Origin: Bacteroidota bacterium
GTDB lineage: Bacteria; Bacteroidota; Bacteroidia; Chitinophagales; UBA10324
Assembly (NCBI GenBank): GCA_014190575.1
Contig: BJGQ01000020.1
Coordinates: 1-46,884 of the forward strand
Direction of reading: 5' to 3'
Length of the DNA: 46,884 nucleotides
Shown: positions 1 through 46,884 of the stretch, piece after piece
How the letters are laid out: every line of letters starts with the position of its first letter
Position numbering within the stretch: the stretch's first letter is position 1
The notes under the pieces: model-generated
What the model was told of the DNA's origin: nothing
What the model saw: the letters and a program-made list of their open reading frames with translations, nothing else
The model's database searches: none
Made by a program: the position numbers and the translations under genes

Positions 1-1340
1 TTGCTGATGTTTACCGGTAATGTGCTTGTACAATTATTAAAATCAGTAACTGTTACTGTGTATGCTCCAGCCGAAATATTTGTAATGTCTTCTGATATTG
101 CTGCATTGCTCCAAACAAATGTGTAAGGCGATGTGCCACCAACCACTGAAAGATTTATACTTCCATTTGCTGTGCCGCAACTTGCATCAACATGTGTTTC
201 GCTCAATGCAATTGCTGTTGGTTCAGTAATAGTTATTGAAAGTGTTGATTGGCAGTTGTTGAAGTCAGTTACTGTTACCGTATAATTTCCGGCAATCAGA
301 TTTTGTAGATCTTGTATGATTGATGCACTACTCCAGATATAGTTATAAGGAGCTGTTCCGCCAACAACTACGAGGTTTATACTTCCGGTGTTATTTCCAA
401 AACATAAAACATCAACATGTGTCGATGATAATATTGGTCCGCTTGTGTTGCTGATGTTTATTGTAAGAGTAACTGAACATAAATTATTATCGGTGACAGT
501 AACTGTGTATCCTCCTGCTGCAATGTTTGTTAAATCCTGAATGATAATTCCATTGCTCCATGTATAAGTATATGGTGCTGTTCCACCGACAACTGTTAAA
601 TCAATGCTTCCGTTTGCTGTTCCGCAACTTGCATCAACATGCGTTTCACTCAGGGCAATTGCTGTTGGTTCTGTAATAGTTACTGTTAATGTTGATTGAC
701 AATTGTTGAAGTCGGTTACTGTAACTGTATAATTTCCAGCAATCAGGTTTTGTGGATCTTGAATTATGGATGCATTGCTCCACAAATAAGTATATGGAGA
801 AGTTCCTCCAACTATTGTGAGGTTTATACTTCCATTATTTCCTGCGTTACAACTTGCATTAATATGTGTTTCACTTAATACAGGTCCGGTTGTGTTGCTG
901 ATGTTTACTGTGAGAGTGCTTGTACATGAATTAGTATTTGAAACAGTAACAGTATATGAACCAATGGCAAGGCCGGAAACATTTTGACTTATACTACCAT
1001 TGCTCCACAAAAAAGTATAAGGTGGAAATGGTCCGGTAACTGAAATATTTATCGATCCATTTGCTAAACCACAAGAAGCATTTGTATGCGTTTCTGAAAT
1101 AACATTTAAAGCTGGTTCATTAATAAAAACTCCACTTTGCTGTGTGCAATTATTTGCATCAGTAACTGTTACGAAATATAATCCTGAGATAAGATTGGCT
1201 AAGTTTTGATTTGTTGAGCCATTACTCCAGATATAAGTGAAAGGCAATGTACCTCCTGTTATAATTGTGTTAACGGTTCCCGTCGCATCTCCATTGCATG
1301 CTTCACCAACTGTAGAAAAACCAAATGAAGGGCCAGGTAA
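1..1340 (-). repeat. Two-domain 447-bp repeat units inside the SprB-repeat gene
   Basis: The word ttgctgatgttta occurs at 1, 448 and 895, exactly 447 bp (149 codons) apart. The stretches around 165-300 and 615-750 are also strongly alike. The last SprB domains are therefore arranged as alternating A/B pairs copied in tandem, while the domains further upstream (1.3-3.1 kb) share only the protein motif. Confidence 0.8.
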
Positions 1341-4300
1341 ATTATTTACTGTTAATGATAAAGTACTTGTACAAGAATTTATATCGGTTACTGTAACTGA
1401 ATAATTTCCTGCCCCAACACCAACTGGATCTTGAATGAATGATCCGTTGTTCCATAAATAAATAAAAGGACTATTTCCTATTACAGTTAAGTCTATGCTT
1501 CCGTTTGCAAAGCCGCAAGTAGAATTAGAATTTGTTTGGCTAAGTATTGTGGATGCATTTTGAGTAATTATAACACTACCTGTTACCTGACAATTATTCG
1601 CATCTGTAACAGTTACGGTATAAGTTCCGGCAATTAAAGTATTTATATCTTCGGTTAATAAACCATTGCTCCATAAATATGAAAATGGTCCTGTTCCACC
1701 AGCAACAGTCATATTTATATTTCCTGTTGATGCACCATTGCATAAAACATTTGTTTGAATAAATGAAAGCGTTGGTCCATTCGGACTCACTAATGTAATT
1801 GAGGCAGCTGATGTACATCCAAACGAATTTGTTACAGTAATTGAATAAGTACCTGCAGGAAGATTGTCTATTTCATTATCAGTTCCACCATTACTCCAGA
1901 TATATGTAAAAGGGCCACCACCGCCTGTTAACAGATCAATATCGGCAACGCCATTATTAATTCCGCATAATGGATTAATTGATTCAAGAATTACATTGTT
2001 TGTATTCGGAGCAACAATGGTGACCGATAAATTCTGTGTACAGTTATTTGCGTCTGTAACAGTAACAGAATATGATCCTGCATTAAGACCTAATACATCT
2101 TCAGTAGTTGCACCTGTACTCCAGCTATAGTTGAATGGTGATACTCCTCCTGCAACAGTTAAATTTATATTTCCATGACATAAAGAATAAGTAGTAACAG
2201 AACTTAGAGTTGGTCCGCTTCCCCCCGTAATAATTGCATTCCAGGTGTATGGACATCCATTCTGATCAAAAATATTTACTGAAATCGGACCAGCTGATAA
2301 ACCCGTTACATCTTCAGTTGTTGCTCCGTTCGACCAGAAAAATGTGTAAGGTGGATTTCCACCAGAAACTGTAATATCAACTGCACCATTTGCTGCAGCT
2401 GCACAAGAAACATTTGTAACAGAGGGTAAAAAATTTATTGGTGGAAATTGTGAAACAGTTGCGTTTGCAACACTCGTGCATCCAAAAAAATCAAAAACAG
2501 TTACCTGATAATTTCCTGGAAACAGGTTATTAATATCTTCTGTAATACCACCATTGCTCCATCCGTAAGCATAATTCGGACTACCACCACTTACAGTCAT
2601 ATCAATTGAACCGGTAGCACCACCAAAGCAACTGACATTTGATGGAGACAACACCAGTGATATTGCAGGAGGTTCAGTCATTACAACTGACAATGTAGAA
2701 GTGCACCCTACACTATTTGTAACTGTTACAGTATATGTACCGGCGGGAATGTTATTTATATCCTGTGTTATTGCTCCGTTACTCCAGATATAAGTATATC
2801 CTGCAGCCACAGGTGCTACAGATAAATTGATTGGGCCTCCGATTCCACCGTGACAAAAAATTGGATTTGTAATAACATAACTCAATGTAAAAAGACCCGA
2901 GCTAGTTATTATTTTTGTAATGGTGGAAGTACATCCAAAAGAATTTGTAACAGTAACGGTATATGTGCCAGCAAGTAACAAGGACAAATCTTCTGTTGTA
3001 GCGCCATTACTCCACAAAAAAGCAAAAGGCGCTCCACCGCCTGTTGCAGTTAAATTTAATAATGCGTTTGCCGAACCACAACTTGCAGTTGTACTTATAA
3101 CACTCAATATCGGAACAGGTCGTACAATTACTACAACGGTGTTTGATTGAGAACAACCGCCGGCATCAAATCCGGTAACAGTATATGTTGTTGTAATAGT
3201 TGGATTAGCAGTTACTGTTGCACCCGTTGTTGCGCTTAATGCTGTTGATGGCGACCATTGATATGATACATCTCCTGTAGCATTAGCAGTTAAAACGGTA
3301 GAAGATCCCTTGCAAATAGTTAATGAATTACCTGCTGTCGGAGTAATTGAAATGACTGGTGGAACAGCAACAATGTAAGGCATTATACTATCATAAGTAC
3401 AACCATTTGGGATTTCGAAGGCGATACATAATTCATAATTACTACCGCAAATCAATCCGGTTGAACTCATATCAGGATAAGTGCCGCAATCGAAAACGGT
3501 ACACGAACTGTTAAATAATTCCCAATTAAACCAATTGAAAGTGTTACAAGTTGAAACATTGGCCATTTGAAAATCAATGCTTGAACTATACTGAGCTGTA
3601 AAATTGAAACATGCCTGATAAACTTCATTGCTGCTATTTACTGAAACAGGATTTTGATACTCAGTACAATTTGCTAATAATTGCGCCCATGTTGCTGGAG
3701 CCGAACTAAAAACACACGCAGTTCCAGTTGGACTTGCGCAGGAAGAAATAGGGGGAGGATTAGAAGGATTTGCAGGAATAGTTGTTGTAATTGCAATATC
3801 AAATCCAGCCGAAACTCCGCAAACTCCACCAGGGTTATATAAAATCTGGATGTAATAATTTGAACCAATTGTTAAATTGGTTAAATCATGAACTGTTGTA
3901 TTAGGGCCTCCTGATGCCGATTGACATGAAAGTGAATGGCAACCAGTAGCTGCCGGACAACCGCTACTTGCAGGCCAAATGGCTGAACTAAAATAACATC
4001 CACCAGAAGTAGATGTAAGTGATACAGAAATATTATTTGCTGTTGCTGTAAAATAATACCAAACACTTTGTGTGCTTCCGGCTATTGCGCAATCTGTTAA
4101 TTCTCCGGGTTCCAAAGTTGCTCCTTGTGTTATGCCGCTCACTATCGGCCCGTTTACTAAAACATTAATCGCATTTGCACAATTGTTATTTGAGGGTGGT
4201 GGAGGAGGTGGTGGCGAAAAATTTTCATTCGCAAAACACGAAACTGAAATAAAACTGAATAAAAGAAAACAGCAATTGAATATAATTGATCGGAAGTTAT

Positions 4301-4343
4301 CAATTTTAAAAATAAAATCTTCCAAAAAGAATAAAACTTTCAT
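1..4343 (-). CDS. SprB-repeat giant surface protein (3' end outside window)
   Basis: The minus strand is open without a stop from the ATG at 4343 to the window edge, about 1,447 codons, so the C-terminus is missing. The N-terminus has a hydrophobic segment (about residues 20-38) ending near SCFANEN, then a Pro-rich linker, a Cys-containing N-terminal region and an Ig/PKD-like stretch (WSPSTALSATTG). After that come fourteen SprB-type repeats of about 75 residues, each with a core like YIWSNGATTEDI, a following AGTYTVTVT strand and a conserved Cys. SprB repeats are known from Bacteroidota gliding adhesins and other T9SS-exported proteins, so an exported adhesin is likely. The T9SS tail would lie outside the window. 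There is no Shine-Dalgarno, which is normal for the phylum. Family call is firm; role is inferred. Confidence 0.85.
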   Translation of the reverse strand, partial: MKVLFFLEDFIFKIDNFRSIIFNCCFLLFSFISVSCFANENFSPPPPPPPSNNNCANAINVLVNGPIVSGITQGATLEPGELTDCAIAGSTQSVWYYFTATANNISVSLTSTSGGCYFSSAIWPASSGCPAATGCHSLSCQSASGGPNTTVHDLTNLTIGSNYYIQILYNPGGVCGVSAGFDIAITTTIPANPSNPPPISSCASPTGTACVFSSAPATWAQLLANCTEYQNPVSVNSSNEVYQACFNFTAQYSSSIDFQMANVSTCNTFNWFNWELFNSSCTVFDCGTYPDMSSTGLICGSNYELCIAFEIPNGCTYDSIMPYIVAVPPVISITPTAGNSLTICKGSSTVLTANATGDVSYQWSPSTALSATTGATVTANPTITTTYTVTGFDAGGCSQSNTVVVIVRPVPILSVISTTASCGSANALLNLTATGGGAPFAFLWSNGATTEDLSLLLAGTYTVTVTNSFGCTSTITKIITSSGLFTLSYVITNPIFCHGGIGGPINLSVAPVAAGYTYIWSNGAITQDINNIPAGTYTVTVTNSVGCTSTLSVVMTEPPAISLVLSPSNVSCFGGATGSIDMTVSGGSPNYAYGWSNGGITEDINNLFPGNYQVTVFDFFGCTSVANATVSQFPPINFLPSVTNVSCAAAANGAVDITVSGGNPPYTFFWSNGATTEDVTGLSAGPISVNIFDQNGCPYTWNAIITGGSGPTLSSVTTYSLCHGNINLTVAGGVSPFNYSWSTGATTEDVLGLNAGSYSVTVTDANNCTQNLSVTIVAPNTNNVILESINPLCGINNGVADIDLLTGGGGPFTYIWSNGGTDNEIDNLPAGTYSITVTNSFGCTSAASITLVSPNGPTLSFIQTNVLCNGASTGNINMTVAGGTGPFSYLWSNGLLTEDINTLIAGTYTVTVTDANNCQVTGSVIITQNASTILSQTNSNSTCGFANGSIDLTVIGNSPFIYLWNNGSFIQDPVGVGAGNYSVTVTDINSCTSTLSLTVNNLPGPSFGFSTVGEACNGDATGTVNTIITGGTLPFTYIWSNGSTNQNLANLISGLYFVTVTDANNCTQQSGVFINEPALNVISETHTNASCGLANGSINISVTGPFPPYTFLWSNGSISQNVSGLAIGSYTVTVSNTNSCTSTLTVNISNTTGPVLSETHINASCNAGNNGSINLTIVGGTSPYTYLWSNASIIQDPQNLIAGNYTVTVTDFNNCQSTLTVTITEPTAIALSETHVDASCGTANGSIDLTVVGGTAPYTYTWSNGIIIQDLTNIAAGGYTVTVTDNNLCSVTLTINISNTSGPILSSTHVDVLCFGNNTGSINLVVVGGTAPYNYIWSSASIIQDLQNLIAGNYTVTVTDFNNCQSTLSITITEPTAIALSETHVDASCGTANGSINLSVVGGTSPYTFVWSNAAISEDITNISAGAYTVTVTDFNNCTSTLPVNIS

Positions 4344-4503
4344 TCTCAAATCAATAAAATTTTTCAGCCGGTTTAATCCTTTAAAAATCAAGGCGAGTAA
4401 GTGTTTCAAAATCTGCTTGCAATTTATGATTTACACTTAATCAGAACAAGTAAAATGTGTTGGACTGTCAACAGAAACAGTTGAATAGTCTTACTGTCTC
4501 AAC

Positions 4504-5100
4504 TTAAAAAATAACCAATGAAATCTCTACGAAACCAAGTAGAAATCCTAAAACGGCAAATAGTAATTTTAAACTGAATAATTTTTTCTGTGCTCGCGCC
4601 TTCATTTCCATTTCCAAATGCTGCAACGGATAATTTTTTATTCTGTTTTCAACAGTGCTTTTGATATTTATCTTTTCAGAAACTTTCGGGATAATCCCTT
4701 GTATTAATTCAGGAATCATCTTATCCAACTGTTCCACCAACACTTCTTTCGCCTGATTAATAATTCCTTCTGTGATAAACATTTTTAACAATGAAATTCG
4801 CTCGGTGAGTTTGTTTCGTATAAAATCATCCGCCTTTTCTTCCATATACACATGCATTTCTTTCAAACTTTCTTCTGATAAAAGAAATGATTCCATTTTA
4901 TCAGTTGAAATGTTCTGCTGTGCCCATTCTCCTGCTTTTGCTGCAATTTCATTTTGCAATGAAGGAAGAATTCCTTGAACTGATAAACCAAGTATTTTTA
5001 TTGGATCATAAGGACGAAAGACAAATAATATTAAAGTGTCAATCATCCACCATCCAAACAATGCATTTAATATCGGTACAAGGATCAGAAAATAATTCAT
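4504..5100 (-). CDS. DUF445 family membrane protein
   Basis: A 198-residue protein with a hydrophobic N-terminal segment (residues 1-25, ILNALFGWWMIDTLILFVFRP) and a C-terminal membrane segment (about 173-196). Between them is a long amphipathic, charged region. The N-terminal pattern of a membrane helix with GWW, then FRP and a G.LPSL motif, matches DUF445 (YheB-like) proteins, whose function is not established. The start lies 7 bp after the pyrE stop on the same strand, so the two are probably co-transcribed. Family call good; function unknown. Confidence 0.75.
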   Translation of the reverse strand: MNYFLILVPILNALFGWWMIDTLILFVFRPYDPIKILGLSVQGILPSLQNEIAAKAGEWAQQNISTDKMESFLLSEESLKEMHVYMEEKADDFIRNKLTERISLLKMFITEGIINQAKEVLVEQLDKMIPELIQGIIPKVSEKINIKSTVENRIKNYPLQHLEMEMKARAQKKLFSLKLLFAVLGFLLGFVEISLVIF

Positions 5101-5107
5101 CAGTCAG

Positions 5108-5755
5108 TTATAATCCTTTACTCCATTCTGCAGGTTTCATTCGCCAAGCGGTCAATGTTTCAATATCTGCTTCTTCCACATAACCTTGTTCAACTGCTTT
5201 TTTTATCAGCACATCATAATCAGTTAAAGTGTAAAACGGACACTCGGCATTTAGGAAATTATTCTCGGCTGTTTCAAATCCGTAGGTGAATAGCGCTACC
5301 AAGCCAAGCACTTTACAATCCACTGCTCGCAATGCATTCACCACATTAATGCTGCTTCCACCAGTTGAAAGTAAATCTTCTATTACCACAACTTTTTGTC
5401 CTTCCAAAACTTTTCCTTCTATCATGTTTGTCAACCCGTGCGATTTTGGTGAAGAACGAACATAAATAAATGGCAAGTCCAACGCATCAGCCACCAATGC
5501 ACCGTGCGCAATTCCAGCTGTTGCAACTCCGGCAATGCAATCGCAATCCGGAAATTTTTTCTTTATCACTTCCGATAATTGTTCTTTTAAATAAGTTCTT
5601 ATTTCAGGATATGAAAGTGTGAGCCGGTTATCACAATAAATCGGAGAATTCCATCCGCTTGCCCAGGTATATGGTGACTGCAGATTTAATTTGATGGATT
5701 TTATTTGTAACAACAGCGACGCTGTTTTATTGGCAACAGATTTTGATAAAATCAT
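5108..5755 (-). CDS. pyrE: Orotate phosphoribosyltransferase
   Basis: Converts orotate and PRPP to orotidine 5'-phosphate in pyrimidine synthesis, in the cytoplasm. The PRPP-binding motif VVVIEDLLSTGGSS is present, together with the orotate-loop region IAGVATAGIAHGALVAD and the dimer-interface stretch YVRSSPKSHG. I chose the ATG at 5755 (MILSKSVANKTA), the normal family N-terminus, rather than an upstream TTG at 5791 that would add twelve atypical residues. It is first in a pair with the DUF445 gene and divergent from a NUDIX hydrolase across about 150 bp. Confidence 0.95.
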   Translation of the reverse strand: MILSKSVANKTASLLLQIKSIKLNLQSPYTWASGWNSPIYCDNRLTLSYPEIRTYLKEQLSEVIKKKFPDCDCIAGVATAGIAHGALVADALDLPFIYVRSSPKSHGLTNMIEGKVLEGQKVVVIEDLLSTGGSSINVVNALRAVDCKVLGLVALFTYGFETAENNFLNAECPFYTLTDYDVLIKKAVEQGYVEEADIETLTAWRMKPAEWSKGL

Positions 5756-5902
5756 GGTTTCAAACTTAACTTTTTTATTGGGTGGCTGCAATGTTAAAAC
5801 AACATTATTAATTTGCTCTTACATTTATGTCATTAAGTAAATTTTTTGTACGCAGAATAATTTCTTTTTTTTGATTTTCCGAAACACCAATCAATTTTTA
5901 AA

Positions 5903-6559
5903 ATGCCCCTAAAAATATTTATCGGAAACAATCCAATTTACCTATGTCAAACTGGTTTTGTACTTCCATCAACAGAAGCATTGGAGTTATCATCAAAAAT
6001 TTTATTACAAGAAAAATTTATTGATTCAGATAGTTTACTACAAGTGATAGAAAAACTGGAAAATAAAAAATACGAATTTGCCTGCATGCTTTATCACTTC
6101 GATGAATCAGCATTGATAAAAGAATTTATCTCTCTCTTTAAACAGATAGATGCAGCCGGAGGATTGGTTGAAAATATTCAAGACGAAGTATTAATGATTT
6201 TCCGGAAAGGAAAATGGGATTTGCCAAAAGGCAAAGTAGAAAAGAATGAAAAAAAAATTGAAGCAGCCGAACGCGAAGTAGAAGAGGAAACCGGAATACA
6301 AAAATTGAAAGTGAAAACACAAATAAATTTTTATCCCTGGAAACAGGAATATACCACGCACACTTACTGGGAAAATCAAAAGCGGATTATAAAAAATACT
6401 TATTGGTACTTAATGAAAAGCACGAGTGACTTAAATTTTATTCCGCAAAAAGAAGAAGGAATTACTGATGTTAAATGGATTAAGAAAGATCAGGTAAATG
6501 AGCTATTAAAAAATTCGTATGCTTCTGTTGCTGATGTTTTTCGATACTTCAATACCTGA
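5903..6559 (+). CDS. NUDIX hydrolase
   Basis: A 218-residue protein with a complete Nudix box at residues 110-132, G(x5)E(x7)REVEEETGI, preceded by the typical KWDLPKGK substrate-loop sequence. The family hydrolyses nucleoside diphosphates linked to another moiety; the substrate cannot be read here. The first 85 residues are an extra N-terminal domain of unknown function. The gene is transcribed away from pyrE and ends before a strong hairpin terminator shared with the convergent SWIB gene. Confidence 0.88.
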   Translation: MPLKIFIGNNPIYLCQTGFVLPSTEALELSSKILLQEKFIDSDSLLQVIEKLENKKYEFACMLYHFDESALIKEFISLFKQIDAAGGLVENIQDEVLMIFRKGKWDLPKGKVEKNEKKIEAAEREVEEETGIQKLKVKTQINFYPWKQEYTTHTYWENQKRIIKNTYWYLMKSTSDLNFIPQKEEGITDVKWIKKDQVNELLKNSYASVADVFRYFNT

Positions 6560-6601
6560 GCATTTATTTGGCTAAATTTTTTTATTGATTCATACAAATG
6601 A

Positions 6602-6636
6602 AAAGAGGCCATTCACAATTTGTGAACGGCCTCTTT
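6602..6636. terminator. Bidirectional terminator between the NUDIX and SWIB genes
   Basis: Perfect aaagaggcc / ggcctcttt arms are extended by ttcac / gtgaa across one unpaired position on each side, with an AT loop. A-rich and T-rich flanks are present on both sides. It sits between convergent genes and can serve both. Confidence 0.85.
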
Positions 6637-6655
6637 AAATAAAATCTATTGTTGA

Positions 6656-7012
6656 TTAGCTTAAGTGCTTGTTCACCAATTTAGCCATATCAAACATGCT
6701 AACTTGTGTTTTACCACCGAAAACAACTTTAAGACTTGCGTCTGCATTAATCATACGACGGTTTTTGTTATCCTGTAAACCGTTCTTCTTAATGTACTCC
6801 CAAAGTTTTTTTACAACTTGTGTGCGAGGTAATGGTTTGTTACCAACTACTGGTTGCAAAGCTGCACCAATAGCTAATGGACGCATAAACGCTGCATTAG
6901 GTTTGCGAGCAGATTTTGCTTTTGGTTTAGCGGCTGCTTTCTTCTTAGGAGCTGCTGCTTTCTTTTTTGCCGCTGCTTTTTTCGGAGCAGCTTTTTTTGC
7001 TTTTGTTGCCAT
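6656..7012 (-). CDS. SWIB/MDM2-domain protein with histone-H1-like tail
   Basis: 118 residues. The first 38 or so are almost only Lys, Ala and Pro (KKAAPKKAAAKKKAAAPKKK), resembling a histone H1 or HU tail. Residues about 40-118 form a SWIB domain: RPLAIGAALQPVVGNKPLPRTQVVKKLWEYIKKNGLQD..., ending with a MFDMAKLVNKHL helix. SWIB domains occur in eukaryotic chromatin remodellers and in Chlamydiae and some Bacteroidota. A DNA-binding nucleoid role is inferred from the basic tail. It is monocistronic, ending at the shared hairpin. Confidence 0.9.
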   Translation of the reverse strand: MATKAKKAAPKKAAAKKKAAAPKKKAAAKPKAKSARKPNAAFMRPLAIGAALQPVVGNKPLPRTQVVKKLWEYIKKNGLQDNKNRRMINADASLKVVFGGKTQVSMFDMAKLVNKHLS

Positions 7013-7249
7013 GATTAAATGGGTTTTTTATTTGATGACCTCGAAATAAGATACTCGCCCCCTGACGGCGCAGCTATTAATTAAAAAGTTTTCCCCAATG
7101 AAAAGTGCGCAACTCCATTGGAGAAAAAATAATTGTGAATTGGTGGATAAGTGAAACGGTTAAATCTCCCAACGAAAAAGTATTTTTTGAAAAAAATACT
7201 TTTGATTTCAAATTAAAATACGCTTAGCTGTTAAAGTAAAAAAATAAAA

Positions 7250-7900
7250 TCAGAATAGTCTTCCATCTCTGATAGTTACTTCACGATCAGCAAGTTTAGC
7301 TAGTTCTTCATTGTGTGTAACGATTACAAATGTTTGATAAAATTCTTTTCGTAATCGAAAAAATAATTCATGTAACTCCCTTGCATTATCTGAATCGAGA
7401 TTGCCTGAAGGTTCATCTGCTAACACCACTTTCGGATGATTGATAAGTGCGCGTGCAACAGCAACACGCTGTTGTTCTCCTCCTGAAAGTTGCGATGGCT
7501 TGTGATCGAACCGCTCTTTCAATCCTAAATAATCTAGCAACTCTTTGGCTTGTTCCTTTACTTCATTATCATTCCGTTTTCCAATCCATCCGGGTATACA
7601 TACATTTTCCAATGCAGTGAATTCAGGAAGCAAATGATGAAACTGAAAAACAAAACCGATGTGTTTATTGCGAAACGATGAAAGATCTTTATCAGTCATA
7701 TTCGCTAAATTGTTATCATCAATAATTACCTCACCTCCATCAGGTCTATCTAACAATCCAATCATGTGAAGCAAAGTGCTCTTACCTGCGCCTGATGCAC
7801 CTACAATTGAAACCACTTCTCCTTTATCAATTTTTAAAGATATTCCTTTCAATACCTGAATATCTCCATAAGCTTTTGAAACATTTACTGCCTGTATCAC
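7250..7900 (-). CDS. lolD: ABC transporter ATP-binding protein, LolD-like
   Basis: 216 residues with Walker [10 protein letters not shown] at 34-42, Q-loop [18 protein letters not shown], signature LSGGEQQR and Walker [14 protein letters not shown]. The Q-loop wording [13 protein letters not shown] is typical of LolD, the ATPase of the complex that releases lipoproteins from the inner membrane, and of the wider MacB/FtsE group. No LolC/E permease is adjacent. It starts 32 bp after the upstream BtuF-like gene on the same strand, suggesting the tail of a four-gene transcript. Confidence 0.85.
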
Positions 7901-7932
7901 CTGTTTGAGTTATAAGTTAATTGCTTGATTGG

Positions 7933-8727
7933 TTATTGGAAAGCTTCAATTTGTTGTTGCATTTGGCGAAAGTAATCAGGCGCGAGTTTCATTCTGCTTC
8001 CGTACCAACTAAACAGTTGTCCGTCGGCAAGTATAATTTTTTTGTTTGGAAATATTTTTTGCATTTCATCAATGTGTTTTTGTTTGAATGGAAATGGCTC
8101 ACTTGAAAGAAAAAATATTTCAGATTGCAGATTACAGATTTCAGATTCACTGAGTGTTGGATAACGATTGAGGTGTGCAACTACATTTTCAAATCCTGCA
8201 AGGTTCATCATTTCAGAAATGAAAGTATCTCCTCCGGCAATCATGTATGGATTGCGCCAGATGAAGTACAAAGCCCCTCTCCGACTCTCCCCTAAGGGGA
8301 CAGAGTAGTTGCGGAATGCAGTTTTTATTTCTGCTATTAATTTTTCTGCTGCTGATTTTTTGTTTGCGAGTCCGCCAACAGCTGCAATCATTTTATAAGC
8401 ATCATCAATTGTTTTTATATCGCTTATATAAACCTGCGAGAATTCAGTGAGCGCATCAATATCGCTTCGTGTGTTCTCTTCTTTGTTTGCAATTATTAAA
8501 TCGGGCTGCAGTGATTTTATCAAATCAATTTTCAATTTCTTGGTTCCGCCTACTCTTGTTTTTGATCGGAACCATTCTTCAGGATGAACACAAAACTTTG
8601 TGATACCAACAACCTCATCTCTCAATCCTAAATCAAATAATAATTCAGTAATGGATGGAACAACTGAAATAATTCTTGACGGAATTTTTTTTGTATGAAT
8701 TCTTCTACTGAGTTGATCTTCAATCAT
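7933..8727 (-). CDS. BtuF-like helical-backbone binding protein without signal peptide
   Basis: 264 residues with the opening of type III ABC substrate-binding proteins (IISVVPSITELLFDLGL..VVGITKFCVHPEEW, then VGGTKKLKIDLIKSLQPDLIIANKEEN). Relatives bind cobalamin or iron-siderophores in the periplasm, but here the N-terminus MIEDQLSRRIHTKKIP has no signal peptide or lipobox, so it is probably cytoplasmic. It starts 5 bp after the cystathionine beta-synthase stop. Two stretches (SVPLGESRRGAL and SESEICNLQSEIF) are encoded by sequence resembling intergenic repeats. Confidence 0.75.
   Translation of the reverse strand: MIEDQLSRRIHTKKIPSRIISVVPSITELLFDLGLRDEVVGITKFCVHPEEWFRSKTRVGGTKKLKIDLIKSLQPDLIIANKEENTRSDIDALTEFSQVYISDIKTIDDAYKMIAAVGGLANKKSAAEKLIAEIKTAFRNYSVPLGESRRGALYFIWRNPYMIAGGDTFISEMMNLAGFENVVAHLNRYPTLSESEICNLQSEIFFLSSEPFPFKQKHIDEMQKIFPNKKIILADGQLFSWYGSRMKLAPDYFRQMQQQIEAFQ
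8271..8306 (-). repeat. Repeat-like GC-rich palindromic insert inside the BtuF-like gene
   Basis: A GC-rich stretch containing tcccctaagggga and cccctctcc stands out from its AT-rich surroundings. It resembles gggg/cccc palindromic repeats that I recall from Bacteroidota intergenic regions. It reads in frame as VPLGESRRGAL. Confidence 0.5.
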
Positions 8728-8732
8728 TACTT

Positions 8733-10079
8733 CTACATTGCCGAAATAATATCATACTTAGTAATGATGTGCAGATTGCCGGCTGCATCATGAGTAAGAA
8801 CAGCAGGGTTTTCTTTGGTGATGTACTTCGACAATTTTTCAACCGCCACATCAATACTCACTTCAGGAAATGGTTTTTCCATTACATCACCAACTAATTT
8901 TTTTCGTACTTCATGATCTTCCAACAACAGATTAAATATTTTACTTTCTGTTATAGAGCCAACAACTTTTTCATTTTCTAAAACAGGAAGCTGATCAATT
9001 TCATTCTTCTTCATTTCGGCAATTGCATCACCAACAGTTTGTGCAGGAGCAATGGAAATAATTTTTCCGCTTCTGCCTTTTACTAAATCATTTATAGTTT
9101 TTACTTCTAAGAATCCGCGCTCACGCATCCAATCATCATTATATAATTTCCCAACATAGCGGCTTCCGTGATCGTGAAAAATCACCACCACTAAATCATC
9201 TTTTTTCAATTGGTCCTTCATCTGCATTAAACCCTGCACAGCTGAACCCGCAGAGTAGCCAACAAAAATTCCTTCTTCCTTAGTAATTCGACGCGCCATG
9301 ATGGCTCCGTCTTTATCCGTTACTTTTTCAAAATGGTCAATGAGTTTGAAATCAACATTGGCAGGTAAAATATCTTCGCCAATACCTTCGGTGATGTAAG
9401 GATAAATTTCTTTCTCATCTAATATTCCGGTCTCATGATATTTTTTTAACACCGAACCATAAGTATCAATTGCCCACGCTTTAATGTTTGGGTTTTGCTC
9501 TTTTAAATATTTTGCTGTACCACTTATTGTTCCGCCTGTTCCTGTACCAACAACCAAGTGTGTAATTTTTCCTTCTGTCTGTTTCCAGATTTCGGGACCG
9601 GTTCCTTCGTAGTGTGCGAGTGAATTACTCAAGTTGTTATATTGATCTGGTTTCCATGAGTTCGGAGTTTCTAAACTCAACCGTTTCGAAACTGAATAAT
9701 AGCTGCGTGGATCATCAGCTTCAACATTCGTTGGGCATACAATTACTTCCGCACCTACTGCACGAAGTATATCTGCTTTCTCCTTGCTCTGTTTATCAGT
9801 TGTAGTGAAAATGCATTTGTATCCTTTGGCAATTGCATAAAGTGCGAGTCCCATTCCGGTGTTGCCGCTTGTGCCTTCAATGATAGTGCTGCCGGGTTTA
9901 ATCAATCCTGCCTTCTCGGCATCCTGTAACATCTTTACTCCTATTCTATCCTTTATTGAATTTCCGGGATTGAATGATTCTACTTTCGCCAGCACTGTGC
10001 AAGGCAAACCTTTTATAACATTGTTCAACTTTACAAGAGGAGTATTTCCGATTGTTTCAAGAATGTTGTTGTAATACAT
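8733..10079 (-). CDS. cbs: Cystathionine beta-synthase (PLP enzyme plus CBS-domain pair)
   Basis: 448 residues. Residues 1-325 are a fold-type II PLP domain with the Schiff-base lysine K43 in NPGNSIKDRIG, the PLP-phosphate/substrate loop GTSGNTG (69-75) and GTGTGGTISG. Residues about 335-448 are two CBS domains (APAQTVGDAIAEMKKNEIDQLPV... and MEKPFPEVSIDVAVEKL). This matches eukaryote-type cystathionine beta-synthase without the haem domain. It condenses serine (or O-acetylserine) with homocysteine or sulfide; cysteine synthase activity is the alternative. The CBS pair suggests control by a bound nucleotide or S-adenosylmethionine. It leads a tight minus-strand run with the BtuF-like gene and lolD. 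Confidence 0.88.
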   Translation of the reverse strand: MYYNNILETIGNTPLVKLNNVIKGLPCTVLAKVESFNPGNSIKDRIGVKMLQDAEKAGLIKPGSTIIEGTSGNTGMGLALYAIAKGYKCIFTTTDKQSKEKADILRAVGAEVIVCPTNVEADDPRSYYSVSKRLSLETPNSWKPDQYNNLSNSLAHYEGTGPEIWKQTEGKITHLVVGTGTGGTISGTAKYLKEQNPNIKAWAIDTYGSVLKKYHETGILDEKEIYPYITEGIGEDILPANVDFKLIDHFEKVTDKDGAIMARRITKEEGIFVGYSAGSAVQGLMQMKDQLKKDDLVVVIFHDHGSRYVGKLYNDDWMRERGFLEVKTINDLVKGRSGKIISIAPAQTVGDAIAEMKKNEIDQLPVLENEKVVGSITESKIFNLLLEDHEVRKKLVGDVMEKPFPEVSIDVAVEKLSKYITKENPAVLTHDAAGNLHIITKYDIISAM

Positions 10080-10083
10080 GCGG

Positions 10084-10091
10084 CGAAAATA
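10084..10091 (-). promoter_or_regulatory. Possible -7 box just upstream of cbs
   Basis: The minus strand reads TATTTTCGCCGC ending a few bases before the ATG. This approximates the Bacteroidota -7 element TAnnTTTG with one mismatch and would give a very short leader. Confidence 0.35.
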
Positions 10092-10159
10092 AGAATTGAA
10101 ATATTGAATGATTCACGATTGAAAAATTGAGAATCAACATTCTGAAATTAAATTTTACT

Positions 10160-10609
10160 TCAAATAAAACCTCTGCAATTTTTTGCCCCGCATCTGCAAG
10201 GCAAAGTTCCATGATGATGAGTTTCACCGTAGTCAGCACTGAGTTCTTCACCCACTTTTATTTTTCTTAACGAATAAAATTCCACTCTGTTTTTTGTAAC
10301 CCTTATGTAACTGTTCGGTTCGCAACAATGATTGATGTAACGCAATTCATTGGGATTTTGTGATGCATCCAATACCAGATTGCTTTCCAAATCAACCATT
10401 GCAATTTGCTTTACATTCTTTCTTCGTTTTATTGCCTCTCTTTCCGAAATAATTACACCGCCCAAATCACCTATTTTTCTTCGCGCAGGAATTTCCTGCA
10501 ATGTATATGCACCGGTTCCTTCAATTTTGCTTTTTTTATTTTTCAGTTTATAAATTACCCTGTATTCAGGAGTTGAAATTTGTATTTTCATTCTTGCAAT
10601 GGTATTCAT
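10160..10609 (-). CDS. SET-domain protein lysine methyltransferase
   Basis: 149 residues, close to a minimal SET domain: KKSKIEGTGAYTLQEIPA at 24-42, the pseudoknot motif RYINHCCEPNS (90-100, usually R-F-I-N-H-x-C-x-P-N), GEELSADYG (120-128), and a post-SET CxCx4C cluster CRCGAKNCRGF (138-148) for zinc. These are the S-adenosylmethionine-binding and catalytic elements of lysine methyltransferases. The substrate is unknown; bacterial SET enzymes can modify histone-like proteins. Start at ATG 10609; an in-frame ATG six codons later (10591) is possible. It lies upstream of cbs on the same strand with an 80-bp gap. Confidence 0.88.
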   Translation of the reverse strand: MNTIARMKIQISTPEYRVIYKLKNKKSKIEGTGAYTLQEIPARRKIGDLGGVIISEREAIKRRKNVKQIAMVDLESNLVLDASQNPNELRYINHCCEPNSYIRVTKNRVEFYSLRKIKVGEELSADYGETHHHGTLPCRCGAKNCRGFI

Positions 10610-10721
10610 GATTTTTTATTTTTTCAGAAAATAAATTTTACTGAATACTCTTTCAATGAATTATATCAATATTAAAAAAAAGCACATAATGAGCATCAAA
10701 GTAAATAATATTAATTCAGCA

Positions 10722-10751
10722 TTGCACCAGTAATTCGTATTGTTAGTTTTG
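10722..10751 (+). promoter_or_regulatory. Promoter of the M16 peptidase gene
   Basis: TTG at 10722-10724, a 19-bp spacer and TAGTTTTG at 10744-10751 match the Bacteroidota consensus TTG-N19-TAnnTTTG. The start codon follows 31 bp downstream. Confidence 0.6.
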
Positions 10752-10782
10752 ATACCCTTTTTGAAAAAACACAAATCAAATT

Positions 10783-13581
10783 ATGAAAACAATTTTGAAA
10801 ATTTTCACTCTCCTACTGTTCCCTTTTTTATTGCAAGCTCAAACCATTGATTTACAAAGCAAAGTTCCTATTGATCCTAATGTACGGATTGGTAAACTTC
10901 CAAATGGAATGACTTACTACATTAAGAAAAACGCTAAGCCTGAACATCGTTGCGAATTGCGTTTGGTGGTAAATGCAGGTTCCATGATGGAAACTAATAA
11001 CCAACTTGGATTGGCGCATTTGCAGGAGCACATGTGTTTTAACGGAACTAAAAATTTTAAGAAGAGTGAATTAGTAGATTATTTGGAATCAATCGGAACA
11101 AGATTCGGTGCTGACCTAAATGCATATACAAGCTTTGATGAAACAGTTTATATGCTGCAATTACCAACTGATACTGAATCAGTTTTTTTAAAAGGTTTTC
11201 AAGTGATAGAGGACTGGGCGCATAATGTTACAGATGACAATTCTGAAATTGACAAAGAGCGTGGTGTAGTTGTGGAAGAATGGAGACTCGGACAAGGTGC
11301 TGATGAAAGAATGCGCCGTAAATATTTTCCCGTTTTATTAAACGGATCTCGATATGCCGATCGCCTTCCAATCGGAACGAAGGAAAGTATTTTGGGTGCG
11401 CCATGTGATACATTAAAAAGTTTTTATAAAACTTGGTATCGTCCTGATTTAATGGCGGTTGTAGTTGTAGGAGATATTGATGTTGACAAAATTGAAACCT
11501 TGATCAAAGCACATTTTGCAGAAATTCAAAATCCATCCAATGAAAAACCACGGTTCACTTCAACCATTCCTGATCACAATGATTTAAAAGTTTCTGTTTG
11601 CACTGATAAGGAAGCTTCCTATTCTTTGGTTGAAATTAATTTCAAGCAGCCGGTTCCAGAATCAAATACCATTGGTGATTACCGCAACAGCATGATTTCA
11701 AATTTAGCTACCAGCATGTTGAACGATCGGTACAGCGAATTAATTCAGCAAAACAATCCGCCTTTCAATTTTGCAGGTTCTTATTTCGGAAGTGTTGTGC
11801 GTGCAAAAAATGCATTCACTGCATATTGTGTTGTTCCTGATAATGGAATTGAAAAAGGATTATCTACTCTGTTAACTGAAATAAAAAGAGTAAAAGATTT
11901 CGGATATACTTCAACAGAATTAGACAGAGCAAAACAATCAGTGCTTCGCAGTTATGAAACCATGTTTAACGAAAAAGATAAAACCGAATCAAAATCTTTA
12001 GTGAGAGAATATGTAAGTAATTTTTTAGAGCAGGAACCTATTCCAGGAATAGATTGGGAATATAACACTGCAAAAAATTTATTGCCAGGCATCACTTTAG
12101 AGGAGATAAATAAAATGATTGATTCATGGATTACTGATGGAAAAAATTGTGTGATAATTGTTACTGCCCCGGAAAAAATTGGAGTTACTGTACCGACTGA
12201 AGATGCCGTAAAAACAATTTTCAGTCATGTGAATAATACTGCTGTTGAAAAATATACAGATAAAGTTTCTGATAAACCACTAACTAATTCTATTCCGATT
12301 CCGGGTAAAGTAGCCAAGGAAACTTCAGATGCTGAAAATGGAATCACCACATGGACATTAAGTAACGGAGCAAAAATTGTATTTAAACAAACCGATTTTA
12401 AGAATGATGAAATTCTTTTCAATGCATTTAGTTGGGGTGGAACTTCACTTTATTCTGATGATGATTTTATGTGTGCAAATAATGCAGATGGAATAGTTGA
12501 CAATTCAGGTTTAGGAAATTATGATGATGTTGAATTGAGTAAGTACACGAGCAACATGGTTTTAAGTATCTCTCCAAACATTGGAGAACTGACTGAAGGT
12601 TTGGATGGAAGTTGCTCTGTAAAAGATTTAGAAAATTTATTGCAGTTCGCTAATTTGTATTTCACTGCGCCGCGCAAAGATTCTACTTCGTTTAATTCTT
12701 TCATTTCACAAATGATTACTCAACTTCAGAATAAGAATAATCAACCCGGTGCAGTGTTCTCTGATTCATTGACATCAATTATGTATTCCTATAATCCTCG
12801 TTACAAGCCAATGACCGAACAAATGTTATCGCAAATAAAATTGACTCGTGCGTACAATATTTTCCGTGAGCGGTTCAGCGACCCTGCTGATTTCACTTTT
12901 GTTTTTGTTGGAAGTGTAACTCCCGAATCTTTGAAACCATTGGTTGAAAAATACATTGGTGGAATTCCATCGAAAGGAAAAACAGAAACTTATAAAGACA
13001 ACAATATAAAATGGATGAATGGCAACTTTAATAAAAAAGTAATGAAGGGAACTGAGCCAAAAAGCACAGTTGCCATGCTATACCTAAGTCCGTTTGAATA
13101 CAATCGTTACAACCGGAATGAGTTGAATGCATTCATGAAATTGCTGAACATAAAACTGCGCGAAACATTGCGTGAAGACATGAGCGGTGTGTATGGAGTT
13201 TCTGCTTCTCCGCAAATGGTTCACTACCCGAAATCACAGTGTCGCATTATTGTTTACTTCAGTTGCTCCCCCGAAAATGTTGATGCGCTCGTAGGTGCTG
13301 CTAAAAAAGTAATTGCTGAAATAATGGCGAATGGCTGTGACGATAAAAATTTATTGAAAGTAAAAGAGTTGATGCTGAAAGGCCGTGAATCAGATTTAAA
13401 AGAAAATCGTTTCTGGTTAAGTTTAATTACTTCCTCGTTAAAAGACAATGAGCAGGTTTCAGAAATCAAAAATTTCAATTCCCAGATTGATGCATTGAAG
13501 AGTGATGATTTTAAAAGACTGGCTTTAAAATATTTTGACAATAAAAATTATGGACAGGTGGTTTTGTATCCTGAAAAATAA
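10783..13581 (+). CDS. M16 family zinc metallopeptidase, secreted
   Basis: 932 residues with a signal peptide (MKTILKIFTLLLFPFLLQAQ). The inverted zinc motif HxxEH is HLQEH at 79-83, and the third ligand is probably E159 in DKERGVVVEEW. The length and the second half (about 510-930) fit a protein with paired M16 domains in which only the first carries the metal site, as in pitrilysin-like and PqqL-like periplasmic peptidases. It probably degrades peptides in the periplasm. It stands alone, with its own promoter and a terminator shared with the convergent YitT gene. Confidence 0.92.
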   Translation: MKTILKIFTLLLFPFLLQAQTIDLQSKVPIDPNVRIGKLPNGMTYYIKKNAKPEHRCELRLVVNAGSMMETNNQLGLAHLQEHMCFNGTKNFKKSELVDYLESIGTRFGADLNAYTSFDETVYMLQLPTDTESVFLKGFQVIEDWAHNVTDDNSEIDKERGVVVEEWRLGQGADERMRRKYFPVLLNGSRYADRLPIGTKESILGAPCDTLKSFYKTWYRPDLMAVVVVGDIDVDKIETLIKAHFAEIQNPSNEKPRFTSTIPDHNDLKVSVCTDKEASYSLVEINFKQPVPESNTIGDYRNSMISNLATSMLNDRYSELIQQNNPPFNFAGSYFGSVVRAKNAFTAYCVVPDNGIEKGLSTLLTEIKRVKDFGYTSTELDRAKQSVLRSYETMFNEKDKTESKSLVREYVSNFLEQEPIPGIDWEYNTAKNLLPGITLEEINKMIDSWITDGKNCVIIVTAPEKIGVTVPTEDAVKTIFSHVNNTAVEKYTDKVSDKPLTNSIPIPGKVAKETSDAENGITTWTLSNGAKIVFKQTDFKNDEILFNAFSWGGTSLYSDDDFMCANNADGIVDNSGLGNYDDVELSKYTSNMVLSISPNIGELTEGLDGSCSVKDLENLLQFANLYFTAPRKDSTSFNSFISQMITQLQNKNNQPGAVFSDSLTSIMYSYNPRYKPMTEQMLSQIKLTRAYNIFRERFSDPADFTFVFVGSVTPESLKPLVEKYIGGIPSKGKTETYKDNNIKWMNGNFNKKVMKGTEPKSTVAMLYLSPFEYNRYNRNELNAFMKLLNIKLRETLREDMSGVYGVSASPQMVHYPKSQCRIIVYFSCSPENVDALVGAAKKVIAEIMANGCDDKNLLKVKELMLKGRESDLKENRFWLSLITSSLKDNEQVSEIKNFNSQIDALKSDDFKRLALKYFDNKNYGQVVLYPEK

Positions 13582-13604
13582 TTTTACACAATAAATAATT
13601 CCTG

Positions 13605-13634
13605 AACAGGCGATTCTGCAAAGAGTCGCCTGTT
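13605..13634. terminator. Terminator between the M16 and YitT genes
   Basis: Arms aacaggcga and tcgcctgtt (13626-13634) enclose a 12-nt loop and are followed by a T-rich run. The element lies between convergent genes. Confidence 0.8.
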
Positions 13635-13638
13635 TTAT

Positions 13639-14517
13639 TTAGTGATGATACGAACGCTTCTTTACCATACCACCTCTAACTTCATTCACGCTTTGAATAA
13701 CTACAAAAGCATCAGGGTCTAATTTGTGAACGATTGCTTTCAATTTTGGAATTTCTAATCTGGTGAGAATGCAGTACACAATTTTTAAATCCAAACTTGG
13801 GTCGTGATGTAACCCAAAACCGCGTTCGCCTTTTAAAAGCGTTACACCGCGCCCCATCACTTCAATAATTCCTCTTCGTATTTCTTCATTCTTCGGTGAG
13901 ATAATCATCACACTGGTATATTCTTCAATCCCCTGCACAATGAAATCAACCGTTTTACTTGCTGCGAGATAAGTAAGAACCGAATACAATGCTGCTTCCA
14001 TTCCTAAATAAAAAGCTGCAGCTGAAAAAATAAAAAGATTGATGACAAGAATAATGTCACCTATTGAAAATGAAAATCGTTTGCTCAATGCAAGTGCTAA
14101 AACCTCAGTTCCATCCAATACTCCACCGCCTCGAATGGCGAAACCAATTCCGGCACCGAGAAAGAATCCACCAAAAACTGCAATCAATAATTTATCAGTT
14201 GTAATAACAGGAAGATGAATAAATAATAATGCGATTGCCAATCCAATAATCCCAATTGCTGATTTCAATGCAAACACCCAACTGATTTGGCGGTAACCCA
14301 TAATCACAAACGGAATATTGAAAATTATTATCCAGAAAGAAATAGTAGTGTTACTCGCTAATGATGCAAGAATTGATACCCCGGTAATTCCGCCATCAGT
14401 AAAATGATTGGGAAGAATAAAACCTTTTAACCCAACTGAAGCAGACAATATTCCGATGGCAATCAGAAAAAAATCAAGAATAATTTTTCCACGGGAAGCA
14501 TAAGTTGATTGTTTCAT
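13639..14517 (-). CDS. YitT family membrane protein
   Basis: 292 residues. The first 200 contain about five or six hydrophobic segments with the family motif SVGLKGFILPNHFTDGGITGVSIL and later GAGIGFAIRGGGVLDGTEVLAL. The last 90 residues form the soluble DUF2179 domain (YTSVMIISPKNEEIRRGIIEVMGRGVTLLKGERG...), with a CILTRLEIPKLKAIVHKLDPDAFV stretch. The transported or sensed substrate of this family is not established. It is divergent from the trmH-like gene and ends at the shared hairpin. Confidence 0.88.
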   Translation of the reverse strand: MKQSTYASRGKIILDFFLIAIGILSASVGLKGFILPNHFTDGGITGVSILASLASNTTISFWIIIFNIPFVIMGYRQISWVFALKSAIGIIGLAIALLFIHLPVITTDKLLIAVFGGFFLGAGIGFAIRGGGVLDGTEVLALALSKRFSFSIGDIILVINLFIFSAAAFYLGMEAALYSVLTYLAASKTVDFIVQGIEEYTSVMIISPKNEEIRRGIIEVMGRGVTLLKGERGFGLHHDPSLDLKIVYCILTRLEIPKLKAIVHKLDPDAFVVIQSVNEVRGGMVKKRSYHH

Positions 14518-14645
14518 CGGAGTGAAAAATATTTTCTCTTCTACTAATAAGACAAGTTCTTTTTAAACAGAAAATATTTCTATTGTACAAACTATTTACA
14601 GCGACTTGATTTTTAATTTTTCATTTTTACTTTTTAATTTGATTC

Positions 14646-15227
14646 ATGACTCCGGAAAGAGAAAATAAATTCAAAAGAGTAATTGCAAAACGGCAAACTG
14701 ATTTGACAGTTGTATTTGAAAATGTAAACGACCCTCACAACATCAGCGCCGTGTTGCGTACTTGTGATTCTGTTGGTGTGAAAGAAGTATTTATCATCCA
14801 AACCATTGAGCGACCATACACCAAACTCGGAAAGAAAAGTTCATCAAGCGCCAGTAAGTGGATTGACATTCAATGGTTCTTTTCAGTGGAAGAATGCATG
14901 ATTGCAGTTCGAAAAAAATATAAAAATATTTTCGGAACAAAGTTGACGGAACAATCAAGGAGTTTGTATGATTTGAATTTAATTGAATCAACTGCATTGG
15001 TTTTTGGTAATGAGCATTCAGGAATTTCAGATGAACTTGCTGCATCCTGCAATGGAAATTTTTTAATTCCACAAGTCGGCATGATTGAGAGTTTGAATAT
15101 TTCAGTTGCGTGTGCCGTGACACTTTATGAAGCATATCGGCAAAGAGACATTATTGGAAAATATAATTCGCCGATGCTTTCAGAAACTGAATTGAATTCA
15201 GAATATAAAAATTGGTTAGAGAAATAA
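14646..15227 (+). CDS. trmH: TrmH-type (SPOUT) 2'-O-ribose RNA methyltransferase
   Basis: 193 residues with the three SpoU motifs: motif 1 NVNDPHNISAVLRTCDSVGV, motif 2 ALVFGNEHSGIS and motif 3 IPQVGMIESLNISVACAVTLYE. These form the S-adenosylmethionine knot and the catalytic Asn/Arg. Overall layout and size fit TrmH, which methylates the ribose of G18 in tRNA. An rRNA target (RlmB-like) is less likely because the N-terminal L30-like domain is absent. It converges on bioD with 5 bp between stops and no clear terminator. Confidence 0.85.
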   Translation: MTPERENKFKRVIAKRQTDLTVVFENVNDPHNISAVLRTCDSVGVKEVFIIQTIERPYTKLGKKSSSSASKWIDIQWFFSVEECMIAVRKKYKNIFGTKLTEQSRSLYDLNLIESTALVFGNEHSGISDELAASCNGNFLIPQVGMIESLNISVACAVTLYEAYRQRDIIGKYNSPMLSETELNSEYKNWLEK

Positions 15228-15232
15228 TTTCT

Positions 15233-15853
15233 CTACAACGAAATATTCTTAAAAGATTCCGCCTGTTTTCTTATTGATGCAGCATCAAGCGGTTTCATAT
15301 CAGCAATGTGACCTAACAATTTTGCGCCGCTGTGTTGAATAATGATGGTTTCAGAATCTTCATTTATATCTCCATTGAAAATGATTCCAGCAACTGGAAT
15401 GTTTCTATCTTTCAATGCAATGCAGGTGAGTAGCGTGTGATTGATGTTGCCGACATAATTTTTTGAAATTAAAATGACGGGGTAATTCCACTTCGCCATT
15501 AAATCAATCATCATTATATCTTTTGTGAGCGGAACCATAATTCCTCCTGCTAATTCAATGAATAAAGTATTAGCAGTTACCGGTGGAACAATTTTGTTTA
15601 CATCAATTTCAATTCCTTCACGCTTAGCAGATGCGTAAGGCGACATGGCAAACTGCATGGGATATGCTTCAGGATGAACTTTTATTTTTCCCTCTGTTAA
15701 TCCTGAAATAATGTCGCTGTCTTTATTAAAAAGTTTTCCTGCTTGAACCGGTTTCCAGTAATCTGCTTTCAATGCTTCGCATAAAATAGCAGAGGCAATT
15801 GTTTTTCCAACATCAGTTCCTATTCCGGCAATCACAAATTTTCTTCCGCTCAT
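15233..15853 (-). CDS. bioD: Dethiobiotin synthetase
   Basis: 206 residues. Forms the ureido ring of dethiobiotin from diaminopelargonic acid, CO2 and ATP, the penultimate step of biotin synthesis. The P-loop is GIGTDVGKT at 10-18, followed by YWKPVQAG and ELAGGIMVPLTKD, typical of BioD. It is short for the family (usually 210-240) but appears complete. No other bio gene is adjacent; a separate bio locus is expected. Confidence 0.92.
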   Translation of the reverse strand: MSGRKFVIAGIGTDVGKTIASAILCEALKADYWKPVQAGKLFNKDSDIISGLTEGKIKVHPEAYPMQFAMSPYASAKREGIEIDVNKIVPPVTANTLFIELAGGIMVPLTKDIMMIDLMAKWNYPVILISKNYVGNINHTLLTCIALKDRNIPVAGIIFNGDINEDSETIIIQHSGAKLLGHIADMKPLDAASIRKQAESFKNISL

Positions 15854-15908
15854 CGTATTTCAGTTTTGTTGTGAGTGAATGTAAAAGAAAATATTTCTAC
15901 TTCAAAAA

Positions 15909-16009
15909 TTTCGCACAGAGAATATACAGAGAGAAAAAAGGAGAATTAAAAATTAAATTGCAACCTCCGTGTTTCTCAATTCCTTCTATGTATTTTCTCC
16001 GTGCGAAAT
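15909..16009. repeat. Imperfect long inverted repeat upstream of bioD
   Basis: The left arm tttcgcacagagaatataca (15909-) and a right arm ending at 16009 with ttttctccgtgcgaaa are near-complementary over about 25 bp, with a loop of about 50 nt. The 180 bp between bioD and the M2 peptidase holds no gene. The element could terminate the peptidase transcript, but it resembles a dispersed intergenic hairpin. Confidence 0.6.
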
Positions 16010-16035
16010 CTGAATCTTCAAACTGTAAAATAAAT

Positions 16036-17859
16036 CTATTTTGCAAAATCAGGTTGCTCGGGCAATGTGCAAGTTCTTCCAGCATTTACTTTTTTCAGGT
16101 AAGCCATTAATGGCGCGAAGTATTCTATCATTGGTTGAGCACTCATATCGGCACCCACGCAATTTTTCATGTGCGCTTTCCAGTCAACACTTGCGCCAGG
16201 AGCCATTAATTTTTTTATGAAAGCTCCAACTTCCTTATTTCCCCAGTAATTGGTTGCATTTGGTTCCTGATGTAAAATATTTTTTGCAATGTACACATGC
16301 CATTGAAACAACAACACATTACTCATGCTGTAATCATAATACTGTGCTGCATCATCGTTGATGTGTGTCTTGGTTGCCGCATCGCAATATTCTTCACCAC
16401 GAGTTGATGGCGGAACAATTCCCTGGTAGCGTTTAACCAAATCCCACCACTCGGCATTGAATTGATTCTCCGGTAAATTTTTTGAATACAAATTATATTC
16501 AAACTCTGTCATCACTCCGCTTCCCCATGGTATGTGAACGATGTAATCCAATGCTTCCTTCAACATCATGAGTGTGTCATTTGTTTTGGCATTTGCATCT
16601 ACCATACCTAAACCTGCAAGAAAAGGTTTTTGAAAAGAAGCCAATCCCATCATAGAACCCATTGCTTCATGATAAGCACGGTTAGCACCTGTGCGCAAAA
16701 TCATTGGTACTTCAGGTGTACTATAAGTCTGATAATAATAAATGTGACCTAACTCGTGTAAAACGGTTCCCCACCATTCCGAATTCGGTTCAATGCTCAT
16801 GAGCGAACGAACATCTTTATCGTTATCAATGTGCCAGGCAGAAGCGTGCGTGTTTTTTTTGTAACCAGCATCAGGTGCAACAGGATACAAGGATGATTTA
16901 TCATAAAATGTTTGTGGCAACGCACCGAAACCTAAACTCATGTAGTACTCCTCTCCTTTTTTCACAATCCACTCCGCTCCTTTTTCCTTTAAGTATGGAT
17001 CAATATCCAAACCTTCCACATTTACCAATGAAGTCCAATCTTGTCCCCAGCGATTTGGTAACCAATCAGCAGGAATATAATCCGGTACAGGTTGCTTGTA
17101 TTTTTTTGCTAATTCGTAACGCGCCCATGTATGCAGCTCACGATAGAGCGGCCACACATCTTTCATCATCCCTCTTGTAACTCCAATCAAATCATCAGTG
17201 CTGTAACCATACTCACTTGCCTGGTACTGAAAGAAATCCTGGTAGTCGAGAGCTTGCACACTTTTGTTGCGCAAATCACGAAGGTTAGTTAAACCATCTT
17301 TTAAAACCTTGCCAACTTCTTTAGATGCTGTCCATGCATCGTTACGCTCCTTCATATTTGTGGAGTTAGAAAGAATATCCTGAATGTTGTTTGGAGTTAC
17401 CTCTTTACCATTCATCATAAATTTAAAACCATACATCATTTCGGTTTGTTTATTCTGAGCTGCAATTCTCTGTTTCACTACATCGCCAGCAGTTTCAGGG
17501 GTATTGCCGGCAGTGAATAAAATTGAATTCAGCTGACGAACCTGAATGTCGGACAACTGTTCCTTGCTTTCTAAAAACTTTTTTACTTTTTCAATCACAT
17601 CTTTACTGCCGGTGTACTTTGCAAATGCTTCATCGGCTTCAGCCGCTTTTTTTGAAGTGATGGTATCTCCTTCTACAATGTGAGTATTCAATAACCATTG
17701 ACCTTCGTTAGAAGCAATCAGTAATTTCTGAAACTCTGTATTGTAAGCTGTGAGAAAAGAATCGACCTGTTTTGTTACATCATCATGGGTAGCTGATGAA
17801 TTACAGGACGCAAGGACAACGAGTGAGAGGGAGAGAATTAATAAAAAGTTTTTAATCAT
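16036..17859 (-). CDS. M2 family peptidyl-dipeptidase (ACE-like) lipoprotein
   Basis: 607 residues. The N-terminus MIKNFLLILSLSLVVLASC has a lipobox with Cys19, so it is a lipoprotein. The zinc site is HELGH at 368-372 and the third ligand is probably E398 in YHEAMGS, the M2 arrangement. Other M2 features include the WHIDNDKD region and the late VLLFQWHVYIAKN helix. M2 enzymes, such as angiotensin-converting enzyme, release dipeptides from C-termini. It probably acts on periplasmic or external peptides. It is followed by a hairpin repeat and then bioD; upstream is the lon terminator. Confidence 0.92.
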   Translation of the reverse strand: MIKNFLLILSLSLVVLASCNSSATHDDVTKQVDSFLTAYNTEFQKLLIASNEGQWLLNTHIVEGDTITSKKAAEADEAFAKYTGSKDVIEKVKKFLESKEQLSDIQVRQLNSILFTAGNTPETAGDVVKQRIAAQNKQTEMMYGFKFMMNGKEVTPNNIQDILSNSTNMKERNDAWTASKEVGKVLKDGLTNLRDLRNKSVQALDYQDFFQYQASEYGYSTDDLIGVTRGMMKDVWPLYRELHTWARYELAKKYKQPVPDYIPADWLPNRWGQDWTSLVNVEGLDIDPYLKEKGAEWIVKKGEEYYMSLGFGALPQTFYDKSSLYPVAPDAGYKKNTHASAWHIDNDKDVRSLMSIEPNSEWWGTVLHELGHIYYYQTYSTPEVPMILRTGANRAYHEAMGSMMGLASFQKPFLAGLGMVDANAKTNDTLMMLKEALDYIVHIPWGSGVMTEFEYNLYSKNLPENQFNAEWWDLVKRYQGIVPPSTRGEEYCDAATKTHINDDAAQYYDYSMSNVLLFQWHVYIAKNILHQEPNATNYWGNKEVGAFIKKLMAPGASVDWKAHMKNCVGADMSAQPMIEYFAPLMAYLKKVNAGRTCTLPEQPDFAK

Positions 17860-17894
17860 GATTTGATTTTAATGTTTGTGGGGTGAAAATAAAA

Positions 17895-17919
17895 AAAGTC
17901 AGACATGAAGTCTGACTTT
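17895..17919 (-). terminator. lon terminator
   Basis: On the minus strand, AAAGTCAGA and TCTGACTTT pair around a 7-nt loop, followed by a T run, about 30 bp after the lon stop. Confidence 0.85.
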
Positions 17920-17950
17920 CTTTGGTTTGAAAAAATTAAATGAACGAATT

Positions 17951-20368
17951 TTATTTTTCCTTCTTCAGTAAAGCAATCTTCAATACTTCGTCCATTGTTT
18001 TTACGAAATGAAATTTGAGTCCCTTTATGTATTCAGGGTTGATTTCTTTGATATCCTTTTCATTCATTTTGCAAAGCAATACTTCCTTCATGCCTGCGCG
18101 TTTAGCGGCGAGAATTTTTTCTTTGATTCCTCCAACAGGTAAAACTTTTCCGCGCAAAGTAATTTCACCTGTCATGGCGAGAAACGGTTTTACACTTCTT
18201 TTGGTGAATGCAGATGTTAAAGCGGTGAGCATTGTTACACCTGCTGATGGACCGTCCTTTGGAATAGCTCCTTCGGGTACATGCACATGTATATCGGTCT
18301 TGTCGAAAATATCTGCTTCGAGTTTGAAATCTTTTGCGTGCGATTTTAAATAGCTCAATGCAGTGGAAACAGATTCTTTCATCACTTCACCCAAGCTTCC
18401 GGTGAGTTTTAAATTTCCTTTTCCGTTACTGAGTAAAGTTTCGATATAAAGAATTTCGCCACCGACACTTGTCCATGCTAAACCGACTGCAACACCTGCG
18501 GGAATTTCTTCTTTATAAATTTCATTATCGAAACGCGGAGCGCCTAATATTTTTTCAATTTCTTTTTCAGTGAGGGTTCCTAATTTCTTTTTACCCATCG
18601 CAATTTCTTTTGCTGACCAGCGCATCACTGATGCAATCTTTCTGTCGAGGTCGCGCACGCCTGATTCACGGGTGTAATCCTGAACCATTTTTTTCAGTAT
18701 ATCTTTTTCGAGATGCACCTGATCAGGTTTCACTCCGTGTGCTTCAAATTGTTTTGGCAACAGATGACGAACTGCAATTTCCACTTTCTCTTCCATGGAG
18801 TAACCACTCATTTCAATAATTTCCATGCGATCACGCAAGGCGGGTTGAATGGTAGCGAGTGAATTCGCGGTGGCAATGAATAACACTTTACTTAAATCGT
18901 GTTCGAGTTCGGTGTACTGATCATAGAAAGTTGAGTTCTGTTCGGGATCTAATACTTCGAGCAATGCGGAAGATGGGTCGCCACGAAAATCATTTCCGAC
19001 TTTATCAATTTCATCCAACACTATAACAGGATTACTTGAACCGGATTTTTTTAACATCTGCACTACCCTACCTGGCATTGCACCAATATAAGTTTTACGG
19101 TGACCGCGTATCTCGGCTTCGTCGCGCAGACCACCGAGTGACATGCGTACATATTTTCTACCGAGTGCTTTTGCAATTGATCTTCCCAATGAAGTTTTAC
19201 CAACTCCCGGAGGGCCGGCAAAACAAAGTATCGGAGATTTCATATCGCCTTTCAGTTTCAACACAGCGAGGTATTCAAGGATTCGGTCTTTTATTTTTTC
19301 CAAACCATAATGATCGCCATCCAGAATTTTATCTGCATTCTTCAAATCAAAATTATCGGAAGTGTAAGAGTCCCACGGAAGTTCGAGCAACAAGTCGAGG
19401 TAATTCATGATAACCGAATACTCTGCCGCGGCAGGATTCATTCTTCCCAATTTAGTTATCTCTTTATCGAATTGATCGGATGCACTCTTCGGCCATTTCT
19501 TTTTTGTGGCGCGCTCTTTTAAATTTTTTACTTCCTGATCATATGAATCGCCACCCAATTCTTCCTGAATGGTTTTCATCTGCTGGTGTAAAAAATAATC
19601 GCGTTGCTGCTTTTCAATATCGGTGCGAACTTTTGTCTGAATCTGATTTTTCAGTTCGAGCATCTGAATCTCGGTGTTCAGGTGTTTCAACACAATCTGC
19701 ACCCGCTCTTTCAAATCATTTGCTTCGAGAATCTGTTGCTTCTCTTTTAATTCGATACTTAAATTAGATGCAATAAAATTCACAAGGAAACTCGGCGAAT
19801 CAATATTGCGCAACATCACATTTGCTTCGGTAGGAATATTCGGTGACAATTTTATCACGCTTCCAGCCATGTCTTTTATAGAACCAATCATGGCTTCGAA
19901 CTCTTTATCAATCGGGGCAGCTGGTTCAGTTAAAACTTCTATGGATGCTTTGAAGAATGGCTCTTCGGTTTGTAATTCTTTAACCGCGAATCGTAATTTG
20001 CCCTGAAGAATTACCGTGGTACTTCCATCGGGCATGCGAAGCATTTTTAAAATTTTTGCTACTGTTCCGATTTGTGTGAGGTCTTTGAATTGCGGCTCTT
20101 CAATGTTTCCATCGGACTGTGACAGCACACCAATTAGTTTATCGCCATTGTGTGCTTCGCGAACTGCCTTGATTGATTTATCGCGACCAACAGTGATAGG
20201 TAGTACTACACCCGGAAATAATACCGTGTTTCGCAATGGCAGAATCGGAATAATATCAGGTACAACCAGATTCTTGGTGTCGTTATCTTCTTCAATAGAA
20301 AGTATAGGTAAAAAATCTACTTCTTCTTCACCACCACCTTGCAGTACCCAGTTTTTAAAATCGTTCAT
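17951..20368 (-). CDS. lon: ATP-dependent protease Lon
   Basis: 805 residues, full length. The N-terminal substrate domain runs from about 40 to 235 ([14 protein letters not shown]). The AAA+ module has Walker A GPPGVGKT (385-392), Walker [10 protein letters not shown] and the [13 protein letters not shown] pore region. The C-terminal protease has the catalytic Ser708 in KDGPSAG and Lys751 in [12 protein letters not shown]. It degrades misfolded and regulatory proteins in the cytoplasm. It is transcribed alone and ends at a clear terminator; the repeat-rich spacer lies upstream. Confidence 0.97.
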
Positions 20369-20515
20369 TCAATGCAGATTAATATGTAAGTAAAATTAAG
20401 GGATGCAACATTAGCAAATGCACAGCCATCATGCAAAAGCAAAATTTGTTTGTGAGAAATGCGCCAATTGAATCAAATTGATATGACAGGGTTTCTGTGA
20501 TTCGGACAACTTTAG

Positions 20516-20600
20516 TTAATTGATAATGGATAATTGATAATGGATAATAGATAATTGACATTATGCAATTGAAAATGGATAATGGACAATGGATAATTAC
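20516..20600. repeat. Degenerate tandem repeat, unit about 14 bp
   Basis: Repeated copies of attgataatggata, with variants aatggacaatggata and tagataattgacat, occur back to back. This is simple-sequence expansion with no spacer structure, so not CRISPR. Confidence 0.8.
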
Positions 20601-20960
20601 TCATTGATTTTATTTGAATGGAATTCGTGAACTTGCGTTTGAAGGAATACATTTTTTTATTTTTAAAAATCACTTGCAGAAAGTTTTTGGTTGTTGTGCT
20701 ATAGTTGACGGACGATGACAGAAAGTGAGGCGGCGAATTGCTATGGACTTTGTTCGATTGATTATAGTTTTAATTGCATTGCTTATAGACTATTGACATT
20801 GCTCTATTGATGGATGACAATGGCTTATAGTTGTTGTTCGATTGAGGAAAGATTGTTGTCGTTAGCGGATAGACCGATGAGATTATTACATTGAGCTAAT
20901 TGTCTGAACTATGATTCTTTTGATTAATGTGATTAATATGATTTATTGCTCGCTTTAATA

Positions 20961-21042
20961 ACCCCGAAGGGGTGAAATATTTGTAACCCCCGATGGAATC
21001 GGGGGTTACAAATAACACATACAACATCAACCCCGGAGGGGT
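20961..21042. repeat. Three consecutive GC-rich hairpins (REP-like element)
   Basis: Hairpin 1 is accccgaaggggt (20961-20973). Hairpin 2 has perfect 16-bp arms, 20979-20994 and 20998-21013, with a GGA loop. Hairpin 3 is accccggaggggt (21030-21042). Outer hairpins 1 and 3 are near copies of each other. The high GC content contrasts with the surroundings. Confidence 0.8.
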
Positions 21043-21263
21043 GTAACAGTAGCGACAAAATATTTTGATGCTATTGTATCGGGACATTGAGGACAATAGG
21101 GACAGTGACTGCAAGTCGTATGATTTTATTTTGGTTGTAAGCCGAACCCAACTGTCAAAGATTTCCCCTTGATTTGAATAGAAAATATATAAGTGTAATT
21201 TGATAGAAAAAATTAAGTCGCATTGTTACTTTAGCAGCACAAAAATATTCCTTCACGGAAAAT

Positions 21264-22226
21264 ATGAAATTAAAATTTCTTTTGTTTTTATATGTTATCG
21301 GATTGAGCAATGAAGCATTTTCTCAATGCAACATTACAGTCAATCCTTCACCGGCTTCTATTTGTCAAGGACAAAATGTTTTACTTACCGTAAGTGGGGC
21401 GGGAGGTGCCGCAACTTATACATGGGCACCAAATATTGGATTGAGTGCAACAACCGGAATCAGTGTAACAGCAAGTCCAAACATAACAACTACTTATACA
21501 GTCATTAGTCAAAATTGTGCTGATACAATTTCTGTCGTTGTTACGGTGCATAGCAATCCTACTGCTGTATTTAATTCCAGTCCGAATACACCTTGCGCAT
21601 CTACACCAATTCAATTTACAAACTCTTCAACACCTGGAGCGGGGGGCGGGACATTAACTTATCAATGGAATTTCGGTGATGGAGGAACATCCAATGCAAC
21701 AAATCCAACCCACACCTTTAGTTCTGCTACTGGAAATGGTTCTCAGAATTTTACTGTAACATTAATTGCAATTAATCAATGGGGATGTTCTGATACAATT
21801 ACACATTCTGTTTCTGTGAATCAAATTCCAGATGCATCAATTATGGATTTTAGTGATAATACTCCTTTTACTAATTGCGGCTCAGGTTCTTTTTTGTTGC
21901 CGATTGATAATACATCAACGACGATAGGCACAAATACTCTTTATCAAATTAATTGGGGCGATGGTTCTGCACAATATTCATCGGCTACTTTACCCTTAAC
22001 TGGAACAACCCATACATATACAACTCAAGGATATTTTACTTTAGTTCTAACTGTAACAGGACAAAATCTGTGCACCGCAATTCACAGCTATACAATTTTT
22101 AATGGAACAAATCCCGGAATATCAATTACATTTACGCTTTTAGTTTCGGAAATTCCGCAACAATTTTTAACCATCAAAATAATTTTTTTGGCTAAGAGTA
22201 TTCCGAAAAAAATACAGTTATCTTAA
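21264..22226 (+). CDS. PKD-domain secreted protein, apparently truncated
   Basis: 320 residues with a signal peptide (MKLKFLLFLYVIGLSNEAFSQ). Then comes an Ig/PKD-like region (NPSPASICQGQNVLLTVSG...YTWAPN), a clear PKD domain with LTYQWNFGDGGTSNATNPTHTF at about 131-152, and a second PKD-like stretch with INWGDGSAQ and HTYTTQGYFTLVLTVTG. After about residue 283 the sequence loses domain character and ends in a basic tail (KIIFLAKSIPKKIQLS). Such Bacteroidota proteins normally continue for many more domains and end in a T9SS tail. It therefore looks like a 5' fragment. The stop lies 5 bp before the histidine kinase start. Confidence 0.7.
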   Translation: MKLKFLLFLYVIGLSNEAFSQCNITVNPSPASICQGQNVLLTVSGAGGAATYTWAPNIGLSATTGISVTASPNITTTYTVISQNCADTISVVVTVHSNPTAVFNSSPNTPCASTPIQFTNSSTPGAGGGTLTYQWNFGDGGTSNATNPTHTFSSATGNGSQNFTVTLIAINQWGCSDTITHSVSVNQIPDASIMDFSDNTPFTNCGSGSFLLPIDNTSTTIGTNTLYQINWGDGSAQYSSATLPLTGTTHTYTTQGYFTLVLTVTGQNLCTAIHSYTIFNGTNPGISITFTLLVSEIPQQFLTIKIIFLAKSIPKKIQLS

Positions 22227-22231
22227 AAGAA

Positions 22232-23770
22232 ATGAAAAGCGATAGCGAAGAGCAGAAAAAATCGGATGATAATTTACAAAGAATTATCAAGGAGCTTTCT
22301 GATTATAAATATGCGATCGACGAATCCTCTATCGTTGCCATCACTGACCAAAAAGGAATTATTAAACATGCTAACGATAATTTCTGTAAGATATCAAAGT
22401 ACAGTCGCGAAGAATTAATCGGGCAGGACCATCGCATTATTAATTCCGGTTTTCATCCCAAAGAATTTATTCGGGACATATGGACAACGATTGCGAACGG
22501 AAAAATCTGGAAAGGGGAATTAAAAAACAAAGCGAAGGATGGAACGATTTATTGGGTGGATACCACGATTGTTCCTTTTCTGAATGAAGATGGAAAACCT
22601 TACCAGTATGTTGCTATCCGGGCTGATATCACAGAGAGAAAAAGAGTTGAAGAGAATTTAGAAAAGAGTTTAAAGGAAGTTCTGGATTATAAATATGCGC
22701 TTGATGAATCTTCCATTGTAGCTATCACCGACCAGAAAGGAATTATAAAGTATGTGAATGATAACTTCTGTAAGATATCAAAATACACCCGTGAGGAATT
22801 AATCGGTCAGGATCATCGCATAGTGAACTCAGCTTATCACCCGAAAGAGTTTATTCGTGAATTATGGACTACGATTGCTAATGGAAAAATCTGGCGAGGT
22901 GATATTAAGAACAAAACCAAGGATGGAACTACCTACTGGGTGGAAACCACAATTGTTCCTTTCTTGAATGAACACGGAAAACCTTACCAGTATGTTGCCA
23001 TCCGTGCCGATATCACCCAGCGAAAACTGACTGAAGAGCAACTTTCAAGAAACATAAAAGAACTGGAACGCTCGAATAAAGAACTGGAACAGTTTGCCTA
23101 CATCGCATCGCATGATTTGCAGGAGCCCCTTCGTATGGTAGGTAGCTATATGCAGTTGCTTGAGAGAAGGTACAAGGGGAAACTGGATAAAGATGCAGAT
23201 GACTTTATTCATTTTGCAATGGATGGTGCAACCCGAATGAAACAATTGATTGGCGACCTGTTGAATTATTCGCGCATGAATAAAGAAGGACTTATTGAAC
23301 CTGTGAACATGAACGAAGTAATGCATGAGGTGATGCAAAATCTTTCAGCGAGCACAAAAGAGAGTGGTGCTTCAGTTCATTTCTCTGATCTGCCTGTGAT
23401 AGAAGCAGACCGAACACAAATGGTGCAACTGTTACAGAACCTTATCAGTAATGCCATTAAGTTCCGCAAGGAAGAAATACCTTCTTTAATAAATATTAAA
23501 ACCGAAAAACAAGAAAGCAAGTGGCTTTTCTCAGTTAGTGATAATGGTATTGGTATAGAAGGACAGTACTCGGAAAAAGTATTTATCATTTTTAAACAAT
23601 TACATACAAAAGCAAAATACAGCGGAACGGGAATCGGTCTTGCCATAGCCAAAAAGATTACAGAAAGACATGGAGGTACTATATGGTTTGAGTCAGAATT
23701 CGGAAAGGGAACCACCTTCTTTTTCACCTTAAATGCAAAAACAACTTTACCCCTAAACATTAATTCATGA
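22232..23770 (+). CDS. PAS-PAS sensor histidine kinase
   Basis: 512 residues, no membrane segment, so cytoplasmic. PAS domains lie at about 23-145 and 151-273 and are near copies of each other with a 128-residue period. The HisKA box is IASHDLQEPLR with phospho-acceptor H294. HATPase motifs are NLISNAIKF (N box), DNGIGI (G1) and GTGIGLAIAKK (G2). The HDLQEPLR type resembles phytochrome-class kinases that signal to stand-alone receivers. Its stop overlaps the next receiver gene by 4 bp (ATGA), indicating translational coupling. The signal is unknown. Confidence 0.92.
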   Translation: MKSDSEEQKKSDDNLQRIIKELSDYKYAIDESSIVAITDQKGIIKHANDNFCKISKYSREELIGQDHRIINSGFHPKEFIRDIWTTIANGKIWKGELKNKAKDGTIYWVDTTIVPFLNEDGKPYQYVAIRADITERKRVEENLEKSLKEVLDYKYALDESSIVAITDQKGIIKYVNDNFCKISKYTREELIGQDHRIVNSAYHPKEFIRELWTTIANGKIWRGDIKNKTKDGTTYWVETTIVPFLNEHGKPYQYVAIRADITQRKLTEEQLSRNIKELERSNKELEQFAYIASHDLQEPLRMVGSYMQLLERRYKGKLDKDADDFIHFAMDGATRMKQLIGDLLNYSRMNKEGLIEPVNMNEVMHEVMQNLSASTKESGASVHFSDLPVIEADRTQMVQLLQNLISNAIKFRKEEIPSLINIKTEKQESKWLFSVSDNGIGIEGQYSEKVFIIFKQLHTKAKYSGTGIGLAIAKKITERHGGTIWFESEFGKGTTFFFTLNAKTTLPLNINS

Positions 23771-24198
23771 TACGACCTGCCGAAATCCTTCTTGTGGAAG
23801 ACAGCCCGGGCGATATCCGCCTGACAATGGAAGCGCTCAAAGGAAGCCGCATCACCAATAACCTTCATATAGTAACCGATGGTGTAGAAGCCATAGACTT
23901 TCTTATGAAAAGAGAAAAATATGTGGATGCACCGACTCCTGATTTGATTTTGCTCGATTTAAACCTGCCGAAGAAAAGCGGCTTTGAAGTATTGAGTGAA
24001 ATAAAAGAAAGTATTCAGCTTCGTGTAATTCCTGTTGTAGTGCTTACCACTTCGCAATCTGAAAGAGACATACTACTGAGTTATGAAATGCATGTGAATT
24101 GCTTTGTTTCAAAGCCAGTGGAATTTGATGCATTCTTTAATGTAATAAGAACCATAGAAGATTTCTGGTTCACTATTGTAAAACTCCCTAAGCAATAA
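23767..24198 (+). CDS. Single-domain response regulator (Rcp1-like)
   Basis: 143 residues forming only a receiver domain: acidic pair E11-D12 (LLVEDSPGD), phospho-acceptor D64 (ILLDLNLPKKSG), Thr in VVLTTSQSE and Lys in VSKPVEF. The wording VEDSPGDIRLTMEAL is typical of receivers that partner HDLQEPLR kinases. Coupled to the kinase by a 4-bp overlap, so it is the likely direct phosphate acceptor. There is no output domain. Confidence 0.92.
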   Translation: MIRPAEILLVEDSPGDIRLTMEALKGSRITNNLHIVTDGVEAIDFLMKREKYVDAPTPDLILLDLNLPKKSGFEVLSEIKESIQLRVIPVVVLTTSQSERDILLSYEMHVNCFVSKPVEFDAFFNVIRTIEDFWFTIVKLPKQ

Positions 24199-24205
24199 AA
24201 ATATT

Positions 24206-26641
24206 TTGAACGAACACATTAAAATCCTCCTCGTTGAAGACAACCCTGGGGATGCATTACTAATTAAAGAAGCATTAAAGGATAGTTCGTATGCCGATGC
24301 AAAATTATTTGTTGCAGAAACTTTAAAAGAAGCGCTCGCTTTTTCAGAAGAAAATATTTTGCTTGTTCTTACTGACCTTGGGTTGCCGGACAGCGATGGA
24401 TTGGAAACAGTAAAAAATATTCATGAATATTTTCCTGACAGTGCTTTAATTGTGCTTACGGGACTTGAGGATACAAGAATTGCTCTTGCTACTTTAAGAG
24501 AAGGGGCACAAAATTTTCTGAATAAGAATGAAGTGGATGGCAAAGTTCTGGATAAGACCATTCGATTCTCGCTTGAGCGTCATGAAATACTTCAAAAACT
24601 TAAGTCAGTTGATAAGGAATTAATTCAAAGCAAATTCCTTTTAGAAAAGGCCCAGGAAGTATCGCACATGGGTTCTTGGTCAGCTGATTTAATAAATGAA
24701 ACTGCTAAGTGGTCTGATGAGGCACAGCGTATATTCGGTTTAAAGCCAGGGGAGTTTGATGGGAGGGCATCTACTTTCTTTTCAATGATTCATCTTGAAG
24801 ATGCAGCATTGATTAATAAAGAAATTGAAAACTCGGCAAGGGAAAAAAGATTATTTGATATCACTCACCGAATTGTGAGAAGGAATGGTGAACGAAGATG
24901 GGTTCATTCGCAAGCAGAAATTTTTTTTAATGAAACCGGAAAACCGGAAAACCTCATTGGAAGCATCCAGGATATAACAGAGATGAAGGAGGCTGAGGAA
25001 AAAATTATTAAAGCCAATCGTCTCTATGCTTTTATAAGTGCAATTAACCAGAGCATCGTTCATATAAAGAACGAACAAGAACTATTAGATAATGCCTGCA
25101 AAATTGCAATTGGTATAGGAGAATTTAAAACAACATGGATAGGGTTACTCGATAAGAATAAACGACTGAACATCGTAAGTACAGATGGCGATGAGGGAAT
25201 TAGAAAAGAGTTGCAGAAATTTTCCGGTTTGGATTTTACCAGTCCTGAATTGAGCCCAACGCCTATCGGTAAAGTATTGATCTCGGGAAAATATGAAGTA
25301 AAAAATGATGCCCAGAATGACTCTGACATGAAGCAATTTAAAGAGGTACTTATTCAGTACGGAATAAAATCAACTATTTCGTTTCCCCTTAAAAAGTCAG
25401 ACAAAGTAATCGGAGTATTCGGATTCCAATCTGTTAAAGAAAATTTCTTTGACGAAGTAGAAATAACCTTGCTGGACGAGGCTGCAGGAGATATATCATT
25501 TGCTTTGGAGGTTTTTGAAAAAGAAAAACAACGGGTTGATGCAGAAAAAGATCGAGTGCGAAGTGAAATTAAACTGAAGGAAGCACAAGCGATTGCAATG
25601 GTTGGTAGCTTTGAAATTGATATGAAAAATAATGGGCTTTACTGGTCTGATGAAATGTTTCATCTTTTAGGATATGAAAAAGATGAAATAGTTCCAATGA
25701 GTGAAACCTTCTTATCAATGGTGCATCCTGAGGATTCAGAAAATGTTAACAGGAGTTTTAATGAAACATTCCAAACTTTTCAAAATTCCTCCAGTGAATT
25801 CAGAATTATTGATAAGAACAAAGTAGAGAAACACGCTTACTGTCAATGGAAATTTGAATTTGACAAGAATAAAAACCCGATTCGGTTAGCAGGAATTGTA
25901 CAGAATATTACATGTAGAAAACAAGCAGAACATGAGCGTGAAAAAATTTTAACTGATTTAACTCACCGTTACAATGAATTGATGCAATTCAATTATATAG
26001 TGTCGCACAACTTGCGTGCTCCTCTAGTGAATATTATGGGGCTTACCAATTTATTTTCGCTTGAAGACGACCTCGAAAAAAAAGAACAAACCATACGATT
26101 TATTCAGGAGACTGCTCTTAAAATGGATGAAGTGATTCATGACCTTTCATCTATTCTCGCTCTTAAAACAACACTGAACGAAAGGAGGGAATTAATAAAC
26201 CTTAAGGAAATAATTCTTGCCACCAATCGAACACTCGCTACACAGATAAACAATGCGAAAGCAACAGTGAATGTTTTCATTCCGGATGAGGTGAATAATT
26301 TCATGTCAATAAAGGCATACATAGAAAGTATTTTTTACAACCTGATAAGTAATGCTATTAAATATTCTTCTCCTAAAAGAAGTGCTATTATAACTATTGA
26401 AGCTTCGAAGCAAGAGAGCGAAATAATTATTAAAATATCAGACAACGGCATTGGGGTGAATCTTGAATTGCATAAAGACAAAATATTTGGATTGTACTCA
26501 CGCTTTAATAGTGAAAGAGAAGGAAAAGGATTAGGACTCTATATGGTGAAGACACAAATTGAAAGTTTGGGAGGAAATATTGAATTGGAAAGCGAAGTTG
26601 ATAGAGGTTCCACTTTTATCATCAAATTGAAAATGAATTAG
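24206..26641 (+). CDS. REC-PAS-GAF-PAS histidine kinase
   Basis: 811 residues. An N-terminal receiver has D57 (VLTDLGLPDSDG) and spans 1-125. A PAS domain (about 150-265) ends in IGSIQDITEMKEAEE, a GAF domain (about 270-440) has WIGLLDKNKRLNIV and ISFPLKKSDKVIGVFGF, and a second PAS spans 455-575. The HisKA box SHNLRAPLVNI has H601, followed by HATPase boxes NLISNAIKYSS, DNGIGVN and GKGLGLYMVK. The receiver at the N-terminus suggests it accepts phosphate from the upstream pair. The start is TTG at 24206; no ATG precedes the conserved HIKILLVEDN. Confidence 0.9.
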   Translation: MNEHIKILLVEDNPGDALLIKEALKDSSYADAKLFVAETLKEALAFSEENILLVLTDLGLPDSDGLETVKNIHEYFPDSALIVLTGLEDTRIALATLREGAQNFLNKNEVDGKVLDKTIRFSLERHEILQKLKSVDKELIQSKFLLEKAQEVSHMGSWSADLINETAKWSDEAQRIFGLKPGEFDGRASTFFSMIHLEDAALINKEIENSAREKRLFDITHRIVRRNGERRWVHSQAEIFFNETGKPENLIGSIQDITEMKEAEEKIIKANRLYAFISAINQSIVHIKNEQELLDNACKIAIGIGEFKTTWIGLLDKNKRLNIVSTDGDEGIRKELQKFSGLDFTSPELSPTPIGKVLISGKYEVKNDAQNDSDMKQFKEVLIQYGIKSTISFPLKKSDKVIGVFGFQSVKENFFDEVEITLLDEAAGDISFALEVFEKEKQRVDAEKDRVRSEIKLKEAQAIAMVGSFEIDMKNNGLYWSDEMFHLLGYEKDEIVPMSETFLSMVHPEDSENVNRSFNETFQTFQNSSSEFRIIDKNKVEKHAYCQWKFEFDKNKNPIRLAGIVQNITCRKQAEHEREKILTDLTHRYNELMQFNYIVSHNLRAPLVNIMGLTNLFSLEDDLEKKEQTIRFIQETALKMDEVIHDLSSILALKTTLNERRELINLKEIILATNRTLATQINNAKATVNVFIPDEVNNFMSIKAYIESIFYNLISNAIKYSSPKRSAIITIEASKQESEIIIKISDNGIGVNLELHKDKIFGLYSRFNSEREGKGLGLYMVKTQIESLGGNIELESEVDRGSTFIIKLKMN

Positions 26642-26644
26642 CAA

Positions 26645-27016
26645 ATGAAAGAGATAATTATTGTTGATGACGATCGCATAAATAATCATGTATGCATTAC
26701 CATGATAAAAAAAATAATAGAGAATGTAAGTGTGACAAGCTTTACTAACCCAAATGAAGCTCTTGAATATCTCATTAACCACAAAAACAATTTTGAAGGA
26801 CTTGTAATTATAGATGTGAACATGCCTGAAATGAGCGGGTGGCAACTGATAGACCTTATGGATCAAAATAAAATTGAACAGCAAATTATTATGCTTACCT
26901 CTTCTATCAGTTACCAGGATAAAGAATCGGCTGAAGGAATAAAAATGATTAAAGACTTTTTTGTGAAGCCAATGACCTTTGAGTTGGTCATGAAGTTAAA
27001 AGAATATATCACTTGA
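26645..27016 (+). CDS. Single-domain response regulator
   Basis: 123 residues, receiver only: acidic cluster D8-D10 (IIVDDDRINNHV), phospho-acceptor D57 (VIIDVNMPEMSGW), Thr/Ser in IMLTSSIS and Lys in FVKPMTF. It starts 3 bp after the hybrid kinase stop, so it is co-transcribed and probably its phosphate acceptor. There is no DNA-binding or enzymatic output. Confidence 0.9.
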   Translation: MKEIIIVDDDRINNHVCITMIKKIIENVSVTSFTNPNEALEYLINHKNNFEGLVIIDVNMPEMSGWQLIDLMDQNKIEQQIIMLTSSISYQDKESAEGIKMIKDFFVKPMTFELVMKLKEYIT

Positions 27017-27099
27017 TTTATCGTTCGGTCAAATTCATTCAACTGATATTGTTGTTTTCAGAAGGAATAAATTCTAACTTGCTATTCTAAATCTTTTCT

Positions 27100-27522
27100 A
27101 TGCATATTCCTTCCATAAAGAAAAGAGAAATCATTTTGGTGGACGATAATCCGATCGATCTGCAGATATGCAAAATGGTTTTCAAAAAAACTCAACCGGA
27201 TGTCGAATTTAAAATATTTGAAAATGGATTTTCAGCCATGCAATGGTTTGCTGAAAATGAAAGTACCTTAAAACAGGATGGAAATTATACACTAATGCTT
27301 GACCTGAACATGCCGGTAATGGATGGCTGGAGTTTTTTGAACTACTTTGAAAAATTGGAACACGACTTAAAACAAAAAGTAAATATTTACATTCTCACTT
27401 CATCCATTGATCCGGTTGATATTAACCGCTCGAAACAATTTCCCTCAGTGAAGCAATTTTATTCGAAGCCACTATCAAACAAAATCATAAAAAGTATTCT
27501 TGAAGCAGATTCTTCCAACTAA
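27100..27522 (+). CDS. Single-domain response regulator
   Basis: 140 residues, receiver only: ILVDDNPIDLQICK, phospho-acceptor D68 (LMLDLNMPVMDGW), YILTSSIDPVD and FYSKPLSNK. It resembles the preceding receiver and follows it after 83 bp, perhaps with its own promoter. It is the last gene of the phosphorelay cluster and has no output domain. Confidence 0.88.
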   Translation: MHIPSIKKREIILVDDNPIDLQICKMVFKKTQPDVEFKIFENGFSAMQWFAENESTLKQDGNYTLMLDLNMPVMDGWSFLNYFEKLEHDLKQKVNIYILTSSIDPVDINRSKQFPSVKQFYSKPLSNKIIKSILEADSSN

Positions 27523-27544
27523 ATTCAGTGGACTTCTGAATAAA

Positions 27545-27871
27545 TTATTTTTCTCTTTTATAACCATCTACATCGAACCATTTGTTTTTCCAGGCGTGGC
27601 TGAAGAGTTCGGGTAAATCGTGAGTATGTGTTTTCTCGTGGAGGTGGTGAATGTGTGTTCGAACGGTACAAACTTCTACTGATTTATTTGTTGTAATCAT
27701 TTTTGGACAGAAACCATTTGCGAGTTCTTCGAGAACTGCTTTTTCCATTTGGGTTAATAGCTTATCCGCATTTATGTTAACTATAATAATTCTCACAGAA
27801 ATGATATTCACTGCAAGTGCATTTCCTTTATAACGCAATGCCAGAGCGGTTAGTATGGGATTGGGAGTCAT
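27545..27871 (-). CDS. Small LuxR-type HTH protein, possibly a fragment
   Basis: The C-terminal 60 residues align with a LuxR/GerE helix-turn-helix: LTQMEKAVLEELANGF, then KMITTNKSVEVCTVRTHIHHLHEK and ELFSHAW. The TVRTHI recognition helix is intact. The N-terminal part matches nothing I recognise. The frame is open back to 27952, but the extra residues (MEHPGPQSREHVEG...) are encoded by repeat-like DNA, so I prefer the ATG at 27871 (MTPNPILTALAL). It could be a stand-alone regulator or the remnant of a REC-LuxR response regulator. It converges on the phosphorelay cluster. Confidence 0.5.
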   Translation of the reverse strand: MTPNPILTALALRYKGNALAVNIISVRIIIVNINADKLLTQMEKAVLEELANGFCPKMITTNKSVEVCTVRTHIHHLHEKTHTHDLPELFSHAWKNKWFDVDGYKREK

Positions 27872-28298
27872 TGATTTGTCATAAGTGTGGAGTGTAACAG
27901 TTGGGTTGCATCCTTCGACATGCTCCCGACTTTGAGGTCCGGGATGTTCCATCAGGATGACAGCGGTGAGTGTAACAGTTACTTCTTGTAACTTTTTTTA
28001 TAAAAAGTCACCAAAAAATCGTGTGTAACAAGGCAATTTCTTTCCATTGCTTTTAGCACTGCTTGAGAACCGCGAGTGGATTGCAGCCATATTACACAAG
28101 GCACACCCTTAGTGCAATCCATCGCTATTGCTCAAAAGTTTTGATTGATTCATTGGACTTCGCGAATCTTCGATTTGCTGTGTAACACACATAAGCGGAA
28201 TGGATTTTTTTTCAATATCATCAATATTGATGATAACATGAGGTGTAACATTTACGAATAAGGAAAGTGAAAATTGTTCACTTTAAAAATTACAAATC
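27872..28298. other. Repeat-like intergenic region with GTGTAACA copies
   Basis: No convincing gene. The 8-mer gtgtaaca recurs on the plus strand at 27892, 27970, 28023, 28180 and 28243. At 27915-27970 there is a repeat-like stretch with cttcgacatgctc and atcaggatgacagcgg. A direct or inverted motif atcatcaatattgatgat occurs near 28218-28235. No clear promoter consensus was seen. Confidence 0.55.
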
Positions 28299-29213
28299 AT
28301 GAACAGGAAGCAAACCAACGAGTTTAACTCGTACACCAACGGCAACCAGACGATGGATGATGAAGCGGCGCGGTATGCCGGCAATCAACCACTGATAGAT
28401 GTGAAAGCAGCGATGCTTGCGGGGCTTGAAGATATAGAAACGCATAAGCAAGCTCAGGCGATGCAGACAACGGGTGCATCAGTAATTAAGGTGCAGGCAT
28501 TTTTTAAGGTTGGTGAACTGGGGTTGCCAATAGCACGATTGATTGTTGCTTACGCAAACAGCATTGGCGATGCTGACCTTGCCGGTGAAGTTGATTTTGA
28601 AAAGAGTGATTTGATTTTTGTGGATATGACCGTGGGAAGAAGCAGGGCCGGAACTATATTAGCAAGAGCCATGACTCATCAACCAGCGATGCTTTTAGCA
28701 GGGTATCAACTTACCGCAGGAATGGTGACAGATTATAAAACTGCGATACTTGCATTTGATGGTGCAGAGGGCGGACCGGTTGCGGCTAAGGCGAAGAAAG
28801 TGGCAGCGACTAAGGATTTGAAAATTGATTTTAAAGCGATGCGATTGAAGAAGAAAACTCTTTTTGACCTGATGAAACCTTATATCAACACCGATATTAC
28901 TTTTTATAACACGATACTGGATGCATATATTGTTATGGATGGAGGAATACGGAAAGTAGCCGCACGGATTTTTGTACTGGATGAAATTGTGATGGTGCGA
29001 TTGGTAAATGCAAAAGTGCGAATTGTTGAACTGAATATTGTAAAGCCAACGAGCTTAAGTGGAATAGCGGATTTCTCGCAGCAACAAGTACCGAATGGAA
29101 ATTATACGATTGAAGTTTTAGCAGATGGTTATTTGCCGAATAAAATTTTGAATGTGAAAGTGGAGCATGGAATTATGAGCAAGGTGGAGGTGCTGATGAA
29201 GAAGATACCTTAA
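28299..29213 (+). CDS. Conserved Bacteroidota protein of unknown function
   Basis: 304 residues with no signal peptide or membrane segment. The first 100 residues are helical (MNRKQTNEFNSYTNGNQTMDDEAARYAG...). The middle is Ala/Lys-rich, and the last 70 (VRIVELNIVKPTSLSGIADFSQQQVPNGNYTIEVLADGYLP) resemble a carboxypeptidase-regulatory or PEGA-like beta domain. I recall similar proteins, often in several copies, from Bacteroidota genomes, but no function. It stands alone with repeat-rich spacers on both sides and a weak terminator downstream. Real gene likely; function not assigned. Confidence 0.65.
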   Translation: MNRKQTNEFNSYTNGNQTMDDEAARYAGNQPLIDVKAAMLAGLEDIETHKQAQAMQTTGASVIKVQAFFKVGELGLPIARLIVAYANSIGDADLAGEVDFEKSDLIFVDMTVGRSRAGTILARAMTHQPAMLLAGYQLTAGMVTDYKTAILAFDGAEGGPVAAKAKKVAATKDLKIDFKAMRLKKKTLFDLMKPYINTDITFYNTILDAYIVMDGGIRKVAARIFVLDEIVMVRLVNAKVRIVELNIVKPTSLSGIADFSQQQVPNGNYTIEVLADGYLPNKILNVKVEHGIMSKVEVLMKKIP

Positions 29214-29582
29214 AGCAGTAGGCAGTTGACAGTTGGCAGTAGTCAGTTTGCAGTAAGCTGCTAGTCAATATAAGTAATTAGTAAATACAAGTAAGCTCTC
29301 TGAAATATTGAGGGCTTTTTTTATTTGGTGTAACACTATTGTTCGGTGTTGCTCGCGTGACTGATTGCAACGGAAATCATTTTTTGTATTCAAAAAATAT
29401 TGGAGTGAAAAGCAGGACAGCATTTTTTGTTTCTTCGATAAACTCAGAATGACACCGCTTCGCTCAAAAAATGGTGGCACGCCCCCGTTATTTCAGTATA
29501 TTTTTTCATGCCAAACATTTATTAGGTATGAATGGATGCAGCAATTATTTTTGTGCGCTTCCCTCAAAACCAAACCTACTGC
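29214..29582. other. Repeat-like spacer before rpoD
   Basis: 29216-29270 is a degenerate repeat of caGTTgGCAGT-type words (gcagttgacagttggcagtagtcag). A weak terminator follows at 29293-29316. Another gtgtaaca is at 29328. 29425-29490 resembles a dispersed repeat (cttcgataaactcagaatga, then cgcttcgctc). No gene seen. Confidence 0.6.
29293..29316 (+). terminator. Probable terminator after the unknown protein
   Basis: aagctctc pairs with gagggctt (one G-T pair) around an AT loop, followed by a run of seven Ts. Confidence 0.6.
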
Positions 29583-30449
29583 ATGAGACAACTAAAAATT
29601 ACAAAATCGATTACCAACCGAGAGAGTCAATCGCTGGAGAAGTATCTTCAGGAAATAGGAAAAGTGGACCTCTTAACTGCTGAAGAAGAAGTTGATCTGG
29701 CAAAAAAGATTAAGCAAGGCGACGAACGCGCTTTGGAAAAACTGACTAAAGCAAATTTGCGATTTGTGGTTTCGGTTGCCAAGCAATATCAGAATCAGGG
29801 TTTGTCACTTAGTGATTTGATTAACGAAGGAAATTTAGGTTTGATAAAAGCCGGTCAGCGTTTTGATGAAACACGCGGTTTTAAATTTATCTCTTATGCT
29901 GTGTGGTGGATTCGTCAATCGATTTTACAGGCATTGGCTGAACAAAGCCGTATCGTCCGTTTGCCTTTGAATAAAGTGGGTTCGTTAAATAAAATCAACA
30001 AAGCATTTTCGGCGCTCGAGCAACAATATGAGCGCGAACCAAGCCCTGAAGAATTAGCGGAAGTTTTAGAAATCAATACTGAAGAAGTGGAAACTACATT
30101 GGGAATTGCTGCTCGACATGTATCGGTTGATGCTCCGTTTGTAGAGGGAGAAGATAATTCCCTGCTGGATGTGATTCCGAATTCCGGTGCGTCGGCTACT
30201 GATGATGCGCTGGAATACAAAGATTCGTTACGCAAAGAAATTGACCGTTCATTAAGCACATTAACTGATCGCCAAAAGGATGTGATAAAATTATATTTCG
30301 GAATTGGTGTTGAACATCCAATGTCGTTAGAAGATATTGGAGAGCGTTTCAGTCTGACTCGTGAAAGAGTAAGACAAATTAAAGATAAGGCTATAAATAA
30401 ATTGAGGGGAGCCACACGCAGTAAGCTATTAAAATCTTATCTTGGCTGA
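29583..30449 (+). CDS. rpoD: Primary RNA polymerase sigma factor (RpoD/SigA)
   Basis: 288 residues from the ATG at 29583 ([27 protein letters not shown]). Region 1.2 is [16 protein letters not shown]. Region 2 has [56 protein letters not shown], with the melting and -10 residues. Region 3 follows, and region 4.2 has [28 protein letters not shown]. The short form, lacking the acidic region 1.1, is the normal housekeeping sigma of Bacteroidota that reads TTG-N19-TAnnTTTG promoters. An upstream TTG start would add 17 unlikely residues. Confidence 0.93.
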
Positions 30450-30479
30450 AATTTTAAACAACTCAAAATCAAAATAAAA

Positions 30480-31079
30480 ATGAAAACACTTTCACTATCA
30501 AAAACAATTGCAGTATCACTTGGTGCATTGATTGTTTTGCTTGCAGTCGTATTTACTTTAAAAGCACAAACACCAACGCTTAATCTCAAGGGTGGATCGA
30601 AACTGGTTTATGCCATGCAAAATTCTACTGTTGCGATGGATGCAACGGTAATTGTGAATACAATTGTTCCAACTATTTCTTTTAAATGGAAGACCTCGGA
30701 GACTGTTTATGGCAAAGTAATTTTTTCACAAGAGTCATATAATTCAGGCAGAAAAATTTCATCAAGATTATTTGACGACCAAAAAGGTGAACTCGGTTTC
30801 TTTTGGATAAGTAAGGCCATGTTTACTGAATTGAGTCAAGGAAAAACTTCTTTCAATTTAAATGGAAGCGAAAAAATGGAAGGGGTAGTAAAAGCCGGAA
30901 TTGAGCAATTAGAAATTAAAGTGAACGGGGTTATGAAATCGTTGGAAGTTATACATGCAAAATCGGTTAGTGCTTCTGGCGGTACTGATTTTTATGTTTT
31001 GAATGATGCAAACAATCCGCTCATTATTAAATTGAAAACTACTGATAGTGGATTTTCATTAAAAGAAATTACCGAATAA
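30480..31079 (+). CDS. Secreted protein of unknown function
   Basis: 199 residues with an N-terminal hydrophobic segment (about 8-30, TIAVSLGALIVLLAVVFTLKAQ) acting as signal peptide or anchor. The rest is beta-rich with no catalytic motif that I recognise (LNLKGGSKLVYAMQNST..., later GTDFYVLNDANNPLIIKLKTTDSGFSLKEI). The ending, which concerns a released value and 'LIIKL', loosely recalls DUF3108-like periplasmic proteins, but this is not firm. It follows rpoD by 30 bp and ends in a strong terminator. Confidence 0.65.
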   Translation: MKTLSLSKTIAVSLGALIVLLAVVFTLKAQTPTLNLKGGSKLVYAMQNSTVAMDATVIVNTIVPTISFKWKTSETVYGKVIFSQESYNSGRKISSRLFDDQKGELGFFWISKAMFTELSQGKTSFNLNGSEKMEGVVKAGIEQLEIKVNGVMKSLEVIHAKSVSASGGTDFYVLNDANNPLIIKLKTTDSGFSLKEITE

Positions 31080-31103
31080 TAATTTTTATCAGAACATAAT
31101 ACT

Positions 31104-31133
31104 AACCGCCCCGAAAAATTTCGGGGCGGTTTT
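31104..31133 (+). terminator. Strong terminator after the secreted protein
   Basis: aaccgccccgaaa and tttcggggcggtt form a GC-rich stem of about 13 bp followed by Ts. Confidence 0.88.
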
Positions 31134-31196
31134 GTTTATAGCATGGAATGAATTTTTTTTGTGGCCCTTAATCAGAAATAAAATCAGAATAAAATA

Positions 31197-32525
31197 ATGT
31201 TTGAAAGTTTAAGTGAAAAACTCGAGAGTGCTTTTAAAAATATTAAAGGTGAAGGAAGATTAACCGAACTGAATATTGCCGCAACGGTAAAAGAAATTCG
31301 CCGCGCATTGGTGGATGCCGATGTGAATTATAAAATAGCGAAAGAGTTTACTGACACAGTAAAAGATAAAGCGCTTGGCGAAAAAGTTTTAAACGCCATT
31401 AACCCGGGACAATTGATGGTGAAGTTGGTTGCCGATGAACTCACTGCTTTAATGGGTGGAAAAACTGCTGACCTCAATCTGAAAGGAAATCCTTCGGTGA
31501 TATTGATGTCGGGTTTGCAGGGTTCGGGTAAAACAACTTTCTCGGCAAAGCTTGCTAACTATTTAAAGACAAAAAGAAATAAAAGTGTGATGCTCGTTGC
31601 TTGCGATGTGTATCGCCCGGCTGCAATAGATCAATTAAAAATTCTTGCATCGCAAATCGGTGTTGAAGTTTATACTGAAGAAGGAAATAATAATCCGGTT
31701 CAGATTTCGAAAAATGCTGTTGACATAGCAAAGCAAAAAGGATTCAATGTTGTAATCATAGATACAGCAGGTCGCCTCGCGGTTGATGAGCAGATGATGA
31801 ATGAAATTGCTGCCATTAAAAATTCAGTGAAGCCCGATGAAACTTTATTTGTGGTGGATGCAATGACCGGGCAAGATGCTATAAATACTTCCAAAGCATT
31901 TAACGAGCGTTTGAATTTTGACGGAGTAGTTCTTACGAAATTAGATGGTGATACACGAGGTGGAGCCGCACTTTCAATTAAATATGAAGTAAGCAAGCCG
32001 ATAAAATTTGTTGGTACCGGTGAGAAGATGGAGAACATTGATTTGTTCCATCCTGATCGTATGGCGCAACGGATATTGGGAATGGGTGATATTGTTTCGC
32101 TCGTTGAAAAAGCACAAGAACAATACGATGAGAAGCAGGCAGAAATACTTCAGAAAAAAATCCGGAAGAATCAATTTGACTTCACTGATTTTTTAAATCA
32201 ATTGAATCAGATTAAGAAGATGGGAAACATTAAGGATTTGATGGGAATGATTCCGGGAATGGGAAAAGCAATGAAGGACATTGACCTTGATAATGATTCA
32301 TTCAAAAAAGTGGAAGCAATTATTCTGGCTATGACACCGGAAGAAAGAACCAATCCTGATGTATTAAATGGTAACAGACGGAAAAGACTTTCATACGGAA
32401 GTGGCAATACCATTCAGGAAGTGAACCAGTTTATAAAGCAGTTTGATGACATGAAGAAGATGATGAAATCGTTTAACAAAATGAGTGCATCAGGAAGGCC
32501 GTTTAAAGGAATGCCGACGAGGTAA
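31197..32525 (+). CDS. ffh: Signal recognition particle protein Ffh
   Basis: 442 residues. The N domain is residues 1-95. The GTPase domain has P-loop GLQGSGKT (106-113), DTAGRL (189-194) and TKLDGDTRGG (247-256). The Met-rich M domain (about 300-442, GMIPGMGKAMKDI... MKKMMKSFNKMSASG) binds 4.5S RNA and signal peptides. It delivers nascent membrane and secreted proteins to the SRP receptor FtsY. It is upstream of rpsP-rimM, as in many bacteria, but separated by a repeat-flanked broken gene. Confidence 0.96.
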   Translation: MFESLSEKLESAFKNIKGEGRLTELNIAATVKEIRRALVDADVNYKIAKEFTDTVKDKALGEKVLNAINPGQLMVKLVADELTALMGGKTADLNLKGNPSVILMSGLQGSGKTTFSAKLANYLKTKRNKSVMLVACDVYRPAAIDQLKILASQIGVEVYTEEGNNNPVQISKNAVDIAKQKGFNVVIIDTAGRLAVDEQMMNEIAAIKNSVKPDETLFVVDAMTGQDAINTSKAFNERLNFDGVVLTKLDGDTRGGAALSIKYEVSKPIKFVGTGEKMENIDLFHPDRMAQRILGMGDIVSLVEKAQEQYDEKQAEILQKKIRKNQFDFTDFLNQLNQIKKMGNIKDLMGMIPGMGKAMKDIDLDNDSFKKVEAIILAMTPEERTNPDVLNGNRRKRLSYGSGNTIQEVNQFIKQFDDMKKMMKSFNKMSASGRPFKGMPTR

Positions 32526-32603
32526 GTTGGCAATTTACAGTTGGCAGTTTGCTCATTAAATACAGATCACGATTATTCATTTGCAAACTGCAAATTGCCA
32601 ACT
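32525..32603. repeat. Imperfect inverted repeat downstream of ffh
   Basis: agttggcaatttacagttgg (from 32525) is mirrored by gcaaactgcaaattgccaac (32583-32602). The loop is about 30 nt. It can fold as a long hairpin and may terminate ffh. The same words recur on the other side of the four-helix-bundle gene. Confidence 0.75.
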
Positions 32604-32622
32604 AAATTCTTAAAAAAATAAA

Positions 32623-33008
32623 ATGGGCTCGTTTCGAGATTTAATAGTTTTCAAAAATCATTTTTGCTTGAAATGGAAATATTTAATCTGATTAAAACAT
32701 TTCCGGCGGATGAAAAATATTCGCTTTGCGATCAAATCAAACGATCTTCACGATCTGTGTGTGCCTGTATTTCGGAGGCATACAGAAAGAGAATGTTTGA
32801 AGCACATTTTATGAGTAAACTTTCAGACGCTGATATGGAAAATTCTGAAACCCAGGTTTGGTTAGATTATGCTTTAGCCTGTAAGTACATTAATAAAATT
32901 TTGTATAAGGATCTCTTGTCAAAATCCGAAGAGTTAGGAAAAATGTTAAATTATACGATGCATAATCCAGAAAAATTTAATTCTTCCAATCTGGTAAAAA
33001 AGAAATAG
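32623..33008 (+). pseudogene. Four-helix-bundle (S23/IVS-type) protein, frameshifted
   Basis: The ATG at 32623 gives MGSFRDLIVF, the standard opening of this family, then stops after 22 codons. The rest of the family sequence continues in another frame: QKSFLLEMEIFNLIKTFPADEKYSLCDQIKRSSRSVCACISEAYRKR..., through SKLSDADMENSETQVWLDYALACKYI to 33008. The two parts join if one base is added near ttttcaaaaatc (32649-32659). The family was first seen encoded in intervening sequences of 23S rRNA and is scattered in Bacteroidota; its function is unknown. A shorter product from TTG 32664 is possible but would lack helix-1 residues. Confidence 0.85.
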
Positions 33009-33032
33009 TAAAATAAAAGTTAGCCGTTAGAA

Positions 33033-33120
33033 ATTGGCAATTTGTAGAATTAGTCACATCAATCAGTCAACTATTCATTAAAGAAATTACAGCCAACTGC
33101 AAATTGCCAACTGCAAACTA
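33033..33120. repeat. Second inverted repeat flanking the four-helix-bundle gene
   Basis: aattggcaatttgtagaa (from about 33032) is mirrored by caactgcaaattgccaactg (about 33093-33112). The words caaattgccaact and tgcaaact are shared with the element at 32525-32603, so similar elements bracket the broken gene. Confidence 0.75.
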
Positions 33121-33122
33121 AT

Positions 33123-33152
33123 TTTGTTATTAGGGTTATCCGAATATCTTTG
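33123..33152 (+). promoter_or_regulatory. rpsP promoter
   Basis: TTTG at 33123-33126, an 18-bp spacer and TATCTTTG at 33145-33152 closely match the Bacteroidota -33/-7 consensus. The rpsP start codon is 52 bp downstream. Confidence 0.75.
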
Positions 33153-33203
33153 CGCTCCCGAAAAAATCGGGATAAACTTTTTAAAAATTAACCACACAAA
33201 GCA

Positions 33204-33647
33204 ATGTCTGTAAAGATTCGTTTACAACGGATGGGTAGAAAGAAAGCTCCTTTTTATCACATCACAATCGCCGATTCTCGTTCGCCGAGAGATGGCCGCT
33301 TTATTGAAAACATCGGTAGTTACAACCCGACCACCATTCCCGCAACCATTACTCTTGATGCTGCAAAGGCATTGGACTGGATGCAGAAAGGTGCTCAGCC
33401 TACCGATACTGTTCGGCGAATACTTTCTTACAAGGGAGTGATGTTTCAAAAACACTTAACCCGCGGGGTAAAAAAAGGTGTATTGACTCAGGAAGTTGCA
33501 GATACTAAAATGGCTGCATGGACTGAATCTCATAAAAACTCAGTGCTAGATGCTGTTAAAAAAGCTAAGCCTGCACGGAAAAAGAAAAGCAAGAAAGGTG
33601 AAGCCTCTGTTGCTGCACCCGCCGCCGCCGCTGCACCCGCTGAATAA
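33204..33647 (+). CDS. rpsP: 30S ribosomal protein S16
   Basis: 147 residues. The first 80 are a typical bS16 ([40 protein letters not shown]). The remainder is a long extension ending in a Lys-rich stretch ([14 protein letters not shown]) and an Ala/Pro tail ([11 protein letters not shown]). Such extensions are usual in Bacteroidota and absent from the short E. coli protein. It has its own promoter and is followed by a hairpin and then rimM, so expression of rimM may depend on read-through. Confidence 0.96.
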
Positions 33648-33667
33648 AATTTGATTCATTAAATATC

Positions 33668-33696
33668 AAAAGCCATCCCTTAAAAGATGGCTTTTT
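33668..33696 (+). terminator. Hairpin between rpsP and rimM
   Basis: aaaagccatc and gatggctttt pair around an 8-nt loop, followed by a T-rich run. It probably acts as a terminator or partial attenuator ahead of rimM, which begins 14 bp later. Confidence 0.8.
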
Positions 33697-33709
33697 ATTT
33701 TTACAGCAA

Positions 33710-34228
33710 ATGGAGAATAATTTAAAATTAATCAGGATTGGAAAACTATCAAAAGCAAAAGGATTGAAAGGTCATGTACAGGCTTTTGTGGAACCTGAAT
33801 TTGTTTCGCGATTGAAGAAAGTGACAGTGCTATATATAAAACTTAAAGAATCGAACATCCCCTACTTTGTAGATGAATATGAAATGGCTGACACGGGTCA
33901 TTCACTTTTTTTATTGGAAGGAATTAACGACCGTGCAAAAGCTGAGGCGTTACACGGCAAGGAGATTTATACTGAAGAAACCAACCTGAAAAAACAAAAG
34001 AAGTTCGACAACCTTGATTACTTAGTGGGTTACCAGGTGACTGATGAAAGACTCGGATTCATTGGATTAGTAGATGAAGTTTTTGATATGCCATCGCATC
34101 CCATTGTTCATGTTTATTATAACGATAAGTTGGTTATGATTCCATTGGTGAATGAATATAATCTGGATATTAATGACCGAAAAAAAACCATCAGTTTATT
34201 AATGCCTGATGGGATGATGGAATTGTAG
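33710..34228 (+). CDS. rimM: Ribosome maturation factor RimM
   Basis: 172 residues with an N-terminal barrel (IRIGKLSKAKGLKGHVQAFVEPEF) and a C-terminal PRC-like domain (LVGYQVTDERLGFIGLVDEVFDMPSHPIVHVYYNDKLVMIPLVNEY). It binds S19 and assists maturation of the 30S head. It follows rpsP as in most bacteria. trmD and rplS, usual next neighbours, are not here. Confidence 0.93.
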   Translation: MENNLKLIRIGKLSKAKGLKGHVQAFVEPEFVSRLKKVTVLYIKLKESNIPYFVDEYEMADTGHSLFLLEGINDRAKAEALHGKEIYTEETNLKKQKKFDNLDYLVGYQVTDERLGFIGLVDEVFDMPSHPIVHVYYNDKLVMIPLVNEYNLDINDRKKTISLLMPDGMMEL

Positions 34229-34290
34229 TTCTCAATTCAAGGACATTTAAATTTCAATTATTTCCTAAAATTGACTTCCTTATTTTCAGT

Positions 34291-34308
34291 CTAATTTTTT
34301 AAAATTAG
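34291..34308. terminator. Weak AT hairpin between rimM and rluD
   Basis: ctaatttt and aaaattag form an AT-rich stem between convergent genes. It may terminate one or both, but lacks GC pairs. Confidence 0.35.
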
Positions 34309-34325
34309 TAGATTTATTTTCTTTC

Positions 34326-35378
34326 TTATTCTCTTGCACTCACTGCAATAAAATATTTTCTCCAGCGCAAAACTAACTCCTTCATATCATCTGGTAAATC
34401 CGATTCAAAAAAAATACGCTTCAAAGTTGTAGGATGAATAAAACCCAATGATGCTGCATGCAATGCCTGACGCGGACATGCTTCAAAACAATTCTCGACA
34501 AACTGTTTGTACTTTTTATAAATTGTTCCTTTCACAATTTTATTTCCTCCATAAGTTTCATCATAGAATAATGGATGACCAATAGATTTCATGTGCACGC
34601 GAATCTGGTGTGTGCGCCCTGTTTCCAATTTACATTCAATTAAAGTGGTGTAATGAAAACGCTCCAGAACTTTATAATGGGTGATGGCATCTTTACCATG
34701 GTCACCTTCAGGAAAAATATCCATCTTCTTACGGTCTTTCAGGTTACGACCAATGTGTCCGGTAACAGTTCCTTCCTCTTCTTTCACATCTCCCCAAACA
34801 AGCGCAATGTATTTTCTATCAATTGTATGATCGGCAAATTGTTTTGCCAGAAAGTTTAATGCGAATTCATTTTTTGCAACCACCAATAATCCACTTGTGT
34901 CTTTATCAATGCGGTGCACCAAACCCGGACGAATTTCATTACCTGCTGCCGATGGCAATTGATTGAAGTGATACAACAATCCATTCACCAATGTACCCGA
35001 AGAATTTCCAACTCCAGGATGAACTACTAAGCCTGGTGATTTATTTACGATGGCAATATCATCGTCTTCATAAATAAAATTTAATGGAATGTTTTCGGCA
35101 ATTACATCGTACTCCGTTTTCGGTTCAGGCATCATGATGGTAATAATATCATCTGGCCGCACACGGTAATTCGAATTTACTGAATCACCATTCACCAATA
35201 CACCACCACTATCAGCCGCGCGTTGTATCCGGCTGCGACTCACTTTGACAATCCGGTTAAATAAAAATTTATCAATGCGCAATGGAGTTTGCCCCTTGTC
35301 AACTACAATACGATGATGCTCGTATAAACCATCTTCGGCTTCTTCAGTTAACTCCTCTTTAATTTCTTCGTCAATCAT
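34326..35378 (-). CDS. rluD: RluA-family 23S rRNA pseudouridine synthase (RluD-like)
   Basis: 350 residues from the ATG at 35378 (MIDEEIKEELTEE). An S4 RNA-binding domain at about 31-90 (LRIDKFLFNRIVKVSRSRIQRAADSGGVLVNG) is followed by the catalytic domain with HRIDKDTSG (catalytic D158) and ETGRTHQIRVHMKSIGHPLFYD. S4 plus RluA-type catalysis fits RluD (pseudouridines of 23S helix 69). An upstream start at 35441 would run through the rplK terminator and is unlikely. It lies downstream of rplK, where rplA is usually found. Confidence 0.9.
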   Translation of the reverse strand: MIDEEIKEELTEEAEDGLYEHHRIVVDKGQTPLRIDKFLFNRIVKVSRSRIQRAADSGGVLVNGDSVNSNYRVRPDDIITIMMPEPKTEYDVIAENIPLNFIYEDDDIAIVNKSPGLVVHPGVGNSSGTLVNGLLYHFNQLPSAAGNEIRPGLVHRIDKDTSGLLVVAKNEFALNFLAKQFADHTIDRKYIALVWGDVKEEEGTVTGHIGRNLKDRKKMDIFPEGDHGKDAITHYKVLERFHYTTLIECKLETGRTHQIRVHMKSIGHPLFYDETYGGNKIVKGTIYKKYKQFVENCFEACPRQALHAASLGFIHPTTLKRIFFESDLPDDMKELVLRWRKYFIAVSARE

Positions 35379-35426
35379 ATTATAATTTCTTAAAACTGTT
35401 CTGCAATAAGTATTGCATAAAAAAAC

Positions 35427-35450
35427 AAAGCCCTCAAACAAGAGGGCTTT
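35427..35450 (-). terminator. Terminator after rplK
   Basis: On the minus strand AAAGCCCTC and GAGGGCTTT pair around a 6-nt loop, followed by a T-rich run, 29 bp after the rplK stop. It closes the tuf-secE-nusG-rplK transcript. Confidence 0.85.
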
Positions 35451-35478
35451 GAACTTTAATTTTTAAACTTAGAATTGA

Positions 35479-35919
35479 TCAAGCCCAAGGTGCTTTACCA
35501 TCAACAACCACTCCCATGCTACGGGCAGTACCCGCAACCATTTTCATAGCTGATTCAATAGTGAAACAATTCAAGTCAGGCATTTTGTCTTTAGCAATTG
35601 CTTCAACCTGCGCCCAGCTAACATTTCCAACTTTGTTTCTGTTTGATTCTTTACTGCCACTTTCAATTTTAGCAGCCTCTAACAACTGCACTGCAGCCGG
35701 AGGAGTTTTAATTACAAAGTCAAAACTTTTGTCTTTGTAAACGGTTAACACAATCGGAAGAACCTTTCCCATTTTATCCTGAGTGCGAGCGTTGAACTGC
35801 TTACAGAATTCCATGATGTTAACACCTTTCGCACCAAGTGCCGGTCCAATTGGAGGAGCAGGATTTGCCTGTCCGCCTTTCACCTGCAGCTTTACATATG
35901 TTTCAATTTCTTTTGCCAT
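35479..35919 (-). CDS. rplK: 50S ribosomal protein L11
   Basis: 146 residues, full length: N-terminal domain [33 protein letters not shown] and C-terminal RNA-binding domain with [23 protein letters not shown] and the [11 protein letters not shown] ending. Part of the GTPase-associated centre. It follows nusG by 113 bp. The usual next gene, rplA, is absent; a terminator and rluD follow. Confidence 0.97.
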
Positions 35920-36032
35920 GATTTGATTTTACTGTTTATGATGATTAATGATTTCTGATATATTGTTTAAAACTGCCAAGTCATCTGAAGGAAGCTCCTT
36001 TCGGAATTCAGCTGACGAATTAAACTTTACGA

Positions 36033-36593
36033 TCAGACTTGTTTTTCTACTTGAACATAATTTAATTCGACAGGAGTTTTACGCCCGAAGATTTTCACAT
36101 TCACTTTCAATTTCTTTTTTTCTTCATTCACTTCTTCAACTAATCCCATGAAGTCATTGAAAGGTCCGTCAATAATTTTTACTGTTTCACCTACTAAGAA
36201 TGGCTCAGCAGTAGTTTCGCCAACTCCTAGCATTTCATCTACCTTACCTAAAATTCTGTTCACTTCAGGTTTACGAAGTGCTTGTGGTTTATTATTATTT
36301 CCTGTCAGAAAATTTATAACTCCGGTAATGTTTCGAATGGTCTGAAGCATTTCACCAGTCAAACGGGTTTCATCAGCTTCCATTAAAATATATCCGGGAA
36401 AAAAATTCCGTTCCTTGATAATCTTTTTTCCGTCCTTGATTTTATAAATTTTTTCCATCGGAACCAACACCTGTGAAATAACTTCACCCCACTTGGAGCG
36501 ATTGATTTCTCCTTCAATGTATTCCTTTGTTTTGCGCTCCTTGCCACTGATTACGCGCATTACATACCACTTCTTTTCGTCGGTCATTGTCAT
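36033..36593 (-). CDS. nusG: Transcription termination/antitermination factor NusG
   Basis: 186 residues. The NGN domain has [23 protein letters not shown] and [11 protein letters not shown]; the C-terminal KOW domain has [33 protein letters not shown]. It links RNA polymerase to Rho and the ribosome. The start overlaps the secE stop by 4 bp (ATGA); a second ATG two codons later is an alternative. Classic secE-nusG-rplK order. Confidence 0.96.
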
Positions 36594-36784
36594 GCTTTAA
36601 TGCTATAAAAAATTCCAAGAATTACACTTGCACTTTTGTCCATTCCGAAAACAAGTAATGCCATAATTAGGGCAGCAACAGCAACTACAATTGCGCTATT
36701 GGTTAATTCGTCCCAAGTTGGCCATGATACTTTGGTCATTAACTCGGCATATGATTCCTTAATGTATAAATTTACTCTATTCAT
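36590..36784 (-). CDS. secE: Preprotein translocase subunit SecE
   Basis: 64 residues from the ATG at 36784 (MNRVNLYIKESYAELMTKVSWPTWDEL), with the conserved KVSWPTWDEL amphipathic helix and one C-terminal membrane span (about 34-62). It clamps SecY in the translocon. A longer frame to 36829 runs into tRNA-Trp and is rejected. Overlaps nusG by 4 bp. Confidence 0.93.
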   Translation of the reverse strand: MNRVNLYIKESYAELMTKVSWPTWDELTNSAIVVAVAALIMALLVFGMDKSASVILGIFYSIKA

Positions 36785-36798
36785 GTTGTTAAAGTTTG

Positions 36799-36871
36799 CA
36801 CGGGTGGAGAGACTCGAACTCCCAGCCAACGGTTTTGGAGACCGCTACTCTACCAATTGAGCTACACCCGT
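36799..36871 (-). tRNA. trnW: tRNA-Trp (CCA)
   Basis: 73 nt with acceptor ACGGGTG/CACCCGT, D-arm GCTCAATTGGTAGAGT, anticodon loop CTCCAAA giving CCA, and T-loop TTCGAGT. It lies between tuf and secE as in many bacteria. The 3' CCA is not encoded. Confidence 0.95.
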
Positions 36872-36949
36872 ATTCGAGTTCAAATGTAAATTTTAATGGG
36901 TAGGTTTTTTCAGAAATTTTTAATGGAATTTCAACTCCCCATTAAAACC

Positions 36950-36999
36950 TTCGGGTTTAAAGTAAGAAGCTTTGATGAACTTCGAACTTTAAACCCGAA
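36950..36999. repeat. 14-bp inverted repeat between tuf and tRNA-Trp
   Basis: ttcgggtttaaagt (36950-36963) and actttaaacccgaa (36986-36999) are exact inverted copies with a 22-nt loop, 20 bp after the tuf stop. It could be a terminator, a processing hairpin or a dispersed repeat. Confidence 0.75.
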
Positions 37000-37019
37000 A
37001 ATTTAAACTTCAATTTTTA

Positions 37020-38207
37020 TTATTTAATAACCTCAGTCACCTGACCAGCACCTACGGTACGACCTCCTTCGCGAATAGCGAAACGAAGACCCTTTTCCAT
37101 AGCTACAGGGGTAATGAGTTTAACAATGATTGACACATTATCACCAGGCATAACCATTTCAATTCCTGCTGGTAATTCACATTCTCCGGTAACATCTGTA
37201 GTTCTCATGTAGAACTGTGGACGATACTTATTAAAGAATGGAGTATGACGACCACCTTCTTCTTTAGAAAGAACATACACTTCACATTTGAAATCAGTGT
37301 GAGGAGTAATAGAACCAGGAGCGCAAACAACCATACCACGACGAATGTCATCCTTTTCAACTCCACGAAGAAGCAAACCAACATTATCGCCAGCTTCACC
37401 ATCATCAAGAATCTTACGGAACATTTCAACACCAGTAACAGTTGATTTTAATGAAGCATCCATGAGACCAACAATTTCAACAGGGTCTCCTGTATGAATT
37501 GCTCCTCTTTCAATACGACCAGTTGCAACAGTTCCACGACCAGTGATGGAGAACACATCTTCAACCGGCATTAAGAAAGGTTTGTCTTTAGCCCGCGGAG
37601 GAATTGGAATTTCAGTATCAACTGCTTCCATTAAATCTTCAATTGCCTTAATTCCATCAGGATCTTTATTCAGAGCTTTTAAAGCAGAACCACGAATGAT
37701 TTTGATTTTATCGCCGTCGAATTTATAAAAGCTAAGCAATTCGCGAACTTCCATTTCTACTAACTCAAGTAGTTCTGGATCGTCAACTAAATCGCATTTG
37801 TTTAAGAATACAACCAATGAAGGAACACCAACCTGACGGGCAAGCAAAATGTGTTCACGGGTTTGAGCCATTGGTCCATCAGTAGCAGCAATTACAATGA
37901 TAGCACCATCCATTTGGGCGGCACCTGTAACCATGTTCTTAATGTAATCGGCGTGTCCAGGACAGTCCACATGCGCATAGTGGCGATTAACCGTTTCGTA
38001 CTCAACATGCGCTGTATTAATAGTAATACCTCTCTCTTTTTCCTCAGGTGCTGAGTCAATTGAGTCGTATGAACGCTTTTGAGCAAGTCCTTTGTTAGCT
38101 AATACTTCCGTGATAGCGGCAGTCAAGGTAGTTTTACCGTGATCCACATGCCCGATTGTACCGATGTTAACATGGGGTTTGGTCCGTTCGAATTTTTCTT
38201 TTGCCAT
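37020..38207 (-). CDS. tuf: Elongation factor Tu
   Basis: 395 residues, full length. G1 is GHVDHGKT at 19-26, followed by [18 protein letters not shown] and the SALKALN-type G5. Domains 2 and 3 include the [17 protein letters not shown] and [24 protein letters not shown] stretches. It delivers aminoacyl-tRNA to the ribosome. It follows a tRNA cluster and precedes tRNA-Trp, secE, nusG and rplK. Confidence 0.98.
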
Positions 38208-38265
38208 GCTTGTGTTGTTTAAATTGTTGTGATTGTTTTTAAAATTTAATAAGGTTTTACCCTTG

Positions 38266-38342
38266 CGTTAATAACCGGATTCGAACCGACACTCTTTCTT
38301 AATCTTTCAATTAAGTCTGCTCTTCCACTGAGCTAAATTAAC
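38266..38342 (-). tRNA. tRNA-like element with unusual anticodon arm
   Basis: The minus strand has an AT-rich acceptor GTTAATT/TATTAAC (six pairs, the seventh mismatched), a normal D-arm GCTC...GAGC and a normal T-arm GTCGG TTCGAAT CCGGT. The anticodon arm folds as CTTAA/TTAAG around an 8-nt loop TTGAAAGA rather than 7, after three unpaired bases (AGA) instead of one. If the T before GAA is U33, the anticodon is GAA (Phe), but this is uncertain. It sits between tRNA-Thr(GGT) and tuf. Confidence 0.5.
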
Positions 38343-38363
38343 ATTTTACTTTCACTGATGATG

Positions 38364-38436
38364 AGCCAATGACCAGAATCGAACCGGTGACCTCATCCCT
38401 ACCAAGGATGTGCTCTACCAACTGAGCTACATTGGC
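38364..38436 (-). tRNA. tRNA-Thr (GGT)
   Basis: 73 nt: acceptor GCCAATG/CATTGGC, D-arm GCTCAGTTGGTAGAGC, anticodon stem CATCC/GGATG with loop TTGGTAG (GGT), T-loop TTCGATT. Confidence 0.95.
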
Positions 38437-38525
38437 TTATTTAAAAATTAGCTGTTTTTTTTCTTGTTAGTTATAAGTATCTGAACAAATAACATTTTAC
38501 AAAAAGCTTCCAACAGTTTTCTTAG

Positions 38526-38598
38526 AGCGGGAGACGAGACTCGAACCCGCGACCCTCAGCTTGGAAGGCTGATGCTCTACCAACTGAGCTACTCCCGC
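38526..38598 (-). tRNA. tRNA-Gly (TCC)
   Basis: 73 nt: acceptor GCGGGAG/CTCCCGC, anticodon loop TTCCAAG (TCC), T-loop TTCGAGT. Confidence 0.95.
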
Positions 38599-38691
38599 CT
38601 GAATAATTTTTCAAAGAAATTTTATTACTTCAAATTTCTTTTTCAAAGAACTGATTTACTTAGAGTAAAAATCTACTCTCTCAAAACTTAG

Positions 38692-38774
38692 TGGGGAGAG
38701 AAAGATTTGAACTTTCGAAGTCGTAAGACAACAGATTTACAGTCTGCCCCATTTGGCCACTCTGGAATCTCCCC
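38692..38774 (-). tRNA. tRNA-Tyr (GTA)
   Basis: 83 nt, class II with a long variable arm: acceptor GGGGAGA/TCTCCCC, anticodon loop CTGTAAA (GTA), T-loop TTCAAAT. Confidence 0.94.
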
Positions 38775-38788
38775 ATCCTATTTCAATG

Positions 38789-38862
38789 AGCCGATGGAGG
38801 GATTCGAACCCCCGACCCACTGATTACAAATCAGTAGCTCTGGCCAACTGAGCTACATCGGC
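38789..38862 (-). tRNA. tRNA-Thr (TGT)
   Basis: 74 nt: acceptor GCCGATG/CATCGGC, anticodon loop TTTGTAA (TGT), T-loop TTCGAAT. First tRNA of the Thr-Tyr-Gly-Thr cluster ahead of tuf. Confidence 0.94.
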
Positions 38863-38936
38863 TTTTCCCAATGAAATCTATGATTGAAAAATGAAAAAGA
38901 ACACACCAATTCTCATCCCTGATTTAAAAAGGTGTG

Positions 38937-38944
38937 CAAATATA
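38937..38944 (-). promoter_or_regulatory. -7 box upstream of the tRNA-tuf cluster
   Basis: The minus strand has TATATTTG, an exact TAnnTTTG match, about 75 bp before the first tRNA. The -33 position is only TTT, so the match is partial. Confidence 0.5.
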
Positions 38945-38980
38945 ATATTCCACTCTACATATAAAAGTGCAATGGAAAAA

Positions 38981-39280
38981 TTATTCGTGAGTTTCTTTTT
39001 CCTTGTGTCTTTTTATCTGACGAAGTATGTTTTCAAATGCAGAATCAATTGACTGTTCAAATCCTTTACTTGTTTCTTCTGAAAACAAAACCTTGCCTGG
39101 AATGCTGACTTTTATCTCTGCAATTTTATCACTTACCTGCCCATTGCCTTCCAATTTTAAGTAAACTTCAGCTCCGATTATTTTATCGAAAAAATTTTCC
39201 ATCCGACTTAATTTCGTATTGATGAATTCCAATAATTTTGAATCGGCATCGAAATGGATTGAATGAATTTTGATGTTCAT
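38981..39280 (-). CDS. hpf: Ribosome hibernation-promoting factor, short HPF/RaiA
   Basis: 99 residues, the length of the short HPF/RaiA family: MNIKIHSIHFDADSKLLEFINTKLSRMENFFDKII...AEIKVSIPGKVLFSEETSKGFEQSIDSAFENILRQIKRHKEK. Binds the 30S decoding region and stores inactive ribosomes. It follows xerC by 32 bp, in the usual Bacteroidota rpsU-xerC-hpf order. Confidence 0.9.
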   Translation of the reverse strand: MNIKIHSIHFDADSKLLEFINTKLSRMENFFDKIIGAEVYLKLEGNGQVSDKIAEIKVSIPGKVLFSEETSKGFEQSIDSAFENILRQIKRHKEKETHE

Positions 39281-39312
39281 GTTTGTTTGTGGTTTTTATT
39301 TTATGAAAAAAA

Positions 39313-40194
39313 TCAGGCTTTAGGATGAGCCTGCTTGTAAATGTTTTTTAATTTATCAATGGTATTATGAGTGTACACCTGAGTAGCTGAAAGATTTGCA
39401 TGACCAAGTATTTCTTTAATTGCATTTATATCCGCACCGTGATTTAACATGTGGGTGGCGAAACTATGCCGCAATACATGCGGACTCTTTTTTTCGACAG
39501 TAGTTAATTCTTGCAACTGCTGGTTAATAATCCTGTAAACCAAACGATGATAAATATTTTCTCCTTTATCGGTCAACAATAACATTTCAGTTTCTGTATT
39601 AAAATTCTTTTTCCTCATCTTCAAATACTCTTTCAGCAATTCATTCAGTTCTCTTCCAAACGGAATAAGTCTTTCTTTGTTTCCTTTACCTAAAACTTTT
39701 AATGATTGATTATAAAAATCAATGTCTGAAATTTTCAGATTTACCAATTCATTCAATCGCATTCCGGTTGAATAGAATAAAATTAAAATTGTTTTGTCTC
39801 TGATTCCATCATACTCATCGTTATATTGAAAAGACGAAATGAAATCCTGAATATTTTTTTCTTCAACAAAAACAGGAAGTCGTTTTGATGTTTTTGGCGC
39901 CTGTACTTTTTTCATCGGGTCTTTTTCCAATGAACCGATTTTCATCAAGAATTTAAAATAAGATTTTAAAGTAGATATTTTACGGTTTATGCTCCGCGCT
40001 TCAATCTTGTTTTCCATTAACGAAACAAGCCAACTGCGGATTTGAGTATGCCGCACCTGGCTTGCAAGATTTAGTTCGTAAATTTTATTCAGGTAATCCG
40101 AAAATTGTTGCAAATCATTTTGATATGCAACTACAGTATGATTGGAATATCTTTTTTCGAATTTTAAATAACTGAGGAAATTGCTATAGTCCAT
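39313..40194 (-). CDS. xerC: Tyrosine recombinase XerC/XerD family
   Basis: 293 residues. The N-terminal SAM-like core-binding domain spans about 1-95 (YSNHTVVAYQNDLQQFSDYL). The catalytic set is R146 (TGMRLNEL), H239-R242 (HVLRHSFATHML), H265 (LGHANL) and nucleophile Y274 (TQVYTH), with K171 in GKGNKER. Resolves chromosome dimers at dif. Its fixed place in rpsU-xerC-hpf argues for the housekeeping enzyme rather than a mobile integrase. XerC versus XerD cannot be separated by eye. Confidence 0.9.
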   Translation of the reverse strand: MDYSNFLSYLKFEKRYSNHTVVAYQNDLQQFSDYLNKIYELNLASQVRHTQIRSWLVSLMENKIEARSINRKISTLKSYFKFLMKIGSLEKDPMKKVQAPKTSKRLPVFVEEKNIQDFISSFQYNDEYDGIRDKTILILFYSTGMRLNELVNLKISDIDFYNQSLKVLGKGNKERLIPFGRELNELLKEYLKMRKKNFNTETEMLLLTDKGENIYHRLVYRIINQQLQELTTVEKKSPHVLRHSFATHMLNHGADINAIKEILGHANLSATQVYTHNTIDKLKNIYKQAHPKA

Positions 40195-40307
40195 TCTTCA
40201 CTTTTGCCTGAATCAAATTTACCATTTCAATTTATTAAATTGAAACTGTTTTTAATAACGGCAAAACTTTCTGACTATTATATAAAACAGAAAGTTAAAG
40301 TTGGAAT

Positions 40308-40508
40308 CTATGCGCCGCTTTCAGCATCGCGAATCATTTTATCGCGATAGACAGCTTTTTTCACCTGTGTACGAGCTACAACAGATTTTTTTGTAAAGGC
40401 CTGACGACTTCTCAATTCCTTGATGGTTTGGGTCTTTTCAAATTTCTTCTTATACTTTTTTAAAGCTTTGTCTAATGAATCGCTTTCGCGTGTGTCGATG
40501 ATTAACAT
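40308..40508 (-). CDS. rpsU: 30S ribosomal protein S21
   Basis: 66 residues: MLIIDTRESDSLDKALKKYKKKFEKTQTIKELRSRQAFTKKSVVARTQVKKAVYRDKMI, a standard bS21. In Bacteroidota bS21 helps hide the anti-Shine-Dalgarno end of 16S rRNA. The gene has a perfect promoter and an exceptionally strong Shine-Dalgarno (separate entries), consistent with autogenous control. A 113-bp gap separates it from xerC. Confidence 0.95.
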   Translation of the reverse strand: MLIIDTRESDSLDKALKKYKKKFEKTQTIKELRSRQAFTKKSVVARTQVKKAVYRDKMIRDAESGA

Positions 40509-40515
40509 TTATTTT

Positions 40516-40524
40516 ACCTCCTTT
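40516..40524 (-). promoter_or_regulatory. Strong Shine-Dalgarno of rpsU
   Basis: The minus strand reads AAAGGAGGT, 7 nt before the rpsU ATG. No other gene in the window examined here shows a comparable site. Confidence 0.9.
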
Positions 40525-40532
40525 AAGGACGA

Positions 40533-40563
40533 CAAAAATAACCGCTGAGACATAAAAAACAAA
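40533..40563 (-). promoter_or_regulatory. rpsU promoter
   Basis: On the minus strand TTTG, exactly 19 bp, then TATTTTTG: a full Bacteroidota consensus. Transcription should start about 18 nt before the Shine-Dalgarno-to-ATG region, giving a short leader. Confidence 0.8.
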
Positions 40564-40851
40564 TTCCATTTTTATTATTAAAAAAATATCAAGTGAATCG
40601 TTTGATTGAATATAAAATTTAAAAGACTCTTTCAAGAAAAAAAAGTATTTGTACTCATTCCTTTAACAATTGAAGTATTTGAGATGATAAATAAATTATA
40701 AGTTAGTTTTTAAGGATTTTGTGGAAAATTTTTAGCAAGATTTAATTCATTGGATTTAAAGAAAACTTTATTTCACAACTGTTCAAAGTTATTACATTTG
40801 GCACCCGTAAATTAAACCAATCACCAACCACCCTTTCATCACGAAAGTGAG
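40564..40851. other. Intergenic region between rpsU and the arginine decarboxylase gene
   Basis: AT-rich spacer between divergent genes. Apart from the rpsU promoter at its left border and the -7 box TACATTTG at 40793-40800 (plus strand, 52 bp before the decarboxylase start), I see nothing. Confidence 0.5.
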
Positions 40852-42240
40852 ATGAACAATACCTATCACGACCTCATCCATCAGACTTTTGATTTTCCTC
40901 AGGAAGGTTTTAAAGTAGAAGACAATCAATTGCTCTTCAACGGAGTTTCACTCCAGCATCTCATTGACAAATACGGTACTCCGCTTAAATTAACTTACCT
41001 GCCGAAGATTACTTCGCAGATAAAAAAAACGAAAGCCAACTTCAATAAAGTTTTTAAAGAGTTAAAGTATCCCGGGAAATATTTTTACTGCTACTGCACC
41101 AAGAGTTCGCATTTTTCTTATGTGCTGGAAGAGGCATTAAAAAGTGAAATTCATTTGGAAACTTCGTTTGCTTACGACATTGATATTGTTCGGAAAGTTT
41201 ACAAGAAGGGTTGGATTAACAAAAACACTTTTATCATTTGCAATGGGTACAAGACAAAAATGTACACCAATAGAATTGCAAAAATGATTAATGAAGGTTT
41301 CAATGTTATTCCGGTATTGGATAGCAAAGTTGAAATAGAATCTTATCAGCGCACAGTGAAAGGTGAATGCAATATCGGTATCAGAATAGCTGCGGAAGAA
41401 GAACCGACTTTTCAGTTTTATACTTCGCGGTTAGGAATCAGGTGGAGAGATATTCTGGAATTTTATGTGCAACGGATTCACAACAGCAAGAAGTTTAAGT
41501 TGAAGATGCTTCACTTCTTCATCAACACCGGAATAAAAGATGATGCCTATTACTGGAGTGAATTGAACAAAGCATTGACTGTTTATTGTCAGTTGAAAAA
41601 GATTTGTCCAACATTGGATTCGTTAAACATTGGTGGTGGTTTTCCAATCCGTAACAGTTTAGGTTTTACTTTCGATTACGATTACATGATTCGTGAAATT
41701 GTAACGCAGATAAAAAATGTTTGCAAGAAAGAAAAAATTGATCCACCAAATATTTTTACCGAATTCGGAAGTTATACAGTTGGTGAATCAGGAGCAGCAA
41801 TTTATCAGGTGCTGAGTCAGAAACAACAAAACGATTCGGAACAGTGGTACATGATTGACAGTAGTTTTATTACCACTCTTCCAGATACATGGGGAATTGG
41901 TCAGCGGTTTTTAATGTTGCCTATTAATAAATGGGATACCGAATATCAGCGCGTAAATCTTGGTGGCCTCACTTGCGACTCGCACGATTATTATAATTCA
42001 GAAGTGCATGTGAATCAGGTTTTCCTTCCGAAGATTAATAATGGCGATCCATTGTACATTGGCTTCTTTCACACCGGTGCATACCAAGATCAACTGAGTG
42101 GTTACGGCGGAATAAAACATTGCTTAATTCCATCACCAAAACATGTACTGATTAACTACGATAAAAAAGGTGTGTTGAAAGATTGGTTGTTTGCAAAGGA
42201 ACAGACTTCGCAAAGCATGCTGAAGATTTTAGGATACTGA
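40852..42240 (+). CDS. speA: Arginine decarboxylase-like PLP enzyme (group IV)
   Basis: 462 residues in the alanine-racemase-fold decarboxylase family. The start region is LQHLIDKYGTPLKLTYLPKI; the PLP lysine is in YCYCTKSSHFSYV. The Gly-rich phosphate site is LDSLNIGGGFP. The C-terminal barrel has EFGSYTVGESGAAIYQVL, LGGLTCDSHDYY with the conserved Cys-Asp, and YIGFFHTGAYQDQ. Bacteroidota proteins of this type are annotated as biosynthetic arginine decarboxylase, giving agmatine for polyamines. It is much shorter than E. coli SpeA, so ornithine, lysine or carboxynorspermidine specificity remains possible. It stands alone with its own promoter. Confidence 0.8.
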   Translation: MNNTYHDLIHQTFDFPQEGFKVEDNQLLFNGVSLQHLIDKYGTPLKLTYLPKITSQIKKTKANFNKVFKELKYPGKYFYCYCTKSSHFSYVLEEALKSEIHLETSFAYDIDIVRKVYKKGWINKNTFIICNGYKTKMYTNRIAKMINEGFNVIPVLDSKVEIESYQRTVKGECNIGIRIAAEEEPTFQFYTSRLGIRWRDILEFYVQRIHNSKKFKLKMLHFFINTGIKDDAYYWSELNKALTVYCQLKKICPTLDSLNIGGGFPIRNSLGFTFDYDYMIREIVTQIKNVCKKEKIDPPNIFTEFGSYTVGESGAAIYQVLSQKQQNDSEQWYMIDSSFITTLPDTWGIGQRFLMLPINKWDTEYQRVNLGGLTCDSHDYYNSEVHVNQVFLPKINNGDPLYIGFFHTGAYQDQLSGYGGIKHCLIPSPKHVLINYDKKGVLKDWLFAKEQTSQSMLKILGY

Positions 42241-42310
42241 ATTTAATTTGAGTTTATAGTTTAAAGTTTCGTATTCTAGGTCTTAAAGTTTTTTTTGAAA
42301 ATTTCAAATC

Positions 42311-43591
42311 ATGAAAAAAACAATTCTTCTATCCTTTTTTCTTTTATCAATCGGATTTAAAAATATAAATGCTCAAACTAATTGCGAAGTGAAATTTGGT
42401 GTTGCTTGTTATGGTTCCAGTGAAAATATTTTCAGCAAAGTGGATGTGCCGCCATCATTTTACAGGGGAACAAGAGGTTTAGCTATTAATGTAAACTACA
42501 CCGGATTTACAGCACCGGCGCAGGCGGCATTTGATTATTCTAAACAAATTTGGGAATCAATTCTCAATGGAACACAAACAATAAAAATCAATGTTTATTT
42601 TCTGGCTTTGGGTTCGGGTGGTTTACTCGGAATTACTTTCCCCAATGGAAGAAAAAATTTTTCAGGAGCATTAGTTAGCGATGTGTGGTATCCAACTTCG
42701 CTCGCCAATCAATTAGCAGGTACAGAATTGAATGTTGGCGAAAGTGATTTTGATATGTACCTGAACAGTTCAGCCAACTGGTATTTTGGTACTGATGGAA
42801 TTTGTCCAACAGGAAAATATGATTTTGCATCAGTTGCGTTGCACGAAATGTGTCATGGTTTTGGTTTGGTTGGTTTGAGTAAAATTGATACTGCCGGTTT
42901 GGGTTCGTTCGGTTTGTTAACACTTGCTGATTTTGCTCCTGCATTTACTTCTTTCCCCTGGCCGGAGTTAGATACACTTCCCGGAATTTTTGATCATTAC
43001 CTCATGACCTCAAATGGCGCGTTGATATCACAAGGTGCTTTTCAAAACCCATCTGATACGCTCGCAACAATTTTTAAAAGCAATCAGATTTACTGGAGTG
43101 GAATTTATGGATTGCAGTTTAACAATAACATTGAACCGAAAATTTATGCACCGCCAACTTTTTCATTGGGAAGCAGCATGGTTCATTTAGATGAAGCAAC
43201 TTATCCGAACGGAAATGAAAATGAATTGATGACACCATTTGCAACGGCGCATTCAAGCAATCACAATCCCGGCCCAATTGCCATTGCTATCTTAAAAGAC
43301 ATTGGTTGGAATGTTGATCCGAATTATAATGATGTAAATAATATTCAAAATTCAAATTCTGAATTTCAGATTTATCCGAATCCGGTTACTGACGAGTTTC
43401 GGGTTTCGGGTTCTGAGTTTCGGCTTGGAAATAGCATTTCAATTTCTGATTTAGCAGGAAGAATTTTATTGCAACAAAATATTTCGGAGCAAGAAAATAA
43501 AATTGATGTCAGCAATTTTACTTCGGGAATTTATTTTGTTGAATTGAAAACTGAAAGTGGAAACTCAATTTTAAAGTTTGTTAAAGAGTAA
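42311..43591 (+). CDS. Secreted zinc metalloprotease-like protein with T9SS tail
   Basis: 426 residues. Signal peptide MKKTILLSFFLLSIGFKNINAQ. The zinc-type motif HEMCHGFG (H178, E179, H182) follows FASVALHE, as in metzincin-like peptidases, but I cannot place a third ligand. Residues about 345-426 form a type IX secretion C-terminal domain (IYPNPVTDEF...ISDLAGRILLQQN...SGIYFVELKTESGNSILKFVK). It should cross the outer membrane by T9SS and be anchored or released. The linker and tail region (NSNSEFQ, VSGSEFRLGN) is encoded by repeat-like DNA. Confidence 0.82.
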   Translation: MKKTILLSFFLLSIGFKNINAQTNCEVKFGVACYGSSENIFSKVDVPPSFYRGTRGLAINVNYTGFTAPAQAAFDYSKQIWESILNGTQTIKINVYFLALGSGGLLGITFPNGRKNFSGALVSDVWYPTSLANQLAGTELNVGESDFDMYLNSSANWYFGTDGICPTGKYDFASVALHEMCHGFGLVGLSKIDTAGLGSFGLLTLADFAPAFTSFPWPELDTLPGIFDHYLMTSNGALISQGAFQNPSDTLATIFKSNQIYWSGIYGLQFNNNIEPKIYAPPTFSLGSSMVHLDEATYPNGNENELMTPFATAHSSNHNPGPIAIAILKDIGWNVDPNYNDVNNIQNSNSEFQIYPNPVTDEFRVSGSEFRLGNSISISDLAGRILLQQNISEQENKIDVSNFTSGIYFVELKTESGNSILKFVKE

Positions 43592-43802
43592 GTTGTTTCT
43601 GATTTCTTTTTATTTAGAAAATTATATGTGCTGAAATTAGTTCTTGACATTACTGAAAGTCGTTATACCTTTAGTGGGAATTCATTCACGAAAAAAAATT
43701 GATGATTAGACTTTTACAATCCCCTGAATTTATTTTTTAGTTTTTTTCTGAGTACGGATTCTGTGCTATTGGCAGATTTCATTTTAACAAAACACCTGTG
43801 TT
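43592..43802. other. Spacer with promoter of the GEVED gene
   Basis: TTG at 43644-43646, a 19-bp spacer and TACCTTTA at 43666-43673 approximate the Bacteroidota promoter, with A instead of G at the end. A leader of about 120 nt would precede the GEVED gene. No small gene seen. Confidence 0.5.
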
Positions 43803-45830
43803 ATGAAAACACTTTTTAATTTTTTTGCAAAGAGAAATTTCTCTTTCTCAGTATCCATTCTTGCGATACTTTTTATTTTTTCCATTGCCAATTCATCGAA
43901 TGCGCAATTGGTTACTATCGGAACAGGAACCGTTGCTTCTTGGGGAATTGATGGGGCTTATTGTGAGCAATATAGATCTCATAAAGTTCAATATCTGTAT
44001 CTTGGTTCTGAATTGGTCGCAAACGGAGCTCCTATTACCGGAAATAGTATAAACAGCATTGCATTTTATTGCAATACAACCACTACTTATCCTTTAGTAA
44101 ACTGGACAATAAAAATATCGCAATCAAATATTATTGCAGATTTAGCTTCTCCTTATACCGGTACATTTACAACCGTATACACACTGCCTTCGAATACTCC
44201 GGTTGCAAACGGATGGAACACATATTCTTTAACAACCCCATACTATTGGCAAGGTGCCGCATATAATATAGTAGTGGAAGTTTGTAATGATTTAACTGTA
44301 CCGGCATCAAGTGCTACAGGTACAAATAGTTTTACTTGGACTTCATTTACTTCTACCAGACATGTAGCAAGTGATGTTATAGCACAGTGTGGATCCAACA
44401 CAATAGCAACTTCCACATTCAGAGCGAATATTCAATTAAATTTTTCAGCACCGGTTTCATGCACTGGAATTCCAGCAGCCACTGCCATAAGTGCGAATCA
44501 AACTTCAGTATGTCTGGGGAATTCATTCACACTTTCCGCAACAGGAATTAATTCAATTTATGGATTAACTTATCAATGGCAATCATCATCCAACTGTGCA
44601 GGAACATGGGGAAATATTTCGGGAGCAACAGGCATCTATTTTGTTAATTCACAAACAAATTCAACATGCTATCGATTGCTTACTACTTGCACTCCAAGTG
44701 CTTTGTCTTTAGTTTCTAATACTGTTACAATAAATACAAATACTCCAAGCAATTGTTATTGTTCTGGTTTTCCAACAAGCGCCTCTGATGAAGATATTGG
44801 GAATGTAACAGTTTTAAATTCCAGCACATTAAATAATACTTCTACCTGTTCATCCATTGGTCCTGGTCCTAATTCTGTTCAGAATATTTATTCCAATTAT
44901 TCAACGCTTCCGTCCTTGCAATTGGCTCAAACGACAACCGCTGTTTTCTCATTAAAATCAATTACCTGCGGAGGAAATTTCGGCAACTTCATGCAGATTT
45001 ATATTGATTACAATGTTGATGGAGATTTTAATGATGCAGGTGAATTGGTTTACCAACCTACAACAATTTTTACTGGACCACATACAGAAACCGGATCATT
45101 TATTATTCCAATGAATGCAACAATCGGATCTTCACGATTGCGAGTTAGAGTACTTGAAGAATTCCCCTCTTCAGGAGTTTATCCATATACTGGCAATGCA
45201 AATGCTTGTTATCAATACCAATACGGAGAAACAGAAGATTACAATGTAAATATTTCTTCTCCTTCAAATTGCACCGGATTACCAAGTGCAGGTACAACAG
45301 CAACAACTTCATTAACCCCGGTTTGTTCGAATCAAACATTTATTTTATCAACTACCACCGCACCTTCAAATGGTACATCAATAACTTATCAGTGGGAAGA
45401 AAATTGTAATAGTATGGGTTGGACAAACATTGGTGTGAATAGTGGAGTTATCGCTGCAACTCCCAATAACCTTTTTACATCAGTTACCAATTTGCCTTCT
45501 GCACCAAGTTGCTGTCAATTCAGATTAAGAGTTGTTTGTGGTTTCAGTGGGCAAACTGCCATATCAGCACCTGTAACAGTTTGTGGAGATTTACCAACCA
45601 ATTGTTATTGCATTCCATCTTACACAAATGGAAACAACATTGGCAATGGTGATTACCTGAATCAGATAGTTGATTTCGGTGGATATACCGGACCTGTAAC
45701 CGGACCAAATGCAACCGCACCAAACTATTATATTTATACACCTGCCACCATTGCCTCCATTGCAAAAGGATCACAGTACAACATCACTTTAAATAATTGC
45801 CCGCTCAATTCAGAATATTTCAGGGTGTAG
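43803..45830 (+). CDS. GEVED-domain secreted protein, ends at an in-frame amber codon
   Basis: 675 residues. A signal peptide (about 1-34, ...SIANSSNAQ) is followed by a beta-rich N-terminal domain. Then come an Ig-like stretch (ANQTSVCLGNSFTLSATG...LTYQWQSSSNC), a complete GEVED domain (MQIYIDYNVDGDFNDAGELV...YGETEDYNVNI), another Ig-like stretch and the first half of a second GEVED domain. The frame stops at TAG (45828-45830) directly after EYFRV. The same frame continues with the rest of the domain. GEVED proteins are T9SS cargo in Bacteroidota, so this is a surface or secreted protein. Confidence 0.8.
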   Translation: MKTLFNFFAKRNFSFSVSILAILFIFSIANSSNAQLVTIGTGTVASWGIDGAYCEQYRSHKVQYLYLGSELVANGAPITGNSINSIAFYCNTTTTYPLVNWTIKISQSNIIADLASPYTGTFTTVYTLPSNTPVANGWNTYSLTTPYYWQGAAYNIVVEVCNDLTVPASSATGTNSFTWTSFTSTRHVASDVIAQCGSNTIATSTFRANIQLNFSAPVSCTGIPAATAISANQTSVCLGNSFTLSATGINSIYGLTYQWQSSSNCAGTWGNISGATGIYFVNSQTNSTCYRLLTTCTPSALSLVSNTVTINTNTPSNCYCSGFPTSASDEDIGNVTVLNSSTLNNTSTCSSIGPGPNSVQNIYSNYSTLPSLQLAQTTTAVFSLKSITCGGNFGNFMQIYIDYNVDGDFNDAGELVYQPTTIFTGPHTETGSFIIPMNATIGSSRLRVRVLEEFPSSGVYPYTGNANACYQYQYGETEDYNVNISSPSNCTGLPSAGTTATTSLTPVCSNQTFILSTTTAPSNGTSITYQWEENCNSMGWTNIGVNSGVIAATPNNLFTSVTNLPSAPSCCQFRLRVVCGFSGQTAISAPVTVCGDLPTNCYCIPSYTNGNNIGNGDYLNQIVDFGGYTGPVTGPNATAPNYYIYTPATIASIAKGSQYNITLNNCPLNSEYFRV

Positions 45831-46884
45831 ATAGACTTTGATCAAGATGGAATTTTTTCTGCAAATGAATGCATAAGCGATCAGCAATATCCCGGAGGTA
45901 GTTGGTTAATTAGTGCAGGTGGAACAAGCACCGCCACTTTCACTTGTCCAACAAATGCACAATTCCCGAGTATGGCTGCTACATTTAATACAAGAGCACG
46001 ATTTCGCTGCGCGCATTCAATTGTAAATATGGGTGCATGTACTACAACTTATTCTTTAGGAGAAACAGAAGATTACATGGTAACCATAAATTCCCCGCCT
46101 GCATGCAGCGGAGTTCCCACAGGTGGAACAACAAATACATCTGCCCCATCTCCATGTATCGGATTACCATTTACACTTTCAGTGTCAGGGGCAACAAGTG
46201 GTGTTAGTGGATTAACTTATCAATGGCAATCCGCAACTTCTTGTGCCGGTCCTTGGACAAATCTTGGAACCTCATTGTCGCAACCATATTCATTTTGTGT
46301 TGGCTCCGCCGGAACTATTGCATTTCGAAGGGCAATTATTTGTGGTTCAAATACCACCTATTCTTCCTGCCTTTCATTAACATCAACACTTTGTTATTGT
46401 GCGCCATCACACACTTTAGGAACTTCAACAGGGTGTTATATTGATAGTGTTAAGATTGAAGGGGGCGGATTAAATCATGGAAGCGGAGCAAATGCTACTT
46501 CACCTTACTTCAGTGATTTTTCATGTTTAGTTCCAGCAGGTATAGTTATGAGTGGTGGATCATACTGGGTTGATGTTTCCACCGGTTCGCTGTCAGGTGC
46601 AAAAACAGTTGCCGGTTGGTTTGATTGGAATTCGGATGGTGATTTTGTTGATGCAGGAGAAGCATTTGGAAGTGTTGTAACTAATTTACCATTTGCTAAA
46701 ACACATCATTTTGTAAATGTTCCTGTTTCAGCATTGGTCGGACCAACAAGAATGCGTGTAAGAATTAGTGATGTGAATGCAGTGCTGGATCCATGCTTAG
46801 GAACAGCACCAAATTATGTTCATGGTGAGTCGGAAGATTATGCGGTGAATGTTATTTCAAATGCTTGCAATGGGGCCACTCAAC
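45831..46884 (+). pseudogene. In-frame continuation of the GEVED protein beyond the amber codon (3' end outside window)
   Basis: Directly after the TAG the same frame reads IDFDQDGIFSANECISDQQYPGG and continues open to the window edge. It completes the second GEVED domain (YSLGETEDYMVTI), an Ig-like stretch (LTYQWQSATSCAGPW) and a third GEVED domain (GWFDWNSDGDFVDAGEAF...HGESEDYAVNV). Codon use and style match the upstream part. It has no start of its own, so it is the separated 3' part of one gene unless the amber is read through or is a sequencing error. Confidence 0.8.

Follow-up and report, generated by a model that had tools for sequence, protein, structure and literature searches.

Why should a sequence with the outline of a tRNA stand directly in front of the gene for elongation factor EF-Tu, and does it still behave as a tRNA? 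The locus lies in a stretch of 46,884 nt (contig BJGQ01000020.1, referred to as the window; its genome is G000) from a member of the Bacteroidota, where the minus strand carries, in order, tRNA-Thr(UGU), tRNA-Tyr(GUA), tRNA-Gly(UCC), tRNA-Thr(GGU), the element, tuf, tRNA-Trp and a SecE-like and a NusG-like ORF, which we take to be SecE and NusG. The element starts 20 nt past tRNA-Thr(GGU) and ends 58 nt short of the tuf start codon. A first-pass annotation had noted a tRNA-like element at 38266-38342 next to tuf; its coordinates and arms proved right, on the minus strand, both by ARAGORN and by RF00005 (38.5 bits). The parts of the locus, in the direction of transcription, are as follows:

38363-38436, minus strand: tRNA-Thr(GGU), the presumed parent (ARAGORN, best alignment)
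38343-38362, minus strand: linker from tRNA-Thr(GGU) to the element, poorly conserved
38266-38342, minus strand: tRNA-like element, 77 nt with its discriminator (ARAGORN, RF00005, cloverleaf descriptor; closest tRNA Thr(GGU))
38336-38342, minus strand: acceptor 5' strand GUUAAUU (6 of 7 pairs with 38267-38273, U-U at the seventh)
38319-38333, minus strand: D-arm GCUC-AGUGGAA-GAGC, including the D-loop GG (all 4 pairs formed, no change across six species)
38298-38315, minus strand: predicted hairpin where a tRNA has its anticodon arm, 7 bp with a GAAA cap (folding, six-species alignment)
38274-38290, minus strand: T-arm GUCGG-UUCGAAU-CCGGU (all 30 cells paired across six species)
38267-38273, minus strand: acceptor 3' strand UAUUAAC, followed by the discriminator G at 38266
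38251-38264, minus strand: short hairpin AAGG-GUAAAA-CCUU, one base past the discriminator (alignment and fold)
38208-38265, minus strand: A-rich leader between the element and the tuf start codon, conserved
37020-38207, minus strand: tuf, elongation factor EF-Tu, 395 aa

Measured against a canonical tRNA, the element has the cloverleaf with a D-loop GG and a T-loop of the UUCRA form (UUCGAAU), both of the tRNA type. The D-stem forms 4/4 pairs, the T-stem 5/5, two of them G-U, and the acceptor 6/7; the nearly all-AT acceptor that had been pointed out consists of G-C, U-A, U-A, A-U, A-U and U-A pairs followed by the U-U mismatch. The RF00005 score lies above the gathering score of 29 and compares with 53.9-71.3 bits for the five ordinary tRNAs of the window; genome-wide, the element stands 36th among 37 matches. 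A cloverleaf descriptor gives the spacer a score of 57, reached by none of 1000 dinucleotide shuffles (best 42), so the cloverleaf has not arisen by chance. ARAGORN reports 38265-38342 as 'tRNA-???' with a four-base anticodon 'gaaa'. At such a score and with so odd an anticodon arm, this is not the high-scoring ordinary tRNA with a normal loop that would have spoken against the first description.

The anticodon arm lacks the 7-nt loop on a 5-bp stem with U33 and offers no usable anticodon loop. It can be read, as was originally proposed, as an 8-nt loop UUGAAAGA on 5 pairs; folding instead extends the stem to 7 pairs (CUUAAUU/GAUUAAG) under a GAAA tetraloop, a model that fits better. Across the six species of the genus the GAAA is invariant; four close it with U-G, one with C-G and one with U-A. 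G003 has a single A-A mismatch within the capped stem and a C, not a U, before GAA, and the sister genome G010 carries an unrelated 8-nt loop. A functional tRNA that decodes in some special way, for example through a four-base anticodon GAAA or as a second tRNA-Phe, would suit the ARAGORN reading and the invariance of GAAA in the genus, but we find it barely conceivable and reject it, as a separate gene for tRNA-Phe(GAA) is present elsewhere in the same genome, G003 has its C, the G010 loop is unrelated and GAAA is better understood as a tetraloop. ARAGORN finds a tRNA in 28 of the 29 genome regions checked, tRNA-Phe(GAA) included, the exception being a decayed gene on contig C10; these regions contain no tRNA-Ile(GAU) or tRNA-Ala(UGC), presumably because the assembly has a gap near the rRNA operons. 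Judging by the gene list, decoding can do without the element, which probably no longer reads codons. The missing CCA end carries little weight because among the 30 listed tRNA genes, a few of which lie at contig ends, only tRNA-Arg(CCU) encodes one.

The origin of the element is suggested by its nearest relative. Thr(GGU) is the best-aligning tRNA of the window's genome for the elements of G000, G005, G010 and G008; it ties with Pro(UGG) for that of G006 and falls outside the top five for that of G013. G010 also keeps the anticodon stem CAUCC/GGAUG of tRNA-Thr. Since the closest tRNA is the adjoining one, the element looks like an old, diverged tandem copy of the tRNA-Thr(GGU) gene (thrT). 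Outside the family, Bacteroidetes bacterium Bin7_1 (L131, SHNE01000017) has a thrT copy before tuf (33.9 bits) that is younger and independent. This copy, at 2337-2410 of its locus, has a spoiled anticodon arm and is named tRNA-His by ARAGORN. A possible tRNA remnant stands before tuf at 2093-2187 of L135 (27.6 bits, under the cut-off), where the cloverleaf descriptor finds the spacer unremarkable.

All six species of the genus examined have the element, as does G010. Mean pairwise identity among the six is 93% for the element (lowest pair 88%) and 93% for the leader that follows, compared with 66% for the preceding linker; identity at fourfold sites in the same species is 46% for secE, 53% for hpf, 62% for nusG and 78% for tuf. 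Within the same tRNA cluster, spacer lengths vary from 92 to 136 nt (Tyr-Gly) and from 11 to 88 nt (Gly-Thr). The D-loop GG and the T-loop UUCGA, which together form the elbow in tRNA, are kept in all seven clade copies (genus and G010). The G010 element measures 71-72 nt (31.3 bits with RF00005), the four other genus copies scanned score 43.8-44.3 bits against the 38.5 of the window's copy, and three of the six species share the U-U mismatch that ends the acceptor stem. Past the element, the AAGG/CCUU hairpin forms 4/4 pairs in all six without a varying pair, and hairpins of other sequence occupy the same place in G010, G006 and G013. The drift, loss or broken arms of a tRNA pseudogene are thus not seen in the genus (6/6 species at 93% identity), and the earlier suggestion of a degenerate tRNA is right as to descent, from a copy of tRNA-Thr(GGU), and wrong as to drift. 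Elsewhere in the cluster, GTTCTTTGA at 38643-38651 (minus strand) in the Tyr-Gly spacer recurs in 6/6 species although the spacer varies; we presume it to be a candidate boxA antitermination site, a single 9-mer of this type in the window being no more than expected by chance.

Drift in this genus can be pictured from one gene, tRNA-Lys(CTU). It is intact in G002, G004 and G008 (68.5-72.6 bits), ARAGORN also finds it in G011, and it has decayed in G000 (29.3 bits) and G003 (27.7 bits); G001 and G005 hold nothing beyond a weak match inside tRNA-Thr(UGU). The decayed copy of the window's genome is located as follows:

G000, contig C10, 43096-43168, minus strand: decayed tRNA-Lys(CTU) (locus L080), running against a neighbouring ORF whose start resembles atpD

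The element before tuf behaves differently from this gene.

Changes of sequence have largely respected the fold. Relative to tRNA-Thr(GGU), the G005 element has five changed pairs, two of them two-sided and none broken, and that of G010 has seven, four two-sided and one broken. The simulated probability of so few breaks, obtained by spreading the same numbers of changes at random on a hand alignment with tRNA-Thr as assumed parent, relatedness ignored and the rebuilt anticodon arm of the genus left out, is 0.003 for G005, 0.003 for G010 and 0.013 for G000. Within the genus alone, covariation stays at the level of shuffles (116 to 164 of 500 reach the observed value, over five measures) because the genus has too few changes; of the compensatory changes called for at the outset, some occur relative to the presumed parent and in G010, but they do not rise above shuffles within the genus. 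Of the cells for the named pairs, 97.5% are paired in the genus, against 25-51% when partners are slid by 1-3 columns.

Folding energies differ between copies. The window's copy, folded alone, has an unremarkable z of -0.83 (equalled or bettered by 39 of 200 shuffles) and is the weakest folder among the copies folded; G005, G003 and G010 give z values of -3.13, -2.36 and -2.73. The cloverleaf is the lowest-energy fold of the isolated element in, for example, G005, G004 and G002 and not in G003, G001, G010 and G013, G003 adopting it once the discriminator is included. This is a weak criterion, since the genuine tRNA-Thr(GGU) folded alone also misses its cloverleaf. When the leader and 60 nt of tuf are included, the full cloverleaf has the lowest energy in 2 of 10 copies (G005 and G002), and in the window's copy the T-arm is predicted to pair with tuf codons instead. 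In each of the six genus members the T-arm segment GUUCGAAU (38279-38286, minus strand) is complementary over 8 nt to AUUCGAAC in tuf codons 5-8, and it is this pairing that the longer fold of the window's copy adopts; G010 matches over 7 nt at another sequence, and G006, G013 and G008 match over only 4-5 nt. Both partners have other causes for their conservation, G010 differs and the remaining matches are short, so no covariation backs this putative pairing, which would resemble that of the T-loop in yjdF.

In the wider family, a group of uncultured bacteria, nine of the 16 genomes pass the cloverleaf descriptor: the six of the genus, G010, G006 and G013. In G008 the element was judged by eye; its D- and T-arms are good and its acceptor is bulged, and it fails both versions of the descriptor. 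There is no element in five genomes (G014, G015, G011, G007 and G012, the last read by eye on a contig that ends inside tuf), and G009 is unreadable, its tuf contig carrying no tRNA-Thr. Loss or drift in close relatives, named originally as counter-evidence, is absent from the genus; in the family those five genomes lack the element, so tuf has no general need of it. The elements of G006 and G013 are divergent from the genus type, and their descriptor scores are partly fitted, since the first version took only a 5-bp T-stem, missed both and was widened to 6 bp after their sequences had been inspected; RF00005 misses these two and G008 even with E up to 1. At the three loci (L014, L015 and L010 of G006, G013 and G008) the T-loop starts with AUCGU, not UUCGA, on 6-bp T-stems, and the usual U54-A58 pair would become A54-U58. 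An EF-Tu tree, drawn without G009, G012 and G015, unites the genus with G010 (100/99) and places G008, G006, G013, G014 and G011 in another clade (97/97), with G007 outside both (90/88). The distribution fits one origin with losses and two origins alike.

The element was also sought elsewhere. By gene order, 56 of 396 genomes have a thr-tuf spacer of 90-150 nt. ARAGORN found no tRNA in the spacers of 30 of these matches, and 28 spacers that were re-read contained one cloverleaf, a real tRNA (L094); the remaining 26 matches, six of them from the family, were seen as 80 letters each. A scan of the class matched 6 of 295 genomes, the element itself accounting for one match, that of the window; judged on 80 letters, that of G445 resembles an ordinary tRNA-Thr and the other four resemble chance. 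Since this pattern is limited to a UUCRA T-loop and a tight geometry, elements of the G006 type would escape it. From 235 relatives found through SecE, 80 named loci were retained and yielded 55 readable spacers, eight with a cloverleaf: six from G001-G005 and G010, a real tRNA-Gly (L127) and the thrT copy of L131. At L127 tRNA-Gly(UCC) and tRNA-Thr(GGU) have swapped places, and tRNA-Gly(UCC) now adjoins tuf. The named relatives (L120-L125) are assemblies from the environment, entered as Chitinophagaceae bacterium, Chitinophaga pinensis or Bacteroidetes bacterium, and we read their isolate names as pointing to fresh water.

Several known RNA families come to mind. Neither the yjdF riboswitch, which we take to be RF01764, nor any T-box leader is among the seven Rfam matches at gathering scores in the window. 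Flavo-1 RNA (RF01705, 50.2 bits) is found at 29346-29423 on the plus strand and ends about 110 nt before an ORF resembling a primary sigma factor (29532-30449, start codon uncertain). Bacterial Y RNA (YrlA, RF02553) has a tRNA-like part; its three sub-threshold matches (24-26 bits, cut-off 69; L007, L014 and L015) each lie over a real tRNA, and it was rejected because a Ro60/TROVE gene occurs in 0/16 family genomes. A likeness of a different kind exists to cis-tRNA and yjdF riboswitch leaders, described as tRNA-like folds with a D-loop/T-loop elbow upstream of a start codon (Trachman 2022, PMC9142559), and by its pairing potential the element is likewise a tRNA-like fold upstream of a start codon. 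According to the same account, however, the yjdF riboswitch is related to tRNA-Lys (PMC9142559), whereas the element is closest to tRNA-Thr, stands before tuf and belongs to a Bacteroidota lineage. The Bacillus cereus pseudo-tRNA tRNAOther is also non-decoding, is proposed in its description to be part of a larger RNA and flanks a genomic island (PMC3399842), in contrast to a position between tRNAs and tuf. The order of four tRNAs and then EF-Tu recurs in the Salmonella thrU-tyrU-glyT-thrT-tufB operon, for which the report lists four tRNA genes and tufB only (PMC6134099), so that the tRNA-like element is an addition here. Among the open-access titles listed, none concerns a tRNA-like element before tuf.

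The account that we tentatively favour, while granting that it may well be wrong, is that a copy of thrT has been kept as a non-decoding, tRNA-shaped leader of tuf that acts in cis on translation; the element may thus act on EF-Tu mRNA instead of decoding. Of the possibilities raised by the first-pass annotation the tRNA-mimic leader fits best, in view of the conservation at the thr-tuf junction, the cloverleaf score, the lack of a usable anticodon loop and the presence of tRNA-Phe(GAA) elsewhere, whereas its control of tuf is something we infer. Gene order suggests that the element is co-transcribed with the four tRNAs and tuf. Neither a minus-strand promoter of the sigma-70 type nor a terminator was found in the spacer, and the one plus-strand promoter-like match, at 38218-38245, is within shuffle expectation. 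Excision of tRNA-Thr(GGU) would leave a tuf mRNA that opens with a short linker, followed by the tRNA-like fold, the small hairpin and the A-rich stretch before the AUG, and the element would most likely stay on it. The fold could then help ribosomes to load on tuf, by analogy with tRNAs grafted onto mRNAs in the PURExpress kit, which is E. coli-based. In that setting, tRNAs grafted upstream of an ORF are reported to raise translation 2- to 6.3-fold with little dependence on the ACCA end, on mRNAs with Shine-Dalgarno sequences (PMC9142559). Against the precedent, Bacteroidia ribosomes are described as failing to recognise such sequences; in favour of a leader, Flavobacterium johnsoniae tuf is described as having none (PMC9976891). 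A more specific version, which we put forward as a speculation and trust somewhat less, is that the duplicated tRNA-Thr is a natural ligand-free cis-tRNA that sets the translation of EF-Tu, among the most abundant proteins of the cell, in bacteria that do without Shine-Dalgarno pairing, possibly by reading the state of the ribosome or of EF-Tu.

The main counterpoint to a leader is that RNase P and RNase Z could excise a cloverleaf with such an acceptor and T-arm and so remove it from the mRNA. In that case the element would be a processing cassette, and the tuf mRNA would start with the small hairpin, which perhaps protects its 5' end. The acceptor/T stack and the elbow, described as the features that both enzymes recognise (PMC4810234), are kept while the anticodon arm varies; a U precedes position 1 and a purine followed by C occupies positions 73-74 in 7/7 clade copies, hairpins of differing sequence follow the element in the genus, G010, G006 and G013, and an RNase Z gene is present (290.3 bits, just below the 292.95 cut-off). 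The U is weak evidence, as 7 of 20 linker positions are invariant in the genus. Against excision, three of six species cannot form the seventh acceptor pair, and tRNA-Thr(GGU), 20 nt upstream, already supplies the same cuts, so a second cassette would gain little. We therefore regard a cassette as rather unlikely and prefer the cis leader, because grafted tRNAs raise translation in vitro and a cassette would repeat the cuts of tRNA-Thr(GGU).

A little less probable still is that the element is a relic, thrT copies arising occasionally in tandem at the thr-tuf junction and decaying there, with the structure as the undecayed remainder. The independent younger copy in L131, the damaged acceptor of G008, the five family genomes without an element, the weakness of the window's copy beside those of its relatives and covariation within the genus not above shuffles are all as a relic would have them. 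Identity of 93% over six species, set against 46-62% at the fourfold sites of secE, hpf and nusG, is not, nor is the survival of pairs through two-sided changes relative to the tRNA-Thr parent; the one true decaying tRNA of the genus, tRNA-Lys(CTU), degrades or vanishes. The place in front of tuf also brings to mind feedback, EF-Tu binding the tRNA-like fold on its own mRNA and so limiting its own synthesis, and autoregulation of the tufB operon has reportedly been seen in Salmonella. Yet EF-Tu binds charged tRNA ends, and the element, which lacks both a usable anticodon and a G3-U70 pair and whose 3' end is not free on the mRNA, is unlikely to be charged. In the in vitro precedent, moreover, an ACCA mutation that lowers EF-Tu affinity is reported to have cost little expression (PMC9142559), and we consider such feedback very improbable.

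Should the preferred reading of a cis-acting leader hold and the element act on tuf, it would be a natural counterpart of the grafted-tRNA leaders, placed on the gene for EF-Tu and traceable in its origin to a tandem tRNA copy, and the relatives with and without it would provide a built-in comparison. It would also mean that a 'tRNA-???' in an annotation can conceal a regulatory leader.
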